Source of the DNA: Acidobacteriaceae bacterium KBS 83
GTDB lineage: Bacteria; Acidobacteriota; Terriglobia; Terriglobales; Acidobacteriaceae
Reading direction: 5' to 3'
NCBI GenBank assembly: GCA_000381585.1
Contig: KB906733.1
Coordinates: 1-64,000 of the forward strand
DNA length: 64,000 nt
The position numbers were made by a program, and so were the translations under genes. The notes under the pieces were generated by a model. It was given only the letters and a program-made list of their open reading frames with translations, was not told the DNA's origin and did no database searches. Shown here piece by piece: positions 1-64,000 of this stretch (its first letter is position 1; the number at the start of each line of letters is the position of its first letter).

Positions 1-1041
<1,041 letters not shown>

Positions 1042-1129
1042 GGAAGTACGAACGAGAGAAAGGAAGCGGCCAGCGCGAAGCCTGAATCTGTGGCAAAGCT
1101 GGCCGCAACCTGTGAGGTAAAATAAAAAG

Positions 1130-1279
1130 ATGCGCGAAATTGTTACATTGCAGTGCCCCGAGTGCAAGGAGCGGAACTACTCGACGACGAAGAACAAGAA
1201 GACGACGACCGGCCGTCTCGAGTTCAAGAAGTTCTGCAGCCGCTGCCGCAAGCACACGCCGCACAAGGAAACCAAGTAA
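1130..1279 (+). CDS. rpmG: Ribosomal protein L33
   Basis: A 49-residue 50S subunit protein. The sequence begins [20 protein letters not shown] and ends KHTPHKETK, the normal size and pattern for bacterial L33. It keeps two CxxC pairs (CPEC and CSRC), so it is the zinc-binding form. It lies 88 bases after tuf and 39 bases before tRNA-Trp, as in many genomes. The start ATG follows an A-rich stretch without a strong Shine-Dalgarno sequence, but no other start fits. It is too short to stand out from shadow frames, and identification rests on the motif and position. Confidence 0.96.
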
Positions 1280-1318
1280 GTCTGGCCATCCCGGCCGAGG
1301 CGCCCTTTGGCGCATAAC

Positions 1319-1394
1319 AGGGGCGTAAGCTCAACGGTTAAACTGTCGGTCTCCAAAACCGAACTTCTCGGTTCGAATCCGAGCGCCCCTGCCA
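1319..1394 (+). tRNA. trnW: tRNA-Trp (anticodon CCA)
   Basis: The cloverleaf can be folded by eye. The 7-bp acceptor stem AGGGGCG/CGCCCCT is perfect, the anticodon stem TCGGT/ACCGA encloses the loop CTCCAAA with anticodon CCA, and the T arm is CTCGG-TTCGAAT-CCGAG. The discriminator base is G and the 3' CCA is encoded in the DNA. Location between rpmG and secE is the conserved position of tRNA-Trp. Confidence 0.97.
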
Positions 1395-1508
1395 TCTTCT
1401 TCCGGGTTTTTTGGAAGGGCTGGCGACCGTAGAGATCGATGTAGGGATGAAACATCGCAGCCGAAGCGGCTGCGCGCAGTGAAGCAGGCAAAGCAAAGAA
1501 GGATCGTG

Positions 1509-1790
1509 ATGGCGAAGGCGATAGCAGTACCCAGCGAGCGGTCGGAGCCGAAGGGGCCCCAGCAGCCCAGTCAGCTGGTTGGCACCTGGGATCGTTGGAT
1601 GGGTTTCCTCAAGGACGTGCGCAACGAAATGCGCAAGGTCTGGACGCCCACACTAAAAGAGGTGCAGAACACGACGGTCGTGGTAATCGTGACCGTCTTT
1701 GCTTTCGCTGCATATTTTTACGTGGTAGACCAGGTACTCGGGCGTATCGTCCAGTGGCTGTTGCATCTGCTGGGCAGTGGCGGGGTGTAA
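1509..1790 (+). CDS. secE: Preprotein translocase subunit SecE
   Basis: Small clamp subunit of the SecYEG channel in the inner membrane. The 93-residue product has a polar N-terminus, the conserved amphipathic stretch FLKDVRNEMRKVWTPTLKEV, and one C-terminal transmembrane helix (TTVVVIVTVFAFAAYFYVV), the single-span form found outside the Enterobacteria. The ATG at 1509 is preferred over the in-frame ATG at 1479 because GAAGGA lies 5 bases before it. nusG follows 16 bases after the stop, the usual secE-nusG pair. Confidence 0.94.
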   Translation: MAKAIAVPSERSEPKGPQQPSQLVGTWDRWMGFLKDVRNEMRKVWTPTLKEVQNTTVVVIVTVFAFAAYFYVVDQVLGRIVQWLLHLLGSGGV

Positions 1791-1806
1791 GAGGTTGAGG
1801 CAGACG

Positions 1807-2469
1807 ATGACGGACGAGATCAACAACGAAAACAACCCCGGCAGCAATCCGGAGCAGCCGGAAACGCCGGAGACCGCGCAGGCCGCGGGCGATACCGGCG
1901 AAGCACCCGAACAGCTGCCGCCGCCGGTCAACGACCGCTTCAAGTGGTACATCATCCACGCCTACTCGGGCTTTGAGCGCAAGGTGAAGGAGTCGCTCGA
2001 GGGCCGGGTGCAGGCCTTTGGCCTGCAGAACAAGATTGGCCGCGTGATGATCCCCACCGAACCGGTCACCGAGCTTGTCAACGGCAAGAAACGCACCGTC
2101 GAGCGGGTCTTCCTGCCCGGCTATGTGCTGGTCGAGATGGATCTCGACAACGACCTGTGGCACGTGATCAAGAACACTCCGCGGGTCACCGGCTTCCTCG
2201 GCACCGGCGACAAGCCGGTCTCGCTCACCGAGCAGGAGGTCAGCTCGATCCTCTTCCGCACCGATGTCTCGAAGGACAAGCCGCGGATGAAGATCAAGTT
2301 CGAAAAGAACGAATCGGTCCGCATCACCGAGGGCCCGTTTGCCAACTTCAACGGCGTGGTCGACGAGGTCAACGAAGACCGCGAAACGCTGAAAGTCATG
2401 GTGACCATCTTCGGCCGCTCCACGCCGGTCGAGCTCGAGTTCGGCAAGGTAGAGAAATCTGTTGAGTAA
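1807..2469 (+). CDS. nusG: Transcription termination/antitermination protein NusG
   Basis: RNA polymerase-bound factor that couples transcription to translation and to Rho. The 220-residue product has an acidic, Pro/Glu-rich N-terminal extension of about 45 residues. The NGN domain follows (from FKWYIIHAYSGFERKVKESL through VFLPGYVLVEM), then a C-terminal KOW domain (FEKNESVRITEGPFANFNG). The ATG at 1807 is chosen because an in-frame ATG at 1777 would overlap secE and adds unrelated residues. The extension makes it about 40 residues longer than E. coli NusG. rplK follows. Confidence 0.96.
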   Translation: MTDEINNENNPGSNPEQPETPETAQAAGDTGEAPEQLPPPVNDRFKWYIIHAYSGFERKVKESLEGRVQAFGLQNKIGRVMIPTEPVTELVNGKKRTVERVFLPGYVLVEMDLDNDLWHVIKNTPRVTGFLGTGDKPVSLTEQEVSSILFRTDVSKDKPRMKIKFEKNESVRITEGPFANFNGVVDEVNEDRETLKVMVTIFGRSTPVELEFGKVEKSVE

Positions 2470-2522
2470 GTCACCGGCCGACAGGCCGCAAGAGTTTTTG
2501 AGAGAAAGGTAGTAGCGAGCAC

Positions 2523-2960
2523 ATGCCGCCGACAAAGAAAGTACAGACACAGGTCAAGCTGCAGATCGAAGCGGGCAAGGCGACCCCCGCGCCGCCGGTA
2601 GGCCCGGCGCTCGGTCAGGCGCAGGTCAACATCATGGAGTTCTGCAAGCAGTTCAACGCCCGCACGCAGAACAAGGAGATGGCCGGACTCATCATCCCCG
2701 TCGTCATCACCGTCTATGTGGACCGCTCCTTCACCTTCATCACCAAGACGCCGCCCGCCGCCGTGCTGCTCAAGAAGGCTGCTGGCGCCTCCAAGGGTTC
2801 GGGCACCCCGAACAAGACCGAGGCCGGCACGGTGACCGAGAAGCAGGTGCGCGAGATCGCCACTCAGAAGATGCCCGACCTGAACGCCGCCTCCGTCGAT
2901 GCAGCGATCAAGAGCATCAAGGGCACCGCGCGCTCGATGGGGATCAAGGTCACCGCGTAA
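2523..2960 (+). CDS. rplK: Ribosomal protein L11
   Basis: Protein of the GTPase-associated centre of the 50S subunit, binding 23S rRNA together with L10/L12. The product is 145 residues, normal for L11. The N-terminal domain is [20 protein letters not shown], and the C-terminal RNA-binding domain contains the [19 protein letters not shown] region. An AGAAAGG ribosome binding site lies about 15 bases before the ATG. It follows nusG by 53 bases and is separated from rplA by a 167-base spacer rich in hairpins. Confidence 0.97.
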
Positions 2961-2966
2961 GAGAAG

Positions 2967-3095
2967 CCGGAATATGACAAAACGTCATATTCCGGGCATA
3001 ATAAGAGACTGCGCCTGAAGTGAAATTCAGGCGTGTCGCATAGACCACGGCCAGACGGTCTGCCCAGGGAGGGCGGGCTCAGTGCTTCGGCGCTG
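2967..3095 (+). promoter_or_regulatory. Three-hairpin leader between rplK and rplA
   Basis: The spacer folds into a series of stems. The first is a perfect 12-bp stem (2967-2978 with 2984-2995, loop AAAAC). The second is a perfect 8-bp stem (3012-3019 with 3026-3033). The third is a 6-bp stem closed by a cUUCGg tetraloop (3080-3085 with 3090-3095). None is followed by a T run, so they are not obvious terminators. L1 represses its own operon by binding mRNA in other bacteria; that this leader is the L1 target is inference. Confidence 0.55.
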
Positions 3096-3127
3096 CTTAG
3101 GATCTGGCGGTGGGAGACGAGGACTAG

Positions 3128-3835
3128 ATGGCAAAGAAGCTCAGCAAGAATGTAGCGAAGGCGCGTGCCCTGGTAGAGCCCCGGCCCTACACCCTGGAAG
3201 ACGCGGTACCGCTGCTCCAGAAAGCAAAATTTGCGAAGTTTGACGAGACCGTCGATCTGACGCTGCGTCTCGGTGTTGATCCCAAGCATGCCGATCAGAT
3301 GGTGCGCGGCACCGTCGTTCTGCCGCACGGCTTGGGCAAGACCAAGAAGGTAGCCGTAATCACCTCCGGCGAGCGCCTGAAAGACGCGGAAGCGGCCGGC
3401 GCGGACATCGTTGGCGGCGAGGAGCTGGTCGAAAAGATCCAGAAGGAAAGCTGGACCGACTTCGACGCCCTGATCGCCACCCCGGACATGATGCGCTCCG
3501 TCGGTCGCCTGGGTAAGGTGCTCGGTCCTCGCGGCCTGATGCCGAACCCGAAGACCGGCACCGTGACCTCGGACGTCAGCGCGGCGATCAAGGAGATCAA
3601 GGCCGGCAAGGTTGAGTTCCGCACCGACAAGACGGCGCTGGTGCACGTTCCGGTGGGTAAGCTGTCCTTCCCGTCGCAGAAGCTGGTCGACAACGCGATG
3701 ACCGTGATCCACAGCGTCATGCGCGCCAAGCCGTCGGCAGCGAAGGGCAAGTACGTGAAGGGCATCACCCTGAGCTCGACCATGGGCCCCGGCATCGCCC
3801 TCGATCACGCGGTCGCGGAAGCGGCAGCCAAGTAA
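3128..3835 (+). CDS. rplA: Ribosomal protein L1
   Basis: L1 forms the mobile stalk of the 50S subunit at the E site and in many bacteria also acts as a translational repressor of the L11-L1 mRNA. The product is 235 residues, the usual length. It carries the signature [18 protein letters not shown] in the middle and [20 protein letters not shown] after it. The ATG at 3128 begins [16 protein letters not shown], the expected N-terminus. rplJ follows after 55 bases. Confidence 0.97.
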
Positions 3836-3890
3836 AGATATTTCCGCTGGCGGACCCGCCGGCGTGCGCAGCATCTAGAGGCGGATTGTT

Positions 3891-4631
3891 ATGGCATTGA
3901 CGAGAGAGAAAAAGGCAGAGCAGGTGACGAAGCTGGCGGCAGAGCTTGAGGGCTCGACCAGCGCCATCGTCGGCACCTTTGCCAAGCTCACCGTGGCCCA
4001 GGATTACAACCTGCGCAAGGTGGTGCGTGAGGCGGGCGGCAAGTACCGCGTGCTCAAGAACAAGCTGGCGGCCCGTGCCGCGAAGGGCACGCAGGTCGAA
4101 GCGGCGCTCCAGGGGCTCAAGGGTGTCTCCTCCGTCGCCTACACGTCGGGCGATCCCGTGGCGCTGACCAAGGCGATCTCCACCTGGGTGACGGAAAACG
4201 CCGAGTTCACCTTCAAGCTGGGCATCGTGGACGGCAAGGTCATCTCGATCGAGGAGATCAAGCAGCTTGCCACCATGCCGGGTAAGGAGGAGCTCTTCTC
4301 GAAGCTGCTCTTCCTCATCAACGCTCCGGCGCAGCGTCTGGCTACGGTGATTGCAGCCACCGGTCGCGATCTGGCCGTCGTGGTCAACCAGGCAGTCGAG
4401 CAGAACAAGTTCGCCGGCGCAGCAGCCCCGGCGGCGGAAGCCAAGTCGGCTCCAGCGCCCGAAGCGGCAGCGCCCGAAGCACCAGGAACGCCCGCGGCAG
4501 AGGCTTCAGCCATTGCTGAAGGTGCGGCTCCCGATGTAAGCGGGGCTCCTCAGGCGGATCCGGCGCAGCCCGAGACGGGCGAGGCTTCGCAGGCGCAGTC
4601 GGCATCAACCGAGGCTCCGGCCGAGGGATAA
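3891..4631 (+). CDS. rplJ: Ribosomal protein L10 with a long Ala/Pro/Glu-rich tail
   Basis: Base of the ribosomal stalk: it binds 23S rRNA through its N-terminal domain and L7/L12 dimers through its C-terminal helix. Residues 1 to about 174 match a normal L10 (start MALTREKKAEQVTKLAAEL, rRNA-binding YRVLKNKLAARA, helix ending VVNQAVEQNKF). Residues 175-246 are an added tail made almost only of Ala, Pro, Glu, Ser and Gly, with no predicted fold by eye. Typical L10 proteins are about 165-180 residues. The tail is in frame with a clean TAA stop. rplL lies 202 bases downstream. Confidence 0.95.
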   Translation: MALTREKKAEQVTKLAAELEGSTSAIVGTFAKLTVAQDYNLRKVVREAGGKYRVLKNKLAARAAKGTQVEAALQGLKGVSSVAYTSGDPVALTKAISTWVTENAEFTFKLGIVDGKVISIEEIKQLATMPGKEELFSKLLFLINAPAQRLATVIAATGRDLAVVVNQAVEQNKFAGAAAPAAEAKSAPAPEAAAPEAPGTPAAEASAIAEGAAPDVSGAPQADPAQPETGEASQAQSASTEAPAEG

Positions 4632-4833
4632 GGCTGGTCCTTTGGGCCAGTGGGCATAGAGTTTTCCCGGCTTCGGCCGGGGCAAGGGTTTCGAACCGGC
4701 CATCGCGGGGTGCTACGTCTGGGCACAACGGAAACCGCGGCGGCTGGGGCGGCAGGCGGCTCTCGTGGACTGAGAGCGGCACGTGGGCAACATATTTCAA
4801 AGGCCAATTGAGTTTGGCGAGTGGAGAGAAGAG

Positions 4834-5211
4834 ATGGCAGACCTGCAGCAGTTGGAAGATCAGATTGTCGGGCTGAGCCTGCTGGACGCAGCGGCCCTGG
4901 TAAAGAAGCTTGAGGAGCGCCTTGGCGTCTCGGCTGCGGCCGCGGCCCCAGTCATGGTGGCCGGCGGCGCGGGTGCGGCGGCAGCTGCTCCCGTCGAGGA
5001 AAAGACCGAGTTCACCGTCGTTCTGAAGGACGCCGGTGCCAATAAGATCAACACCATCAAGGCGGTACGCGAGGTCACCTCGCTCGGTCTGAAGGAAGCC
5101 AAGGACCTGGTCGATGGCGCTCCTAAGCCCTTGAAGGAGAACATCTCGAAGGAAGAGGCGGAGACCATCAAGAAGAAGTTCGATGGTGTCGCCGGCATCG
5201 AGATCAAGTAA
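4834..5211 (+). CDS. rplL: Ribosomal protein L7/L12
   Basis: Stalk protein that recruits and activates translational GTPases. The 125-residue product has the N-terminal dimerisation domain (start [20 protein letters not shown]), an Ala/Gly hinge, and the C-terminal factor-binding domain with [20 protein letters not shown] and [19 protein letters not shown]. The ATG at 4834, preceded by GTGGAGAG, is preferred over an in-frame ATG at 4783 that would add unrelated residues. It ends the ribosomal part of the cluster; rpoB begins 615 bases later. Confidence 0.97.
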
Positions 5212-5236
5212 CGTTCGATTCCTGCCCGCTTGCAAC

Positions 5237-5265
5237 TTGCGTGCCATAGCGGAACGCGCTACAAT
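5237..5265 (+). promoter_or_regulatory. Candidate sigma-70-type promoter for rpoBC
   Basis: TTGCGT (5237-5242) and TACAAT (5260-5265) are separated by exactly 17 bases, close to the housekeeping consensus. It lies 26 bases after the rplL stop and about 560 bases before the rpoB start, which would give rpoB a long 5' leader. The -10 box sits inside an inverted repeat described separately. The start site has not been tested. Confidence 0.55.
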
Positions 5266-5284
5266 CTGGATTGTGCGTTCCGCT
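5248..5284. promoter_or_regulatory. Inverted repeat overlapping the rpoB promoter
   Basis: A perfect 10-bp outer arm AGCGGAACGC/GCGTTCCGCT (5248-5257 and 5275-5284) encloses a perfect 6-bp inner arm ACAATC/GATTGT (5261-5266 and 5269-5274), with only GCT unpaired on the left. As RNA it would be a near-continuous 16-bp hairpin. No clean T run follows (TTGCTTTCGCTCGGTTTT). It could be an operator on the -10 box, an attenuator after rplL, or an RNase III site such as the one E. coli has between rplL and rpoB. Confidence 0.6.
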
Positions 5285-5826
5285 TTGCTTTCGCTCGGTT
5301 TTCTAGAACGGGCAGGAGTTGAGCTAGAGGCTTTTCCGGTCCTGGCGACCGGCGCAACTGTATCCTGGCGGCGGGAGTGCAGGTGCGGTACAGCTGTTTC
5401 AGCAGGGCTGCTTACACGCGGGTTGGTTAGGTCGGCGCAACGTAAAGGACATTCTGCTTCTGCCAAGTGCACAAATAGGTTGTGGCGCTCGTGAGACATC
5501 CTGTCTTCACGGGCTTTTGGCGTTCTACCGCAGATGTGCGACCGGTCTTTTTCGCGTGTTTTCGGCCAGGGAGATCCCGCCTGACGCTTAACACCCCCTG
5601 ACGGCTCCCCGCCTGCTTCAGGGAATCCGGCATGCTCCGTCTGACGTCCACGCGTCGCGGAACGTTGCCCCGCGCAGTACCCAAATCGTGCGTTTTCAGG
5701 CCACCGGCAACAGAGGCGACCGGCAGCCCCATCGAGCGCGCACGCCACCCAAATTGAGCGGACCGCTGCCAGGCTCGGCCAGCGATTCGCCGCGCCTCCC
5801 GTAATCGAGCCCTTGAGGAGTGAAGC
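5285..5826 (+). other. Long rpoB leader without a convincing gene
   Basis: A 542-base stretch between the hairpin and rpoB. Open frames are present on both strands, but none has a ribosome binding site together with recognisable protein-like content. A GAGGAG motif ending at 5820 (CCCTTGAGGAGTGAAGC ahead of the ATG) serves as the rpoB ribosome binding site. I see no terminator within it, so it probably acts as an untranslated leader. Confidence 0.4.
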
Positions 5827-10308
<4,482 letters not shown>

Positions 10309-10487
10309 CCGCGAAGCGGGACGCGTCCATCGCGTGTCCCGCCTTCGCAGCGAATGTGAGATTCAGGACCCTGATCGGCAAGGCGCCTCCCGGCGCGGGT
10401 CCCCTGAGTCCAGAAGAGAAGTAAGCAAGTCCGGGAGACGCACGGCACCGCGCATCGCCGATGATGATGCGCTTTATGGAGGACGTC

Positions 10488-14678
<4,191 letters not shown>

Positions 14679-14714
14679 GCATCCTGCTCCCAACAGCTAG
14701 CTGGCATCTCATCA

Positions 14715-14745
14715 GGTGGGGCTTCACGCCCCACCTTTTCTTTTA
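14715..14745 (+). terminator. Intrinsic terminator of the rpoBC operon
   Basis: A perfect 8-bp GC-rich stem GGTGGGGC/GCCCCACC (14715-14722 and 14728-14735) with loop TTCAC is followed at once by TTTTCTTTTA. It sits just downstream of the rpoC stop codon and before an unrelated membrane protein gene. Confidence 0.93.
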
Positions 14746-14951
14746 TGGGCCTTCCATCGGGTAGACTTGGCGCTGGCTCGGGGCGTCTAAACAATTTCCC
14801 CTCGAGATCACAAGTCGCAGCCAGGGCAAGAGATACAGCCGGGTCCGCTTGTGAATGAATGCACTGACACAATGAGGAAATTGCTTGTGAGGATTATGGA
14901 CCGTAAAACCACCGGGGAAATTCTGGCTTCCGCCCGGGAGACGTACTTCGG

Positions 14952-16457
14952 GTGACTTTTTCATCGCGTCTTTTTTCATCATCGCGTTTCTTCAAGCCGG
15001 TAGTCCTCTTTCTTCTATCGCTGGTTATGCTCACTGTGCAGGGCTATCACTTTGGCGTGGATGACGCCGCCATCTACCTTCCTGCCGTCGAGCGCTTCGT
15101 CACTCCCAGCCTTTTTCCCTACGGCGCCGATTTCTTCCTCTCTCACAGCCGCGTGTCTGTCTTCTCATCGGTAGTGGGTAGCATCGTGCGCTCGCTGCAT
15201 GTGCCGCTCGGATGGGCCGTGCTGGGCTTCCATCTCCTCGGCATCTATCTCCTGCTGCTGGCAGGCTACTGGCTTGCCACCCTCTGCTTCACGCGGACAC
15301 GCGCGCAGTGGGCCGCCGTCGTCACGCTCGCTTCCGTGCTGACCATTCCCGTTACGGGGACGGCGCTGCCCATCATGGATCCCTATCTCACGTCGCGTTC
15401 GCTTTCGACGCCTTTGACCCTCTTTGCCCTGGCCGCGATCGTCGCCGCCCGGCCAGTTCCTGCCGCAGTGCTGCTGGGCATCACCGCGCTTCTGCATCCG
15501 CAGATGGCCGCCTACGGTGTGTTCCTCGTGGTCTTGATGTCGCTGCCCCGGTTTACTACCGAGCCGCTGCCTGCTGAAGAAGCTGTCGCCGGCTCAATCG
15601 GCCTCTTCCAGCGCCTGCCTGATGGCTTTCATCTCGGGGCGGTACAGGAGCCGTATCGCGCGACACTCTATTCGCGGAGCTTCTTCTTCGCCTGGGCGTG
15701 GACATGGTACGAGTGGCTGGGCGTCGTGCTCCCGCTCCTGATCCTCTTTACCCTCGCGCGCGTCAGCATCGAGGCACTCACTCCCGCCGCGGTGAGGCTC
15801 TCTCGCGCATTGCTCTTGCTTGGCCTCATCTCCACCGCGGCATTTCTTTTCTTCAGCTCCAGCCCGTACTTCGATGATTTCGTCCGCCTGCAGCCCATGC
15901 GCTCTTTCCAGCTCATTTACATCGTCATGTTCCTGCTCCTTGGCGGACTCATCGGCGAATATCTGCTGCAGGAAAAGATCTGGCGATGGCTGCTCCTGTT
16001 CATCCCCATCAGCGTCGGCATGTACGCAGTCGATCGCAGTTTGTATCCCGCAAGCCATCATCTGGAGCTCCCCGGACGCGCGGCTAGCAATCCGTGGAGG
16101 CAGGCCTTCGACTGGGTGCGTAACAATACGCCCCAGGATGCGGTCTTTGCACTGCCGCCAAAATACCTGCTGATACCCGGCGAGGACCAGCACGGCTTCC
16201 GCGCCGTCGCCGAGCGGAGCATGATCGCCGACTGGGTCAAGGACTCCGGCGTCGCCTCCGTCTTCCCGCAGATGGCGCCCGAATGGGAGCGCGAGCAACA
16301 GATCACGGATGGCTGGGACCACTACACTACGGCGGATTTTCGAAGCCTGGCCACGCGCAGCCCGGTCACCTGGGTGCTGGTCCAGCCAGGACAGGCAGGC
16401 GGACTCGACTGCCCATTCCATAACAGCGCCGTTTCGGTATGCAGGCTGACGCGTTAG
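14952..16457 (+). CDS. Polytopic inner-membrane protein, glycosyltransferase-like (GT-C-type) topology
   Basis: The 501-residue product starts with GTG and has about ten hydrophobic segments, for example VVLFLLSLVMLTVQGYHFGV near the N-terminus and LIYIVMFLLLGGLIGEYLL later. The first periplasmic loop contains GVDDAAIYLPAVERF and LFPYGADFFLSHSR, a pattern seen in uncharacterised multi-pass families resembling lipid-linked-sugar glycosyltransferases. The soluble C-terminal part (about residues 375-501) includes FDWVRNNTPQDAVFALPP, as found after the membrane part of such enzymes. Substrate unknown. It stands alone, after the rpoC terminator. The GTG start is weakly supported (GGGAGA about 12 bases upstream). 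Confidence 0.75.
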   Translation: MTFSSRLFSSSRFFKPVVLFLLSLVMLTVQGYHFGVDDAAIYLPAVERFVTPSLFPYGADFFLSHSRVSVFSSVVGSIVRSLHVPLGWAVLGFHLLGIYLLLLAGYWLATLCFTRTRAQWAAVVTLASVLTIPVTGTALPIMDPYLTSRSLSTPLTLFALAAIVAARPVPAAVLLGITALLHPQMAAYGVFLVVLMSLPRFTTEPLPAEEAVAGSIGLFQRLPDGFHLGAVQEPYRATLYSRSFFFAWAWTWYEWLGVVLPLLILFTLARVSIEALTPAAVRLSRALLLLGLISTAAFLFFSSSPYFDDFVRLQPMRSFQLIYIVMFLLLGGLIGEYLLQEKIWRWLLLFIPISVGMYAVDRSLYPASHHLELPGRAASNPWRQAFDWVRNNTPQDAVFALPPKYLLIPGEDQHGFRAVAERSMIADWVKDSGVASVFPQMAPEWEREQQITDGWDHYTTADFRSLATRSPVTWVLVQPGQAGGLDCPFHNSAVSVCRLTR

Positions 16458-16603
16458 GGCTCATCGGTGAAAACCGCAGACCGGAATCTGCCCCTCATGA
16501 GGGATATTTTGGTGTAATGAAACCAGATTTTTAGCATCATAAAGAGACTCTCCGCCAAGAACAGCGTCTGCAGAGAATCCAATTCAGTGGGAAGAAGGTA
16601 AGC

Positions 16604-17113
16604 ATGCAGCAACGATTTGAATTCGCTCAGGCATTCAAGAGAGCGGCTGTGCTGTGTGTGGCCATGCCTCTCGTCATCCAGACCGCGCTCGCGCAGGGTG
16701 GGGTGCTCTATCCCGATCCATCCCTGGCGAAGTCACAGATCCAGGAAGCCTTGCAACGCGCAAAGGCGCAGCACAAGCGCGTCATCCTCGACTTCGGCGG
16801 CAACTGGTGCGGCGACTGCAAGGTGCTCGATATCTACTTCCACGACCCCGCGAATAAAACGCTGCTCGAAGAGAACTTCGAGCTGGTGGAGGTGAACATC
16901 GGACGCTACGACGTCAACCGGGACATCGCCGCCCGCTACGGCATCCCGCTCGAGCGTGGCGTGCCCGCACTGGTGGTGTTGTCTGCGGACGGCAAGGTAC
17001 TGCTCGCGCAGACACACGGCGAGTTCGAGACCATGCGCAACCTGCAGTCAAGCGACCTGACCAAATTTCTCAACGATTGGAAGCCCACTCGTCACGGCAC
17101 TCAGGGACGATAG
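16604..17113 (+). CDS. Secreted thioredoxin-like protein (WCGDC)
   Basis: A 169-residue protein with an N-terminal signal sequence (hydrophobic AAVLCVAMPLVIQTALAQ) followed by a thioredoxin fold. The redox motif is WCGDC in LDFGGNWCGDCKVLDIYF, and the cis-proline loop is GVPALVVL. It resembles the DUF255/thioredoxin_7 group of periplasmic thiol proteins. It probably reduces or isomerises disulfides outside the cytoplasm; the partner is unknown. AAGAAGG lies just before the ATG. No membrane-bound electron donor such as DsbD is next to it. Confidence 0.85.
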   Translation: MQQRFEFAQAFKRAAVLCVAMPLVIQTALAQGGVLYPDPSLAKSQIQEALQRAKAQHKRVILDFGGNWCGDCKVLDIYFHDPANKTLLEENFELVEVNIGRYDVNRDIAARYGIPLERGVPALVVLSADGKVLLAQTHGEFETMRNLQSSDLTKFLNDWKPTRHGTQGR

Positions 17114-17127
17114 CCGGCAAGAGAGAC

Positions 17128-17172
17128 TTGTCATCCGACCGGAGCGGCGTAGCAGCGCAGTGGAGGGATCTG
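17128..17172. repeat. Dispersed element, copy 1
   Basis: TTGTCATCC-GACCGGAGC...GCAGTGGAGGGATCTG. Related sequences occur at 29669-29731 and 59009-59043. All three lie in intergenic gaps, which is typical of short REP-like elements. Confidence 0.6.
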
Positions 17173-17185
17173 TTTTTGCACTTGG

Positions 17186-19525
17186 CTATTCCAGCACCGT
17201 AAAGCTACCCGCCTTGTCCGCCATCGAACTGCCACCCACGAACACATCGAACGTCCCCGGCTCCACCACGCGCTTCACATCCGCGTTATAGAAGGCCAGA
17301 TCGTCGTAATGCAGCTTGAAATCGAGGTGCTGCGTCTGTCCGGGCTGCAGCAGGATGCGATGAAAGCCCTTCAGCTCCCGCACCGGTTGCGACACGCTCG
17401 CAACCGTGTTGTGCAAATAGAGCTGCGCCACCTCTGCGGCCGGCACCGATGAGACGTTCTTCACATCCACGCCCACGGTAATGTCCCCGACATCTTTGCT
17501 GCTCCCGCCCGTGTGCTCAATCTTGATGTTCGTGTATGTGAACTGCGCATACGACAGGCCCCAGCCGAAGGGATAAACTGGCGCGTTCGGCGAGTCGATA
17601 TAGCGCGAGAGATATTTCTCCTCGCTGTTGGTCGGTGGATGCGTCAGGTCAGCCTCGCCCGCTGGCCGCCCCGTAGGCAGTTGCGCCAGATACAGCGGTT
17701 CCTGACCCACGCTGTAAGGGAACTCCACCGGGAGCTTGCCCGACGGGCTCACCTCTCCCGTCAACACCGAGACCAGTGCGGGGCCCGCCTCGATACCCGG
17801 GAACCATGCCTCAAGAATGGTCGGCACATGCGTCGCGGCCCACGGAATCGCAGTTGGGCGCCCATCGAACAGAACCAGCACGACAGGCTTGCCCGCAGCC
17901 ACCACCTGCTCCATCAGTTGCTCCTGGTTGCCCGGCAGTTCGAGGTGCGCGCGGCTCGACGCTTCGCCCGTCATGTTGCCCGCTTCACCCAGCGCCAGGA
18001 TTACCAGATCGGCATTCTTCGCTGCCGCCACTGCCGGCGCAAATCCGCTGGTGTCCGTGCTCAGAATGTCGGTGCCTTTCACATAGTTCAGCTTCTTCCC
18101 CAGCTTGTCGGCCAGCGCGCCGCGCAGTGTTTTGGTGTTGCTCGCCGCACCCTGCGCTCCCCACGACCCGATCATGTCTTCGGCATCGTCCGCCAGCGGC
18201 CCGATCAGCGCAACCGATTTCAAATCGCTCGCCAGCGGCAACAATCGGCCAACGCCCGGAATCGCCTCGTTCTTCAGCAGCACGAAGCTTTCCTCCGCGG
18301 CCTTCTTCGCCACCTCGCGCTTCTCCGGCGTCGGCTCGTACGCTGGAGTGTTTTCGTCGGTATAAGGATGCTCGAAGAGTCCCATCGCGAACTTCACGCG
18401 CAGCACCCGGCGCACCGCCTCGTCCACCACGGCCATCGGCACCTTGCCACTCTGCACCAATCCCGGCAGGCGTGAGTGATACAGATTGCTCTCCATGTCC
18501 ATGTCAACGCCTGCAGTCAGCGCCTTCTCCGCAGCCGTTGCGCCATCGGCCGCGATGCCATGCTTCATCAGCTCCCTTACCGCGCCGTAGTCGCTCACCA
18601 CCATCCCGTCGAAGCCCCACTCGTGCCGCAGGATCTTCGTCAGCGTGAATGGATTGGCACTCTCCGGAACACCATTCAGCGCATTGAATGCGGACATCAC
18701 CGTCGCCGCGCCTTCATCCACCGCAGCCTGATACGGCGGCAGATATACCTGCCGCAAGCGGATCTCCGACATGTCCGTGGTGTTGTAGTCGCGCCCCGCC
18801 TCGGCCGCACCGTATGCCGCGAAGTGCTTTACCGAAGCCGCCACCGAGTCCGGCTTCGACAGATCGCCCTGCTGGTAGCCACGAATGTACGCGCGTGCTA
18901 TCGCGCTTCCCAGGTACGGATCTTCGCCCGCGCTTTCAACAATGCGTCCCCAGCGCGCATCCCGCGAGATATCCACCATCGGCGAGAACACCCAGTTGAT
19001 GCCGTCCTGCCGCGCTTCCGCGGCCGCCACACGGCATGCCTGTTGCACAATGTCCGGATCGAAGCCCGCCGCCATCGCCAACGGAACCGGGAACGTGGTG
19101 CGATGTCCGTGGATCACATCGAGCCCGAAGAGCAGCGGAATATGCAGCCGCGACTTCTCTATCGCGATGTGCTGATAGTGGTTCGTTTCCTTCGCGCCAG
19201 TTACGTTGAACAGCGACCCGATTTCGCCCTTCGCCAGCATCGCATCGAAATCGAGCTTCTCCCCCGTCGGTCCGGTGATCGTGCTGCCGGCCGTATATTG
19301 CGCCAGTTGCCCGATCTTTTCCTCGAGCGTCATCTGCGCCAGCAGTTCGTCCACCCGCGCATTCAGCTTCTTGTCGGCAAGCACTGCGCTTGCGTGCGGC
19401 ATATTCGGCGGAGGCGGTGCTGGTGCCGTCTTGTGCTTCCGCTGGAAGCCGGCAAAAGCCGAGCCGTAGCAAAGCAGGATGACAAGGCTGGTGGAGGCGA
19501 GGGAACGGCGAAGCGAATGGTTCAA
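17186..19525 (-). CDS. bglX: Periplasmic beta-glucosidase, glycoside hydrolase family 3
   Basis: Hydrolyses terminal beta-glucosidic bonds in the periplasm. The 779-residue product begins MNHSLRRSLASTSLVILLCY, a signal peptide, from a TTG start with AGGAGAG about 7 bases before it; the longer in-frame start at 19603 adds an unlikely Arg/Gly-rich leader. The N-terminal TIM-barrel domain includes LLFGLDVIHGHRTTFPVPLA, and the Asp in GMVVSDYGAV is the nucleophile position of the family. The alpha/beta sandwich domain and the C-terminal fibronectin-III-like domain (ending GGSSMADKAGSFTVLE) are both present. Length and layout match BglX. It stands alone. Confidence 0.93.
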   Translation of the reverse strand: MNHSLRRSLASTSLVILLCYGSAFAGFQRKHKTAPAPPPPNMPHASAVLADKKLNARVDELLAQMTLEEKIGQLAQYTAGSTITGPTGEKLDFDAMLAKGEIGSLFNVTGAKETNHYQHIAIEKSRLHIPLLFGLDVIHGHRTTFPVPLAMAAGFDPDIVQQACRVAAAEARQDGINWVFSPMVDISRDARWGRIVESAGEDPYLGSAIARAYIRGYQQGDLSKPDSVAASVKHFAAYGAAEAGRDYNTTDMSEIRLRQVYLPPYQAAVDEGAATVMSAFNALNGVPESANPFTLTKILRHEWGFDGMVVSDYGAVRELMKHGIAADGATAAEKALTAGVDMDMESNLYHSRLPGLVQSGKVPMAVVDEAVRRVLRVKFAMGLFEHPYTDENTPAYEPTPEKREVAKKAAEESFVLLKNEAIPGVGRLLPLASDLKSVALIGPLADDAEDMIGSWGAQGAASNTKTLRGALADKLGKKLNYVKGTDILSTDTSGFAPAVAAAKNADLVILALGEAGNMTGEASSRAHLELPGNQEQLMEQVVAAGKPVVLVLFDGRPTAIPWAATHVPTILEAWFPGIEAGPALVSVLTGEVSPSGKLPVEFPYSVGQEPLYLAQLPTGRPAGEADLTHPPTNSEEKYLSRYIDSPNAPVYPFGWGLSYAQFTYTNIKIEHTGGSSKDVGDITVGVDVKNVSSVPAAEVAQLYLHNTVASVSQPVRELKGFHRILLQPGQTQHLDFKLHYDDLAFYNADVKRVVEPGTFDVFVGGSSMADKAGSFTVLE

Positions 19526-19824
19526 CAGGCATCTCTCCTGTGGCGGCGCAGCCAACGTAATCCTACCAGTGCCCACGCCCCCGCTGCGGTCCGCCCCCGC
19601 CACACTTTTGGACTATATCTCCCGCAGCGGGACAGGCTCCTGGCCCCGCACCTTTCTCTTCACCCCGCATCGACGCAAAGGGCTTTCTATCGTATGCGCT
19701 GCGGCAGTACCCTTGGAGCACAACCAGCATCGGTGGAAATCCGAGCCGGGATGACCGCGCAGGTTTTCTGTCAGGAAAACCTGATAGCACCCGGGAAATG
19801 CTGGTTTTGCTTTAAGGTCCAGGA

Positions 19825-20715
19825 ATGCTGCGTCCACTCCAGCAGTTGCGTCGCGCCACGCTGCACGCGCTCTCTCACGATGTGCTGACGCTCGCCAGGG
19901 CCGCAGCATTCTCGGCGATCCTCGGCCTCTTTCCGGCCCTCCTCGTCGTCACCACCGTGCTCGCCCTCGTCCCGCAGAGCGACACCCTGGTCGGCGAAAT
20001 CCGCGCCGCCCTCGCCGACTTCCTTCCCGGCAACGCGGTCGATGCGATTCAGGATTACTTCAACACGAAGCACGTCCGCTCTCTGCAGGCCGTCATCTCC
20101 GCCCTGCTGGTCACTCTCTTTGGCTGCATGGGCCTCATGACCTCCTTCATGCAGGGCTTCCGCCGCGCCTTCGCGTCGCCTATCTTCGACAACGTCCGCA
20201 CCGAATGGAACAAAACCCGCGAACGCGTGACCGCCCTCGTGCTGATCCCCAGCTGCCTCGTGCCCATGGCACTCTCCACCGTACTGGTCGCCTTCGGCCA
20301 TCAGTTGGAGGAATGGATCATCGACGTCTCGGCGCACAGCGTCCAGCCCTACGTCCTCTTCCTGTGGCGCATGTCGCGATGGTCCATCGCCATCCTCTGC
20401 ACCGCCGTCGTGCTTGGGGTCATCTACCGCTTCGGCACGCCGCGCCGGCAGAGCTGGCGCGATGTGGTGCCCGGCGCCGTCATGTCTGCGGTCATTTGGT
20501 TCGTCACCACCCTGGTCTTCGGCTGGTACGTCACCCGCTTCGCCGACTACAGCATTGTCTACGGATCGCTCGGGAGTGCTGTCGCTACGCTGGTCTGGCT
20601 CTACATCACCGCGCTAGCCGTCTTTCTCGGCGCCGAGATCAACGCGCAGGTCGAGTCCGACCATATTGCTCAAGCTGAGACCGTTCCATCGACTCAGGAA
20701 CTAACCATTCCCTGA
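19825..20715 (+). CDS. YihY/BrkB-family inner-membrane protein
   Basis: A 296-residue protein with six hydrophobic segments, including LARAAAFSAILGLFPALLVV at the N-terminus and the characteristic YGSLGSAVATLVWLYITALA followed by VFLGAEINAQVE near the end. This pattern marks the UPF0761/YihY family, once misannotated as ribonuclease BN. Its function is unknown; some members are linked to serum resistance. The ATG has AAGG about 10 bases upstream. Its stop codon falls inside a short tandem repeat. Confidence 0.9.
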   Translation: MLRPLQQLRRATLHALSHDVLTLARAAAFSAILGLFPALLVVTTVLALVPQSDTLVGEIRAALADFLPGNAVDAIQDYFNTKHVRSLQAVISALLVTLFGCMGLMTSFMQGFRRAFASPIFDNVRTEWNKTRERVTALVLIPSCLVPMALSTVLVAFGHQLEEWIIDVSAHSVQPYVLFLWRMSRWSIAILCTAVVLGVIYRFGTPRRQSWRDVVPGAVMSAVIWFVTTLVFGWYVTRFADYSIVYGSLGSAVATLVWLYITALAVFLGAEINAQVESDHIAQAETVPSTQELTIP

Positions 20716-20749
20716 AACTCAGCATTCCCTGAAACTCAGCGTTCCCTGA
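20707..20749. repeat. 17-bp tandem repeat over the yihY stop codon
   Basis: The unit ATTCCCTGAAACTCAGC occurs twice without change (20707-20723, 20724-20740), then in part as GTTCCCTGA. The stop codon of the YihY-like gene is the TGA of the first unit, and each later unit offers another TGA. Confidence 0.85.
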
Positions 20750-20846
20750 CCAGATCGAGGCCGCTCAGCGGGTGCGAGTAAAATGACAACGTTGGTAAGA
20801 CCACATGACACCCCCGCCTGTGGCAAGGGGGCTGGAGTATTCACAG

Positions 20847-22361
20847 ATGCTGCCTGTTGGAGATGGATCGTCGTCCGCTAATGTAGACAATCGTCGTACC
20901 AAAATTGTCGCCACCCTGGGTCCTGCATCGAGCAACGAAGTCACCTTCCGTCAGCTCGTGCGTGCCGGCCTGGACGTCGCCCGCCTCAACTTCTCCCACG
21001 GCAGCCATGAGCAGAAGCTCGAGCTCATCAAGATGGTCCGCGAAGTGGCCAAGGACGAGAAGAAGCCGCTCTGCATCCTCGGCGATCTGCAGGGTCCAAA
21101 GATCCGCACCGGCAAGCTGGTGGACAAGAAGCCTGTGCAACTCACTACCGGGCAGTCGCTCACCATCACTCCGCGCGATATCGCCGGCACCGTAGACTGC
21201 GTCAGCACCACATTTGCCACACTCGCAGAGAATCTCACCCCCGGCGCCCGCATCCTCCTCTCCGATGGCCTGATCGAGCTGCGCGTCACTGCCATCCGCG
21301 GCGAAGACGTCGAATGTACCGTGATCAACGGCGGCACCCTCGGCGAGAACAAAGGCATCAATCTGCCCGGCATCTCCGTCAAGACGCCCTCGCTCACCGA
21401 GAAGGACGAGATCGACCTCAAGTTCTGCATCGACAATGACGTCGATGCCATCGCCGTCTCCTTCGTTCGCACCGCGGAGGACGTCCGCTACACCCGCGAT
21501 CGCGCCCGCGCCCTCGGCGGCGACATCTGGCTCATCGCCAAGCTTGAAAAGCCGCAGGCCATCGAGCATCTCGAAGGCATCCTCGAAATTGCCGATGGTG
21601 TCATGGTCGCCCGTGGTGATCTGGGTGTTGAGGTGCCTCCGGAAAAGGTTCCCGCGTTGCAAAAGCACGTCATCCGCCGTGCCGGTGAGTATCGCAAGCC
21701 CGTCATCACCGCCACCCAGATGCTCGAATCCATGATCGAAAATCCGCGTCCCACGCGCGCCGAAGCCTCCGACGTCGCCAACGCAGTCTACGACGGCACC
21801 GATGCCGTCATGCTCTCCGCCGAATCCGCTGCCGGCAAGTATCCCGTCGAAGCCGTCAAGATGATGCACCGCATCGTTGTCGAGAGCGAAGCCGTCATGA
21901 CCGCCGATCCCTCCGCCTACCGCCGCCGCTCCGCGCACGTGCGCCTCTCCATCTCGGAGACCATCTGCGAGTCCATGGCGCACGCCGCCGAAGACCTCGA
22001 CATCGGCGCCATCGCCGTCTTCACCGAGACCGGCACCACCGCGCGTCAGCTCTCCAAGTGGCGTCCAAAGCCGCCCATCTACGCCCTCTCCAGCGTGCCC
22101 AAGGTCATCCGCCGAATGAACCTGCTGTGGGGCGTACACCCCATCGGCTGCGCGAAGATGTCCACCACCGAAGCCATGGTCGAGGAAGCGGAAGATATTC
22201 TCACCGCGAGCGGTTACATGAAGCCGCAGGAGATATTAGGCGTCGTCGCCGGCACCCGCACGCTTACCGGCTCCACCAACTTCCTCCGCCTCCATGTACT
22301 GGGTGACCGAGCCCCCGGCGATCATCAGGTAAGCAAAGCCCACGAACTGATCACCGCCTAA
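20847..22361 (+). CDS. pyk: Pyruvate kinase
   Basis: Last step of glycolysis: phosphoenolpyruvate plus ADP to pyruvate plus ATP. The 504-residue product shows TKIVATLGPASS and LDVARLNFSHGSH at the N-terminus and LIAKLEKPQAIEHLEGIL with the catalytic Lys. The signature VMVARGDLGVEVPPEKVPAL and the TATQMLESMI motif follow, then the C-terminal allosteric domain. The start at 20847 has GGAG 10 bases upstream; an in-frame ATG at 20805 would add 14 residues and cannot be excluded. Monocistronic. Confidence 0.96.
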   Translation: MLPVGDGSSSANVDNRRTKIVATLGPASSNEVTFRQLVRAGLDVARLNFSHGSHEQKLELIKMVREVAKDEKKPLCILGDLQGPKIRTGKLVDKKPVQLTTGQSLTITPRDIAGTVDCVSTTFATLAENLTPGARILLSDGLIELRVTAIRGEDVECTVINGGTLGENKGINLPGISVKTPSLTEKDEIDLKFCIDNDVDAIAVSFVRTAEDVRYTRDRARALGGDIWLIAKLEKPQAIEHLEGILEIADGVMVARGDLGVEVPPEKVPALQKHVIRRAGEYRKPVITATQMLESMIENPRPTRAEASDVANAVYDGTDAVMLSAESAAGKYPVEAVKMMHRIVVESEAVMTADPSAYRRRSAHVRLSISETICESMAHAAEDLDIGAIAVFTETGTTARQLSKWRPKPPIYALSSVPKVIRRMNLLWGVHPIGCAKMSTTEAMVEEAEDILTASGYMKPQEILGVVAGTRTLTGSTNFLRLHVLGDRAPGDHQVSKAHELITA

Positions 22362-22456
22362 GTTCAGCAAAGGCGCCGGACGAAAACCCGCCTCGCCGAT
22401 CGGACAGGTGCATAATGGCCTGCAACCCCCGATCCATATCTCAGTGGAGGCGTTCT

Positions 22457-23056
22457 ATGAACAGCCTGCAACGCCTGGTCCGCGTCATGCTTCTCGTTGT
22501 GTCTTTCGGTGTTTCCTTTGCCACACCGATGCTTCATGCCCAGATGGGCGGTGGTCAGCAGGCATCAGGCTTCCTCGGCGCATGGTGCGCGCAGGGAGAT
22601 CCCGGCAAGCACGCCTCGATCTCCGGCAACGGTGTCTTCCTCACCCTGACCAATGAGAACGGCGACACCTCCCCGGGCAATCTGCAAGGCTCCAACCAGA
22701 TTCAGGCGCCGGGCTGGCAGTTCGTCACCGGCACGCTCAGTCAGGATGGCAGCCAAATTAACTGGTCGAATGGAACCTACTGGGCACGTTGCGAGAATGG
22801 CGGCGGCAACCGATCGACCCTCACCGGCACCTGGTTCGCGAATGGTGACCGGTCCCGCTCGTGCTCGATCCAACAGAGACATGGCGGTCTGAAGCTGCAA
22901 AACGAATCCGGTCAGACCGCAACAGGCGACTACGTAAGCAGGCACCAGATCACCACCAACTGGGCCGGATCCGTCATCCACGGAAGAATCAGCGAGCATG
23001 GCAATCGCATCGACTGGGACAACGGAACTTATTGGATAAAATCTCGCGTCTACTGA
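22457..23056 (+). CDS. Secreted protein with two homologous repeats, function unknown
   Basis: A 199-residue protein with a signal peptide (MNSLQRLVRVMLLVVSFGVS, cleaved near MLHAQ). GGAGG lies 6 bases before the ATG at 22457, which decides the start. The mature part holds two similar modules of about 75 residues. Each contains a W-x-A/C-x-G-D start, a short Ser/Ile core and an ending of the form I-x-W-x-NGTYW (INWSNGTYWARC and IDWDNGTYWIKS). I do not recognise the family. The repeat pattern suggests a small beta-rich extracellular fold. Confidence 0.8.
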   Translation: MNSLQRLVRVMLLVVSFGVSFATPMLHAQMGGGQQASGFLGAWCAQGDPGKHASISGNGVFLTLTNENGDTSPGNLQGSNQIQAPGWQFVTGTLSQDGSQINWSNGTYWARCENGGGNRSTLTGTWFANGDRSRSCSIQQRHGGLKLQNESGQTATGDYVSRHQITTNWAGSVIHGRISEHGNRIDWDNGTYWIKSRVY

Positions 23057-23085
23057 GAGCGCATCACAACAGCGAAAACCCCTTC

Positions 23086-23199
23086 ATGCGCTTCATCGAC
23101 CACGAAGAAGTAGCCCGCCGCCTCACCGCGCATGCCAACCGAAGCGAAAGCGTTCATGTACGCGCATGCCACGAAGTGAGCCACAGGCGCATCGAGTAA
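23086..23199 (+). pseudogene. Truncated 5' remnant of an ornithine-cyclodeaminase-like gene
   Basis: The 37-codon frame begins MRFIDHEEVARRLT, almost the same as the start of the intact gene at 24694 (MRFIDREEVHRRLT). The DNA match includes bases just before the ATG (AAAAC..C.(T)CATGCGCTTCATCGACC). After about 15 codons the similarity stops. It looks like a leftover of a duplication or recombination that spans the ferritin-like gene lying between the copies. Confidence 0.7.
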
Positions 23200-23401
23200 C
23201 ACGTAACCACTACTGTACTTTGTCACGCCCTTCGCACCAGGGCGTCAGTAACTCAAGCTGCTTCTATGAACAGCGCGTGAATTATGGAATGCCTGAAGAT
23301 ACGATGACAATTGCTTGACGCGTGCATGACAAGGCTCGCGCAGCCAGTCTGTTTAGCTTCTCCGCAGGCCAGCAATTGGCCTCAATGCAGGAGGAGTCTC
23401 T

Positions 23402-24499
23402 ATGGAAAATTCAGCAGCACCGGGTCAACGTTCTACCGCCCGCCGGTCGTTTCTCAAAGGCGGCGTGTTTGCAAGTGGCGCACTTGTCACCTCTGGCTTA
23501 TTTGGCGGAGCAGCATCTGCATTCGCCCGACCAGCAGACGAAGACGATCGTGGCGATAACGAATTTACCGATGGAGACGCAGCCATTCTGCGCTTCCTCG
23601 CTGCTGCGGAGTTGATCGAAGCTGATCTGTGGACACAGTATGCGGAGCTCGGCGGCAACACCAACGGAAGCCCGAATCCCTACCAGAAGGCGTTACAAAA
23701 TCTCGATGGGGACGGGTCGCAGTACATCACAAGCAACACGCTCGACGAAGTCAGCCACGCCGCTTTTCTAAATGCCTATCTTGAATCCCAGGGCGCTGAG
23801 CCCGTGGACTTGGAAGGCTTCCGCAATCTGCAGGGCAGCCGCGCGACCGGAGCGAAGAACATCGGTCGCCTTACCAACCTGATGAACCTCAACGTCGATA
23901 CGAGCTGGTATATCCGCTATCGCAGCACCACGAATCCGGACTTCGGTGCCACGTTTCCGCAGGCCATCACCATAAGCAACCGCACCGCCATCCCCAGAAC
24001 AGACGCTGACATGGGAAACGCGAACCACATCCAGGTGATCGCGAATACAGCGGCATTTCACTTCGGCACCATCGAGCAGGGCGGCTCCAGCCTGTATGCC
24101 AGCCTCTCGCGCAAAGTGACCAGTGAGCAGGTTCTAGAGATCACCCTCGGCATCGGCGGGGATGAAGTGGCGCACTTTCTGGAGTGGGTCGACTTCGCTG
24201 GCAACGGCGTGCAGCCTCCCGTGGCGCCGGTCAGCTTCCAAGGCCTGACCTTCCCCGACTTCACCAAGAAAGGTCCGCTCTTCCAACCCAACCTCATCTT
24301 CCCTGTGCCGTCCGAGTTCATCCATCCCAAACTCCCCCACTGCGCCGTGATTCGTCCGCTGACCGACAAGTTCGCCGGCGCGCGAGCAACTGTCGCCTTT
24401 CTCACCAACATGAACCTGTTCGCCGGCCAGTCAAAACAGTTCTTCGCCGAACTGCACAGATTGGCGGATGCGGCGGATGCCGCCCATCGCCAGGGCTGA
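23402..24499 (+). CDS. Tat-exported ferritin-like protein
   Basis: A 365-residue protein with a twin-arginine signal (ARRSFLKGGVFASGALVTSG). The export route implies folding, often with metal, before transport. The helical part contains LRFLAAAELIEADLWTQYAE, TLDEVSHAAFLNAYLE and GIGGDEVAHFLEW, with Glu/His spacing like the Ferritin_2 domain seen in plant desiccation protein PCC13-62. Activity is not known; iron oxidation or stress protection is possible. GGAGGAG lies before the ATG. A large hairpin follows its stop. Confidence 0.85.
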   Translation: MENSAAPGQRSTARRSFLKGGVFASGALVTSGLFGGAASAFARPADEDDRGDNEFTDGDAAILRFLAAAELIEADLWTQYAELGGNTNGSPNPYQKALQNLDGDGSQYITSNTLDEVSHAAFLNAYLESQGAEPVDLEGFRNLQGSRATGAKNIGRLTNLMNLNVDTSWYIRYRSTTNPDFGATFPQAITISNRTAIPRTDADMGNANHIQVIANTAAFHFGTIEQGGSSLYASLSRKVTSEQVLEITLGIGGDEVAHFLEWVDFAGNGVQPPVAPVSFQGLTFPDFTKKGPLFQPNLIFPVPSEFIHPKLPHCAVIRPLTDKFAGARATVAFLTNMNLFAGQSKQFFAELHRLADAADAAHRQG

Positions 24500-24549
24500 C
24501 CAGAATCTCTCCCCAAATCTCTCCTACCAATCCGTTTCAGCCCCTGACG

Positions 24550-24591
24550 AAGGCCGGCCCGCGTCCGAGCATTTTCGGACGAGCCGGCCTT
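24550..24591 (+). terminator. Large hairpin after the ferritin-like gene
   Basis: Two nested perfect stems: AAGGCCGGC/GCCGGCCTT (24550-24558, 24583-24591) and GTCCGA/TCGGAC (24563-24568, 24575-24580). No long T run follows, so termination is probable but not certain. Confidence 0.55.
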
Positions 24592-24693
24592 GTCGGCATC
24601 ATTGCGGGCACAGCACCGCATTTGGCTACACTGGACCTTCATCGGTGCGTTTGTCCTGCAACGTCCACCAAGTCTGAGCACCAAAACGATCCC

Positions 24694-25641
24694 ATGCGCT
24701 TCATCGACCGCGAAGAAGTCCACCGCCGCCTCACTTACGACATCTGCATCCCGCTCGTGCGCGACGCAATGATCGCCTTCTCCGCCGGCGAAACAACACA
24801 GCTCCTCCGCTCCATCATCCCGCTCGCCGACGGACACCTCTTTGGCATCATGCCCGGCGCTCTCGGCGCGACGAAACCATTCGGCGCGAAATTGATCAGC
24901 ATCTTTCCGGAGAACGCCGCGCAGGGCGGCCAGTCGCACCAGGGCCTCATCGTCCTCTTCGAGCCTGAGGCCGGTACGCCCGTCTGCGTCGTTCACGCCG
25001 GTGAGGTCACGGCCATCCGCACTGCCGCTGCCAGCGCCGTCGCCACCGATGCGCTCGCCCGCAAAGACGCGAAGCACCTCGCCATCCTCGGCACCGGCGA
25101 GCAGGCCGCCACCCACGCCCGCGCCATCAGCAAAGTCCGCGCATTCAAATCCATCACCATCTGGGGCCGCTCCCCGGAGCGAGCAAAGTCCCTTGCCGAG
25201 AAGCTGCACGCCGAAACAGCCCTACCCGTCACCGCCCGCGACACCGTCCAGCAGGCTGTCGCCAACGCCGACATCATCTGCACCGTCACCTCGGCATCCG
25301 AGCCCATCCTCCACCGCGAATGGGTCCGGCCCGGCATGCACATCAACGCAGTCGGCTCCAGCCACGCCGGTCCCGCCGAGATCGACAACGCATTAGTAGC
25401 CCGCGCGCGTTTCTTCGCCGACAGCCGCGAAGGCGTCCTGAATCAAGGCGCAGAGTTTCTCCGCGCCAAACACGCCGGCCTCATTGACGACCACCACATC
25501 CTCGCAGAAATCGGAGAAGTGTTAGCAGGCACCGCCGAAGGCCGCCTCGACGCAAACGAAGTCACCATCTACAAATCCCTCGGCCACATCGTGCAGGATC
25601 TCGCCACCGCCTGGTGGCTCTACTCCGAGGCGGCTACGTAA
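24694..25641 (+). CDS. Ornithine cyclodeaminase / mu-crystallin family protein
   Basis: A 315-residue NAD(P)-binding enzyme. The Rossmann motif is LAILGTGEQAATHARAI, and the family patterns GEVTAIRTAAASAVATDALA and INAVGSSHAGPAEID are present. Members convert ornithine to proline or act as related amino acid or imine dehydrogenases (alanine dehydrogenase, ketimine reductase); the substrate cannot be told from sequence. The ATG at 24694 is preferred because the frame further upstream (from 24184) is antisense-like coding within the preceding gene. The 3' end overlaps the convergent hydrolase gene by 8 bases. Confidence 0.88.
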   Translation: MRFIDREEVHRRLTYDICIPLVRDAMIAFSAGETTQLLRSIIPLADGHLFGIMPGALGATKPFGAKLISIFPENAAQGGQSHQGLIVLFEPEAGTPVCVVHAGEVTAIRTAAASAVATDALARKDAKHLAILGTGEQAATHARAISKVRAFKSITIWGRSPERAKSLAEKLHAETALPVTARDTVQQAVANADIICTVTSASEPILHREWVRPGMHINAVGSSHAGPAEIDNALVARARFFADSREGVLNQGAEFLRAKHAGLIDDHHILAEIGEVLAGTAEGRLDANEVTIYKSLGHIVQDLATAWWLYSEAAT

Positions 25642-26557
25642 CCTGCGGCATTGCCGCATCAAGAAACGGAGTGACCGTTTCGACCAGCACCGGCGCAGCG
25701 CTGAGGCTGTAATGTGTCAGCCCCGGAAGGATCGCAAGTTCGTTCACCGATCTCTGCGAACCATCCAGCCCCGCATCTCGCTGGCCGCCGCCCAGCAGGC
25801 TGTAGAACTCCACAACATGCTGCAGCCGCACCGCATCTGCGTCAGCGAAAACAAGCATCGTGGGCGACTTGATCGCCGCCACGCTCGCCGACCAGTCGTA
25901 GTCCTTCCGCAGCATCTCTCCCAGTTTCGCAAAGAGCGTTTGCCAATTCACATCCGGATACATCTTGCTCAGCGGCGACTGCTTCATCTGCGCGCCGGTT
26001 TCCGCGTTCATGTGGTCGAACGCTGTCAGCACCTCCGGATACATTCCATTCCGCTGAAAACCCGCTGATACCACCACCAGCTTGCGCACAGACAGCGGAT
26101 GCCGGATCACCGTCTGCAGCGCCACTGCGGCGCCCAGCGAGTAGCCCATCACATCCGCCCGCTCCAGTCCTAGATACTTGATGAGCGCCGCGATGTCGTC
26201 CGCCATGGCCTCACAACTCATCGGGCGATCGATATCCGCCGTGTGGCCGTGACCCTGCAATTCCACTGCGATCACCTTCCGCCCCTTGGCGAGCGCATCC
26301 ACATTCGGGCCGAACATTGTGATGCCCACGACGCCGCCATGGATCAACACCAGCGGCTCGCCATTGCCGTGAATCTCGTAATACATCTTCAGCCCGTTGA
26401 CCGGGGCGTAGCCCGTCTTCACCGGCGCTGGAGCGCTCGGCTGCGCGCTTGCCAGTGACGATGCAGCCAGCATGCCCGCGACGGAGCTGGCAAGAAAGCT
26501 TCTGCGCGATGGGTAAGCACGCAATGGGTAAGCGAACGACGCGATCTGCACGGGCAT
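25634..26557 (-). CDS. Exported alpha/beta hydrolase, paralogue A
   Basis: A 307-residue protein. The N-terminus contains SRRSFLASSVAGMLAASSLA, a twin-arginine-type signal. The hydrolase core follows: oxyanion region LVLIHGG, nucleophile elbow GYSLGA with the catalytic Ser, a late Asp in VFADADAV and the catalytic His in LPGLTHYS. AGGAG lies 8 bases before the ATG at 26557; the longer frame to 26620 is less likely. It lies beside a close paralogue, so the pair arose by tandem duplication. The substrate is unknown. Confidence 0.87.
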   Translation of the reverse strand: MPVQIASFAYPLRAYPSRRSFLASSVAGMLAASSLASAQPSAPAPVKTGYAPVNGLKMYYEIHGNGEPLVLIHGGVVGITMFGPNVDALAKGRKVIAVELQGHGHTADIDRPMSCEAMADDIAALIKYLGLERADVMGYSLGAAVALQTVIRHPLSVRKLVVVSAGFQRNGMYPEVLTAFDHMNAETGAQMKQSPLSKMYPDVNWQTLFAKLGEMLRKDYDWSASVAAIKSPTMLVFADADAVRLQHVVEFYSLLGGGQRDAGLDGSQRSVNELAILPGLTHYSLSAAPVLVETVTPFLDAAMPQVT

Positions 26558-26665
26558 ACCGAAATCTCCTGCGTGTGAAATACGCCGCGCAATAGCCAGG
26601 ACATTCGCGCAGCAAGCCATCCACCTTAACCGCTCGAACCCGCGGTTGTCTCGTTCGTCCCGTGA

Positions 26666-27556
26666 TCACTTCGACGTCGGTGTATCCAGAAACGGCACCA
26701 CCGCCGAAACCAGCGCAGGCGACGCGAAGATCGTGTAGTGCGTCACTCCTGGAAGGATCGCCAGCCGTGCTGTCGAGATACCCGAGCCGTCCCAGCCTCC
26801 ATCCTTTTTGCCTCCGCCCAGCAGCTCGAAACACTCCACCGCATGCGCAGTGCTCACCGTATCGGCATCGCCAAAGACCAGCAGTGTCGGCACCCGGATT
26901 GTCCGCACCTCATTCGACCAGTCATAGTCCTTCCGGAACATCTCACCCAACTTCGTGTTCAGCGCCGTCCAGTCCGCAGGCTGCGGAGCAATCTGCGAAT
27001 AAGACTGGTACATCGGTGTCTGCTTCATCTGCGCAGCAGTTGCCGGACCCATCTGCGTCGTGCCAGCAACGATCTCCGGATACCACCCGTCTCGCCGGAA
27101 TGTAGCCGCGACAATCACCAATCTCCTCACAACATCGGGATGCTGAATCGCCACGCGCAGCGCCACCTCGCCACCAACCGAGTAGCCCATCACGTCGGCC
27201 TTCTCAATCTTCAGATACCGAATCAGCGCGGCCATATCGTCCGCCATTGCCTCAAAGCTCATCGGTCGGTCGATGTCGCCGGTGCGTCCGTGAGCCTGCA
27301 GATCCACAGCGATCACCTCGCGCCCCTTCGACAAGGCAGGCAGGATCGGGTCGAACATCCCCGTCGACCCTAGGCCGCCGTGCATCAGGACCAGCGGCTG
27401 CCCCGTCCCGTGGATCTCGTAGTACATCTTCAGTCCGTCCACCGGCGCATAACCGCTCTGCCCGGGCGCCTCGTTCGTTTGAGCGCCTGCCACCACCGAC
27501 ATCACCAGAACGACCTTCGCGATCGAAACTGCAAGAAACCGTATCTTCCGTGCCAT
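26666..27556 (-). CDS. Secreted alpha/beta hydrolase, paralogue B
   Basis: A 296-residue homologue of the neighbouring gene, alike along the whole core (GYAPVDGLKMYYEIHG here, GYAPVNGLKMYYEIHG next door). The nucleophile elbow is GYSVGG, and the His lies in LPGVTHYT. The signal sequence is different: a plain Sec-type LAVSIAKVVLVMSVVAGAQT without twin arginines. GGGGGAG precedes the ATG at 27556. The long upstream frame to 27868 is antisense to mutL. mutL is divergent, 142 bases away. Confidence 0.88.
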   Translation of the reverse strand: MARKIRFLAVSIAKVVLVMSVVAGAQTNEAPGQSGYAPVDGLKMYYEIHGTGQPLVLMHGGLGSTGMFDPILPALSKGREVIAVDLQAHGRTGDIDRPMSFEAMADDMAALIRYLKIEKADVMGYSVGGEVALRVAIQHPDVVRRLVIVAATFRRDGWYPEIVAGTTQMGPATAAQMKQTPMYQSYSQIAPQPADWTALNTKLGEMFRKDYDWSNEVRTIRVPTLLVFGDADTVSTAHAVECFELLGGGKKDGGWDGSGISTARLAILPGVTHYTIFASPALVSAVVPFLDTPTSK

Positions 27557-27698
27557 GACTCCCCCTTTGCCTAAACGTCGAACGAATACGGCGAAAATCG
27601 ACAGCGGAGAAGAATTTTTTCCGCAATGAATGCCCGCGCCGCATTCGCCGTCATCTTCCGGGAAGTTCTCCACGGCGCTCTGCCGTACTCTGTAAGCC

Positions 27699-29654
27699 AT
27701 GGGCCGCATCCGCGTACTCACCGACCAGGTCGCTAACCAGATCGCCGCCGGCGAAGTGGTGGATCGTCCCGCGTCCGTGGTCAAGGAACTGCTCGAAAAT
27801 TCGCTCGATGCCGGCGCCACCCGCATCCGCATCGAGGTGGAAGGCGGCGGCCGCAAGCTCATCCGCATCGCGGATAACGGCTACGGCATGGTGCGCGACG
27901 ACGCGCTGCTTGCCTTCGAACGCCACGCCACTTCAAAACTCCGCACGAGTGACGACTTGCTCGCCATCGCGACCCTCGGCTTCCGCGGTGAAGCGCTGCC
28001 CTCCATCGCATCTATCTCCCGTCTCGAAATCGAGACCCGCTCCGCCGAAGAGCCCGCCGGCACACGCATCGAGATCGTCGGTGGCCGCATGCATCGCGTC
28101 GAAGACGCCGGCCTGCCTCCCGGCACCACCATCGCTGTCCGCGATCTCTTCTTCAACACCCCCGCGCGCCGTAAATTCCTGAAGTCGGAAACCACCGAGC
28201 TCTCACACGTAACAGCATTAGTGACCCATTACGCGCTCGCCCACCCTGACAAGCACTTCGAGCTGCACTCCGCGACGCACTCGCTCCTCCAGGCACCCCC
28301 GGTTGCCCAGCCCGCAGACCGTATCTTCCAGATTTTCGGCAAAGAGACCCTCGACCACCTGCTGCCCGTTGCCGCAGAAGTCGATCTCGAGCGCGTCGGC
28401 CTGCCCGCGCCGCCGCCATGGAAGCAAGACGAGGACTACGAGCCGCCCGTTCCCGGTCATCTACGGCTCAGCGGATTCACATCCAAACCGGAGCTCGAAA
28501 AGCTCAATCGCAACTCCATCTACTCCTTCGTCAATCGCCGCCTTGTGCGCGATCGCCTTCTCCTGCACGCTGTCTCGGAGGCCTACCGCAACATCCTCCC
28601 GCCCACATCGTTTCCCGTCGTCCTGCTCTTCCTCGATCTGCCGCCCGAAGAAGTTGACGTCAACGTGCATCCCGCCAAAACCGAGGTCCGCTTCCGTCAG
28701 CCCGGCTTCGTGCACGACTTCGTGCGCGACACATTGCGCAACAAGATCGTTCAGTCGCGGCCCGCCATGGGCTTCCTCGCCGCGCTGGAAACCAACGCGG
28801 TCGCCTCGCCCTCGCTGCTCCCCGGCGTCTCCGCATTGCCCGGCGCACCGGAGTCCGCACCTTTCACCGGCAGTGCAGAATCCTTCACTCTCGAACCCGC
28901 GCGCATTGCGCCCGCAGCCCAGCGCCTCGACTTCACCGCAGTTGCAAACGGTTCTGCCATCGCTGCTGAAGAAGCTGCCGCGCTCGCACTTCTCAACGCG
29001 GAGCTCCCGCCGACCTCAGCCACACCGGCGGTGATCACAACAGAAAACGGCGAAGCCGCCACCACGCTCCACGCCCTCGCCTCGCTCAAACCCATTGGCC
29101 AGCTCCGCGAGTCCTTCATCCTCGCCACCAACGAAGAAGGCCTCTGGATCATCGATCAGCACGTCGCGCACGAGCGCATCCTCTTCGAAAAGATTCTGCG
29201 CGAGCGCGAAGTAGAGCGCGTGCAGCGCCAGCGCCTGCTCATGCCGCTGCTCGTTGACCTGACGCCCGCTCAGATGGTCGCCTTCGCACAGATCGCCGCC
29301 GAGCTCGAACGCAACGGCTTCGAGGTCGAGCCCTTCGGTCCGCGCACCCTCGCCGTCAAGGCCGCGCCGGTCGGTCTCGATGGTCGCAACCTGGAGCGCA
29401 TGCTCGTCGAAGTGCTGGAGCAGAGCGATCGTCTCGATCAGCGCGAGAACCTCTCCACGGCGCGCGCGCGCATCGCTGCCTCCCTCGCCTGCCACTCCGC
29501 CATCAAGGTCAACATGCCGCTTGATCCCGAGCGCATGGCCTGGCTGCTCCGCGAACTGGGCAAAACCGAGCTGCCCACCAGCTGCCCGCACGGCCGCCCC
29601 ATCGCACTACGGTATTCTTGGAAGGACATCGAACGCGCCTTTCACCGCATCTAG
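27699..29654 (+). CDS. mutL: DNA mismatch repair protein MutL
   Basis: Links mismatch recognition by MutS to strand incision. The 651-residue protein has the GHKL ATPase domain (NQIAAGEVVDRPASVVKELL, DNGYGM, TLGFRGEALPSI) and a variable linker (about 360-450) rich in Ala/Pro/Ser. The C-terminal dimerisation domain has DQHVAHERILFE and CPHGRP. These match the metal-binding endonuclease motifs, so it is likely the nicking type found in bacteria without MutH. No mutS is in the window. The start MGRIRVLTDQV is the usual one. Confidence 0.96.
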   Translation: MGRIRVLTDQVANQIAAGEVVDRPASVVKELLENSLDAGATRIRIEVEGGGRKLIRIADNGYGMVRDDALLAFERHATSKLRTSDDLLAIATLGFRGEALPSIASISRLEIETRSAEEPAGTRIEIVGGRMHRVEDAGLPPGTTIAVRDLFFNTPARRKFLKSETTELSHVTALVTHYALAHPDKHFELHSATHSLLQAPPVAQPADRIFQIFGKETLDHLLPVAAEVDLERVGLPAPPPWKQDEDYEPPVPGHLRLSGFTSKPELEKLNRNSIYSFVNRRLVRDRLLLHAVSEAYRNILPPTSFPVVLLFLDLPPEEVDVNVHPAKTEVRFRQPGFVHDFVRDTLRNKIVQSRPAMGFLAALETNAVASPSLLPGVSALPGAPESAPFTGSAESFTLEPARIAPAAQRLDFTAVANGSAIAAEEAAALALLNAELPPTSATPAVITTENGEAATTLHALASLKPIGQLRESFILATNEEGLWIIDQHVAHERILFEKILREREVERVQRQRLLMPLLVDLTPAQMVAFAQIAAELERNGFEVEPFGPRTLAVKAAPVGLDGRNLERMLVEVLEQSDRLDQRENLSTARARIAASLACHSAIKVNMPLDPERMAWLLRELGKTELPTSCPHGRPIALRYSWKDIERAFHRI

Positions 29655-29668
29655 CGTCTGAATTGAGG

Positions 29669-29731
29669 TTGTCATCCCGACCGGAGCCGTGTCGCGAAGC
29701 GACACCCGCGCAGTGAAGGGATCAGCAGTTT
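29669..29731. repeat. Dispersed element, copy 2
   Basis: TTGTCATCCCGACCGGAGC, an internal hairpin GTGTCGCGAAGCGACAC, then GCAGTGAAGGGATCAGCAGTTT. It is related to copies at 17128 and 59009 and shares the GCAGTTT end with the latter. Confidence 0.6.
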
Positions 29732-29807
29732 GCCCAACCTTGCCTCCGATGTCGGAAACAGAGAAAAGGCCGCGTTGTATACCCGCGCTGCCCATAGATC
29801 GGAAGTC

Positions 29808-32315
29808 ATGAGACAAGACCAACTGGACAAGGCGCGGCTGGCACGCTGGCGTCAGGACGGCAACGCGCTGCTTACGCTCGACGACGCGGAGCGCTGGCTC
29901 GCCGAAACGCCGCTCTGCCTCTATCTGCCCCGTCGCCAGCATCTGCCGGTGCCTGCGCCCAGCTTCGTCGAAGCCATTGCCGGCCGCGCTGACGCAACCC
30001 CCGGCCCGGAGCACGTCGCCGCCGCCGCACAGATGCTCGCACGGCTCGTCGCCTCCGGGGCCGTGATCGCGCTCAATCTCTTTGGTGCGGCGCCCGGCAT
30101 CGGCGTCACCAGCTTCGTCGGTGAGCACCCCGACTTCCTCGCCACGCCTGAGGCGCTGCCCTATCTCTACGCGCTCCAGCCCGAGCGCAACCCCAAGCGC
30201 CCTCCGACCACAGTCGGCGGTGCCCGCGTCTCTCCGCTCGCCGCGGAAGCCTACACGTTGCTCGAACGCGAAGGAGCCCTCACTACCATCGAGCTGCGCT
30301 CGCGTCTCGGCCGCGAGGTTACAGAAGCCGCCGTCCTGCGCTCACTTGCCGAGCTCTGGCACACCATGCGCGTCGTGCCTGTCCCAGCGGACAATCCGCA
30401 GGAAGGAGCGCACTGGGAGCTGCTCAGCGCACGACACCGTCGTGAACTGAACATCGGCAGCACGCAGTCGCAGACCACCGCGCTCTCCATCCTCGTCTCG
30501 TTCTATCTGCAGTCCGCCATCGCAGCCGCTGCAGAGGAAGTTGAAATCTTCCTCTCGCCCCTCGCCTCGCGCTCGCGCATTCGCGATGTCGTCCACGGCC
30601 TCTCCACCACGCGCCAGCTCGCATCCTTTTCGCTCACCGGCGATGAGCAGTTCTACGTCGAAGGCACGCTGCCGGAGATCGCGGAGGAGCTAACTCTCGC
30701 AGCCGGTGCGATCGCCGGTGAAGACGCCGGCCTGGAGCAGAACGAGCCGGATATATCCGAGGCTACGGCGGCCAATCCCCCGGAGTTCTCGCGAGCGAGA
30801 CCTACCGCTCCACGCCGTTCTCCACGTCCGGCCTTCGGAGAGCGTGCCCGCGGCAGCTTCGCCGCGCGCGATCGCAGACCGCCATCCCCGGGAGATCGGC
30901 CCCCGCGTCGCGAAGGCGGCTTCCGCCGTCCGGAACGAAGCGGCGCGCGTGGACCCGCGCGTGGCGACTCTCGCGGCAGCTACCGTCGCCCCGAAGGTGC
31001 CGGAGGAACCGATCGTCCGTCGCGCCCGAACTTCGAGCGTCGCGCACGTCCCAGCTTTGCAAATGCATCGGAGAACCGAGAGCGTCCCGCCCGTTCAGGC
31101 GGCCCGTCTCGCCCGCGCACCTTTGATCGCCCGAATCGCTTCGACCGACCTGATCGCCCGGAACGTGGCGGCGCACCACGAGGCAGCTTCGAGAAAGGCC
31201 GCCCGCCACGGCCCGCAGGCGGCAGCTTCCGCCGTGACAAGCCGTTTGGCGACCGCCCACGCCGCGCTGGCGAAGGCACGGAGCGCCCCCGTTTTCGCCC
31301 GTCAGCAGGCACCAGAACATCGCCATCCGGATCACCGCGATTTGGACAGGGTCGTCCCGACCGCCCCCCGCGTGATGGAGAGCGGCCGCCACGCAGCTTT
31401 GGCAAAGGCGAGGCGGTAGGCGCTCGGCCCGACCGTCCCTTTCGCAAGCTTCAGGGGGATCGTGGCCCAGATCGTCCCGCCGGTGGACCAGGTCGCTTTG
31501 AGCGCCGCCCCGGAGGATCCGGACGTCCAGCGCGTCCGGGTTCTTTCAGCCGTCCCCCGCGCCGCGATGGTGAATCACGCCCGCCGTTCCGTGATGGGCA
31601 GTCGCGCCCACAGGGAGACCGCCCCTTCAAGCGGCCGTATTCTTCCGCAGGCGATCGCCCTCCCGGACGAGGACCCGCACGCAGCTTCGGAAAGTCTGCC
31701 GGCGGTGACCGTCTACAGCGCAGCTTCACGCCTCGGCCACGGCCTGAGGGCGGCGGTCCTGCCACACGCCCCGAGGGTGGCGAGCGGGAATCCAGGCCCT
31801 TCCGCCCCGCAGGTCAGCGTCCCAGCCGGCCCGGTGGATTCAGCAAGCCCGCAGGCCGCTCTGGTAGCTTCCGAAAGCCCGCCTTCGGGAAACCCGGCAC
31901 TGGAAAGCCCAGCTTCAGCAAACCGGGAGGCTATCGTAAACCCGCAGCCGGCGAGCCCCCCGCCGGCGAGGACTCCGGGCGTCCGCCTCGCTCCTCATTC
32001 GCTTCAGGACCGCGCAAACCCGGTGGCTTCCGAAAGCCGGGAGTTCCCGGCAAATCCTTCGGCAAGCCCCGTCCGGCCGGTGCACCTTCGGGCAGACCTC
32101 GGCCCGGAGGTGCAGGCAAGGGTCGCACCTCGACCACCACAAGCAGCGGCATGCCCCGTCCCGGCGCCGGCGGAAAGCCTCGCACTGGCAGACCGGGCAG
32201 CCGGCCCCCCGCAAAGGGCGGATTCAAGTCAGGCGGTTTCAAATCAGGTGGGAAGCGTGCCCCCGGCTTCGGAGCGCCAAAGCGCAAGCCGCGTGGTGAG
32301 GGGGACGAAGGCTAG
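29808..32315 (+). CDS. Protein with winged-helix-like N-terminus and very long Arg/Pro/Gly-rich tail
   Basis: About 835 residues from the ATG at 29808; an upstream in-frame TTG at 29730 lies at the edge of a dispersed repeat and is less likely. Residues 1 to about 330 are ordinary globular sequence, with a helix-rich section (VSPLAAEAYTLLEREGALTT, LGREVTEAAVLRSLAELW) that looks like winged-helix DNA binding. From about residue 345 to the end the protein is low-complexity: RPDRP, RPPRRDG, FRKPG and GKPRP repeats, strongly basic, certainly disordered. Such tails bind RNA or DNA. Its stop codon touches the cmk start. Function unknown. Confidence 0.75.
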   Translation: MRQDQLDKARLARWRQDGNALLTLDDAERWLAETPLCLYLPRRQHLPVPAPSFVEAIAGRADATPGPEHVAAAAQMLARLVASGAVIALNLFGAAPGIGVTSFVGEHPDFLATPEALPYLYALQPERNPKRPPTTVGGARVSPLAAEAYTLLEREGALTTIELRSRLGREVTEAAVLRSLAELWHTMRVVPVPADNPQEGAHWELLSARHRRELNIGSTQSQTTALSILVSFYLQSAIAAAAEEVEIFLSPLASRSRIRDVVHGLSTTRQLASFSLTGDEQFYVEGTLPEIAEELTLAAGAIAGEDAGLEQNEPDISEATAANPPEFSRARPTAPRRSPRPAFGERARGSFAARDRRPPSPGDRPPRREGGFRRPERSGARGPARGDSRGSYRRPEGAGGTDRPSRPNFERRARPSFANASENRERPARSGGPSRPRTFDRPNRFDRPDRPERGGAPRGSFEKGRPPRPAGGSFRRDKPFGDRPRRAGEGTERPRFRPSAGTRTSPSGSPRFGQGRPDRPPRDGERPPRSFGKGEAVGARPDRPFRKLQGDRGPDRPAGGPGRFERRPGGSGRPARPGSFSRPPRRDGESRPPFRDGQSRPQGDRPFKRPYSSAGDRPPGRGPARSFGKSAGGDRLQRSFTPRPRPEGGGPATRPEGGERESRPFRPAGQRPSRPGGFSKPAGRSGSFRKPAFGKPGTGKPSFSKPGGYRKPAAGEPPAGEDSGRPPRSSFASGPRKPGGFRKPGVPGKSFGKPRPAGAPSGRPRPGGAGKGRTSTTTSSGMPRPGAGGKPRTGRPGSRPPAKGGFKSGGFKSGGKRAPGFGAPKRKPRGEGDEG

Positions 32316-33014
32316 ATGTCCGTTGCACGACCGCCGCTCATCGTAGCCATCGATGGTCCCGCCGGAGCAGGGAAGAGCACTGTCGCCCGCGCCCTCGCCC
32401 AGCGCTTCGGCCTGCTCAACCTCGAAAGTGGCGCGATGTATCGCGCCTTTGCACTGAAAGCGATCGAAGCCGGCATCGCCACCAACGATCCGGCCGCGCT
32501 CGATCTCCTCGCCCACTCCACGCACGTGCGGCTCGAACCGGGTCTCGATGGCAATCGCGTCCTGCTCGATGGCCTCGACGTCACCGCTCAACTCCGCACG
32601 CCCGAAATCACCGCCGCCGCATCCGAGGTCAGCGTGCACCCGCCCATCCGTCGCTGGCTCGTCGGCCTCCAGCAGAGGCTCGGCGCCCAAGGCAACGTCG
32701 TCATGGAAGGCCGCGACATCGGCACCGTCGTCTTCCCGCACGCGCCGGTCAAAATCTTCCTCGACGCCTCACCCGACAAGCGCGGCGAACGCCGCTACGA
32801 GCAAAACCGCAACACTGCCGTAGTCACACAACTTCCCGTGAAGGTTCTCGAAGAGATCCGCGAGCGCGACCGCCGCGACCGCACCCGCGCCGACTCGCCA
32901 CTCCGCCCCGCACCCGACGCCGCCATCATCGACTCCACCGACCTCACTCTGGACGAGGTCATCGAAAGGGCTGCAGCGCTAGTGGAGGGATACTTAGGTG
33001 GCTCTGATCTCTAA
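32316..33014 (+). CDS. cmk: Cytidylate kinase
   Basis: Phosphorylates CMP and dCMP with ATP. The 232-residue protein has the P-loop IDGPAGAGKSTVARALAQRF, the substrate-binding region LNLESGAMYRAFALKAIE, GRDIGTVVFPHAPVKIFL and the Arg-rich lid RDRRDRTRADSPL, all as expected for Cmk. Its ATG follows directly after the TAG of the upstream gene with no gap, so translation is probably coupled. The usual partners rpsA and aroA are not next to it. Confidence 0.95.
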   Translation: MSVARPPLIVAIDGPAGAGKSTVARALAQRFGLLNLESGAMYRAFALKAIEAGIATNDPAALDLLAHSTHVRLEPGLDGNRVLLDGLDVTAQLRTPEITAAASEVSVHPPIRRWLVGLQQRLGAQGNVVMEGRDIGTVVFPHAPVKIFLDASPDKRGERRYEQNRNTAVVTQLPVKVLEEIRERDRRDRTRADSPLRPAPDAAIIDSTDLTLDEVIERAAALVEGYLGGSDL

Positions 33015-33037
33015 GCTCTGATATTTAGTTGAGTGCA

Positions 33038-33559
33038 ATGCAACGAGAAGACATGATCAAAGGCTTTACCGGAGGAGATGTGCCGGTGAGATGCATCATC
33101 CCCTTGAGCCAAATGGCTGGAGATGACGAAGAGGATTCGCGGCTCTTACAGATCATGGCGGATGATGCCCAAAGCTATTTGAGGTCTTTCAAGTGGTGCA
33201 AGGGGATTCGCGAAACATTTTTCGGGGATGGATACGGTGGGATTGTGGCTGTTTTCCTGTTTCGTATCGAACGCGAAAGCGCTGACGTCGACGAATGGTT
33301 GTGGGTGGTCTTCGGTGACGTACCTCCGGCATATCTCGTTACAGACGAGTGCAAGACGCCATCGGAAGCACTGACGGGTTACATAGGTGAAATGTCAAAG
33401 TGGGTTGCTTTGGCGAAAGAGGGAAAATCCTCAGTTGAAGTGATTCCCGTGTATGTTCCATCCACCCCGGAGAATGCTGACGACCTGGCGAAGCGCCTCA
33501 CCTTTCTTCGAGAGATCGTTATTCCCGCATTTCAGGAAGCAGAATCCATGCGCGCTTAG
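33038..33559 (+). CDS. Hypothetical protein
   Basis: A 173-residue soluble acidic protein if started at ATG 33038; a TTG at 33029 and an ATG at 33053 are also in frame and no clear ribosome binding site decides. It contains YLRSFKWCKGIRETFFGDGY, DEWLWVVFGDVPPAYLVTD and YIGEMSKWVALAKEGKS. The base composition is visibly less GC-rich than cmk, which precedes it by 23 bases, hinting at separate origin. I cannot assign a family or function. Confidence 0.7.
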   Translation: MQREDMIKGFTGGDVPVRCIIPLSQMAGDDEEDSRLLQIMADDAQSYLRSFKWCKGIRETFFGDGYGGIVAVFLFRIERESADVDEWLWVVFGDVPPAYLVTDECKTPSEALTGYIGEMSKWVALAKEGKSSVEVIPVYVPSTPENADDLAKRLTFLREIVIPAFQEAESMRA

Positions 33560-33603
33560 CTCAGCGCTTCCAAGAACGCCCATTTATTTCTCCGCATTCA
33601 TCA

Positions 33604-34044
33604 TCACCGGGACGATGACGCATCGCTGACGGGCGTCCATTGTGCTGCGGCAACCTTCCACTTTCCATCGCTCATAACGAAAACCACCGTCGTCGCTTCC
33701 TTCGAGTTCTCACGGGACGATTTGCTGGTCAGAGTGCCGGTGAGGATGGCTGTGCCTTCGTATCGCCGCACGGATACATCGCTCAGTGAGCGCTCGACCG
33801 GCGGGTCTGCGGCGGCGTGCTTGTCCCTTGGCGTCGTTTTTCTGTAGATGACGCCAATGGGCATCACAAGGACAAGATTCTTCACCTCCATCTGGTTCAT
33901 GGCGGGACCATCGCCCGAGTCATACGCCTTAAACCATTGGGTGTGAAGAGTCACAAGCTCAGACTCGAGCTTGCTGTCCGTGTCTTGTGCAAGAAGGGGC
34001 ATCGACCATAGAAAGGCGAGCGCAATAAGAATTGCAGTGCGCAT
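33604..34044 (-). CDS. Secreted SnoaL/DUF4440-like protein
   Basis: A 146-residue protein with a signal peptide (MRTAILIALAFLWSMPLLAQ) and a single NTF2-like domain. ELVTLHTQWFKAYDSGDGPA is the typical helix-one pattern, and VVFVMSDGKWKVAAAQWTPV is the typical closing strand pair. Such domains act as small enzymes or ligand-binding modules; the role here is unknown. GGAGG lies 9 bases before the ATG at 34044, and the longer frame to 34134 is rejected for that reason. Confidence 0.8.
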   Translation of the reverse strand: MRTAILIALAFLWSMPLLAQDTDSKLESELVTLHTQWFKAYDSGDGPAMNQMEVKNLVLVMPIGVIYRKTTPRDKHAAADPPVERSLSDVSVRRYEGTAILTGTLTSKSSRENSKEATTVVFVMSDGKWKVAAAQWTPVSDASSSR

Positions 34045-34139
34045 AAGGACCCTCCACAATGAGCAGGCCCATGATGCTGAATAGGTCGCAGATTGTAGAG
34101 GGCAGTATGTCCCCTCATCAACTAAAAAACTCACCCTGA

Positions 34140-35756
34140 CTACTGCTGCGTAGGCTGAGGAGGAGGCGCATTCTTCGGCACCTTCAGATGCGGCGCACGC
34201 GGAGGCTTCGGCGGATTCGGCACTCCGCCCTCAGGCGCCTCGGGCGGTTCCGGCATCTCCGGTGCCTCAGTAGCTTCCGTCTTCGTCTCCGCGCGCTTCA
34301 CTTCGATGTCTCCATGCTCGGAAACCAGCGTCACCTGCGTTCCATTGCCACCCGAGCCCGTATCGCCCACCAGCGAGTGGTCGCTTCGCTCCACCTTGCC
34401 CGTGTACGTCAGGTCGCTGCTTACATTGCCGTCTTGGGCGCTCGCATCCACATGGAAGAGGTGGCCGTCCGGCAGTCCCAGGTTGATAGCGCCGTTGCGG
34501 TTGCGCAGGTTGATCGCACCTTCGCCCCCATTCAAATCGACCTTGATGTCGCCATCGGAAGTCGCAATATCCAGCGGCCCGGCAATTCTGCTCAGCGTGA
34601 TGTTCTTCGACCGCGTGGACGCCTGCACCCGGCCCTTCGCATTCACGAGCGTCAGGTCGCTATCGTCCAGCGACAGATCGCCGTCCAGATTCTCCACCTC
34701 GAACGTCGTCCGGCTGGAATGGAAGCTCAGAGGCGCATCCAGTTTCGTGACGTTTACTTCGCCCAGGAAGTCGCCCTCGAGCGTCACCTTGCCCGCCACA
34801 TCGGAGACATTCGCGTCCTCCGTGCGTCCGCTCACGGAGAGCGTGCTTGCCAGCGCATGCGCAGAGAAGTCGCCGCCTGACATGCGCGCTGTGGCCGCGC
34901 CGCCAATCTTGTTCAGCGTCACGTTGCCATGTCCGGCATCGACGCCGATCGTCCCGTTCAGCCCGTTTACAGCAACGTTGCCGCGCCCTGCCTTCATCGA
35001 GATGCTGGTATTCGCCGGCACCTGCACCGTCAGGTCCACGCTCCCGCGATCGATGTTCTGCGTCTTGAGCGTCGCCTCGTTGCCGTTGATATTGAGCTCC
35101 GGCCGCAGCTTCGCCAGTTGCTTCTCTGCTTCTTTGTCGCTCGACGTATACACCGTCTGATGGGCGCTCACGTGGATGCGATCATCCGTCGACGCCGATA
35201 TCGAAACATCGCCGTGCGGGTTGTCGATCGTCAGCTTGCCGTTCGCGCCAAACGCCTGGTCGAACTGCCGGTCCGCATCGTGCTCCTGTCCGAACAGGTG
35301 CATGCTCCAGTTGTTGTCGTCGTCGTTGGGAAAATGCCAGCCGAAGGGGCTGTTCATCGCATGCTTCCCCACCACGCCAAGCAGCGCTACCAGCACGATG
35401 AGAAACACCAGCCCGCCCACGCTCGTGCGCTTGCCGTAAGGATCGCCCTGCTGCAGCCACCACTCGCCCAGCAGCGCGAGCCCAAGCGCGATCAGCAGCA
35501 GCGGCCACCAGCGGATGTACCACATCCAGAAGTCGTAACCGCTGATGGTGCCTGCCTGAACCATTAGCGCCACGACGCCAATGACAATCAGCACGATCGG
35601 GCGAACCAGCGACGGCCGTCTCCAGCCGCGGTAGTAAGCGCGCTGGGCGCGCCACTGCTCTTTCGCAGCGCGGCGCTGTTGCTTCCATTGCCAGCGCGGA
35701 TCAGGGCCGCCCGGACTCGAGGGACCAGAGGTGAATGGTGGAGGCGCGGCAGCCAT
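34140..35756 (-). CDS. Membrane-anchored DUF4097-type envelope protein
   Basis: 538 residues. The N-terminal third has three hydrophobic helices (VRPIVLIVIGVVALMVQAGT, WWPLLLIALGLALLGEWWL, GGLVFLIVLVALLGVVG), resembling the LiaI/LiaF membrane region. After that comes a long repetitive beta-strand region typical of DUF4097 adhesin-like repeats (TIDNPHGDVSISASTDD, AGRGNVAVNGLNGTIGVDAG, TSDGDIKVDLNGGEGAINLR). The C-terminus is a Pro/Glu-rich tail. It is the last gene of a five-gene leftward operon headed by an ECF sigma factor, and its start overlaps the preceding stop by one base. An envelope-stress sensing or response role is inferred from context. Confidence 0.85.
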   Translation of the reverse strand: MAAAPPPFTSGPSSPGGPDPRWQWKQQRRAAKEQWRAQRAYYRGWRRPSLVRPIVLIVIGVVALMVQAGTISGYDFWMWYIRWWPLLLIALGLALLGEWWLQQGDPYGKRTSVGGLVFLIVLVALLGVVGKHAMNSPFGWHFPNDDDNNWSMHLFGQEHDADRQFDQAFGANGKLTIDNPHGDVSISASTDDRIHVSAHQTVYTSSDKEAEKQLAKLRPELNINGNEATLKTQNIDRGSVDLTVQVPANTSISMKAGRGNVAVNGLNGTIGVDAGHGNVTLNKIGGAATARMSGGDFSAHALASTLSVSGRTEDANVSDVAGKVTLEGDFLGEVNVTKLDAPLSFHSSRTTFEVENLDGDLSLDDSDLTLVNAKGRVQASTRSKNITLSRIAGPLDIATSDGDIKVDLNGGEGAINLRNRNGAINLGLPDGHLFHVDASAQDGNVSSDLTYTGKVERSDHSLVGDTGSGGNGTQVTLVSEHGDIEVKRAETKTEATEAPEMPEPPEAPEGGVPNPPKPPRAPHLKVPKNAPPPQPTQQ

Positions 35757-36103
35757 CAGCGGCCTCCTTCCGTACGTTCAATGTCGCTCGGCGGCGCCGG
35801 CACAATATCCGTACCCGGCGAGGACGGTGTCGTCTGCCACGCGCTCGGCGTCGCAGGAGGATAGCCGCTCCCCGCGTACGGCGGCCCCCCTGCATAAGGC
35901 GGATAGCCCGGCGGCATCTGCGATGGGTCCGGCTCTTGAAAGGCCGCGCGCTCGGCCAGCGCCAGAACTCCGGCCAGTACCAAATACAGGGGCCAGCTTT
36001 GCCCGAAGCTCAGGATGTGCCACTCATGCAGCAGCGCCGTCACGCCAAACATCAGCAGGAACGCCGGCCCGCGCAGACGGCGGATCATCAACCAGCGATT
36101 CAT
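35756..36103 (-). CDS. Small membrane protein of the sigma-factor operon
   Basis: 115 residues with two hydrophobic segments near the N-terminus (GPAFLLMFGVTALLHEW, WPLYLVLAGVLALAERAAF) and a Pro/Gly/Tyr-rich cytoplasmic or periplasmic tail (PPGYPPYAGGPPYAGSG). The layout resembles a short LiaI/LiaF-type membrane domain. It overlaps the preceding gene by 4 bases and touches the next by one, so it is surely co-translated. Function unknown. Confidence 0.8.
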   Translation of the reverse strand: MNRWLMIRRLRGPAFLLMFGVTALLHEWHILSFGQSWPLYLVLAGVLALAERAAFQEPDPSQMPPGYPPYAGGPPYAGSGYPPATPSAWQTTPSSPGTDIVPAPPSDIERTEGGR

Positions 36104-37131
36104 CGCGTGCCTCCGGTCGTGTCCGAACCGGACGGCGTGGGCACCGAGGGCGTATGCCCCGGGCTGTGAATCGATGACGGTTCAACTGGCGGCGGAACAC
36201 CATGCGAGCGCCGGAAGATGATCCAAATCCCCAGCCCGATGATCAGCAGCGGCCACCCATGCGCAATCACGTCATGGTGCAGCAGCCCAAGCGATCCGAA
36301 GAGAAAGAGGATGCCCAGCCCGATCAGGATGATCGCTCCCGTCGGAATGTCGCGACCACCCAGATACTGCGGCGGAAACGGCGGCATCGGCGGAAAGGGC
36401 TGCCCCGGAGCATACCCGTATCCCGGCTGGCCTGGACCCGGAGCGGCACCGCTTCTTTGACGAATATCGTTTTCAAGCCACTCTGCGTAGCCTGGCTGGC
36501 CCGGAGCAGGAGGGTATCCCGGGGCGGGAGGGTACCCCGTACCTCCGGCAGGCGGCACAAAGCCGGAACTGGTCGGCCCCGTCTGCCCATACGCCGTCTG
36601 GCCCGGCTGCGCTGCTCCTCCTGTCGGCTGCCAGCCCGCACCCGAGCCGGGTGCCGGCGGAACACCGGGCGTCGTGGGATGCGGATGGATGCCCAGCCGC
36701 TGCGCAATGTCGTTCAACCCGAATGGGTTCGGCAGCGGCAGTCCATCGCGCCGGGCAACCGCCGTCTGGTACGCATCGAAGACCTGGTAGAAAACCCACG
36801 CCGCCACCAGGATGCCAAAGATGCTGGAGTGGTCACCCAGGCTGGCCAGGATGGCGAAGATCACAACGTGCGCGATTGCCTTCCCGTACTGCCCGTTGTA
36901 CATGGCGCCCACGCCGGGGATAAAGCCCAGCAGGGCAGCCAGCATCGGGTGCGGCGTGCCGGTGAAGATTGGCGTGGCCGTACCTGCCGCGCCGCCCCGC
37001 AGTCGTTCCGCAAGACATGTCTCGCAGAAGATGGAGCCGCCCACGTTGCGTACGCAATCCTTGCACAACGGTTTGCCGCAATATTGGCAAAAGGCAGATG
37101 ACGGAACTTCGGGATGATTGGAGCAATTCAT
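36100..37131 (-). CDS. B-box zinc-finger membrane protein
   Basis: 343 residues. The N-terminus is a B-box-like zinc finger (CSNHPEVPSSAFCQYCGKPL, then CKDC and CETC) with regularly spaced Cys and His. A hydrophobic region of about 60 residues follows (GFIPGVGAMYNGQYGKAIAH, VVIFAILASLGDHSS), then a Pro/Gly-rich linker. The C-terminal pair of helices is LiaF-like (TGAIILIGLGILFLFGSLGL, WPLLIIGLGIWIIF). Overlaps both neighbours by 4 bases. It may sense or transmit membrane state inside the sigma-factor operon; this is inference. Confidence 0.83.
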   Translation of the reverse strand: MNCSNHPEVPSSAFCQYCGKPLCKDCVRNVGGSIFCETCLAERLRGGAAGTATPIFTGTPHPMLAALLGFIPGVGAMYNGQYGKAIAHVVIFAILASLGDHSSIFGILVAAWVFYQVFDAYQTAVARRDGLPLPNPFGLNDIAQRLGIHPHPTTPGVPPAPGSGAGWQPTGGAAQPGQTAYGQTGPTSSGFVPPAGGTGYPPAPGYPPAPGQPGYAEWLENDIRQRSGAAPGPGQPGYGYAPGQPFPPMPPFPPQYLGGRDIPTGAIILIGLGILFLFGSLGLLHHDVIAHGWPLLIIGLGIWIIFRRSHGVPPPVEPSSIHSPGHTPSVPTPSGSDTTGGTR

Positions 37132-38033
37132 ACCAGGCTCCTTTCTAATGGCTTATGTTGATTGCCTGGTCCTTCAAAGAACGGAAATAGAGGAACGGGG
37201 CCCGAGGAGAAAATTCTGCTCTGCGTCCACACCTGCAAGTGTGGTCGAGACGAAACATAATGATGCTGTTCGAACTGCGCCAGTACCGGAACAGGCGCTT
37301 CGTAGCTGCTCTGTCCCTGCTCCGCAGCGGGAGCGTCGCTGGACTTCTGTGCCGATCCGCCTGGCTTGCCCCCCGAGGACGGCTTGCTCTGCGGTTGCGG
37401 CTTCTGCTGCTGGTTTTGCGGTTGCGGAGCCGGCGCGTTATTGTCCCGGCGCATCTCGTTCACCCGCGACTCCAGCTCGTACACGATGCGCAGGTTCAGG
37501 TAGTAGCGCGTCAGGTGCGCCGACGTGGTGTAGAACTGATGGCTCACCGAGGCTGCAAGCGCCGAAGGACTCAGGTCGCTCAGCTTTAACTGATTCAGCC
37601 GCACTCCGGTCAGATTCAGGGTCAGCGCGATCGAAAAGAACGCCATCGCCAGCGTCATCAAGATGCGCGATTCCACTACATGACGCTGCAGCACCCCGAC
37701 GGAGACTCCCAGCCAGGGCTGACGCGGCAGGGCCACCGCGCCGCTCGCGGTCAGCTGCGGTGCGTCGGGAAGCCCCGTCGTTCCCACCAGGATCTTCTCT
37801 AGCAGCCCTTGCGGCGCTTCCGGCGTTTCCCGCAGAAATCGCAGCCATTCGGTGCCGCGCTTCGCCTCTTCCAGCAGCTCTCCGCAGCCGGCGCCACAGC
37901 TCATGCTGTGTGCTGCAAAGGTCTCCGCATCGCGAGCGTCGAGCGTGCCATCCAGCGCGTCGATCAGCATCGCCTCCCAGGCTTCGCAGCTCAGGTTACG
38001 GGGTCCTTTCTCCGGATTGTGATTCGTCGCCAC
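37128..38033 (-). CDS. Putative anti-sigma factor with zf-HC2-like N-terminus and one membrane span
   Basis: 301 residues from a GTG start with AGGTGA upstream. The N-terminal domain has AWEAMLIDALDGTLDARDAE followed by HSMSCGAGC, close to the HxxxCxxC zinc motif of anti-sigma domains but with one extra residue between the cysteines. A single hydrophobic span follows (LMTLAMAFFSIALTLNLTGV), then a coiled stretch and a Pro/Gln/Lys-rich end. It begins two bases after the ECF sigma gene, the classic sigma/anti-sigma pair. It probably holds the sigma factor at the membrane. Confidence 0.78.
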   Translation of the reverse strand: MATNHNPEKGPRNLSCEAWEAMLIDALDGTLDARDAETFAAHSMSCGAGCGELLEEAKRGTEWLRFLRETPEAPQGLLEKILVGTTGLPDAPQLTASGAVALPRQPWLGVSVGVLQRHVVESRILMTLAMAFFSIALTLNLTGVRLNQLKLSDLSPSALAASVSHQFYTTSAHLTRYYLNLRIVYELESRVNEMRRDNNAPAPQPQNQQQKPQPQSKPSSGGKPGGSAQKSSDAPAAEQGQSSYEAPVPVLAQFEQHHYVSSRPHLQVWTQSRIFSSGPVPLFPFFEGPGNQHKPLERSLV

Positions 38034-38035
38034 GG

Positions 38036-38740
38036 TTACATCACCTGCTTCTTATTACGTCCCAGCAGCCGCGCAAGTTCTGCGCGCCCCCTGCTGATGC
38101 GGCTTTTTACTGTCCCCTCTGGTACCCGCAGCACCAGAGCGATCTCCTTGTAATCCATGTCCTCTAAATCGCGCAGAATAACAGCCTCGCGCAATTCCGG
38201 CGATACTTTTGCCAGCGCCGCCTGCACCATCCGTTCCAATTCTCGCGCCACGGTGTGGTCATGCGGCGAGCGGCGCGCGTCCTGCAGCAACTCTGCTCCC
38301 GACCGTGTCTCTTCGGCTGCATCCCATCCTGCATCCAGCGAATCCGTCGCGCGCTCCAACCGGCTGCGCCGGAAATGGTCCACCAGCAGGTTCCGCGTCA
38401 GCGTCGTGATCCAGGTCGTGAAGCTGCCCTTCTCGCTGTTGAAGCTGCGCAGGTTCCCGTACAGCTTCACGAACACATCCTGTGTCAGGTCCTCGGCATC
38501 ATGCGCGGACCCCGTGAAGCGATAGCACATCCCATACACCCGGCGATGATGACTGCGCACCAGCTCCGCCCAGGCTCCGCCATCGCCGCGCAGGCACCGC
38601 TCCACCACGGCCGTCCAGTCCACGTCGGCAGACGGCACCGCCGGCACCGCTGCGGCGGCGCGCGCGGCCGTGTTCTCTCTCCGCGTGTTTTCTCTGGAGA
38701 TGACGGGTTTGTCCCCGCCCCTCTTATCGTCCCGATCCAT
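38036..38740 (-). CDS. ECF-type RNA polymerase sigma factor
   Basis: Directs RNA polymerase to stress promoters. With an ATG at 38740 it has 234 residues; in-frame starts at 38899 (ATG) and 38908 (TTG) would extend it by up to 56 residues. Sigma region 2 is clear (RVYGMCYRFTGSAHDAEDLT, then SFTTWITTLTRNLLVDHFRR), as is region 4 (LPELREAV-like ALAKVSPELREAVILRDLED, then YKEIALVLRVPEGTVKSRI). It leads a five-gene operon with its likely anti-sigma factor. An ECF-like promoter at 38909-38934 suggests self-activation. Confidence 0.93.
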   Translation of the reverse strand: MDRDDKRGGDKPVISRENTRRENTAARAAAAVPAVPSADVDWTAVVERCLRGDGGAWAELVRSHHRRVYGMCYRFTGSAHDAEDLTQDVFVKLYGNLRSFNSEKGSFTTWITTLTRNLLVDHFRRSRLERATDSLDAGWDAAEETRSGAELLQDARRSPHDHTVARELERMVQAALAKVSPELREAVILRDLEDMDYKEIALVLRVPEGTVKSRISRGRAELARLLGRNKKQVM

Positions 38741-38908
38741 CGCCCCGACGGTCCTGCCGTCGGACCTCCCCGAACCTCTGCCGTTCGAAGAATACCCGGG
38801 AATGGGCCGCGGAGACCTCGCCGGTGCCCACAAACCGTTGGTTCTGGAAAGGTTTTGCCTCCCAACCAGCATTCCCGGCCATGTCGCTACCGCGCTCATG
38901 CCTTCCAA

Positions 38909-38934
38909 TACGGGATAAACGGCAGGATGGTTCC
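38909..38934 (-). promoter_or_regulatory. ECF-like promoter ahead of the sigma-factor operon
   Basis: Read on the minus strand, GGAAC (38934-38930) is followed after 17 bases by CGTA (38912-38909). This is the usual spacing and sequence of RpoE-type promoters. If correct, transcription begins close to the ATG at 38899, and the operon would be autoregulated. Confidence 0.5.
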
Positions 38935-39164
38935 ATGGAATCGGGTCGGACAGGGAATAGGGAGACAGGGAATAAGTGATACACCCGTCGTTAGCCGAAA
39001 TGCCTATTCGTGATCACGAGAAGGACTGTTGAGATTGTCAATTTCGGTTCGCCCGTGATGCGAAAGCGATCCCAAGGAGACCCGCACAATTTTCGTACTG
39101 ACCATAGTTTTGCGAGTTGTGCGATGGTGCGCATAAACTCCTGACGCAAGCACGGGGAGTTGAT

Positions 39165-39207
39165 CGACCGACGACTGTGAAGAGCGTCACAGTCCCTTCC
39201 TCGGTCG
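39165..39207. promoter_or_regulatory. Nested inverted repeat ahead of the DUF1254 gene
   Basis: A perfect inner stem GACTGTGA/TCACAGTC (39173-39180, 39187-39194; loop AGAGCG) lies inside a perfect outer pair CGACCGA/TCGGTCG (39165-39171, 39201-39207). It lies 37 bases before the ATG at 39245 and has no T run. It could be an operator or a mRNA structure. Confidence 0.6.
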
Positions 39208-39244
39208 GTCCTTAGTTGGTTTAGGCGACCTACAAAGGGGGCGC

Positions 39245-40663
39245 ATGACGCTCACAACGACTCAAGCCACCACTCAAGTGCAGACCGTCGATACGCGCAT
39301 CGGCAAGCTCGAGTTTGAGCAAGGCGTGCCAACGCTGCCGACCGTCAAAAATCTCTATGACCAGATGGACTTCCAGCGCGCGTGTCAGCTCTTTCTTTGG
39401 GCGATGCCCCTCGTTCAGGTCGGAAACTTGGAGGTCACATTGGAAGGCACCGCCGGGGCTCAATCCGGTGACCTTGCGATTTACCTGGGCAACGAACAGA
39501 GTGTCTTCCTCACACCGAACGCGACCACTCCTTACATCCTTGGCTTTGTGGACCTGGCCAAGACCGGGCCGGTCGAGATGGATATTCCTGCCGGCGCCAT
39601 TGCCGGGTCAACCCTGGATGCCTGGCAGCGCCCCCTCAGCGACCTCGGTCTCACTGGCCCCGATCAGGGCAAGGGCGCCAAATATGTTTTTGTCGGGCCG
39701 GGGCAGGAAGCACCTGCGACAGCGGCGGGAGACTTTCTCTTGAAGTCACCTACGTTTGGCGTGGTCTTGTTTTACCGCACGCTCGACCCCGACCAGGCGA
39801 AAGGCGAGGCCTTGGCAAGGCGCATGCGGGTTTATCCGTTCGCTCAGCGCGACAATCCGCCCGCCACACGCTTGCTGAAACCCGACCCGGACACGTTGGC
39901 GAAATTCACAACCATGCCGCGCGGGATGAAATATTGGGAGCAGCTCGCGGCGATGATCCAGCGCGAGCCTGTAGAGGACCGCGACCGCTTCTTTATGGCG
40001 ATGCTCAGGCCGCTCGGCATCGAGAAGGGCAAGCCGTTCCAACCCGACGAGCGGCAAACGAAACTTCTGACCGAAGGGGCATTTGTCGGCGAGGCTATGG
40101 CGAAGGCCAACACCTTCGACATGCGATTCAGGGACCTGCGCTACCGTCCCGACGCGCTCTGGCAATACTTCCTCATACTCGACCCCATGCAGGACTTGTC
40201 GAACTACAGCCAACTAGACCAACGCGCCGCCTATTTCTACGCGGCTCTGCTAGTGACCAAAGGTATGCTCAGTCAAACCCCTGGGACCGGCCAGGCATAT
40301 CTTGGCAGCTTCCGCGACAAGGAGGGACGCGCCTTCGATGGCGCAAAGAACTACCGGCTGCACGTGCCGCCGAATGTCCCCGCGAAGCAGTTCTGGTCAG
40401 TCACACTTTATGACGCGGACACCCGGTCAATTGTTCTGAACGAGCAACTTAGATCACAGCTTGGATCGCGGGAAGACCTCGCGAAGAATGCCGACGACTC
40501 GGTGGACGTTTACTTCGGCCCGACCTCGCCGAAGGGCTTTGAGAAAAATTGGATTCAGACCGTGCCCGGACGGGCGTGGTTTGTGGGATTCCGATTCTAC
40601 GCGCCGTTGGAACCTTACTTCGATAAGAGCTGGCCGCTGCCCGATGTCGAGAGAGTGAATTGA
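39245..40663 (+). CDS. DUF1254/DUF1214 domain protein
   Basis: 472 residues without a signal peptide in this start. The N-terminal DUF1254 part contains RACQLFLWAMPLVQVGNLEV and TPNATTPYILGFVDLAKTGP. The C-terminal DUF1214 part contains AYLGSFRDKEGRAFDGAKNY, PPNVPAKQFWSVTLYDADTR and SVDVYFGPTSPKG. Both domains have beta-rich folds and no established biochemical role. AAGGGGG before the ATG supports the start. A nested inverted repeat precedes it. No other DUF1254 gene is adjacent. Confidence 0.92.
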   Translation: MTLTTTQATTQVQTVDTRIGKLEFEQGVPTLPTVKNLYDQMDFQRACQLFLWAMPLVQVGNLEVTLEGTAGAQSGDLAIYLGNEQSVFLTPNATTPYILGFVDLAKTGPVEMDIPAGAIAGSTLDAWQRPLSDLGLTGPDQGKGAKYVFVGPGQEAPATAAGDFLLKSPTFGVVLFYRTLDPDQAKGEALARRMRVYPFAQRDNPPATRLLKPDPDTLAKFTTMPRGMKYWEQLAAMIQREPVEDRDRFFMAMLRPLGIEKGKPFQPDERQTKLLTEGAFVGEAMAKANTFDMRFRDLRYRPDALWQYFLILDPMQDLSNYSQLDQRAAYFYAALLVTKGMLSQTPGTGQAYLGSFRDKEGRAFDGAKNYRLHVPPNVPAKQFWSVTLYDADTRSIVLNEQLRSQLGSREDLAKNADDSVDVYFGPTSPKGFEKNWIQTVPGRAWFVGFRFYAPLEPYFDKSWPLPDVERVN

Positions 40664-40900
40664 ACCGTTCCAAGATCCGAATAACGCCTATGACTACCTG
40701 ATTGGCCCGGCCCCCACTTCGTTTGCCGTAAACGAGGCTCCCGCAACGGGGCGAAAGGCAAGTTGGTCCGTGCAATTCCGGGCCAGGGCAGGAAATTGCG
40801 AAGCTGCGGTTGCTGCCGACGGCCTCGAATCTGAAGCTCTAGGATTGCTCCCTTCCCGCCCGCCTAGTGGCAAGAGAAACCTGAGCGTATCCTTCTCAGG

Positions 40901-42055
40901 ATGATTCGCAGCCTCCGCTCCTGTCTCTTCCTCTTCGGGGCCCTTTCTCTTGCGATGGTCAGCATGGCTGCCCACGGACAGCAGATGAGCGTGGAGCCTC
41001 CATTGCATACCAGGGGGCACCAGATTGTGGACGCGGCGAATCACAGCGTGCGGCTGACTTCTGTGAACTGGTACGGCTTCGACCAGAAGGAATTTGTGGT
41101 TGGAGGGCTTGATCACGCACCGCTCGCCACCATCGTCAGCGAGATCGTTGCGCTCGGCGTGAATTCGGTGAGGCTGCCCTGGGCGAATGAGACGCTAGAG
41201 CACAATCCTGTCGTGCGCGACTACGCGGTCAAGGCGAATCCGCAATTCAAGGGCAAGCGGGCGATGGAGATTATGGATGCGGTTGTGGCTGCGCTGGCGA
41301 AGGCGCACGTCATGGTCATCCTGGACAACCATATGAGCCGCGCGGATTGGTGCTGCAGCGAGAAGGATGGAAACGGACTCTGGTTTAACGCCGAGTATCC
41401 GGAAAGCAAGTGGCTGGCGGACTGGCGGACGATCGCGGGCCGCTACCAGCATGAGCGCTGGGTGATCGGCGCTGACCTGCGCAACGAACTGCGCAGCGGG
41501 GCAGCGTGGGGCGGCGCTGATCCAAAGCTCGACTGGCATGCGGCGGCGGAACGCGGCGGCAACGCGGCCCTCGCGGTGAATCCGCGGCTCCTGATCATGG
41601 TGGAGAGCCCGGACTACTCCACGAACTTTGCGGGATTCGACAAGCTGCCCGTGCGCCTGAAGGTAGCGGATCAGCTGGTGTACTCGCCACATGCATATGC
41701 CCCGTCCGATCACGTGTTTTCAAACTATGAGGAGCTGAAGCAGGTCTATGACGCGCGCGCGGGGTTTTTACTGCACGCGGAGCCGGCCGTGCCGTTGTGG
41801 GTGGGAGAGTTTGGGACCTGCCAGACATTGAAGTGCGGGGCGAACTCGGACTGGTTCAGGCTTTTTGTGCGCTATCTGAAAGAGAACGACCTTGCATGGA
41901 GCTACTGGCCGCTGAATGGCACGCAGTCCAACGGCGAGGGACGAAAATACGACACGGTCGAAACCTTCGGCCTGCTGTCGCCCGACTACCGGCAAGTCGG
42001 CGCACCGATAGTCGTCGAACTCTTGCGCACGATCGAAAATCAACCACCTCGCTGA
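40901..42055 (+). CDS. Secreted glycoside hydrolase family 5 (cellulase-type)
   Basis: A 384-residue extracellular beta-glycanase candidate. The signal peptide is MIRSLRSCLFLFGALSLAMV. The GH5 landmarks are SVNWYGFDQKEFVVGGLDHA near the N-terminus, VILDNHMSRADWCCS, and the acid/base Glu in GADLRNELRSG. The His/Tyr in YSPHAYAPSDH and the nucleophile Glu in WVGEFGTCQ are also present. The closest type is endoglucanase; the exact substrate is uncertain. A short CCTGAG/CTCAGG stem lies just before the ATG. Confidence 0.92.
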   Translation: MIRSLRSCLFLFGALSLAMVSMAAHGQQMSVEPPLHTRGHQIVDAANHSVRLTSVNWYGFDQKEFVVGGLDHAPLATIVSEIVALGVNSVRLPWANETLEHNPVVRDYAVKANPQFKGKRAMEIMDAVVAALAKAHVMVILDNHMSRADWCCSEKDGNGLWFNAEYPESKWLADWRTIAGRYQHERWVIGADLRNELRSGAAWGGADPKLDWHAAAERGGNAALAVNPRLLIMVESPDYSTNFAGFDKLPVRLKVADQLVYSPHAYAPSDHVFSNYEELKQVYDARAGFLLHAEPAVPLWVGEFGTCQTLKCGANSDWFRLFVRYLKENDLAWSYWPLNGTQSNGEGRKYDTVETFGLLSPDYRQVGAPIVVELLRTIENQPPR

Positions 42056-42227
42056 TGCTTTCGTTCAACTCTGCACACAACGCCAATATCTCGGTTGGTG
42101 ACATCAGGACAAGTCCCTCATCAAGCCGCTCAGCCTTCGAATAGCAGTCGAGTGCTTCTAAAAAGGATTGATCGTCAATAGGGATAATGCTAACGTCTCG
42201 GAGGAAAGGAGGCACACAATGCGTCAA
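42056..42227 (-). pseudogene. Possible gene fragment on the minus strand
   Basis: Between the GH5 gene and the next plus-strand genes the minus strand reads about 57 codons of protein-like sequence (VSIIPIDDQSFLEALDCYSK, then EILALCAELNESISEV) and then runs antisense into the GH5 gene without a stop of its own. Composition is less GC-rich than the GH5 gene. It may be the 5' part of a gene cut off by insertion or deletion. No family recognised. Confidence 0.3.
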
Positions 42228-42314
42228 CTGTCTTCGTACTTATCGCGACTAAGTAGCTATGCATTTGGCACGGCGCAGGATTGCTTTCTTCCAGCCTTTC
42301 TGACCCGCGCCTGA
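42219..42314 (+). CDS. 31-residue small ORF with perfect Shine-Dalgarno
   Basis: AGGAGG lies 6 bases before the ATG, the best ribosome binding site in this region. The frame encodes 31 residues starting MRQLSSYLSRLSSYAFGTAQ and ending with TGA 31 bases before the next gene. It may be a leader peptide or a small regulatory protein for the gene at 42346. No similarity known to me. Confidence 0.45.
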   Translation: MRQLSSYLSRLSSYAFGTAQDCFLPAFLTRA

Positions 42315-42328
42315 CACAACCCAATTAC

Positions 42329-42345
42329 ACAACTTAAGGAGTTGT
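42329..42345 (+). promoter_or_regulatory. Hairpin holding the Shine-Dalgarno of the next gene
   Basis: ACAACT-TAAGG-AGTTGT is a perfect 6-bp stem-loop placed directly against the ATG at 42346. The ribosome binding site AAGGAG lies half in the loop and half in the stem, so folding would limit initiation. Confidence 0.55.
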
Positions 42346-43086
42346 ATGACGACCCAGGATTTCTTGTGTCGGCACTTCTCCCGTATGGGTGCACGTGTAC
42401 GAGTCCAATCACTCGACGTGCAGCCAGGGTTGAAGATCCGAATTGATATCGGCAGGGACCGCTCTGGCGAATTCTTCGACATTCGATGTGAGGAGGGGGT
42501 TGTACCCGAAGTCCTCGATGTGCAACCTCCGACTTGCCATCTGGTGTTGATGGTTCGTGATGAAGCCGCCAGAAACAAGTTCCTGCTTGGACGCGATGAG
42601 CGCCACTGGTTTGCCGCCACTGTACCCGGTGATGGCGTCCGCGATGTGCGGACCGCGATTGAAAGCCTTCGGCCCACAGAAATCGAAGGCCGCAAGGCGA
42701 TCCGGCAGGGTGAGTGGTTCTTTATTCCGGAGCGCGGTGTCAACGAAAGAGACGCCGTGATTCATCGCAATAAACCTCTCAGCCGCGGAAGCGGAAGCAA
42801 GCCTCACATCTGCGAAGAGATGGTGAGGCCCGGTGGAGAAATCGTTATGGTGAGTGCCGCTTACCCCACAGGCGTAAGCCCGGAAAAGTACGAGCAGCTT
42901 CTCTCCATCGATCCCCGCGCCAGCAGCATGCACTGGCAACGCTTTACACGCGATGCGGAAGTGTATGTCCGCGGCGAGGTCCGACATCGAGATCACAAAA
43001 CTGTTGATCTCGACGGTTGGCATCGTGTCTACATGAACCGGGAGCGCTTCGCGCGGCACGCGCCGCAGATCGCGTTTCTCGACTAA
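42346..43086 (+). CDS. Hypothetical protein
   Basis: 246 residues, soluble, no signal peptide. It includes PTCHLVLMVRDEAARNKFLL, GRDERHWFAATVPGDGVRDV, IRQGEWFFIPERGVNERDAV and DGWHRVYMNRERFARHAP. The regular alternation of short beta-like motifs suggests a globular enzyme or binding protein, but I do not recognise the family. The gene is preceded by a small ORF and a hairpin at its ribosome binding site, so translation may be controlled. It is followed by a strong palindromic hairpin. Base composition is below that of the neighbouring core genes. Confidence 0.75.
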   Translation: MTTQDFLCRHFSRMGARVRVQSLDVQPGLKIRIDIGRDRSGEFFDIRCEEGVVPEVLDVQPPTCHLVLMVRDEAARNKFLLGRDERHWFAATVPGDGVRDVRTAIESLRPTEIEGRKAIRQGEWFFIPERGVNERDAVIHRNKPLSRGSGSKPHICEEMVRPGGEIVMVSAAYPTGVSPEKYEQLLSIDPRASSMHWQRFTRDAEVYVRGEVRHRDHKTVDLDGWHRVYMNRERFARHAPQIAFLD

Positions 43087-43089
43087 CCT

Positions 43090-43119
43090 CCAGCGCGTCA
43101 GTCCAACCTGACGCGCTGG
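43090..43119 (+). terminator. Palindromic hairpin between convergent genes
   Basis: A perfect 11-bp stem CCAGCGCGTCA/TGACGCGCTGG with an 8-base loop lies four bases after the stop of the upstream gene. No T run follows on either strand, but its place between convergent genes fits a terminator. Confidence 0.55.
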
Positions 43120-43170
43120 CGTCAATCTAGTCTTCGGTCGATCTCTCTACCGGAGAGCGCACGATGTTAG

Positions 43171-45084
43171 CTACGGAAGCTCTACAGCCCAGGCATCAAT
43201 CTTCCAACCTGCTTGCTCTTTGCCCCACAGCAGCAGAAGCGTGGGTGATTGTTCCTCCCCGTAGTTGAATCGGCTCGCGGTCAAATAATATGTTCCGTAT
43301 TTTGCGTCGGCGGGCTTCAAGTCCGAAGAACTTTCGGGCAGGTCACGATGGTGGCACAGAAAGCTGTCGGCCTTCTGGTCCGGCACGGCCATGATCGCGA
43401 AAGCCTTCGAGTTTTCCTGCTCGACTGGGCGCAGCAGATCGTTGACGGGCTGCACACTCGACATCATCTCCGATAGATTCGAGCCGGCGGGTATTCTCGT
43501 GAGCGGCGTTTCCAGCGCAGACTGGATTCTGGCGATGGGCGTCATTTTCTTCTGGTCGCCGGAGGGGGCCGGCAGACACTGGTAGGAGCGCTGTGACGCA
43601 AAGCGGGCAGCCTGCGCAACATCCCGTTTCACGATCCAGCTTTGGTAGAACTGCGTCATGTCTTTCACAGAGGCGGGATCACCGGCGATGCTCTGCGGTT
43701 CTTCCTCGGCGGGTGCGGCCTGAGCTACGGCGTTGTTTGGGACGAGGCCTGCATCGCCGCTATCTTCGATGCGGATGGCAATGATTTTCCAGTAGCCGAC
43801 CTCCTGAGTCCAAAGCAGGGACATAACCTTGTTCCGGCTATCTCCGTTTTTTCCGCGAAATGCAGTGGCGAAGAATTTCTCCTTCGACTTTTTGCTCGAC
43901 TCGCCGCCCCGTACGGCAACGCATTCCTCGTCCTCTCCCACGTCCACCGGCAGGCTCACTAGCCGGAATTCCGATGCGTACGCGTTCTTTGCCGGCTTCG
44001 ATGATTGCGACCATTTGTCGGCGGGCTCGAACACGTCAGCAACAGAACTCACCGCGCCAAGCTTGTCGCTGAATCTCTGCATTGCGATCATCGTGTGCAT
44101 CCGGATCATGCCTTGTTGCACAGCCTGCGCGTTCTTCTGCGCCAACACCTCGAGACACGGATAACTGCGGCGCGAAAAATAGGCAACCGACATATTCGGT
44201 TCTTTCGCGACAACCCAGGTTTGCAGGAAATCGTGCGCGCTCTTATCGACACCCTCATCGGCTTTCACGCTGGGATTCATGGGAATGTGCCCGAGGCGCT
44301 CGGTGGCCGCCTCCTTCGGTGGCGCTCCGCCACTTCCGAGCTGCCCAAACACATCGCGCCACCAGCCATTGAGGCCCGACCAGCGGCCGTCATGAAGGCC
44401 CAGATTGTTTCCTGCGCGGACGTCCGAGTTGGCAGCGGTCAAGTGTCCATTGACTAGCCCCTTGGGAAAGCCGGAAGCGCGATAGTCGACGTCAACGTCG
44501 GACATTTTGTGGTCGCGCGAAATTGAGAACTGAATCGATGGCGGTCCGTTCTTCAGCCTGTAACAAATCGGAAAACCCTTGTGATACGTGGCGTTGTCCT
44601 TATCGTGAAAGAACTCCTGGCTGCGGCTCAGGGTGTCAACCGCGTTCGCCTTCAGGTAAACATACAGGCGGAATTGCTGGTCACCGCCTGCACCGGCTTC
44701 CTCTCCCATCACCTGATCAACCGCATTCACCAGGTCAATCGCGCGTCCGAGGCTCTTGCCCTGCGAGTCGGTCAATTCAGCGTTTAGCAGCGCATGGGTT
44801 ACAGCGTCGAACGTGGTGCGGACGGACAGCCGGGCACTGTCATAGGCCTGTTGGGGAACGAGCTTGTTTCCGGTGGTGGTGTTATAGCTGCGAATGAAGC
44901 TGTCTACCAGGCGCACTTGCTCAGGACGCAATGTGGCATAGGATTTCCCAAGCTCCAATGTTTCGCCTTTTGATTTTTCGGAAGTGGCCGCCTTCTTCTG
45001 ATTCGGTTGCGTTTGGGCAAAAACCAACTCCATCGCAACAAGTGCGAGAAGGATCAGAAGGAACAGTCGGGCCATACGTTTCAT
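43171..45084 (-). CDS. Large secreted protein of unknown function with internal repeat
   Basis: 637 residues from the ATG at 45084, which has GGAGG 6 bases upstream. The signal peptide is MKRMARLFLLILLALVAMEL. The second half contains two similar modules: FLQTWVVAKEPNMSVAYFSR with RRSYPCL, and FYQSWIVKRDVAQAARFASQ with QRSYQCL. Each is followed by a region ending with a LLW-x-K/Q-E motif (MSLLWTQEVGYWKIIAI, LLLLWGKEQAGWKIDAW), as in NTF2-like folds. The first part has no recognisable domain. Probably extracytoplasmic. Confidence 0.78.
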   Translation of the reverse strand: MKRMARLFLLILLALVAMELVFAQTQPNQKKAATSEKSKGETLELGKSYATLRPEQVRLVDSFIRSYNTTTGNKLVPQQAYDSARLSVRTTFDAVTHALLNAELTDSQGKSLGRAIDLVNAVDQVMGEEAGAGGDQQFRLYVYLKANAVDTLSRSQEFFHDKDNATYHKGFPICYRLKNGPPSIQFSISRDHKMSDVDVDYRASGFPKGLVNGHLTAANSDVRAGNNLGLHDGRWSGLNGWWRDVFGQLGSGGAPPKEAATERLGHIPMNPSVKADEGVDKSAHDFLQTWVVAKEPNMSVAYFSRRSYPCLEVLAQKNAQAVQQGMIRMHTMIAMQRFSDKLGAVSSVADVFEPADKWSQSSKPAKNAYASEFRLVSLPVDVGEDEECVAVRGGESSKKSKEKFFATAFRGKNGDSRNKVMSLLWTQEVGYWKIIAIRIEDSGDAGLVPNNAVAQAAPAEEEPQSIAGDPASVKDMTQFYQSWIVKRDVAQAARFASQRSYQCLPAPSGDQKKMTPIARIQSALETPLTRIPAGSNLSEMMSSVQPVNDLLRPVEQENSKAFAIMAVPDQKADSFLCHHRDLPESSSDLKPADAKYGTYYLTASRFNYGEEQSPTLLLLWGKEQAGWKIDAWAVELP

Positions 45085-45302
45085 CGTGAGCCTCCAGCGG
45101 GGAAGGCGAGAATTAAAACTCAAACGGCCGATAGCGAAACGGTCCTACAAAGGTGTTCAGGACAACTCTTTCCTATCCCTCGAAGATCGGACGGAGGCGC
45201 TAATGAATGCCGAACTTCTCGGCACTCAAGCTACCTATCTGCCCTGCAGCGCGAATCTGGGGTATGAAAAGCAGCGCCTAAGTATATTCCAGCCCTTATT
45301 GA

Positions 45303-45476
45303 GAAGAAATCCACCGGTATCCAGGAATCTTCGGCAACCCGGCTTTCAGCTGGTGGCAACAGGGCAAGTCATTGATCGAGCAACTCAGAATATTAGTAGC
45401 TCGGTTTTTCGGTGAGTGCATTGGCGATTATGCGCTGACCGAGATCCGCGTGTGCAGCAAGGGTTCTAGCAACTGA
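45303..45476 (+). other. Open stretch resembling a decayed gene end
   Basis: In the 457-base gap between genes, a 57-codon frame without a start codon reads PGIFGNPAFSWWQQGKSLIE, LVARFFGECIGDYALTEIRV and then TGA. The composition is protein-like, but no beginning can be found in any frame. I see nothing else in this gap. Confidence 0.25.
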
Positions 45477-45541
45477 CCTATAACTCCGTTTTCGCGGGAA
45501 CTGGGGCAAGGTTAAGATCACGCATTGAGAGGAACATTCCG

Positions 45542-46023
45542 ATGGGTGACAAGCACTTCGACGCAGGACCGGAAAATGTCCGTAGCACCATCATCGAAGG
45601 CTGGATGCGAATGGTTCTGGCCACTGGTGGAATCGAACGATACGACGATCTTCACATCGACCAAATCGACCCCGCATGGCGAGGCCGGGAATCTTGGGTT
45701 GATGGAAGCTCAGAAGCTATCGACCTCGCAAAGGAACTCAAGACGAGCATCGCCCCCGAGAAAACTCTTGCGATAATGTGTGCCCTGACCAACGGTGATA
45801 GTGAACTTGTCGCTCCTCGTTCGATGAATTGTCTGAACAAATCGATTGGACGCCGCCTTCGCTGTATTTATTCGAACCTGGGAACGAACCATGGGGCGAC
45901 TTGGAAACGGTCACAGTGACGCCCACAGTCCGAATGTTCACTGGTTGCAGCGAGTGCTTCGTGATGGAGTTCACCTCAAAAAATGAGAAAGAGCTTCACC
46001 GGACGTTTGTAGCCGTCTCTTAG
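45542..46023 (+). pseudogene. Unknown gene split by a frameshift
   Basis: The first frame starts at ATG 45542 (GAGAGGAA upstream) and reads MGDKHFDAGPENVRSTIIEG on to about residue 90. Protein-like sequence then continues in a second frame (FDELSEQIDWTPPSLYLFEP, then FTGCSECFVMEFTSKNEKE) to the stop at 46023. The shift lies between about 45795 and 45825. Joined, the product would be about 160 residues. The family is not recognised. A sequencing error is possible. Confidence 0.5.
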
Positions 46024-46157
46024 TGATGTTCCCGCAAGGTCCCGTTTTCAGTAACTTCAATTTTCGACTGCTGCCTCCAGGCAACGCACTCACTGAACTC
46101 TGTCAGCGCATTCCTCGGATTCCAGCGCGATCGGTCGGCGGCCCGGAAGTGAGCGGC

Positions 46158-47429
46158 TTACTCCCTGTTCACCATCGAACGAGGTCCACCCATAAAATCC
46201 GCCTCCACCGGACTTTCATAGAGGGAATGATCGCGCGTCACCACCGTCAGACCCGATGGCGTCACGTGATAATGCCGCTTGTCCTCCACGGGGTCGTAGC
46301 CGATGACCGTACCCTCCGGCAGATGCACATCGCGATCGATGATCGCCCGCTTGATGCGGCAATGCCGCCCGATGTCCACGTGAGTGAAGATGATGCTCGA
46401 ATCGATCTCCGCATATGAGTTCACCCTCACGTCCTGCGACAGCACGCTGTTGCGCACCACGCCGCCCGAGATGACACATCCCTGCGAGACGATCGAGTTC
46501 ACCGCCATGCCCGTACGTCCCGGCTCACCGAAAACGAACTTTGCCGGCGGATACTGCCGCTGCCGCGTGCGTAGCGGCCACTTGCGATCGTACAGGTTGA
46601 AGATCGGCGATACCGACACCACATCCATGTTCGCGTCGTAGTACGCGTCCAGCGTCCCCACATCCCGCCAGTAGCGCTCGTTGCGGTTCTCATCGACGAA
46701 GTTGTACGCATGCATCTTGTACTTGCCCAGCAGCGACGGAAGAATGTTGTGTCCGAAGTCGTGCTTCGAGCCCACGTCGTCCGCGTCCTTGATCAGCGCC
46801 GGCAGCAGAACATCCGTGTTGAAGATGTAAATGCCCATCGAGGCGTCCACCATATCCGGGTTCCACGGCGAGCGCAGCTTCGTTTCCTTCGGCTTTTCGA
46901 GAAAGCCCATCACCTCGCCCGCCTTGCTCACATCCACCACCCCGAAGCGCGGCACCTCATCCGGACGGATCGGCAGTGTTGCCAGCGTAGCGTCCGCGCC
47001 TATCTGCTGGTGGTGATCAAGCATCAGCTGGTAGTTCATCTTGTATATGTGGTCGCCGGACAGGATGATCACGTACTTCGGCTGCTCCGCGCCGATCGAG
47101 TAGATGTTCTGGTACACCGCGTCCGCCGTGCCCATATACCAGTTCTGGCTCACCCGCTGCATCGGCGGCATGATCTCCACGAACTCGCCCAGCTCCTGCG
47201 CTACGCTCCCGCTCCAGCCTTCGCGGATATGCCGGTTCAGTGACAGCGCCTTGTACTGCGTCAGGATGTACACCCGCCGCAGATCGGAGTTGATGCAGTT
47301 CGACAGCGTGATGTCGATGATCCGGTATGTGCCGGCGAAGGGAACTGCGGGCTTGGCGCGATCACGCGTCAGCGGGAAAAGACGCTCCCCGGCTCCCCCG
47401 GCAAGCAGCACACCTAGCGTGTCTTTCAT
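46158..47429 (-). CDS. glgC: Glucose-1-phosphate adenylyltransferase
   Basis: Makes ADP-glucose from ATP and glucose-1-phosphate, the committed step of glycogen synthesis. The 423-residue protein has the pyrophosphorylase motif GVLLAGGAGERLFPLTRDRA followed by KPAVPFAGTYRIIDI, plus NCINSDLRRVYILTQYKALS, VIILSGDHIYKMNY and the YWRDVGTLDAYYDANMD substrate region. A left-handed beta-helix C-terminus follows (ISGGVVRNSVLSQDVRVNSY). Length matches the bacterial enzyme. No other glg genes are next to it. Confidence 0.96.
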   Translation of the reverse strand: MKDTLGVLLAGGAGERLFPLTRDRAKPAVPFAGTYRIIDITLSNCINSDLRRVYILTQYKALSLNRHIREGWSGSVAQELGEFVEIMPPMQRVSQNWYMGTADAVYQNIYSIGAEQPKYVIILSGDHIYKMNYQLMLDHHQQIGADATLATLPIRPDEVPRFGVVDVSKAGEVMGFLEKPKETKLRSPWNPDMVDASMGIYIFNTDVLLPALIKDADDVGSKHDFGHNILPSLLGKYKMHAYNFVDENRNERYWRDVGTLDAYYDANMDVVSVSPIFNLYDRKWPLRTRQRQYPPAKFVFGEPGRTGMAVNSIVSQGCVISGGVVRNSVLSQDVRVNSYAEIDSSIIFTHVDIGRHCRIKRAIIDRDVHLPEGTVIGYDPVEDKRHYHVTPSGLTVVTRDHSLYESPVEADFMGGPRSMVNRE

Positions 47430-47587
47430 ATGTCGCAGATCTCCCTCGAGCGGCCTCTTCGGGGCTGCCGCCTTCCTCGTGCAACGTTCGGTCGTATCCT
47501 CGCTGCGCCTGCCAGCTTACAGCGACTCAGGCGCAACCGGACAGCCGAACCTGGGGTGTCTGCTTTTTTAATCGATCCGTCGAGCTC

Positions 47588-47911
47588 TTAATCTCCCGAT
47601 GGCTCCAAAGGCTCGTCCTCGTCGTCCACATCGTCCCCTTCAACCGAGATGCGAAGCGAGCGAAGGAAGCTGACATCCTGGGCGGTGAAGGGTTTGCCTC
47701 CTTCAACAACCTCCGGCTTCGATGCGTCGCCTTCCTCGCCCGGTTGTGTCTCCACCTCGTTCAGCCCAATCGTCGCCTCCAGCATCAGGAGCACATCGAA
47801 TCCCTGGCTGCGAATGTTCTGCACCACGCCCGCAATCTGTTCGGACTCGGAGACGGACTCGTGAATCGCCTCTCCCAACTGCTCGATCAGCTTGCGCACA
47901 CGTGAGTTCAT
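47588..47911 (-). CDS. Small acidic hypothetical protein
   Basis: 107 residues from the ATG at 47911, chosen because GGAGG lies 5 bases before it; the frame is open further up to 47971. It contains VRKLIEQLGEAIHESVSESE, a helical segment, then VVQNIRSQGFDVLLMLEATI and an acidic tail (EGDDVDDEDEPLEPSGD). No signal peptide or membrane span. Function unknown. It lies 158 bases upstream of glgC on the same strand, but whether they share a transcript is unclear. Confidence 0.7.
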   Translation of the reverse strand: MNSRVRKLIEQLGEAIHESVSESEQIAGVVQNIRSQGFDVLLMLEATIGLNEVETQPGEEGDASKPEVVEGGKPFTAQDVSFLRSLRISVEGDDVDDEDEPLEPSGD

Positions 47912-48131
47912 TCCTGCCTCCTCATCCCACTTCGGCTTCCCGCCATCTCCGGACATCCATTCTCGGTCCACGGGTATCTCCCTACCTTACGTCTGATGTC
48001 CCGAGGGGGCAAACGGCATCACCCTGCGGACAGAAAGTTTCACATCGTAACCCCATCGCGCCTCAAACGCGTCATTCTTTCGCCTCAAAATCCGCCCCGC
48101 TTCATCTAATAGGGCGAGGTAGATAAGAAAC

Positions 48132-48554
48132 GTGTCAATTGCGAAGCAGGCCTTTGGTCGATTCCACCTCCACCAGATTGCTCAGGGCTTCCCCGAAACG
48201 GCAGAGACCCTGTTGTTGGACACCTACCTGACTGACGAAGCGGCAGCCAGCTCCCGTGTCTTTCGCGTCTACCGCCCAACGCCGCCTCACTACCACGCCA
48301 ACAGCGACGAACATCTCTACGTGCTCTCCGGCAGAGGCACCTTCTGGATGGAGAGCTCCGCCAACAGCGAAGAATTCGCGCCCGGCGACTTTCTCTTCTT
48401 TAAGCGCAACACGATTCACGCGATGCCGGACCTCCTCGAAGGCCCGGTCGTCTTTCTCGCCATCGACACTCCAAGACGCGATCCCAAAGACATCATCTTC
48501 GTCGATCCCAAAGACGGAACCCCCGACACCTTCATTCGCAATCGCCAACCCTGA
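48132..48554 (+). CDS. Single-domain cupin protein
   Basis: 140 residues from a GTG start. The first cupin motif is PPHYHANSDEHLYVLSGRG with two His and a Glu for metal, and the second is EFAPGDFLFFKRNTIHAMPD with the late His. Such small cupins bind a metal and act as enzymes or sensors; the ligand here is unknown. It stands alone between convergent neighbours. Length is normal for the family. Confidence 0.87.
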   Translation: MSIAKQAFGRFHLHQIAQGFPETAETLLLDTYLTDEAAASSRVFRVYRPTPPHYHANSDEHLYVLSGRGTFWMESSANSEEFAPGDFLFFKRNTIHAMPDLLEGPVVFLAIDTPRRDPKDIIFVDPKDGTPDTFIRNRQP

Positions 48555-48741
48555 GCAGCCCAGACGGGTGTCCCATGGCCCTGTTTTGGGACGTGGGATG
48601 AAGCCAGCTCGCTCACCAGCACTCATGTGAGCGACCAAAGGGTGCGCTACCGCGGCCGCGCCTGCTGGCCCAAGGGGCGAACCGCCTCATGTAGCATCCG
48701 AGACTTCCAGAGAAATGAGGCTGCTCGTAGATCGAGAGCGA

Positions 48742-49749
48742 TCAGTGCTGGCCCCTACCCTTACCCTTACCCTTGCCTTGCTGGGGCGGGAGCAAACCAA
48801 ACGAGGTTTTCGCTACGATGAGGTGCCCGGCCGTCGTCGGATGCGTCGCATCCCAGAAGAGATAGCTGCCAGGCATACTGCAGATCGCTTTTGACTTCAC
48901 CAACGGCACCGTGCAGCGATCTATTGCATCAAGCAGATGAAATTTACCCGGCGAAGCGATGACCTGATCAAGCAGGGCATTCGCGTCGAACAACTGGAAA
49001 TACTGCAGTCCCGGCGACACGCTGAATCCTGATGCCACCGACTCAAGTGCAGTATTGAACTCGTTCGTCATCTGGGAAGCAATCGTCGGAATGGTCGGAT
49101 CAGTCAGCCCAAGGAATCTCACATAGGGCGTCTTGCTCAGATCGGGGATATTCGCGATCAGGAACATCCGCGCCCCATGTTGATACAAAGTCTGCAGGTT
49201 CTCGAGGACGGCTGCAGTCGCCTGTTGGAGAATGACCTCACTTGTCCCGCCGCTTGGATCTGTTTGGAGCGCATCGAGCGCGTCCTCCAGATCGTTCGAC
49301 CCGATCCAGATCGCCACCAGCGTATTCGCTGGCACGACCCCGTTGAAATCACTCAGGAATACGTCGACTTGCCCTGTCAGGCTGAAATCCGGAAGGACCG
49401 GTGCATTGGTGCGGCTGCGCGCCTCGCCCACCGCATAGTTTGTGTTGTTTCCGTTCCGTGTCTGCAGGGAGGGAAGTCCGCTGAGCGGTAGACCCAGGCC
49501 ATTCGCCAGGAGTTGAGACCACACCTGTCCATTGCTGTACTGGTGCCCGCCAATGTCATAGGAAAATGCCGCAGGCGTTACCGGAAACGGAATGCGCGTG
49601 CTCTGCCCGGTTAGGATGAAGTTGTTTCCCGCATCGGTCAGGCTGTCCCCGAAAAACGCGATGCGATGAATCTGCTGCGCTGTCGCACCCGAGACAAACG
49701 CCACCGCAAACAACGCATACACCACCACCCGAGCCAGCAAGCGCCGCAT
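48742..49749 (-). CDS. Secreted GDSL-type lipase/esterase
   Basis: 335 residues. The signal peptide is MRRLLARVVVYALFAVAFVS. The catalytic Ser is in FFGDSLTDAGNNFILTG, block III Asn is in IWIGSNDLEDALDAL, and the Asp/His pair is in LFWDATHPTTAGHLIV. These are the SGNH hydrolase marks. The protein ends in a Gly/Lys tail (QQGKGKGKGRGQH) encoded by three exact TACCCT units (plus-strand 48757-48774), so tail length may vary. GGGGGAG before the ATG at 49749 decides the start. Confidence 0.92.
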   Translation of the reverse strand: MRRLLARVVVYALFAVAFVSGATAQQIHRIAFFGDSLTDAGNNFILTGQSTRIPFPVTPAAFSYDIGGHQYSNGQVWSQLLANGLGLPLSGLPSLQTRNGNNTNYAVGEARSRTNAPVLPDFSLTGQVDVFLSDFNGVVPANTLVAIWIGSNDLEDALDALQTDPSGGTSEVILQQATAAVLENLQTLYQHGARMFLIANIPDLSKTPYVRFLGLTDPTIPTIASQMTNEFNTALESVASGFSVSPGLQYFQLFDANALLDQVIASPGKFHLLDAIDRCTVPLVKSKAICSMPGSYLFWDATHPTTAGHLIVAKTSFGLLPPQQGKGKGKGRGQH

Positions 49750-49869
49750 AGCCTCTCCCCCGTAACACCGCATGTAGTAGGGGACGGATTATTCCCTCAC
49801 CATCGGGATCTGTCAACGTGCAAACGCCGGATCTTCGCCAGGCGATGCCGCAGCAAGTAAACTTCCCTC

Positions 49870-50342
49870 ATGGAGCCGAACCGCTTCGGACGCAAACTCG
49901 GCATCGGCGTCCGTGTCGCCGCGCGCATGGCTAAAGAGCGCGCCGCCAAAGCCTCCGCCGCATCCGCCACCCAGGCCGCCGCTCCGCGAGCCGCGACCGC
50001 ACCCCCGCCTCAATCCCGCCCCGCCACACCACCGCCCCCGCGCACGCCAAAAAACTACGTCGAACCCGCCCGCCGCGTCGGTGAAGGAACCCGCCGCTTC
50101 GGCAGAGCCTTCTTCGGCCCTCTCAAGCATGTCTCCGGCACCCTCTGGCTCGAGATCACCGGGCTCTTCTTCGCTCTCTTTGCAACCTTCTTCGGCCAGA
50201 ACGCATGGAGGACCCGCAGCGCCGCGCTCCACGGCCCCGAGCACGTACACTTCCTCCTCTACGTCAGCGTCACCCTCGTCTTCATCTACTTCTGCGTCAG
50301 CTCCTTCGTCAAAGCAAGTCGTCGCGGCAAGAGGTCCGCACA

Positions 50343-50346
<4 letters not shown>
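49870..50346 (+). CDS. Small membrane protein coupled to methylmalonyl-CoA mutase
   Basis: 158 residues: a basic, Ala/Pro-rich N-terminal half ([20 protein letters not shown]) and two transmembrane helices in the C-terminal half ([39 protein letters not shown]). Its stop overlaps the start of the mutase gene by 4 bases (ATGA), so the two are co-translated. No family is recognised, and why a membrane protein is linked to the mutase is not evident. Confidence 0.75.
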
Positions 50347-51917
<1,571 letters not shown>

Positions 51918-51931
51918 GCTTTCGAAAGAGG

Positions 51932-53647
51932 TTATTCGCTTAAGAAGCGTGGATTCTTTCGCGCAGATAGCTTGCCTAAGCGCTCGAGAATAAATTGCGT
52001 GATTTGTTCCCCAGCGTATTTCCGGCCATCAATGAATCCATCATGCGCCATCAACCCCGGCACTTGAGCGTCATCCATCTTGATAATCATGATTTCATCA
52101 TTCTTGCGAGCGTTAATAATCGAGCGAATGGCTCTCCACTCAATTCTGCACCACGTCTTATTGCTGTAAGGCTCGCAAGCCCAGACAACAACGAGGTCGG
52201 CATCCGACGAGTAGATCCGTTGCAGATATAAGTCGAGGTCCATAATTGCGAGATCGGATTGAAAATTGAAGTCGTAAAAAACTTGTTCCTCTCCAAGATC
52301 TCTTGCAAGCGCGTTCGCGACACGTTCAACTGACTCTCGCAGCTCACCGGGAAAGGAAAGCGCAACTCGAAACCGCTTGCGCCTGCTGCCTTCGTCCCCG
52401 CGTTCAGACTCAGGCGTTATTGATCGTGGCCTAGCGGGTGTTCTATCAAGCCTCAACATTGTGGTTTGTTGCCCACCAGACGCTAACTCCAAAGCATCCA
52501 GCACCAATACAGTTAGACGAACCGGATCAGGACTCGATTCCTCGACCCAGTAGCCGGCCGGATCCTGCTGTTGGACTAGCCATCGAGTCGCATGAGACGC
52601 GATTTGTCTTGATCTGGGATGACCAACGCTTGTAATAGCATGCACTGCCATCGCGGTCGTTTCTATCGATGGTTCGGCTGAATCATTCGTATGAGCCCAT
52701 GCCCCGACATCGAGCTGGTGCTTCTCCAGTGTCCCAATGGCTTCCGCGACAGTAGCCTTGTTTGCCTCAGAGGTGGGCAATCTAGTGGAACAGAACGCCA
52801 GTGCTGCCGCATACGATAAATTTTCAGATAGGACATGCTCTCGGGTCCCATCCTCGCAATCCTTATCGCGTCCAAAGACCCAGGGATGGCGACGGAGATA
52901 TCTAGAAACCATCACCGTCTCGGCGGCACGAACTAGCGTATTTTCCAAGAGTTCGATGGCGTATGTGCATCTGCAAAGGTCGAAGAGCCACCATATGAGT
53001 TGCTCTGGGTCAGGTCCACCCAGAAGGATATCCTCGCGCGTTTCACGAACGAATCTGTTCCACCAGCGATCAAATCCGGTTATTCCACACCATTCAACGA
53101 CTCTAAGCATCGTGGCCTCAGCAGAGTGAGGTCCGCGGGCATCATTCCAAAAATTTCTCAGTTGGTAAGTGGAGCGGTTCTCAATGTCCTCCGCCTCCAT
53201 CCGCGACATCCCTCCGAAAAAGGTTGTCGTTCCGTCTGCGTTCAACCTCGATCCGTTTCCCCTTGCGCACTGGTCAATGGCCCGCTTTTCCGCATCTCTC
53301 CAGGCGCAGACGATCTCTCTTGTTTGCCGATCGTGTTCGTGTCCGCGGCTCGCTAGGTATACAAGAGCTTCCAAATCAGCGAAGCTTTCGTAGTCCCCAA
53401 GAACAAAACGCAGCCAGCGCTCAGCTCGTTGTATCGGTGTTAAATCATTGGATGAGGCGCGAAGCTCTTCCAAGCCCCTCCGTTTCGCAGAAGCCCTCGC
53501 ATCCAACGCTTTGAACAACTCGGCCAACCCAGAGAATGAAGGGTCGGTTTTTCGACCCAGCAAGGCCTCTTCTATTTTGCGTTGAAATCCCTTCGGTGGT
53601 TTCGTGGTCTTTTTCTTGTCGTGTTTCTTCTCGGAGTCATTTTCCAT
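51932..53647 (-). CDS. Toroid-TIR fusion protein, candidate immune effector
   Basis: 571 residues. Residues 1 to about 275 are helical and charged, without a known domain. Residues 278-390 show two repeats like those of squalene-cyclase/prenyltransferase toroids (TLEKHQLDVGAW around 306-317, WLVQQQDPAGYW at 357-368). Residues 427-560 form a TIR domain: RVALSFPGELRESVERVA, VFYDFN, LQRIYSSDADLVVVWACEPY and SNKTWCRIEWRAI. Glu503 is at the position of the catalytic Glu of TIR NAD hydrolases. No signal peptide. Base composition is clearly lower in GC than that of the mutase gene beside it, a sign of transfer. Palindromic repeats lie just upstream. Anti-phage or NAD-depleting activity is inference. 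Confidence 0.82.
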   Translation of the reverse strand: MENDSEKKHDKKKTTKPPKGFQRKIEEALLGRKTDPSFSGLAELFKALDARASAKRRGLEELRASSNDLTPIQRAERWLRFVLGDYESFADLEALVYLASRGHEHDRQTREIVCAWRDAEKRAIDQCARGNGSRLNADGTTTFFGGMSRMEAEDIENRSTYQLRNFWNDARGPHSAEATMLRVVEWCGITGFDRWWNRFVRETREDILLGGPDPEQLIWWLFDLCRCTYAIELLENTLVRAAETVMVSRYLRRHPWVFGRDKDCEDGTREHVLSENLSYAAALAFCSTRLPTSEANKATVAEAIGTLEKHQLDVGAWAHTNDSAEPSIETTAMAVHAITSVGHPRSRQIASHATRWLVQQQDPAGYWVEESSPDPVRLTVLVLDALELASGGQQTTMLRLDRTPARPRSITPESERGDEGSRRKRFRVALSFPGELRESVERVANALARDLGEEQVFYDFNFQSDLAIMDLDLYLQRIYSSDADLVVVWACEPYSNKTWCRIEWRAIRSIINARKNDEIMIIKMDDAQVPGLMAHDGFIDGRKYAGEQITQFILERLGKLSARKNPRFLSE

Positions 53648-53720
53648 TGCTTGCTAAAGCCCCAATTGAACTTATAACCGGCCGAATCATCCAGCCACAG
53701 CAAGCATGACGCGAACGCCG

Positions 53721-53807
53721 GGGTGCCCCATCCTAGCGCAGCTAGGGTGGGGTTGTCCCCATGCGCTCTCCGAGCCGGGTGCCCCATCCCAACGCGGCTA
53801 GGGTGGG
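53721..53807. repeat. Two copies of a palindromic repeat upstream of the TIR gene
   Basis: GGGTGCCCCATCC-type palindromes at 53721-53752 (arms CCCCATCCTAGC and GCTAGGGTGGGG) and 53778-53807. A third, more diverged copy is at 54274-54307. All start with CCGGGTGC or a close variant. Confidence 0.75.
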
Positions 53808-53815
53808 ACTACGTT

Positions 53816-54232
53816 TCAAACTATCGACTGTGCCGCAGACAATGGTCGCTCAGCCCGAAATCCCTCCGAAGTAGTGAAGAACTCATCGAAGCCATATTCA
53901 GACAGTTCTGTCTTGATCTTTTCCGACAATGAAGCCCCGATGACCTCCAGAGCTGTGTAAGGTGGGGCAGCTGAGTACGAATTGTGGTGCATATCGATCG
54001 TGTATAAGTTTGCGAGCAGAATCGTTTCCGGGAAACCAATATTCTTCGACGTGAAGAGCGTTACACCGTCCGGTTGCTTAGGATCCGGAGGAGCCGTTCC
54101 GAAAATCTCAGCCGCGGCACGATTTGTCGGAGTGTCCGCGATCCAGATGGGCCCCTTCATTACCAATTCTGAAAGGCGCGTACCGTATTCGCCGTCGAGG
54201 ACTACAAGCACACAATATGGAGCATCCGGCAT
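53816..54232 (-). CDS. Hypothetical protein
   Basis: 138 residues from the ATG at 54232; a GTG at 54259 is also in frame and neither has a clear ribosome binding site. It contains YCVLVVLDGEYGTRLSELVM, GPIWIADTPTNRAAAEIFG, DGVTLFTSKNIGFPETILLA and EVIGASLSEKIKTELSEYGF. A small alpha/beta soluble protein is likely. The family is not recognised. It lies between palindromic repeats, upstream of the TIR gene on the same strand, but the 168-base gap with repeats argues against a shared operon. Confidence 0.65.
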   Translation of the reverse strand: MPDAPYCVLVVLDGEYGTRLSELVMKGPIWIADTPTNRAAAEIFGTAPPDPKQPDGVTLFTSKNIGFPETILLANLYTIDMHHNSYSAAPPYTALEVIGASLSEKIKTELSEYGFDEFFTTSEGFRAERPLSAAQSIV

Positions 54233-54273
54233 GCCGCCATCGTATCGCGTGAGCGACACTGTGCAAGAGACCA

Positions 54274-54307
54274 GCCGGGTGCCTCACCCTAGCGCCGCTA
54301 GGATGCG
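54274..54307. repeat. Third palindromic repeat copy
   Basis: GCCGGGTGCCTCACCCTAGC with the partner arm GCTAGGATGCG, related to the two copies at 53721-53807. It separates the hypothetical gene from the next one. Confidence 0.65.
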
Positions 54308-54331
54308 ATAGTTCTCCGCTATGGCACTCGC

Positions 54332-54988
54332 CTACTGGCCAAGCGGCACGTCAGTTGCGCCGGGCTTGATCGCAAGATCGTCCTCCGGCGCAGACGGATC
54401 AATGCCGAACGCGTACACCGTCGAGGCGAAGAGGTTCCCTTTGTAGATCGGGGTCAGAACGTACTGCCCATTGGCTAGGTCCTCGCTGGGTGTGATGGTC
54501 GTCCAGCCGTCCGGAAGATGGCCTTCCTTCGTGTCGATAATGTCATCGTTGTGCTTGCCGTGGCCGGTGAGCTGAGTAAAGCGAATCTGCGCGACGATGC
54601 GTCTGTCATTGTCTGCTTTTGCCCGAACGATCGCCCAGCCAGCAAGATTCTCGTTGTGGTCGTCATCTCCGTCAATATGGAAATAAAGAATGGGTCTGCG
54701 AGAGTGCAGAGTGACTGCCGCCTCCTCTCCGCGTAGCTCCGTTGTCGCCTTAGGCTTGTAAAAGAAGGACCCTGCCAACTCGCCCGCGACATTGGCTCCG
54801 GCATGGTTATTGAGCGACACGTTGGAGTGCTGAATCGGAATGAGTTCAGGCTTCCCGGCGAATGAATCCAGCGCATAGGGCATGGCCGTGCCGGGAACGC
54901 GAAGTCCCGGAGCAGCCTCGGGCTTCTCTTGTCCGACGAGCGTAACCGGGAGACAAACAAGGCAGAATGCGAAAGCGAAGCGTTTCAT
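54332..54988 (-). CDS. Secreted hypothetical protein
   Basis: 218 residues with a signal peptide (MKRFAFAFCLVCLPVTLVGQ). The mature part contains NVSLNNHAGANVAGELAGSF, RRPILYFHIDGDDDHNENLA, WAIVRAKADNDRRIVAQIRF and NGQYVLTPIYKGNLFASTVY. Probably a beta-rich periplasmic or extracellular protein. The family is not recognised. The ribosome binding site is weak. It stands alone, with a 670-base gap upstream that holds repeats and palindromes. Confidence 0.72.
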   Translation of the reverse strand: MKRFAFAFCLVCLPVTLVGQEKPEAAPGLRVPGTAMPYALDSFAGKPELIPIQHSNVSLNNHAGANVAGELAGSFFYKPKATTELRGEEAAVTLHSRRPILYFHIDGDDDHNENLAGWAIVRAKADNDRRIVAQIRFTQLTGHGKHNDDIIDTKEGHLPDGWTTITPSEDLANGQYVLTPIYKGNLFASTVYAFGIDPSAPEDDLAIKPGATDVPLGQ

Positions 54989-55323
54989 ATGCGGTCATTC
55001 AGCCACACACGGAGGGATTCAACAATCCCACTTCTATGGAAAGGTTCTGGAGGACGCATATCTATCGCGGCCAAAGGTTGCCTTGTGACCATTACCCGTG
55101 GCGACGGAGAGTTCCGAAACGGGAGAGAAGCGAAGCGTTATGTAACGGTGTGAAAAACCACCGCGGCGCTTGTGACAACCGCGCAGTCTATATAGAGCAC
55201 CCAATCAATACGCAGTCAAAATGCGCGGTGGGTCCGGCGACCTCTCCTCGGGGGAGTGCGAGGCGACCGGCCCACCAGGGCCCGGTCTTGGTTCTCTCCC
55301 TGGAGTTCTCCGCTTGACTCCCA

Positions 55324-55346
55324 TGACACCAACTGGTGTGGTGTCA
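55324..55346. promoter_or_regulatory. Overlapping inverted repeats in the 54989-55661 gap
   Basis: TGACACCA/TGGTGTCA (55324-55331, 55339-55346) and, overlapping it, ACACCA-AC-TGGTGT (55326-55339). Compact dyads like these are typical of regulator binding sites. Apart from these and repeat copy A, I see no gene in this 670-base gap. Confidence 0.4.
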
Positions 55347-55401
55347 AAATTCATCCGCTTCCCAAAACGAAATCGTGATCGGCACAAATCCGCAAGAAAG
55401 C

Positions 55402-55650
55402 GCCAGTTAATTAGCGTCAACTTGCTACTCTGGAAATAGAGATCAACCTCCAGCCGGAGGAACCTGAAAAAGCCACTATCGAGGTGGCTTTTTTCATGTT
55501 CCTAACTCCAATGACTGGACGACTTTACCGATAACCCATTTAGAAAGACGACTTTGCCCCTCGGGGGAGCACGCAACCGTATGATTCAACAGGAGATATA
55601 AGCCAGCCTCCCGCACCGGGAGGGGGGAGGGGGTGGAGGGTCACGTTACC
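55402..55650 (+). repeat. Long direct repeat, copy A
   Basis: About 250 bases that reappear at 58745-59000 in the same orientation. Shared blocks in order: GCCAGTTAATT, CTGGAAATAGAGATCAAC, a terminator hairpin with GCCAC/GTGGCTTTTT, CTGGAC, TAACCC-TTTAGAAAGAC, CCTCCCGCACCGG and GGGTCACGTTACC. The pair brackets five leftward genes. Confidence 0.82.
55466..55495 (+). terminator. Intrinsic terminator inside repeat copy A
   Basis: Stem GAAAAAGCCAC/GTGGCTTTTTTC with loop TATCGAG. The A and T runs make it work on both strands. A small CCTCC-AGCC-GGAGG stem (55447-55460) lies just before it. Confidence 0.85.
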
Positions 55651-55661
55651 CCGCTCGAGGA

Positions 55662-56300
55662 CTACGCTTTAGCCGCCGTCTCACCAACCAGCTTTCGGAG
55701 CCGGGAATTCTCCGCCTCCAGCGCCTCCATCCTCTTCCGGATCGGCTCCAGCGTCCCCATCAACTCCTCCTGCGTATAACGCGGAGTAATGTGCTGCGGG
55801 CAGTTCCAGTCAAACGCCTCCACATGGATCAGCACCGCGCGCTCCGCAGGCGTCTTCTCCCCCGGCACACGCAGCTTCGCGAGCAGCGTCGCCGCCTCGG
55901 CATCGTTCTCGTGCACCTCAGCGCGCGCCAGGATCTTCAGCCGGAGCTGGTGCGCGTAATCCATGAAAAACAGCGCCACGCGGTTATCGTGCTCGACGTT
56001 GCCCGTAGTGATGTACTGCTTGTTGCCGCGCAGATCGGCAAAGCCCAGCGTCTGGTCGTCCAGGACATGGAGAAAGCCCTTCTCGCCGCCTCGATACTGG
56101 ATATACGGCCAGCCGGTTTCCCCCGTCGACGCCATGTAGAACCCATCGCGTCCCACTATGAACTCCCGCTCGAAATCAGTCAGGCGATCGCCCGCCTCGC
56201 CCATCTCCTCCATCCGCGCATACTGCCGCCGGCTGCCATGCTGCTCCTGCTGTTTCTTCACCAGCGGCGTAAAAGCGCGTTCTGCGAAGCTGCGGCTCAT
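55662..56300 (-). CDS. Pyridoxamine-5'-phosphate-oxidase-like FMN protein
   Basis: 212 residues from the ATG at 56300, with GGAGAG 6 bases upstream; the long frame to 56735 is antisense to the next gene. It has IVGRDGFYMASTGETGWPYI, GGEKGFLHVLDDQTLGFADL and GNKQYITTGNVEHDNRVALF, the split-barrel flavin-binding pattern of the PNPOx superfamily. The C-terminus is a coiled segment (RKRMEALEAENSRLRKLV). Probably a general flavin or F420-like oxidoreductase, not the vitamin B6 enzyme itself. First gene inside the direct-repeat cassette. Confidence 0.87.
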   Translation of the reverse strand: MSRSFAERAFTPLVKKQQEQHGSRRQYARMEEMGEAGDRLTDFEREFIVGRDGFYMASTGETGWPYIQYRGGEKGFLHVLDDQTLGFADLRGNKQYITTGNVEHDNRVALFFMDYAHQLRLKILARAEVHENDAEAATLLAKLRVPGEKTPAERAVLIHVEAFDWNCPQHITPRYTQEELMGTLEPIRKRMEALEAENSRLRKLVGETAAKA

Positions 56301-56383
56301 CGGCAACTCTCCAATCCCGGCTAATTCAGGATGCGCCGCCGCCCGATTCGATTCACCCGCCGAGGACGAAGGGGATGTTGTAG

Positions 56384-56866
56384 CTAGGCCTTGCCATCCC
56401 GGGCCCGCTCCAAAGCCGCGATATCCAGCTTGATCATCCCCATCATCGCGTTCATCACCCGTTCCGCCTTCTTCTTGTCGGGATCGTTCAGCATCGCATC
56501 CATCGTCTCCGGCGTAATCTGCCACGTCACGCCGTACTTGTCCGTCAGCCACCCGCACGCCATCGTCGTGCCGCCGTCCGTCAGCTTCGCCCAGTAGTCG
56601 TCGATCTCCTGCTGCGTCGCGCATGGCACCATAAACGAGACCGCCGGCGTGAACTTGAAGTTCGGTCCCGCATTCAGCGTCACGAACTCCTGCCCGCGCA
56701 GCGTAAAGCTCGCCGTCATCACCTTCCCGCGCCACTTCGCATCGGGAAACGACTCCGCATAGCGCTGCACCGCGCCCTTCTTCGCGCCCTTGAAGACGGA
56801 GACCCAGAAATCCACCGCCTCCTCCGCATTGCCGTCAAACCACAGAAACGTTTTGAGTGTCTGCAT
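56384..56866 (-). CDS. VOC-superfamily protein, PhnB/3-dmu-9_3-mt type
   Basis: 160 residues, starting MQTLKTFLWFDGNAEEAVDF. It has GQEFVTLNAGPNFKFTPAVS, FMVPCATQQEIDDYWAKL and CGWLTDKYGVTWQITPETM, the marks of the PhnB-like glyoxalase fold. These proteins are often annotated as demethylubiquinone methyltransferase, but that activity is not established. Its first 17 codons and the 37 bases before the ATG are duplicated at 57842-57928. Confidence 0.88.
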   Translation of the reverse strand: MQTLKTFLWFDGNAEEAVDFWVSVFKGAKKGAVQRYAESFPDAKWRGKVMTASFTLRGQEFVTLNAGPNFKFTPAVSFMVPCATQQEIDDYWAKLTDGGTTMACGWLTDKYGVTWQITPETMDAMLNDPDKKKAERVMNAMMGMIKLDIAALERARDGKA

Positions 56867-56903
56867 CGCACCATTTCCTTTCGCGGCAAAAGTGTACCGA
56901 AGC
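56817..56903. repeat. 87-bp direct repeat, original copy
   Basis: It covers the upstream region and first 17 codons of the VOC gene. It matches 57842-57928 at 86 of 87 positions; the only difference is AAACG here and AAGCG there. Confidence 0.93.
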
Positions 56904-57332
56904 CCACGTCGGGCGCTCTAGTAGGTTCTCTGGAACCGGCTCAGGATGCCCCCGCGTTCCCACAGAATCTGCACGCCCACCGGAAATGACCTTCCTAGTA
57001 CCGTCGTCGACGGGTCGCGCAGACCACGTTTCGTCAGCAAAGCCGTACTCGACTTCGTGACTCCCCAAATACCAGACGCGCAGGGAAGTGACCTTGCCAT
57101 ACCGCTCGATCTGCTGGCGGTCGATTGTCCCAAAGCGTTGCGCCGAGCGTGTGTCCTCGAGATACGATTTCGGTTCCCTCGAAACAATGACCAGGTCTAC
57201 GTCCGAGCCCTCCGTGGCCTCATTTCGCGCATGGGAGCCAACCAGCGCAACGGCCAGAATGTCTGGTTCGCTCGCGGCCCATCCACTGAATTCGTCCAGG
57301 AACGCCAGGACCTGTTCTGAGGCGACGCTCAT
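56835..57332 (-). CDS. Nucleotidyltransferase-domain protein, probably frameshifted near its end
   Basis: The frame is 165 residues. The nucleotidyltransferase motif GSHARNEATEGSDVDLVI (GSx9DxD type) is intact, as is RVWYLGSHEVEYGFADETW. After ISGG the frame turns into unlikely sequence and runs into the VOC gene start. A second frame reads VQILWERGGILSRFQRTY and stops at 56918, a more likely native end. One extra base near 56980 would explain this. Such proteins transfer nucleotides to small molecules or proteins, or act as toxins; the role here is unknown. Confidence 0.68.
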   Translation of the reverse strand: MSVASEQVLAFLDEFSGWAASEPDILAVALVGSHARNEATEGSDVDLVIVSREPKSYLEDTRSAQRFGTIDRQQIERYGKVTSLRVWYLGSHEVEYGFADETWSARPVDDGTRKVISGGRADSVGTRGHPEPVPENLLERPTWASVHFCRERKWCDADTQNVSVV

Positions 57333-57379
57333 CCTGATCTTCCCTCAGTGCGGCAATGCCGGTCGATCTTGCGGCGCTC

Positions 57380-57435
57380 TTAGCGCGGTAAAACGGGTTG
57401 ATGCCGCGCCCTTTAGTGCGGTAAAGCGGGTTGAT
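57380..57435. repeat. Short direct repeat at the end of the membrane protein gene
   Basis: The 23-bp unit TTAG(C/T)GCGGTAAA(A/G)CGGG then TTGAT occurs at 57380-57402 and 57413-57435, a period of 33 bases. The second copy supplies the stop codon of the gene that follows. Confidence 0.7.
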
Positions 57436-57838
57436 AAATCAATCCGATCACGATACCAACCGCCACCCATTCAATGAAGTAGGCAACCGCCTGCTGCACG
57501 GTCAGCGTCAGCCCGATGTTCAGGTTCACCCAGTTGTGAACCACGAAAGCACAAATCGCGAAGACGCCGATCAACGCCCCAAATCGTGCTCCTTGGCTCA
57601 CGCCGGAACCGCTGTGGTAAAGCATCGCGTACAGCACCGCCAGCACCACCATTCCCACGAACATGGCCGCCATCCCCGCCGGCATCACACTCTTGATGCC
57701 TTCCTGCGACCGATATACCGCCGGATACTTCGCGTACTGAGTCTTCAGCATGGGCAGCACCATAAACATCAAACCGCCCAGCACAAAGTACGCAACGAAG
57801 GCCCCCATCGCTGCAAGTGCGATCCTGCCATAGTTCAC
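57413..57838 (-). CDS. DUF1761-like four-helix membrane protein
   Basis: 141 residues from a GTG start that overlaps the stop of the methyltransferase frame. Hydrophobic segments: IALAAMGAFVAYFVLGGLMF, AAMFVGMVVLAVLYAMLY, FGALIGVFAICAFVVHNWV and AYFIEWVAVGIVIGLIY. The HNWVNLNIG loop and overall layout fit small uncharacterised four-helix proteins. The real 5' neighbour was altered by the 87-bp duplication, so the start region may be new. Confidence 0.75.
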   Translation of the reverse strand: MNYGRIALAAMGAFVAYFVLGGLMFMVLPMLKTQYAKYPAVYRSQEGIKSVMPAGMAAMFVGMVVLAVLYAMLYHSGSGVSQGARFGALIGVFAICAFVVHNWVNLNIGLTLTVQQAVAYFIEWVAVGIVIGLIYQPALPH

Positions 57839-58665
57839 ACTGCCTCCTCCGCATTGCCGTCAAACCACAGAAGCGTTTTGAGTGTCTGCATCGCACCATT
57901 TCCTTTCGCGGCAAAAGTGTACCGAAGCAACGTCCTTACGCGCCGAGCCGCAACCAATAAAAACATTGGCCGTTCCAGTTCCTCCGCCATCTCCGGCCTT
58001 GCCGTAACCTGGCGATCCGTCGGTGCCCATTCCTCAACGTGCTCGAGAGCGAATCCGATCCGGATCAGCAGATTCAGCGTTGTCCCCATCGTCCGGTGAT
58101 ATTTCATGACGCCCTTCGCCAGCCAATCCGTCGTGCGCGGTCCTTCCACCGAGTACTTGTCGATAGGCCATGTCTTGCGGCCGTCTGCATCCACGCGCCA
58201 CCCCGGATGGGTCGGTGCCATGTAGATCGGGTGCTCGATCGAAAAGATAAGGCGCCCGCCCGGCGCTAACGCTCGGTGTACCGTCGTCAGAGGTTTGTCC
58301 AGGTCCGCGATGTAGTGCAGCGCAAGCGAGCTATAAGCCACATCGAACGACTGCACCGGCAACTCGAGCGACTCCATGTCGACTCTGCGATAGGTGATCC
58401 GGCCATCTGGATCGGCGGCCATCGCCCGCGCCAGCATCTTTTCCGACACATCCAGTCCCAGCACATGCGCCGCGCCTTGTCCGCTTGCCCAGCGGCAGAA
58501 CCAGCCATAACCGCAGCCCAGCTCCACTACTCTGCAGCCGCGCAGATCCGGAACAAGCGTCCGCATCGACGGCCACTCTGAAGCACCGTCCAATCCTTTG
58601 ACCGAACGTTCCATCAGGCCGTAGTTCTCGAAGAACTCCGGGTTGTCGTAGATATTCTGCGTCAT
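57835..58665 (-). CDS. SAM-dependent methyltransferase with a duplicated, foreign C-terminus
   Basis: 276 residues. The class I SAM-binding motif is VVELGCGYGWFCRWASGQGA followed by GLDVSEKML. DMESLELPVQSFDVAYSSLA and ALAPGGRLIFSIEHPIYMAP are typical of ubiquinone/menaquinone-like methyltransferases. The last 29 residues (TFAAKGNGAMQTLKTLLWFD to the end) come from the 87-bp duplication of the VOC gene start, in frame by chance. The native end was probably near LLVAARR. Substrate unknown. Confidence 0.83.
   Translation of the reverse strand: MTQNIYDNPEFFENYGLMERSVKGLDGASEWPSMRTLVPDLRGCRVVELGCGYGWFCRWASGQGAAHVLGLDVSEKMLARAMAADPDGRITYRRVDMESLELPVQSFDVAYSSLALHYIADLDKPLTTVHRALAPGGRLIFSIEHPIYMAPTHPGWRVDADGRKTWPIDKYSVEGPRTTDWLAKGVMKYHRTMGTTLNLLIRIGFALEHVEEWAPTDRQVTARPEMAEELERPMFLLVAARRVRTLLRYTFAAKGNGAMQTLKTLLWFDGNAEEAV
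57842..57928. repeat. 87-bp direct repeat, second copy
   Basis: Duplicate of 56817-56903. It forms the 3' end of the methyltransferase gene and lies directly before the DUF1761-like gene, as if that gene had been inserted with its own copy of the VOC promoter region. Confidence 0.93.
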
Positions 58666-58744
58666 CGCATCTCACGCCTGGCTCGCGCACACACATCGCA
58701 CTTCCCAATACAAAACCATGCCCGGGATAAATAGCAAAAAACCT

Positions 58745-59000
58745 GCCAGTTAATTCCACTCAATTCGCTACACTGGAAATAGAGATCAACAAAAGCCACC
58801 GTCACCGTTCCATTACCAAGGGATAATGGAACCGTCGTGGTGGCTTTTTGCATGCTGCTATCTCCAATCGCTGGACATATTTACGCGTAACCCCTTTAGA
58901 AAGACATTTTTATGCTCCGTACGGCCGATATCTTATTGATTCAATTGCTGATATACCGTGCCTCCCGCACCGGAGGGGGAGGGGTGCGGGTCACGTTACC
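58745..59000 (+). repeat. Long direct repeat, copy B
   Basis: Partner of 55402-55650, same orientation. The central hairpin is longer and different in sequence, while the flanking blocks are kept. It lies upstream of the methyltransferase, at the other edge of the five-gene cassette. Confidence 0.82.
58791..58849 (+). terminator. Intrinsic terminator inside repeat copy B
   Basis: Outer stem AAAAGCCACC/GGTGGCTTTT and inner perfect stem GTTCCATTA/TAATGGAAC enclose CCAAGGGA. The T run at 58845-58849 closes it. It is longer than its counterpart in copy A. Confidence 0.82.
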
Positions 59001-59008
59001 TCCTCAGA

Positions 59009-59043
59009 TTGTCATCCTGAGCGGAGCGAAGGATCTGCAGTTT
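59009..59043. repeat. Dispersed element, copy 3
   Basis: TTGTCATCCTGAGCGGAGCG, then AAGGATCTGCAGTTT. Related to 17128-17172 and 29669-29731. It directly follows long repeat copy B. The rest of the gap up to 59156 holds no gene that I can see. Confidence 0.6.
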
Positions 59044-59156
59044 CCGCAACCTTGGACCGCGCGCTCGCGCGCGCACAACTCAGAAGACAACTCCGCTTCG
59101 TACGCAACGCCGAGATCCTCGGCCATCTCGCCAGGTACGCCGCTCGGAATGGCGCT

Positions 59157-59621
59157 CTAATCCAACCGCCTCCTATAAACCACAAAGCCGGAATGCTCCG
59201 CGACCGTGTCATACAGCTGCCGCGCCGTCGCATTGGAAGCATGCGTACGCCAATAGACATTCACCACACCCGACAGCCGCGCCTGTGTGTAGACGGCCTC
59301 AATCAGCGCCCGCCCCACGCCCTTTCCCCGCGCCGCCTCCGCAGTGAACAGGTCCTGCAGATAACACGTGGGCTCGATCGTGATCGTGCTCCGATGAAAC
59401 ATGTAATGGACCAGCCCCACCAGCCGCCCATCCGCCTCCGCCACCCTCGCCCACGCCGGCTCGTACGCATCGAAGAAGCGCGACCATGTCGTTCGCGTGA
59501 CCTCCTCCGGCAGCGCCGTCCCGTCGAAGCGCCCATAGAACCGGTTGTAGCCCTCCCACAACGGAAGCCACTCCGCATAATCCTCTCGGGTGACAAAACG
59601 CACGCTGACCGCAGCAGACAT
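59157..59621 (-). CDS. GNAT-family N-acetyltransferase
   Basis: 154 residues; GGAGG lies 7 bases before the ATG. The acetyl-CoA-binding motif is LFTAEAARGKGVGRALIEAV, preceded by GRLVGLVHYMFHRSTITIEP and followed by WRTHASNATARQLYDTVAE. All marks of the GNAT fold are present. The acceptor is unknown; amino acids, peptides and antibiotics are common for this type. It is divergent from the membrane protein gene at 59710. Confidence 0.9.
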   Translation of the reverse strand: MSAAVSVRFVTREDYAEWLPLWEGYNRFYGRFDGTALPEEVTRTTWSRFFDAYEPAWARVAEADGRLVGLVHYMFHRSTITIEPTCYLQDLFTAEAARGKGVGRALIEAVYTQARLSGVVNVYWRTHASNATARQLYDTVAEHSGFVVYRRRLD

Positions 59622-59709
59622 CCAAGGTCCTCCATCGCCGGACTGAATAATGTAGAACTATCAAACCGGGTCGCGATCTAAAGAAGGGACGACTTACATC
59701 TCGCCGGTT

Positions 59710-60159
59710 ATGACTGACACCGCGCAGGCCATCCTCATCGGCACCCTTGCCTGTGGCATCCTCGACGCCACCGCCGCCACTATCCAGGCCGCAACCCTCG
59801 GCCTCAAACCCCAGCGCGTATGGCAGACCGTGGCCAGCGGCCTCATCGGCCCGCGCGCCTTCGAATCAGGATGGGCCACCGGCATCCTCGGCCTCGCCCT
59901 GCACTTTTTCATCTCATTCGTGCTCGCCACCATCTACGTGCTCGCCAGCCGCCGCCTGCCGTTTCTCGTCGATCGCCCCTTCCTCGCCGGCGCACTTTAC
60001 GGCATCGCGGTCTACCTGATCATGAATCACATCGTCCTGCCGCTCTCCCGCCGTGCGAAACGCCCCTTCAGCCCGCACTTCGCCATCACCCAGCTCGTCA
60101 TCCACATCTTCATCGTCGGCTGGTCCATCGCCCTCTCGGCGCGATACCTCCTGCACTAG
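59710..60159 (+). CDS. Hypothetical four-helix membrane protein
   Basis: 149 residues with hydrophobic segments AQAILIGTLACGILDATAAT, TGILGLALHFFISFVLATIY, GALYGIAVYLIMNHIVLPLS and QLVIHIFIVGWSIALSARYL. The His in LHFFIS and NHIVLP, inside membrane segments, are noteworthy. The family is not recognised with confidence (YagU/DUF1440-like proteins look similar). It lies 73 bases before gcvT on the same strand. Confidence 0.75.
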   Translation: MTDTAQAILIGTLACGILDATAATIQAATLGLKPQRVWQTVASGLIGPRAFESGWATGILGLALHFFISFVLATIYVLASRRLPFLVDRPFLAGALYGIAVYLIMNHIVLPLSRRAKRPFSPHFAITQLVIHIFIVGWSIALSARYLLH

Positions 60160-60232
60160 CCGCGCCCTCCACAGCCCGCTGCAGGTGCTACCCTAATGGG
60201 TTCGCCAACCCTCGCCCAAGGACTCCTGCACC

Positions 60233-61375
60233 GTGTCCACCACAGCCGCGCCTGCCGCACTCCGCAAGACCGCACTGAACGCCACGCACCGCCGACTCGG
60301 CGCCAAGATGGTCGACTTCGGTGGCTGGGACATGCCCGTCGAATACTCCGGCCTCATCGCCGAGCACATGGCCGTGCGCACCGGTGTCGGCGTCTTCGAC
60401 GTCTCCCACATGGGCGACATCCAGCTCCGTGGCCCCAACTCGCTTGCCGCCGTCCAGCACATCTCCATGAACGACGCGTCGAAGCTCAAGGAGGGCCAGG
60501 CCCACTATTCGGCATTGCTCTACCCCAACGGCACCTTCGTCGACGATGTCATCGTCCACAAGTTCTCCGACAACGACTATTTGCTCGTCATCAACGCGGG
60601 CACGCGCGAGAAGGACGTCAACTGGGTGCGCCAGAACGTAGGCCGCATGCAGGGCGTTCACGTCTCCGACTACTCGGACCTCTACACCCAGCTCGCCATC
60701 CAGGGCCCCCGGGCCGTCGACGTCCTGCGCAAGCTCACCGACCGCGACCTCGACGGCATCAGGAACTACTGGTTCACCTGGGGCACCGTCTGCGGCCTGC
60801 ACAACACGCTCATCGCCCGCACCGGCTACACGGGGGAGGACGGCTTCGAGATCTACGTCCCCTCCGACGTCCCCACCAGCGAGCGCGTCTGGAATGAGGT
60901 CCTCGAAGCCGGCAAGGAGTTCGGAATCCTCCCCTCCGGCCTGGGAGCGCGGAACACCCTGCGCCTCGAATCATCCATGGCCTTATACGGCCACGAGATC
61001 TCGGACGAGATCAACGTCTTCGAGGCCGGCCTCGATCGCTACGCCAAGCTCGACAAGGGCGACTTCATCGGCCGCGATGCGCTCGAAGCAGTACGTGCCG
61101 GGGGTGGCCCCAAACGCAAGCTCGCCGGCCTCGAAATGACCGAACGCGGCATCGCCCGCGACGGTTACGCCGTACTTTCGCCCGACGGAAAAAAGATCGG
61201 GGCCGTCGCGTCCGGCTCGCCATCGCCCTTTTTGAAGAAGAACATCGCACTCGCGCATCTACCGATTGAATTCATCGCGCCCGCCACGGAGATCGCAGTA
61301 GAGATCCGCAGCCAGCCAGTCAAAGCAGTCGTGGTGCCGACGCCCTTTTACAAGCGCCCGAAAAAGCAGGCATAG
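60233..61375 (+). CDS. gcvT: Aminomethyltransferase, glycine cleavage T protein
   Basis: Transfers the methylene group from the lipoyl arm of GcvH to tetrahydrofolate, releasing ammonia. The 380-residue protein from a GTG start has RRLGAKMVDFGGWDMPVEYS, GVFDVSHMGDIQLRGPNS and RTGYTGEDGFEIYVPS. The catalytic Asp region and LGARNTLRLESSMALYGHEI are also present. Normal length. It leads the gcv operon. The 73-base upstream gap is too short for a glycine riboswitch. Confidence 0.96.
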   Translation: MSTTAAPAALRKTALNATHRRLGAKMVDFGGWDMPVEYSGLIAEHMAVRTGVGVFDVSHMGDIQLRGPNSLAAVQHISMNDASKLKEGQAHYSALLYPNGTFVDDVIVHKFSDNDYLLVINAGTREKDVNWVRQNVGRMQGVHVSDYSDLYTQLAIQGPRAVDVLRKLTDRDLDGIRNYWFTWGTVCGLHNTLIARTGYTGEDGFEIYVPSDVPTSERVWNEVLEAGKEFGILPSGLGARNTLRLESSMALYGHEISDEINVFEAGLDRYAKLDKGDFIGRDALEAVRAGGGPKRKLAGLEMTERGIARDGYAVLSPDGKKIGAVASGSPSPFLKKNIALAHLPIEFIAPATEIAVEIRSQPVKAVVVPTPFYKRPKKQA

Positions 61376-61427
61376 CCCGAATACAATCATCTCCAAGGAC
61401 GAATCCAGAGAGGACGAACTGCTACAT

Positions 61428-61814
61428 ATGGACTATCCCGCCGCCTACAAATACACCAAAGAACACGAATGGATCGAGCTCAACGGTAAGTGGGGCAAGG
61501 TAGGCATCACCGACTACGCGCAGAACTCCCTCGGCGACATCGTCTTTGTCGACCTGCCTAAAGTCGGCTCCTCCGTCGAGAAGGGCAAAGTCTTCGGTAG
61601 CGTCGAATCGGTCAAGGCCGTCTCCGATCTGTATTCGCCCGTCTCGGGCAAGGTCACCGCGGTCAACGACGATCTCACCGCATCGCCCGAGAAGATCAAC
61701 ACCGACGCGCATGGGGCATGGATCATGAAGGTCGAAGTCTCCGATTCTGCCGATGCTAACGACCTCCTCTCGAAGGACGCCTACGAGACCTATATCAAGG
61801 AAGAGACCCACTAG
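61428..61814 (+). CDS. gcvH: Glycine cleavage H protein
   Basis: Lipoate-carrying shuttle between the P, T and L proteins. The 128-residue protein has [20 protein letters not shown], the typical [20 protein letters not shown], and the lipoylated Lys63 in [20 protein letters not shown]. Length and motifs are standard. It lies 52 bases after gcvT and 41 bases before gcvPA. Confidence 0.97.
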
Positions 61815-61855
61815 TCTCGCCACTGCAGCGGATACATTTTAGAAGGACCGTCCAA

Positions 61856-63217
61856 ATGCGCTATCTGCCCAAATCCGACGCCGAACGCCAGAGCATGCTC
61901 CGCGAGATCGGCTCATCCTCCATCGACGACCTTTTCTCGAGCATCCCGGCTGAGTACCGCCTCGCCCGCGATCTCGATATCCCGCGTCAGATGGGCGAAT
62001 CCGAGATCGTCGACTTCTTCAAGAAGGCTGCGGCGCAGAACGCCAACGGGTATGTCAGCTTCCTCGGCGCGGGCGCCTATCGCCACTATCGTCCGGTGGT
62101 CATCGATGCACTCGTGCAGCGCGGTGAGTTCCTCACCTCCTACACGCCCTATCAGCCGGAGATCACGCAGGGCACCCTCCAGGCGATCTTCGAATTCCAG
62201 ACCATGATCTGCGAACTCACTGGTATGGACATCGCCAACGCCTCCATGTACGACGGCTCGACCGGCGCGGCCGAGGCCGTGATGATGGCCGTGCGCGTCA
62301 CTGGCCGCTCCGGCGCGCTTGTCGCGAAGACCGTTCATCCCGAATACCGCGAGGTCCTCGCCACCTACGCACAGCACCAGAACATCGATAAGCAGGTGCT
62401 CGCCTACGGCGAGGACGGCCGCGTCGATCTCAAAGCTCTCGACGCCGCCCTTACCGATCAGAGCGCGTGCGTCCTCGTGCAGTCGCCCAACTTCTTCGGC
62501 GTCGTCGAGGATATCCCCGCCATCGCCGAGATCGCGCACAAGAAGGGCGCGCTCTTGATCGTCTCTATCGCGGAGGCCGTCTCGCTGGGCGCTGTGCGTC
62601 CTCCACGCGAAGCCGACATCGTCTCCATGGAATCGCAGTCCTTCGGCGTCGCACTCAGCTATGGTGGCCCCTACTGCGGCGTCATCGCGGCGAAGGAAAA
62701 GTATCTCCGCCAGATGCCCGGCCGCCTTGCCGGCCAGACCGTCGACAAGGATGGTACCCGCGGTTTCGTCCTCACGCTCTCCACGCGCGAGCAACACATC
62801 CGCCGCGAAAAAGCCACTTCGAACATCTGCACCAATCAAGCCCTCGTCGCGCTCATGGCCACCATCTTCATGAGCGTCTACGGCAAAGAAGGCATCCGCG
62901 AGTTGGCGCTGCACAACTTGGCCAAGGCGCAGTATGCGTCACAGGTATTGTCACAAAACGGAGCAAAGCTGCTCTTCGCCGGCACACCGCGCTTCCACGA
63001 GTTCGTCCTCCTCACCGACGAACCTACCGACACCATCAACACTCGCCTGCTCGATGACAAGATCATCGGCGGCCTCTCACTCCAGCGCTTCTACCCCGAG
63101 CTGGGGAACGCCAGCCTCTGGTGTGCCACCGAGCTCACCACCCGCGAACAGATCGATCAGACCGCGAAATTGCTAGCCGGCAGCCACAGCACCCAGCCCA
63201 CGCTGGTGCACGCATAA
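61856..63217 (+). CDS. gcvPA: Glycine dehydrogenase (decarboxylating) subunit 1
   Basis: The N-terminal half of P protein, encoded as a separate subunit. The 453-residue product has [60 protein letters not shown] and [20 protein letters not shown], as in other GcvPA proteins. It pairs with GcvPB to bind PLP and decarboxylate glycine onto lipoyl-GcvH. The gap to gcvPB is 9 bases, so the two are made together. AAGGA precedes the ATG. Confidence 0.96.
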
Positions 63218-63226
63218 GGAATGAGA

Positions 63227-64000
63227 ATGGCTACAACGCCCGAAACGACAGAGCAGGGAAGCACCTTCACCGGCAATCGCCAGAAGGTCGCCGCGCACCT
63301 CACACAGAACGAGCCGTTACTCTTTGAAAAATCCTCGCCCGGCAAGCGCGGCTACCGCCTGCCGCCGCTCGACGTGCCCGAAGCCGACGCCGCCAAACTC
63401 CTCGGCGATGCCGCACGCACCGAAGCGCCCGAGCTCCCCGAGCTCTCCGAGATCGAAATCATTCGCCACTTCACGCGCCTCTCTACCTGGAACTACGCCA
63501 TCGACCTTGGCATGTATCCGCTCGGGAGCTGCACCATGAAGTACAACCCGCGCGTCAACGAATTCGTCTCGCGCCTCGAGGGCATCGCTGAAGCGCATCC
63601 ATATCAACCTGAATCGCTCTCGCAGGGCGCCCTGCAAGTGCTGCACACACTTGAGAAGGCGCTCATCGAAATCACCGGCATGGACACCATCACCTTGCAG
63701 CCCGCCGCCGGCGCGCACGGTGAGTTCACCGGCATCCTGCTCACCCGCGCCTATCACGAATCGAAAGGGAATCCGCGCCGCAAGGTCCTCATCCCCGACT
63801 CCGCGCACGGCACCAATCCTGCCACCGCTGCGGTCTGCGGCTACCAGGTCGAGAACCTCCGCTCCAACCAGCACGGCATGGTGGACATCGACCAACTCGC
63901 GAAGCAGGTCGACGACCAGACCGCCGCGCTCATGCTCACCAACCCCTCCACCATCGGCGTCTTCGAGGCCGAGATCCACAAGATCGCCGATGTCCTCCAC
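63227..64000 (+). CDS. gcvPB: Glycine dehydrogenase (decarboxylating) subunit 2, 3' end outside the window
   Basis: Catalytic half of the split P protein. The first 258 codons are visible from ATG 63227, with AAGGA 6 bases upstream (an ATG at 63221 is also in frame). Seen motifs are YAIDLGMYPLGSCTMKYNPR, EAHPYQPESLSQGALQVLHT and AAGAHGEFTGILLTRAYHE. IPDSAHGTNPATAAVCGYQV and LTNPSTIGVFEAEIHKIAD follow. The PLP-binding Lys is expected beyond the edge. It closes the visible gcv operon. Confidence 0.96.
   Translation, partial: MATTPETTEQGSTFTGNRQKVAAHLTQNEPLLFEKSSPGKRGYRLPPLDVPEADAAKLLGDAARTEAPELPELSEIEIIRHFTRLSTWNYAIDLGMYPLGSCTMKYNPRVNEFVSRLEGIAEAHPYQPESLSQGALQVLHTLEKALIEITGMDTITLQPAAGAHGEFTGILLTRAYHESKGNPRRKVLIPDSAHGTNPATAAVCGYQVENLRSNQHGMVDIDQLAKQVDDQTAALMLTNPSTIGVFEAEIHKIADVLH

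Follow-up and report, generated by a model that had tools for sequence, protein, structure and literature searches.

A leader ORF upstream of an undescribed gene

The window analysed here is a stretch of 64,000 nucleotides from Acidobacteriaceae bacterium KBS 83 (contig KB906733.1, positions 1 to 64,000 of the forward strand). In this window, a small open reading frame (ORF) of 31 codons locates upstream of a gene for a protein of 246 amino acids. Both are preceded by a Shine-Dalgarno (SD) sequence, named SD1 for the small ORF (referred to as the leader ORF) and SD2 for the gene. The features of the locus, including the arms of two predicted RNA structures (A and B), are as follows.

42168..42196, + strand: promoter-like element, with -35 TTGATC (42168-42173), 17 nt, and extended -10 TGC-TAACGT (42188-42196); window copy read by eye
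42203..42212, + strand: SD1 of the leader ORF, GGAAAGGAGG, at the predicted transcript start; AGGAGG at 42207-42212
42203..42225, + strand: 5′ arm of predicted structure A (SD1, spacer and start codon region), with 42272-42292 as pairing partner
42219..42314, + strand: leader ORF, 31 codons, MRQLSSYLSRLSSYAFGTAQDCFLPAFLTRA; ATG at 42219, stop codon TGA at 42312-42314
42267..42273, + strand: 5′ arm of predicted structure B, GGCACGG, overlapping the structure A arm
42272..42292, + strand: 3′ arm of predicted structure A, within the leader ORF; 17 pairs, duplex of -23.5 kcal/mol in the window
42305..42311, + strand: 3′ arm of predicted structure B, CCGCGCC, beside the leader stop codon; one A.C mismatch in the window
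42315..42335, + strand: linker, C- and A-rich and G-poor; by eye, the other leaders followed by the gene have a similar composition
42336..42341, + strand: SD2 (AAGGAG) of the next gene, within a hairpin (42330-42344) proposed by the first-pass annotation; hairpin not conserved
42346..43086, + strand: gene for the 246-aa protein, ATG at 42346; undescribed family

The first-pass annotation had noted a perfect SD at the ideal distance from the start of a 31-codon ORF, which stops 31 bases before the next gene. All of this is confirmed: AGGAGG lies 6 nt upstream of the ATG at 42219, and 31 nt separate the leader stop from the next ATG. The arrangement AGGAGG-N6-ATG occurs twice in the window versus 0.57 expected by shuffling, and 10 of 100 shuffles reach two. 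Since the single window sequence does not show significance, conservation had to decide. A generic promoter scan of the window found no promoter at the leader. Searched with Rfam 15 at the gathering score, the leader has no match, and the sole match in the whole window is a tRNA (1320-1389).

The leader is conserved in thirteen acidobacterial loci

The region from the promoter to the start codon is alignable in six close loci, from which we built a sequence-only search model. The model matched 10 of 399 genomes of the class, 7 strongly (the window's own included) and 3 weakly, and 11 of 237 genomes of one family, 10 strongly and 1 weakly; nothing was found in L132 or L134. The weak matches L106, L107 and L108 (20.9-23.2 bits), of which L106 came up again in the family search, were rejected on context, having no leader features around them. 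Several matched genomes are those of L002, L004, L005 and L006 again, with identical leaders. In all, we count 13 distinct acidobacterial leaders, L003 and the window included. An SD, an ORF of 24-32 codons and a stem-forming 3′ part are common to the 13. The proposal of the first-pass annotation is supported in that the small ORF is conserved as a leader.

Eight leaders are followed by the gene (window, L002, L003, L004, L005, L006, G739 and G592) and five have no intact gene. In G711 and G889 nothing is left, G792 and G863 retain pieces of the gene, and G862 retains pieces of rtcB2, which belongs to the operon described below.

Nine of the 13 leaders have a promoter pattern, TTGAC. with TGnTAnnnT after a spacer of 17-18 nt; L003, G711 and G792 gave no match to it. 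The pattern ends 6 nt before SD1 (7 in G889). From this position, transcripts should begin at or beside SD1.

The downstream gene heads an RtcB2-PrfH operon in relatives

In L002, the gene for the 246-aa protein is followed by genes for the RNA ligase RtcB2 (TIGR03073, 441.8 bits) and for peptide chain release factor H, PrfH (TIGR03072, 256.6 bits), a pair for 16S rRNA repair and ribosome rescue. The same order is present in L005, G739 and G592, and the L006 contig ends inside rtcB2. That places rtcB2 behind the gene in five of the eight loci with leader and gene, and prfH behind it in four of those. Elsewhere in the phylum, RtcB2 seldom scores above its cut-off (1 of 396 genomes). RtcB-family genes also adjoin homologues of the 246-aa gene in L011 and L007. 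A contig with rtcB2-prfH from the L006 genome (L121) was considered as the rest of the L006 operon; its identity is 92% over an overlap of 420 nt, and it was not counted. The L006 genome has two rtcB2 sequences that are 8% apart where they overlap, which indicates two copies or mixed strains.

The genomes of the window, L003 and L004 gave no RtcB2. A search of the window genome also gave no RtcB, and for PrfH only two matches below the cut-off, in frames of 364 and 375 aa, which we took as RF1/RF2. The window genome keeps the leader and the first gene only, and the link to rtcB2-prfH is observed in its relatives. Because five leaders have lost the gene or keep remnants only, the operon appears to be decaying in several lineages.

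We notice a palindrome, CCAC-N6-GTGG, in the spacer between -35 and -10 of 8 of the 13 leaders (L002, L005, L006, L129, L130, L166, L167 and L168). All five loci in which rtcB2 follows the gene have it, and the three loci with the gene alone lack it (the window judged by eye). The palindrome may be a repressor site (operator) of the full operon.

The 246-aa protein of the window has no match in Pfam, NCBIfam, PHROGs, PADLOC or PDB sequences, and 35 members of its family (set A5) gave weak matches only, in single members each. Among 61 genomes searched around the window, the window's own is the only one with the gene; among 396 genomes of the phylum, 3 have it, again counting the window's own. 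A pattern-based scan of GTDB species genomes revealed 10 relatives, of which five are acidobacterial (62-71% identity) and five come from other phyla (32-42%). Among IMG/VR contigs, a further scan found 88 relatives, of which 80 were kept; many of these viral-collection contigs exceed 100 kb, with lengths up to more than 500 kb (L017-L045 and other IMG/VR loci). Plasmid and phage collections contained no relative.

The AlphaFold2 model of the 246-aa protein is confident (pLDDT 90.7). Foldseek gave no match for it at E <= 0.001 against PDB or BFVD, and the best VIA-align result has a Z of 4.5 over 46 residues of a sheet; the lack of a clear structural match does not establish a new fold. Conserved His, Asp, Glu, Arg and Trp residues in the family would fit a nucleic-acid enzyme. 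The protein represents an undescribed family, encoded by an extra gene at the head of the acidobacterial repair operon. In G592, the gene (L130, 2231-2969) shows a frame change near its end. In L007, the planctomycete homologue is followed, from 3844, by an ORF of some 180 aa whose SD is GGAAAGGAGG. The product of this ORF has a DPPF motif, as in adenine methyltransferases.

The reading frame is kept and the peptide varies

Over the first 26 codons of the leader ORF (22 in three leaders), frame 0 is open in all 13 leaders, frame +1 in 8 and frame +2 in 5. The SD1 spacing is kept at 4-7 nt, and the stop codon has the same position in most leaders, coming early in L006 and late in G592. The second half of the G863 leader is read in another frame.

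A conserved leader peptide was considered and rejected. Near pairs show at least as many non-synonymous as synonymous changes (3 non-synonymous and 3 synonymous codons between L005 and G739, 4 and 0 between L003 and G711), and by eye the middle of the ORF has no common residues. The downstream gene differs between L005 and G739 by 34 synonymous and 31 non-synonymous codons, so the comparison is not a sharp one. Arg-Gln is found at codons 2-3 in 9 of the 13 leaders. Because the frame is kept and the peptide is free to change, the pattern fits a leader whose translation counts more than its product.

The persistence of the leader without an intact gene in 5 of the 13 could reflect decay or a separate role. 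If the leader RNA or its peptide acted alone, for example as a small RNA or a peptide, with the downstream gene being incidental, such persistence would be expected. However, the peptide varies freely, and three of the five (G792, G863 and G862) keep remnants of the gene or of rtcB2, as in a decaying operon. We consider a stand-alone role highly improbable.

The leader is predicted to pair with its own SD and start codon

The first-pass annotation had placed a 6-bp hairpin on SD2. The complementarity around AAGGAG is present (CAACTT/GAGTTG, 42330-42335 and 42339-42344), but it is neither conserved nor the minimum-energy fold of the window. Checked for conservation, the hairpin is the local minimum-energy fold in 1 of the 8 leaders with the gene (L006). 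In the window, the local minimum-energy fold is a rival hairpin whose triloop holds the start codon (GUUGU-AUG-ACGAC), and its z of -1.04 versus shuffles is not unusual. A possible triloop hairpin containing the next gene's start codon (GUYGU-AUG-ACGAC, window 42341-42353) is the local fold in 5 of the 8 leaders. We rejected a conserved hairpin on SD2, since local folds vary among the leaders and SD2 does not pair with the leader ORF more strongly than shuffled sequences do (z from -0.54 to 2.04 in the 8 leaders with the gene, none clearly better).

The conserved RNA structure is a different one, a predicted stem between the SD and start codon of the leader itself and the second half of its ORF. 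This duplex of SD1, spacer and start codon with the ORF (structure A) is predicted in all 13 leaders. The alignment test used the structure of a single row (L004), and three leaders (L003, G711 and L006) do not align well in this region. In this test, 86.2% of 167 cells are paired, versus 49.7-53.6% when the arms are slid. Seven cells have changed on both sides, a number that 1 of 500 shuffles reaches. In the spacer, 3 of the 4 pairs vary on both sides (e.g., UA 7 and CG 4). Over the whole structure, one slid control likewise reaches 4 pairs that vary on both sides, and the number of further pair types does not exceed that of shuffles (497 of 500 are as high).

We also compared cognate with swapped arms of structure A. 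For 7 leaders, 34 of 5040 permutations are as good as the cognate pairing, and for 10 leaders the fraction is 0.019 of 100,000 permutations, with cognate pairing worse than expected in two of the 10 (L004 and G792). The z values range from -1.28 to -3.42 in 9 leaders, with a mean of -2.2 for 7. The control, 34 SD-preceded starts of the window's mechanical ORFs of at least 100 aa, has a mean z of 0.09 (0 of 20,000 resamples). With the weak points given above, covariation supports structure A.

RNAalifold on six leaders revealed a second stem, GGCGCGG/CCGCGCC, which ends at the leader stop codon (structure B). Across the 13 leaders, 93.4% of 91 cells are paired, versus 26-56% when slid. There is one compensatory pair, in G592 (GGCGUGG/CCACGCC), and 39 of 500 shuffles reach as much, so the covariation support for structure B is modest. 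Structures A and B share the GGCGCGG arm, and because of this overlap they would compete. In modelled stability, fully formed A beats B in 6 of the 13 leaders and B beats A in 7.

Possible coupling of the leader to the next gene

Modelled openness of SD2 is clearly higher with structure B than with structure A in three leaders (0.56 vs 0.11 in L004, 0.77 vs 0.57 in L006, 0.45 vs 0.27 in G592) and about equal in the other five of the eight. When a ribosome is modelled at the leader stop, the mean openness of SD2 rises from 0.35 to 0.57, with an increase in 7 of the 8 leaders; the window's SD2 goes only from 0.52 to 0.54, and that of L004 falls. Meanwhile, the mean openness of the next start codon goes from 0.67 to 0.60. 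These models lean towards a coupling in which translation of the leader opens the next gene.

A passive first cistron, in which the strong 5′ SD loads ribosomes and termination with re-initiation raises translation of the next gene without any sensing, shares several of these properties. SD1 is strong and stands at the predicted transcript start, the leader stop is 31-36 nt from the next start in 7 of the 8 leaders with the gene (60 in L006), and placing a ribosome at the stop increases the modelled accessibility of SD2 on average. For a constitutive loader, however, a covarying stem that masks the SD would not be expected, and we consider this explanation rather unlikely.

On the other hand, the untranslated leader and its C-rich linker might be a target of Rho, leading to transcription attenuation. 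The C-rich, G-poor composition of the linker agrees with this, and attenuation is the model proposed, as reported, for the Pseudomonas aeruginosa leader PA5471.1 (PMC12057347, PMC13041342). Against it, a scan of the window leader found no terminator-like site in 41900-43300 (shuffle mean 1.2). The linker is also short for a Rho site. We hold attenuation through Rho to be improbable.

A model for the leader as a sensor of translation

We think it somewhat probable that the leader ORF is translated and regulates an operon for ribosome repair, of which the first gene still lies behind it here, and that it senses the state of translation. Translation control of the leader type as such is well supported by the sequence comparisons. 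The leader-peptide control suggested by the first-pass annotation, in which ribosome movement through the small ORF affects a downstream structure, retains its basis in the conserved leader ORF and in the precedent of PA5471.1, but it loses the hairpin on the next ribosome binding site as its conserved element.

In this model, transcription would start at or beside SD1, on which a ribosome could load at once. If no ribosome loads, the second half of the ORF would pair with SD1 and the start codon, forming structure A and shutting the leader. Translating ribosomes would keep structure A open and let the competing hairpin B form at the stop codon. The RNA would thus carry a record of whether the leader is being translated. 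This record would reach the downstream gene most likely through coupling with the terminating ribosome or because the C-rich linker becomes exposed. By analogy with PA5471.1, what the leader senses may be impaired ribosomes.

A narrower version concerns the end of the 16S rRNA. Colicin E3 cuts 16S rRNA near its 3′ end, and SD1, with which the transcript would open, is an almost full-length complement of the anti-SD. We speculate that the leader could sense the integrity of the 16S rRNA 3′ end: end-cut ribosomes, damaged in the way that RtcB2-PrfH reportedly counters, would be unable to load on SD1, structure A would form, and the output of the operon would change. We regard this as distinctly unlikely; if true, rtcB2-prfH operons of several phyla would repeatedly use self-masked leader SDs to gauge damage.

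To our knowledge, outside the sigma-54/RtcR case little is established about how bacteria notice a damaged decoding centre and turn on its repair. The leader points to a way in which cells may sense translation trouble. A self-masking leader before rtcB2-prfH in Acidobacteriota, with weaker evidence in Enterobacterales and Rhodobacterales, would be a small cis element that is testable in E. coli. The acidobacterial repair operon also gains an undescribed protein family as its first gene.

Comparison with known systems

RtcB2-PrfH has been published as a two-gene operon (PMC9223846, PMC1586002) and, according to PMC9223846, protects E. coli against colicin E3. The same genes carry the acidobacterial leader in the relatives of the window. 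The differences are the extra first gene and, in the window genome, the absence of both known genes.

The closest described leader is that of P. aeruginosa armZ (PA5471, RtcB-like), which has prfH (PA5470) beside it and is reported to be controlled by the leader ORF PA5471.1 (PMC12057347, PMC13041342). According to these reports, deletion of PA5471.1 or an early stop in it raises ArmZ, stalled ribosomes on it have been proposed to increase armZ transcription, and its Gln3 and Phe4 matter in a cca mutant (PMC12057347, PMC13041342). Gln at codon 3 is also what the nine acidobacterial leaders with Arg-Gln at codons 2-3 have. A short ORF upstream of an RtcB-like gene with prfH is likewise observed in L002, L005, G739, G592 and L006 (rtcB2 only), whereas no rtcB2-prfH lies behind the leader in the window genome. 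Unlike PA5471.1, for which a terminator is proposed, the window leader has none that we found, and the acidobacterial loci have the 246-aa gene before rtcB2. The leaders also differ in length, with 24-32 codons in Acidobacteriota and 13 in PA5471.1. In literature searches on PrfH, RtcB, PA5471.1 and anti-SD/colicin E3, no paper listed has a title or displayed abstract that describes the acidobacterial or E. coli leaders.

In E. coli K-12, a 15-codon ORF absent from the record's annotation is present in the yafP-ykfJ intergenic region (L173, 4240-4287), with the SD AAGGAGGT. It stands before rtcB2 (ykfJ/prfH remnants) as AAGGAGGTAAATC-ATG, MTNPLSMTLCRPFQD, and its SD can pair over 10 bp with the ORF (CUGCAAGGAG/CUCUUUGCAG). 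Similar to the acidobacterial leader, E. coli, Proteus and an IncC plasmid combine an SD with an ORF of 13-15 codons able to mask it. Unlike it, these ORFs lie directly before rtcB2 and have an unrelated primary sequence, and the E. coli ORF is followed by a T-rich run.

We tested 10 non-acidobacterial leaders for self-masking. Out of 500 shuffles, 35 are as good for E. coli, 16 for Proteus, 1 for the IncC plasmid and 33 for Tritonibacter; two of these four are borderline, and E. coli alone is not significant. The other six show no self-masking. Small ORFs without significant self-masking are present in Shinella, Rhizobium, Methylosinus, Aureibacter and a planctomycete, the last two read by eye, and nothing convincing was seen upstream of the rtcB2-like gene in Skermanella, Nonomuraea, Novosphingobium KACC 22771 and L134. 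Self-masked leader ORFs before rtcB2 are possible in E. coli, Proteus, the IncC plasmid and Tritonibacter. The leader peptides MQNISTRPIGVPV and MQNISSRPIGVPV of Shinella plasmids and MQNTSTSFAGLVR of the IncC plasmid (L176, L188, L185) look similar across classes.

Outside the 13 leaders, we scanned 17 rtcB2-like loci for an SD before a small ORF. An SD match of at least 5 is found in 9 of the 17, versus 4 of 29 canonical rtcB controls, and a match of at least 6 in 4 of the 17 (two being the same E. coli leader), versus 0 of 29. Among the 17, two Shinella loci and two E. coli loci repeat each other, the scan reported an internal start in L132, and the upstream regions of L181 (match from residue 317) and L178 (from residue 16) are wrong or doubtful. 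Compared with shuffles, only E. coli, Proteus (0/100) and Rhizobium (0.04) fall below 0.05.

In erm-type translational attenuators, translation of a leader ORF decides between alternative stems, and the downstream SD is masked by the leader region. The acidobacterial leader resembles them in having a leader ORF and predicted alternative stems. It differs in that SD2 has no clear pairing with the leader ORF and in that the SD predicted to be masked is the leader's own.
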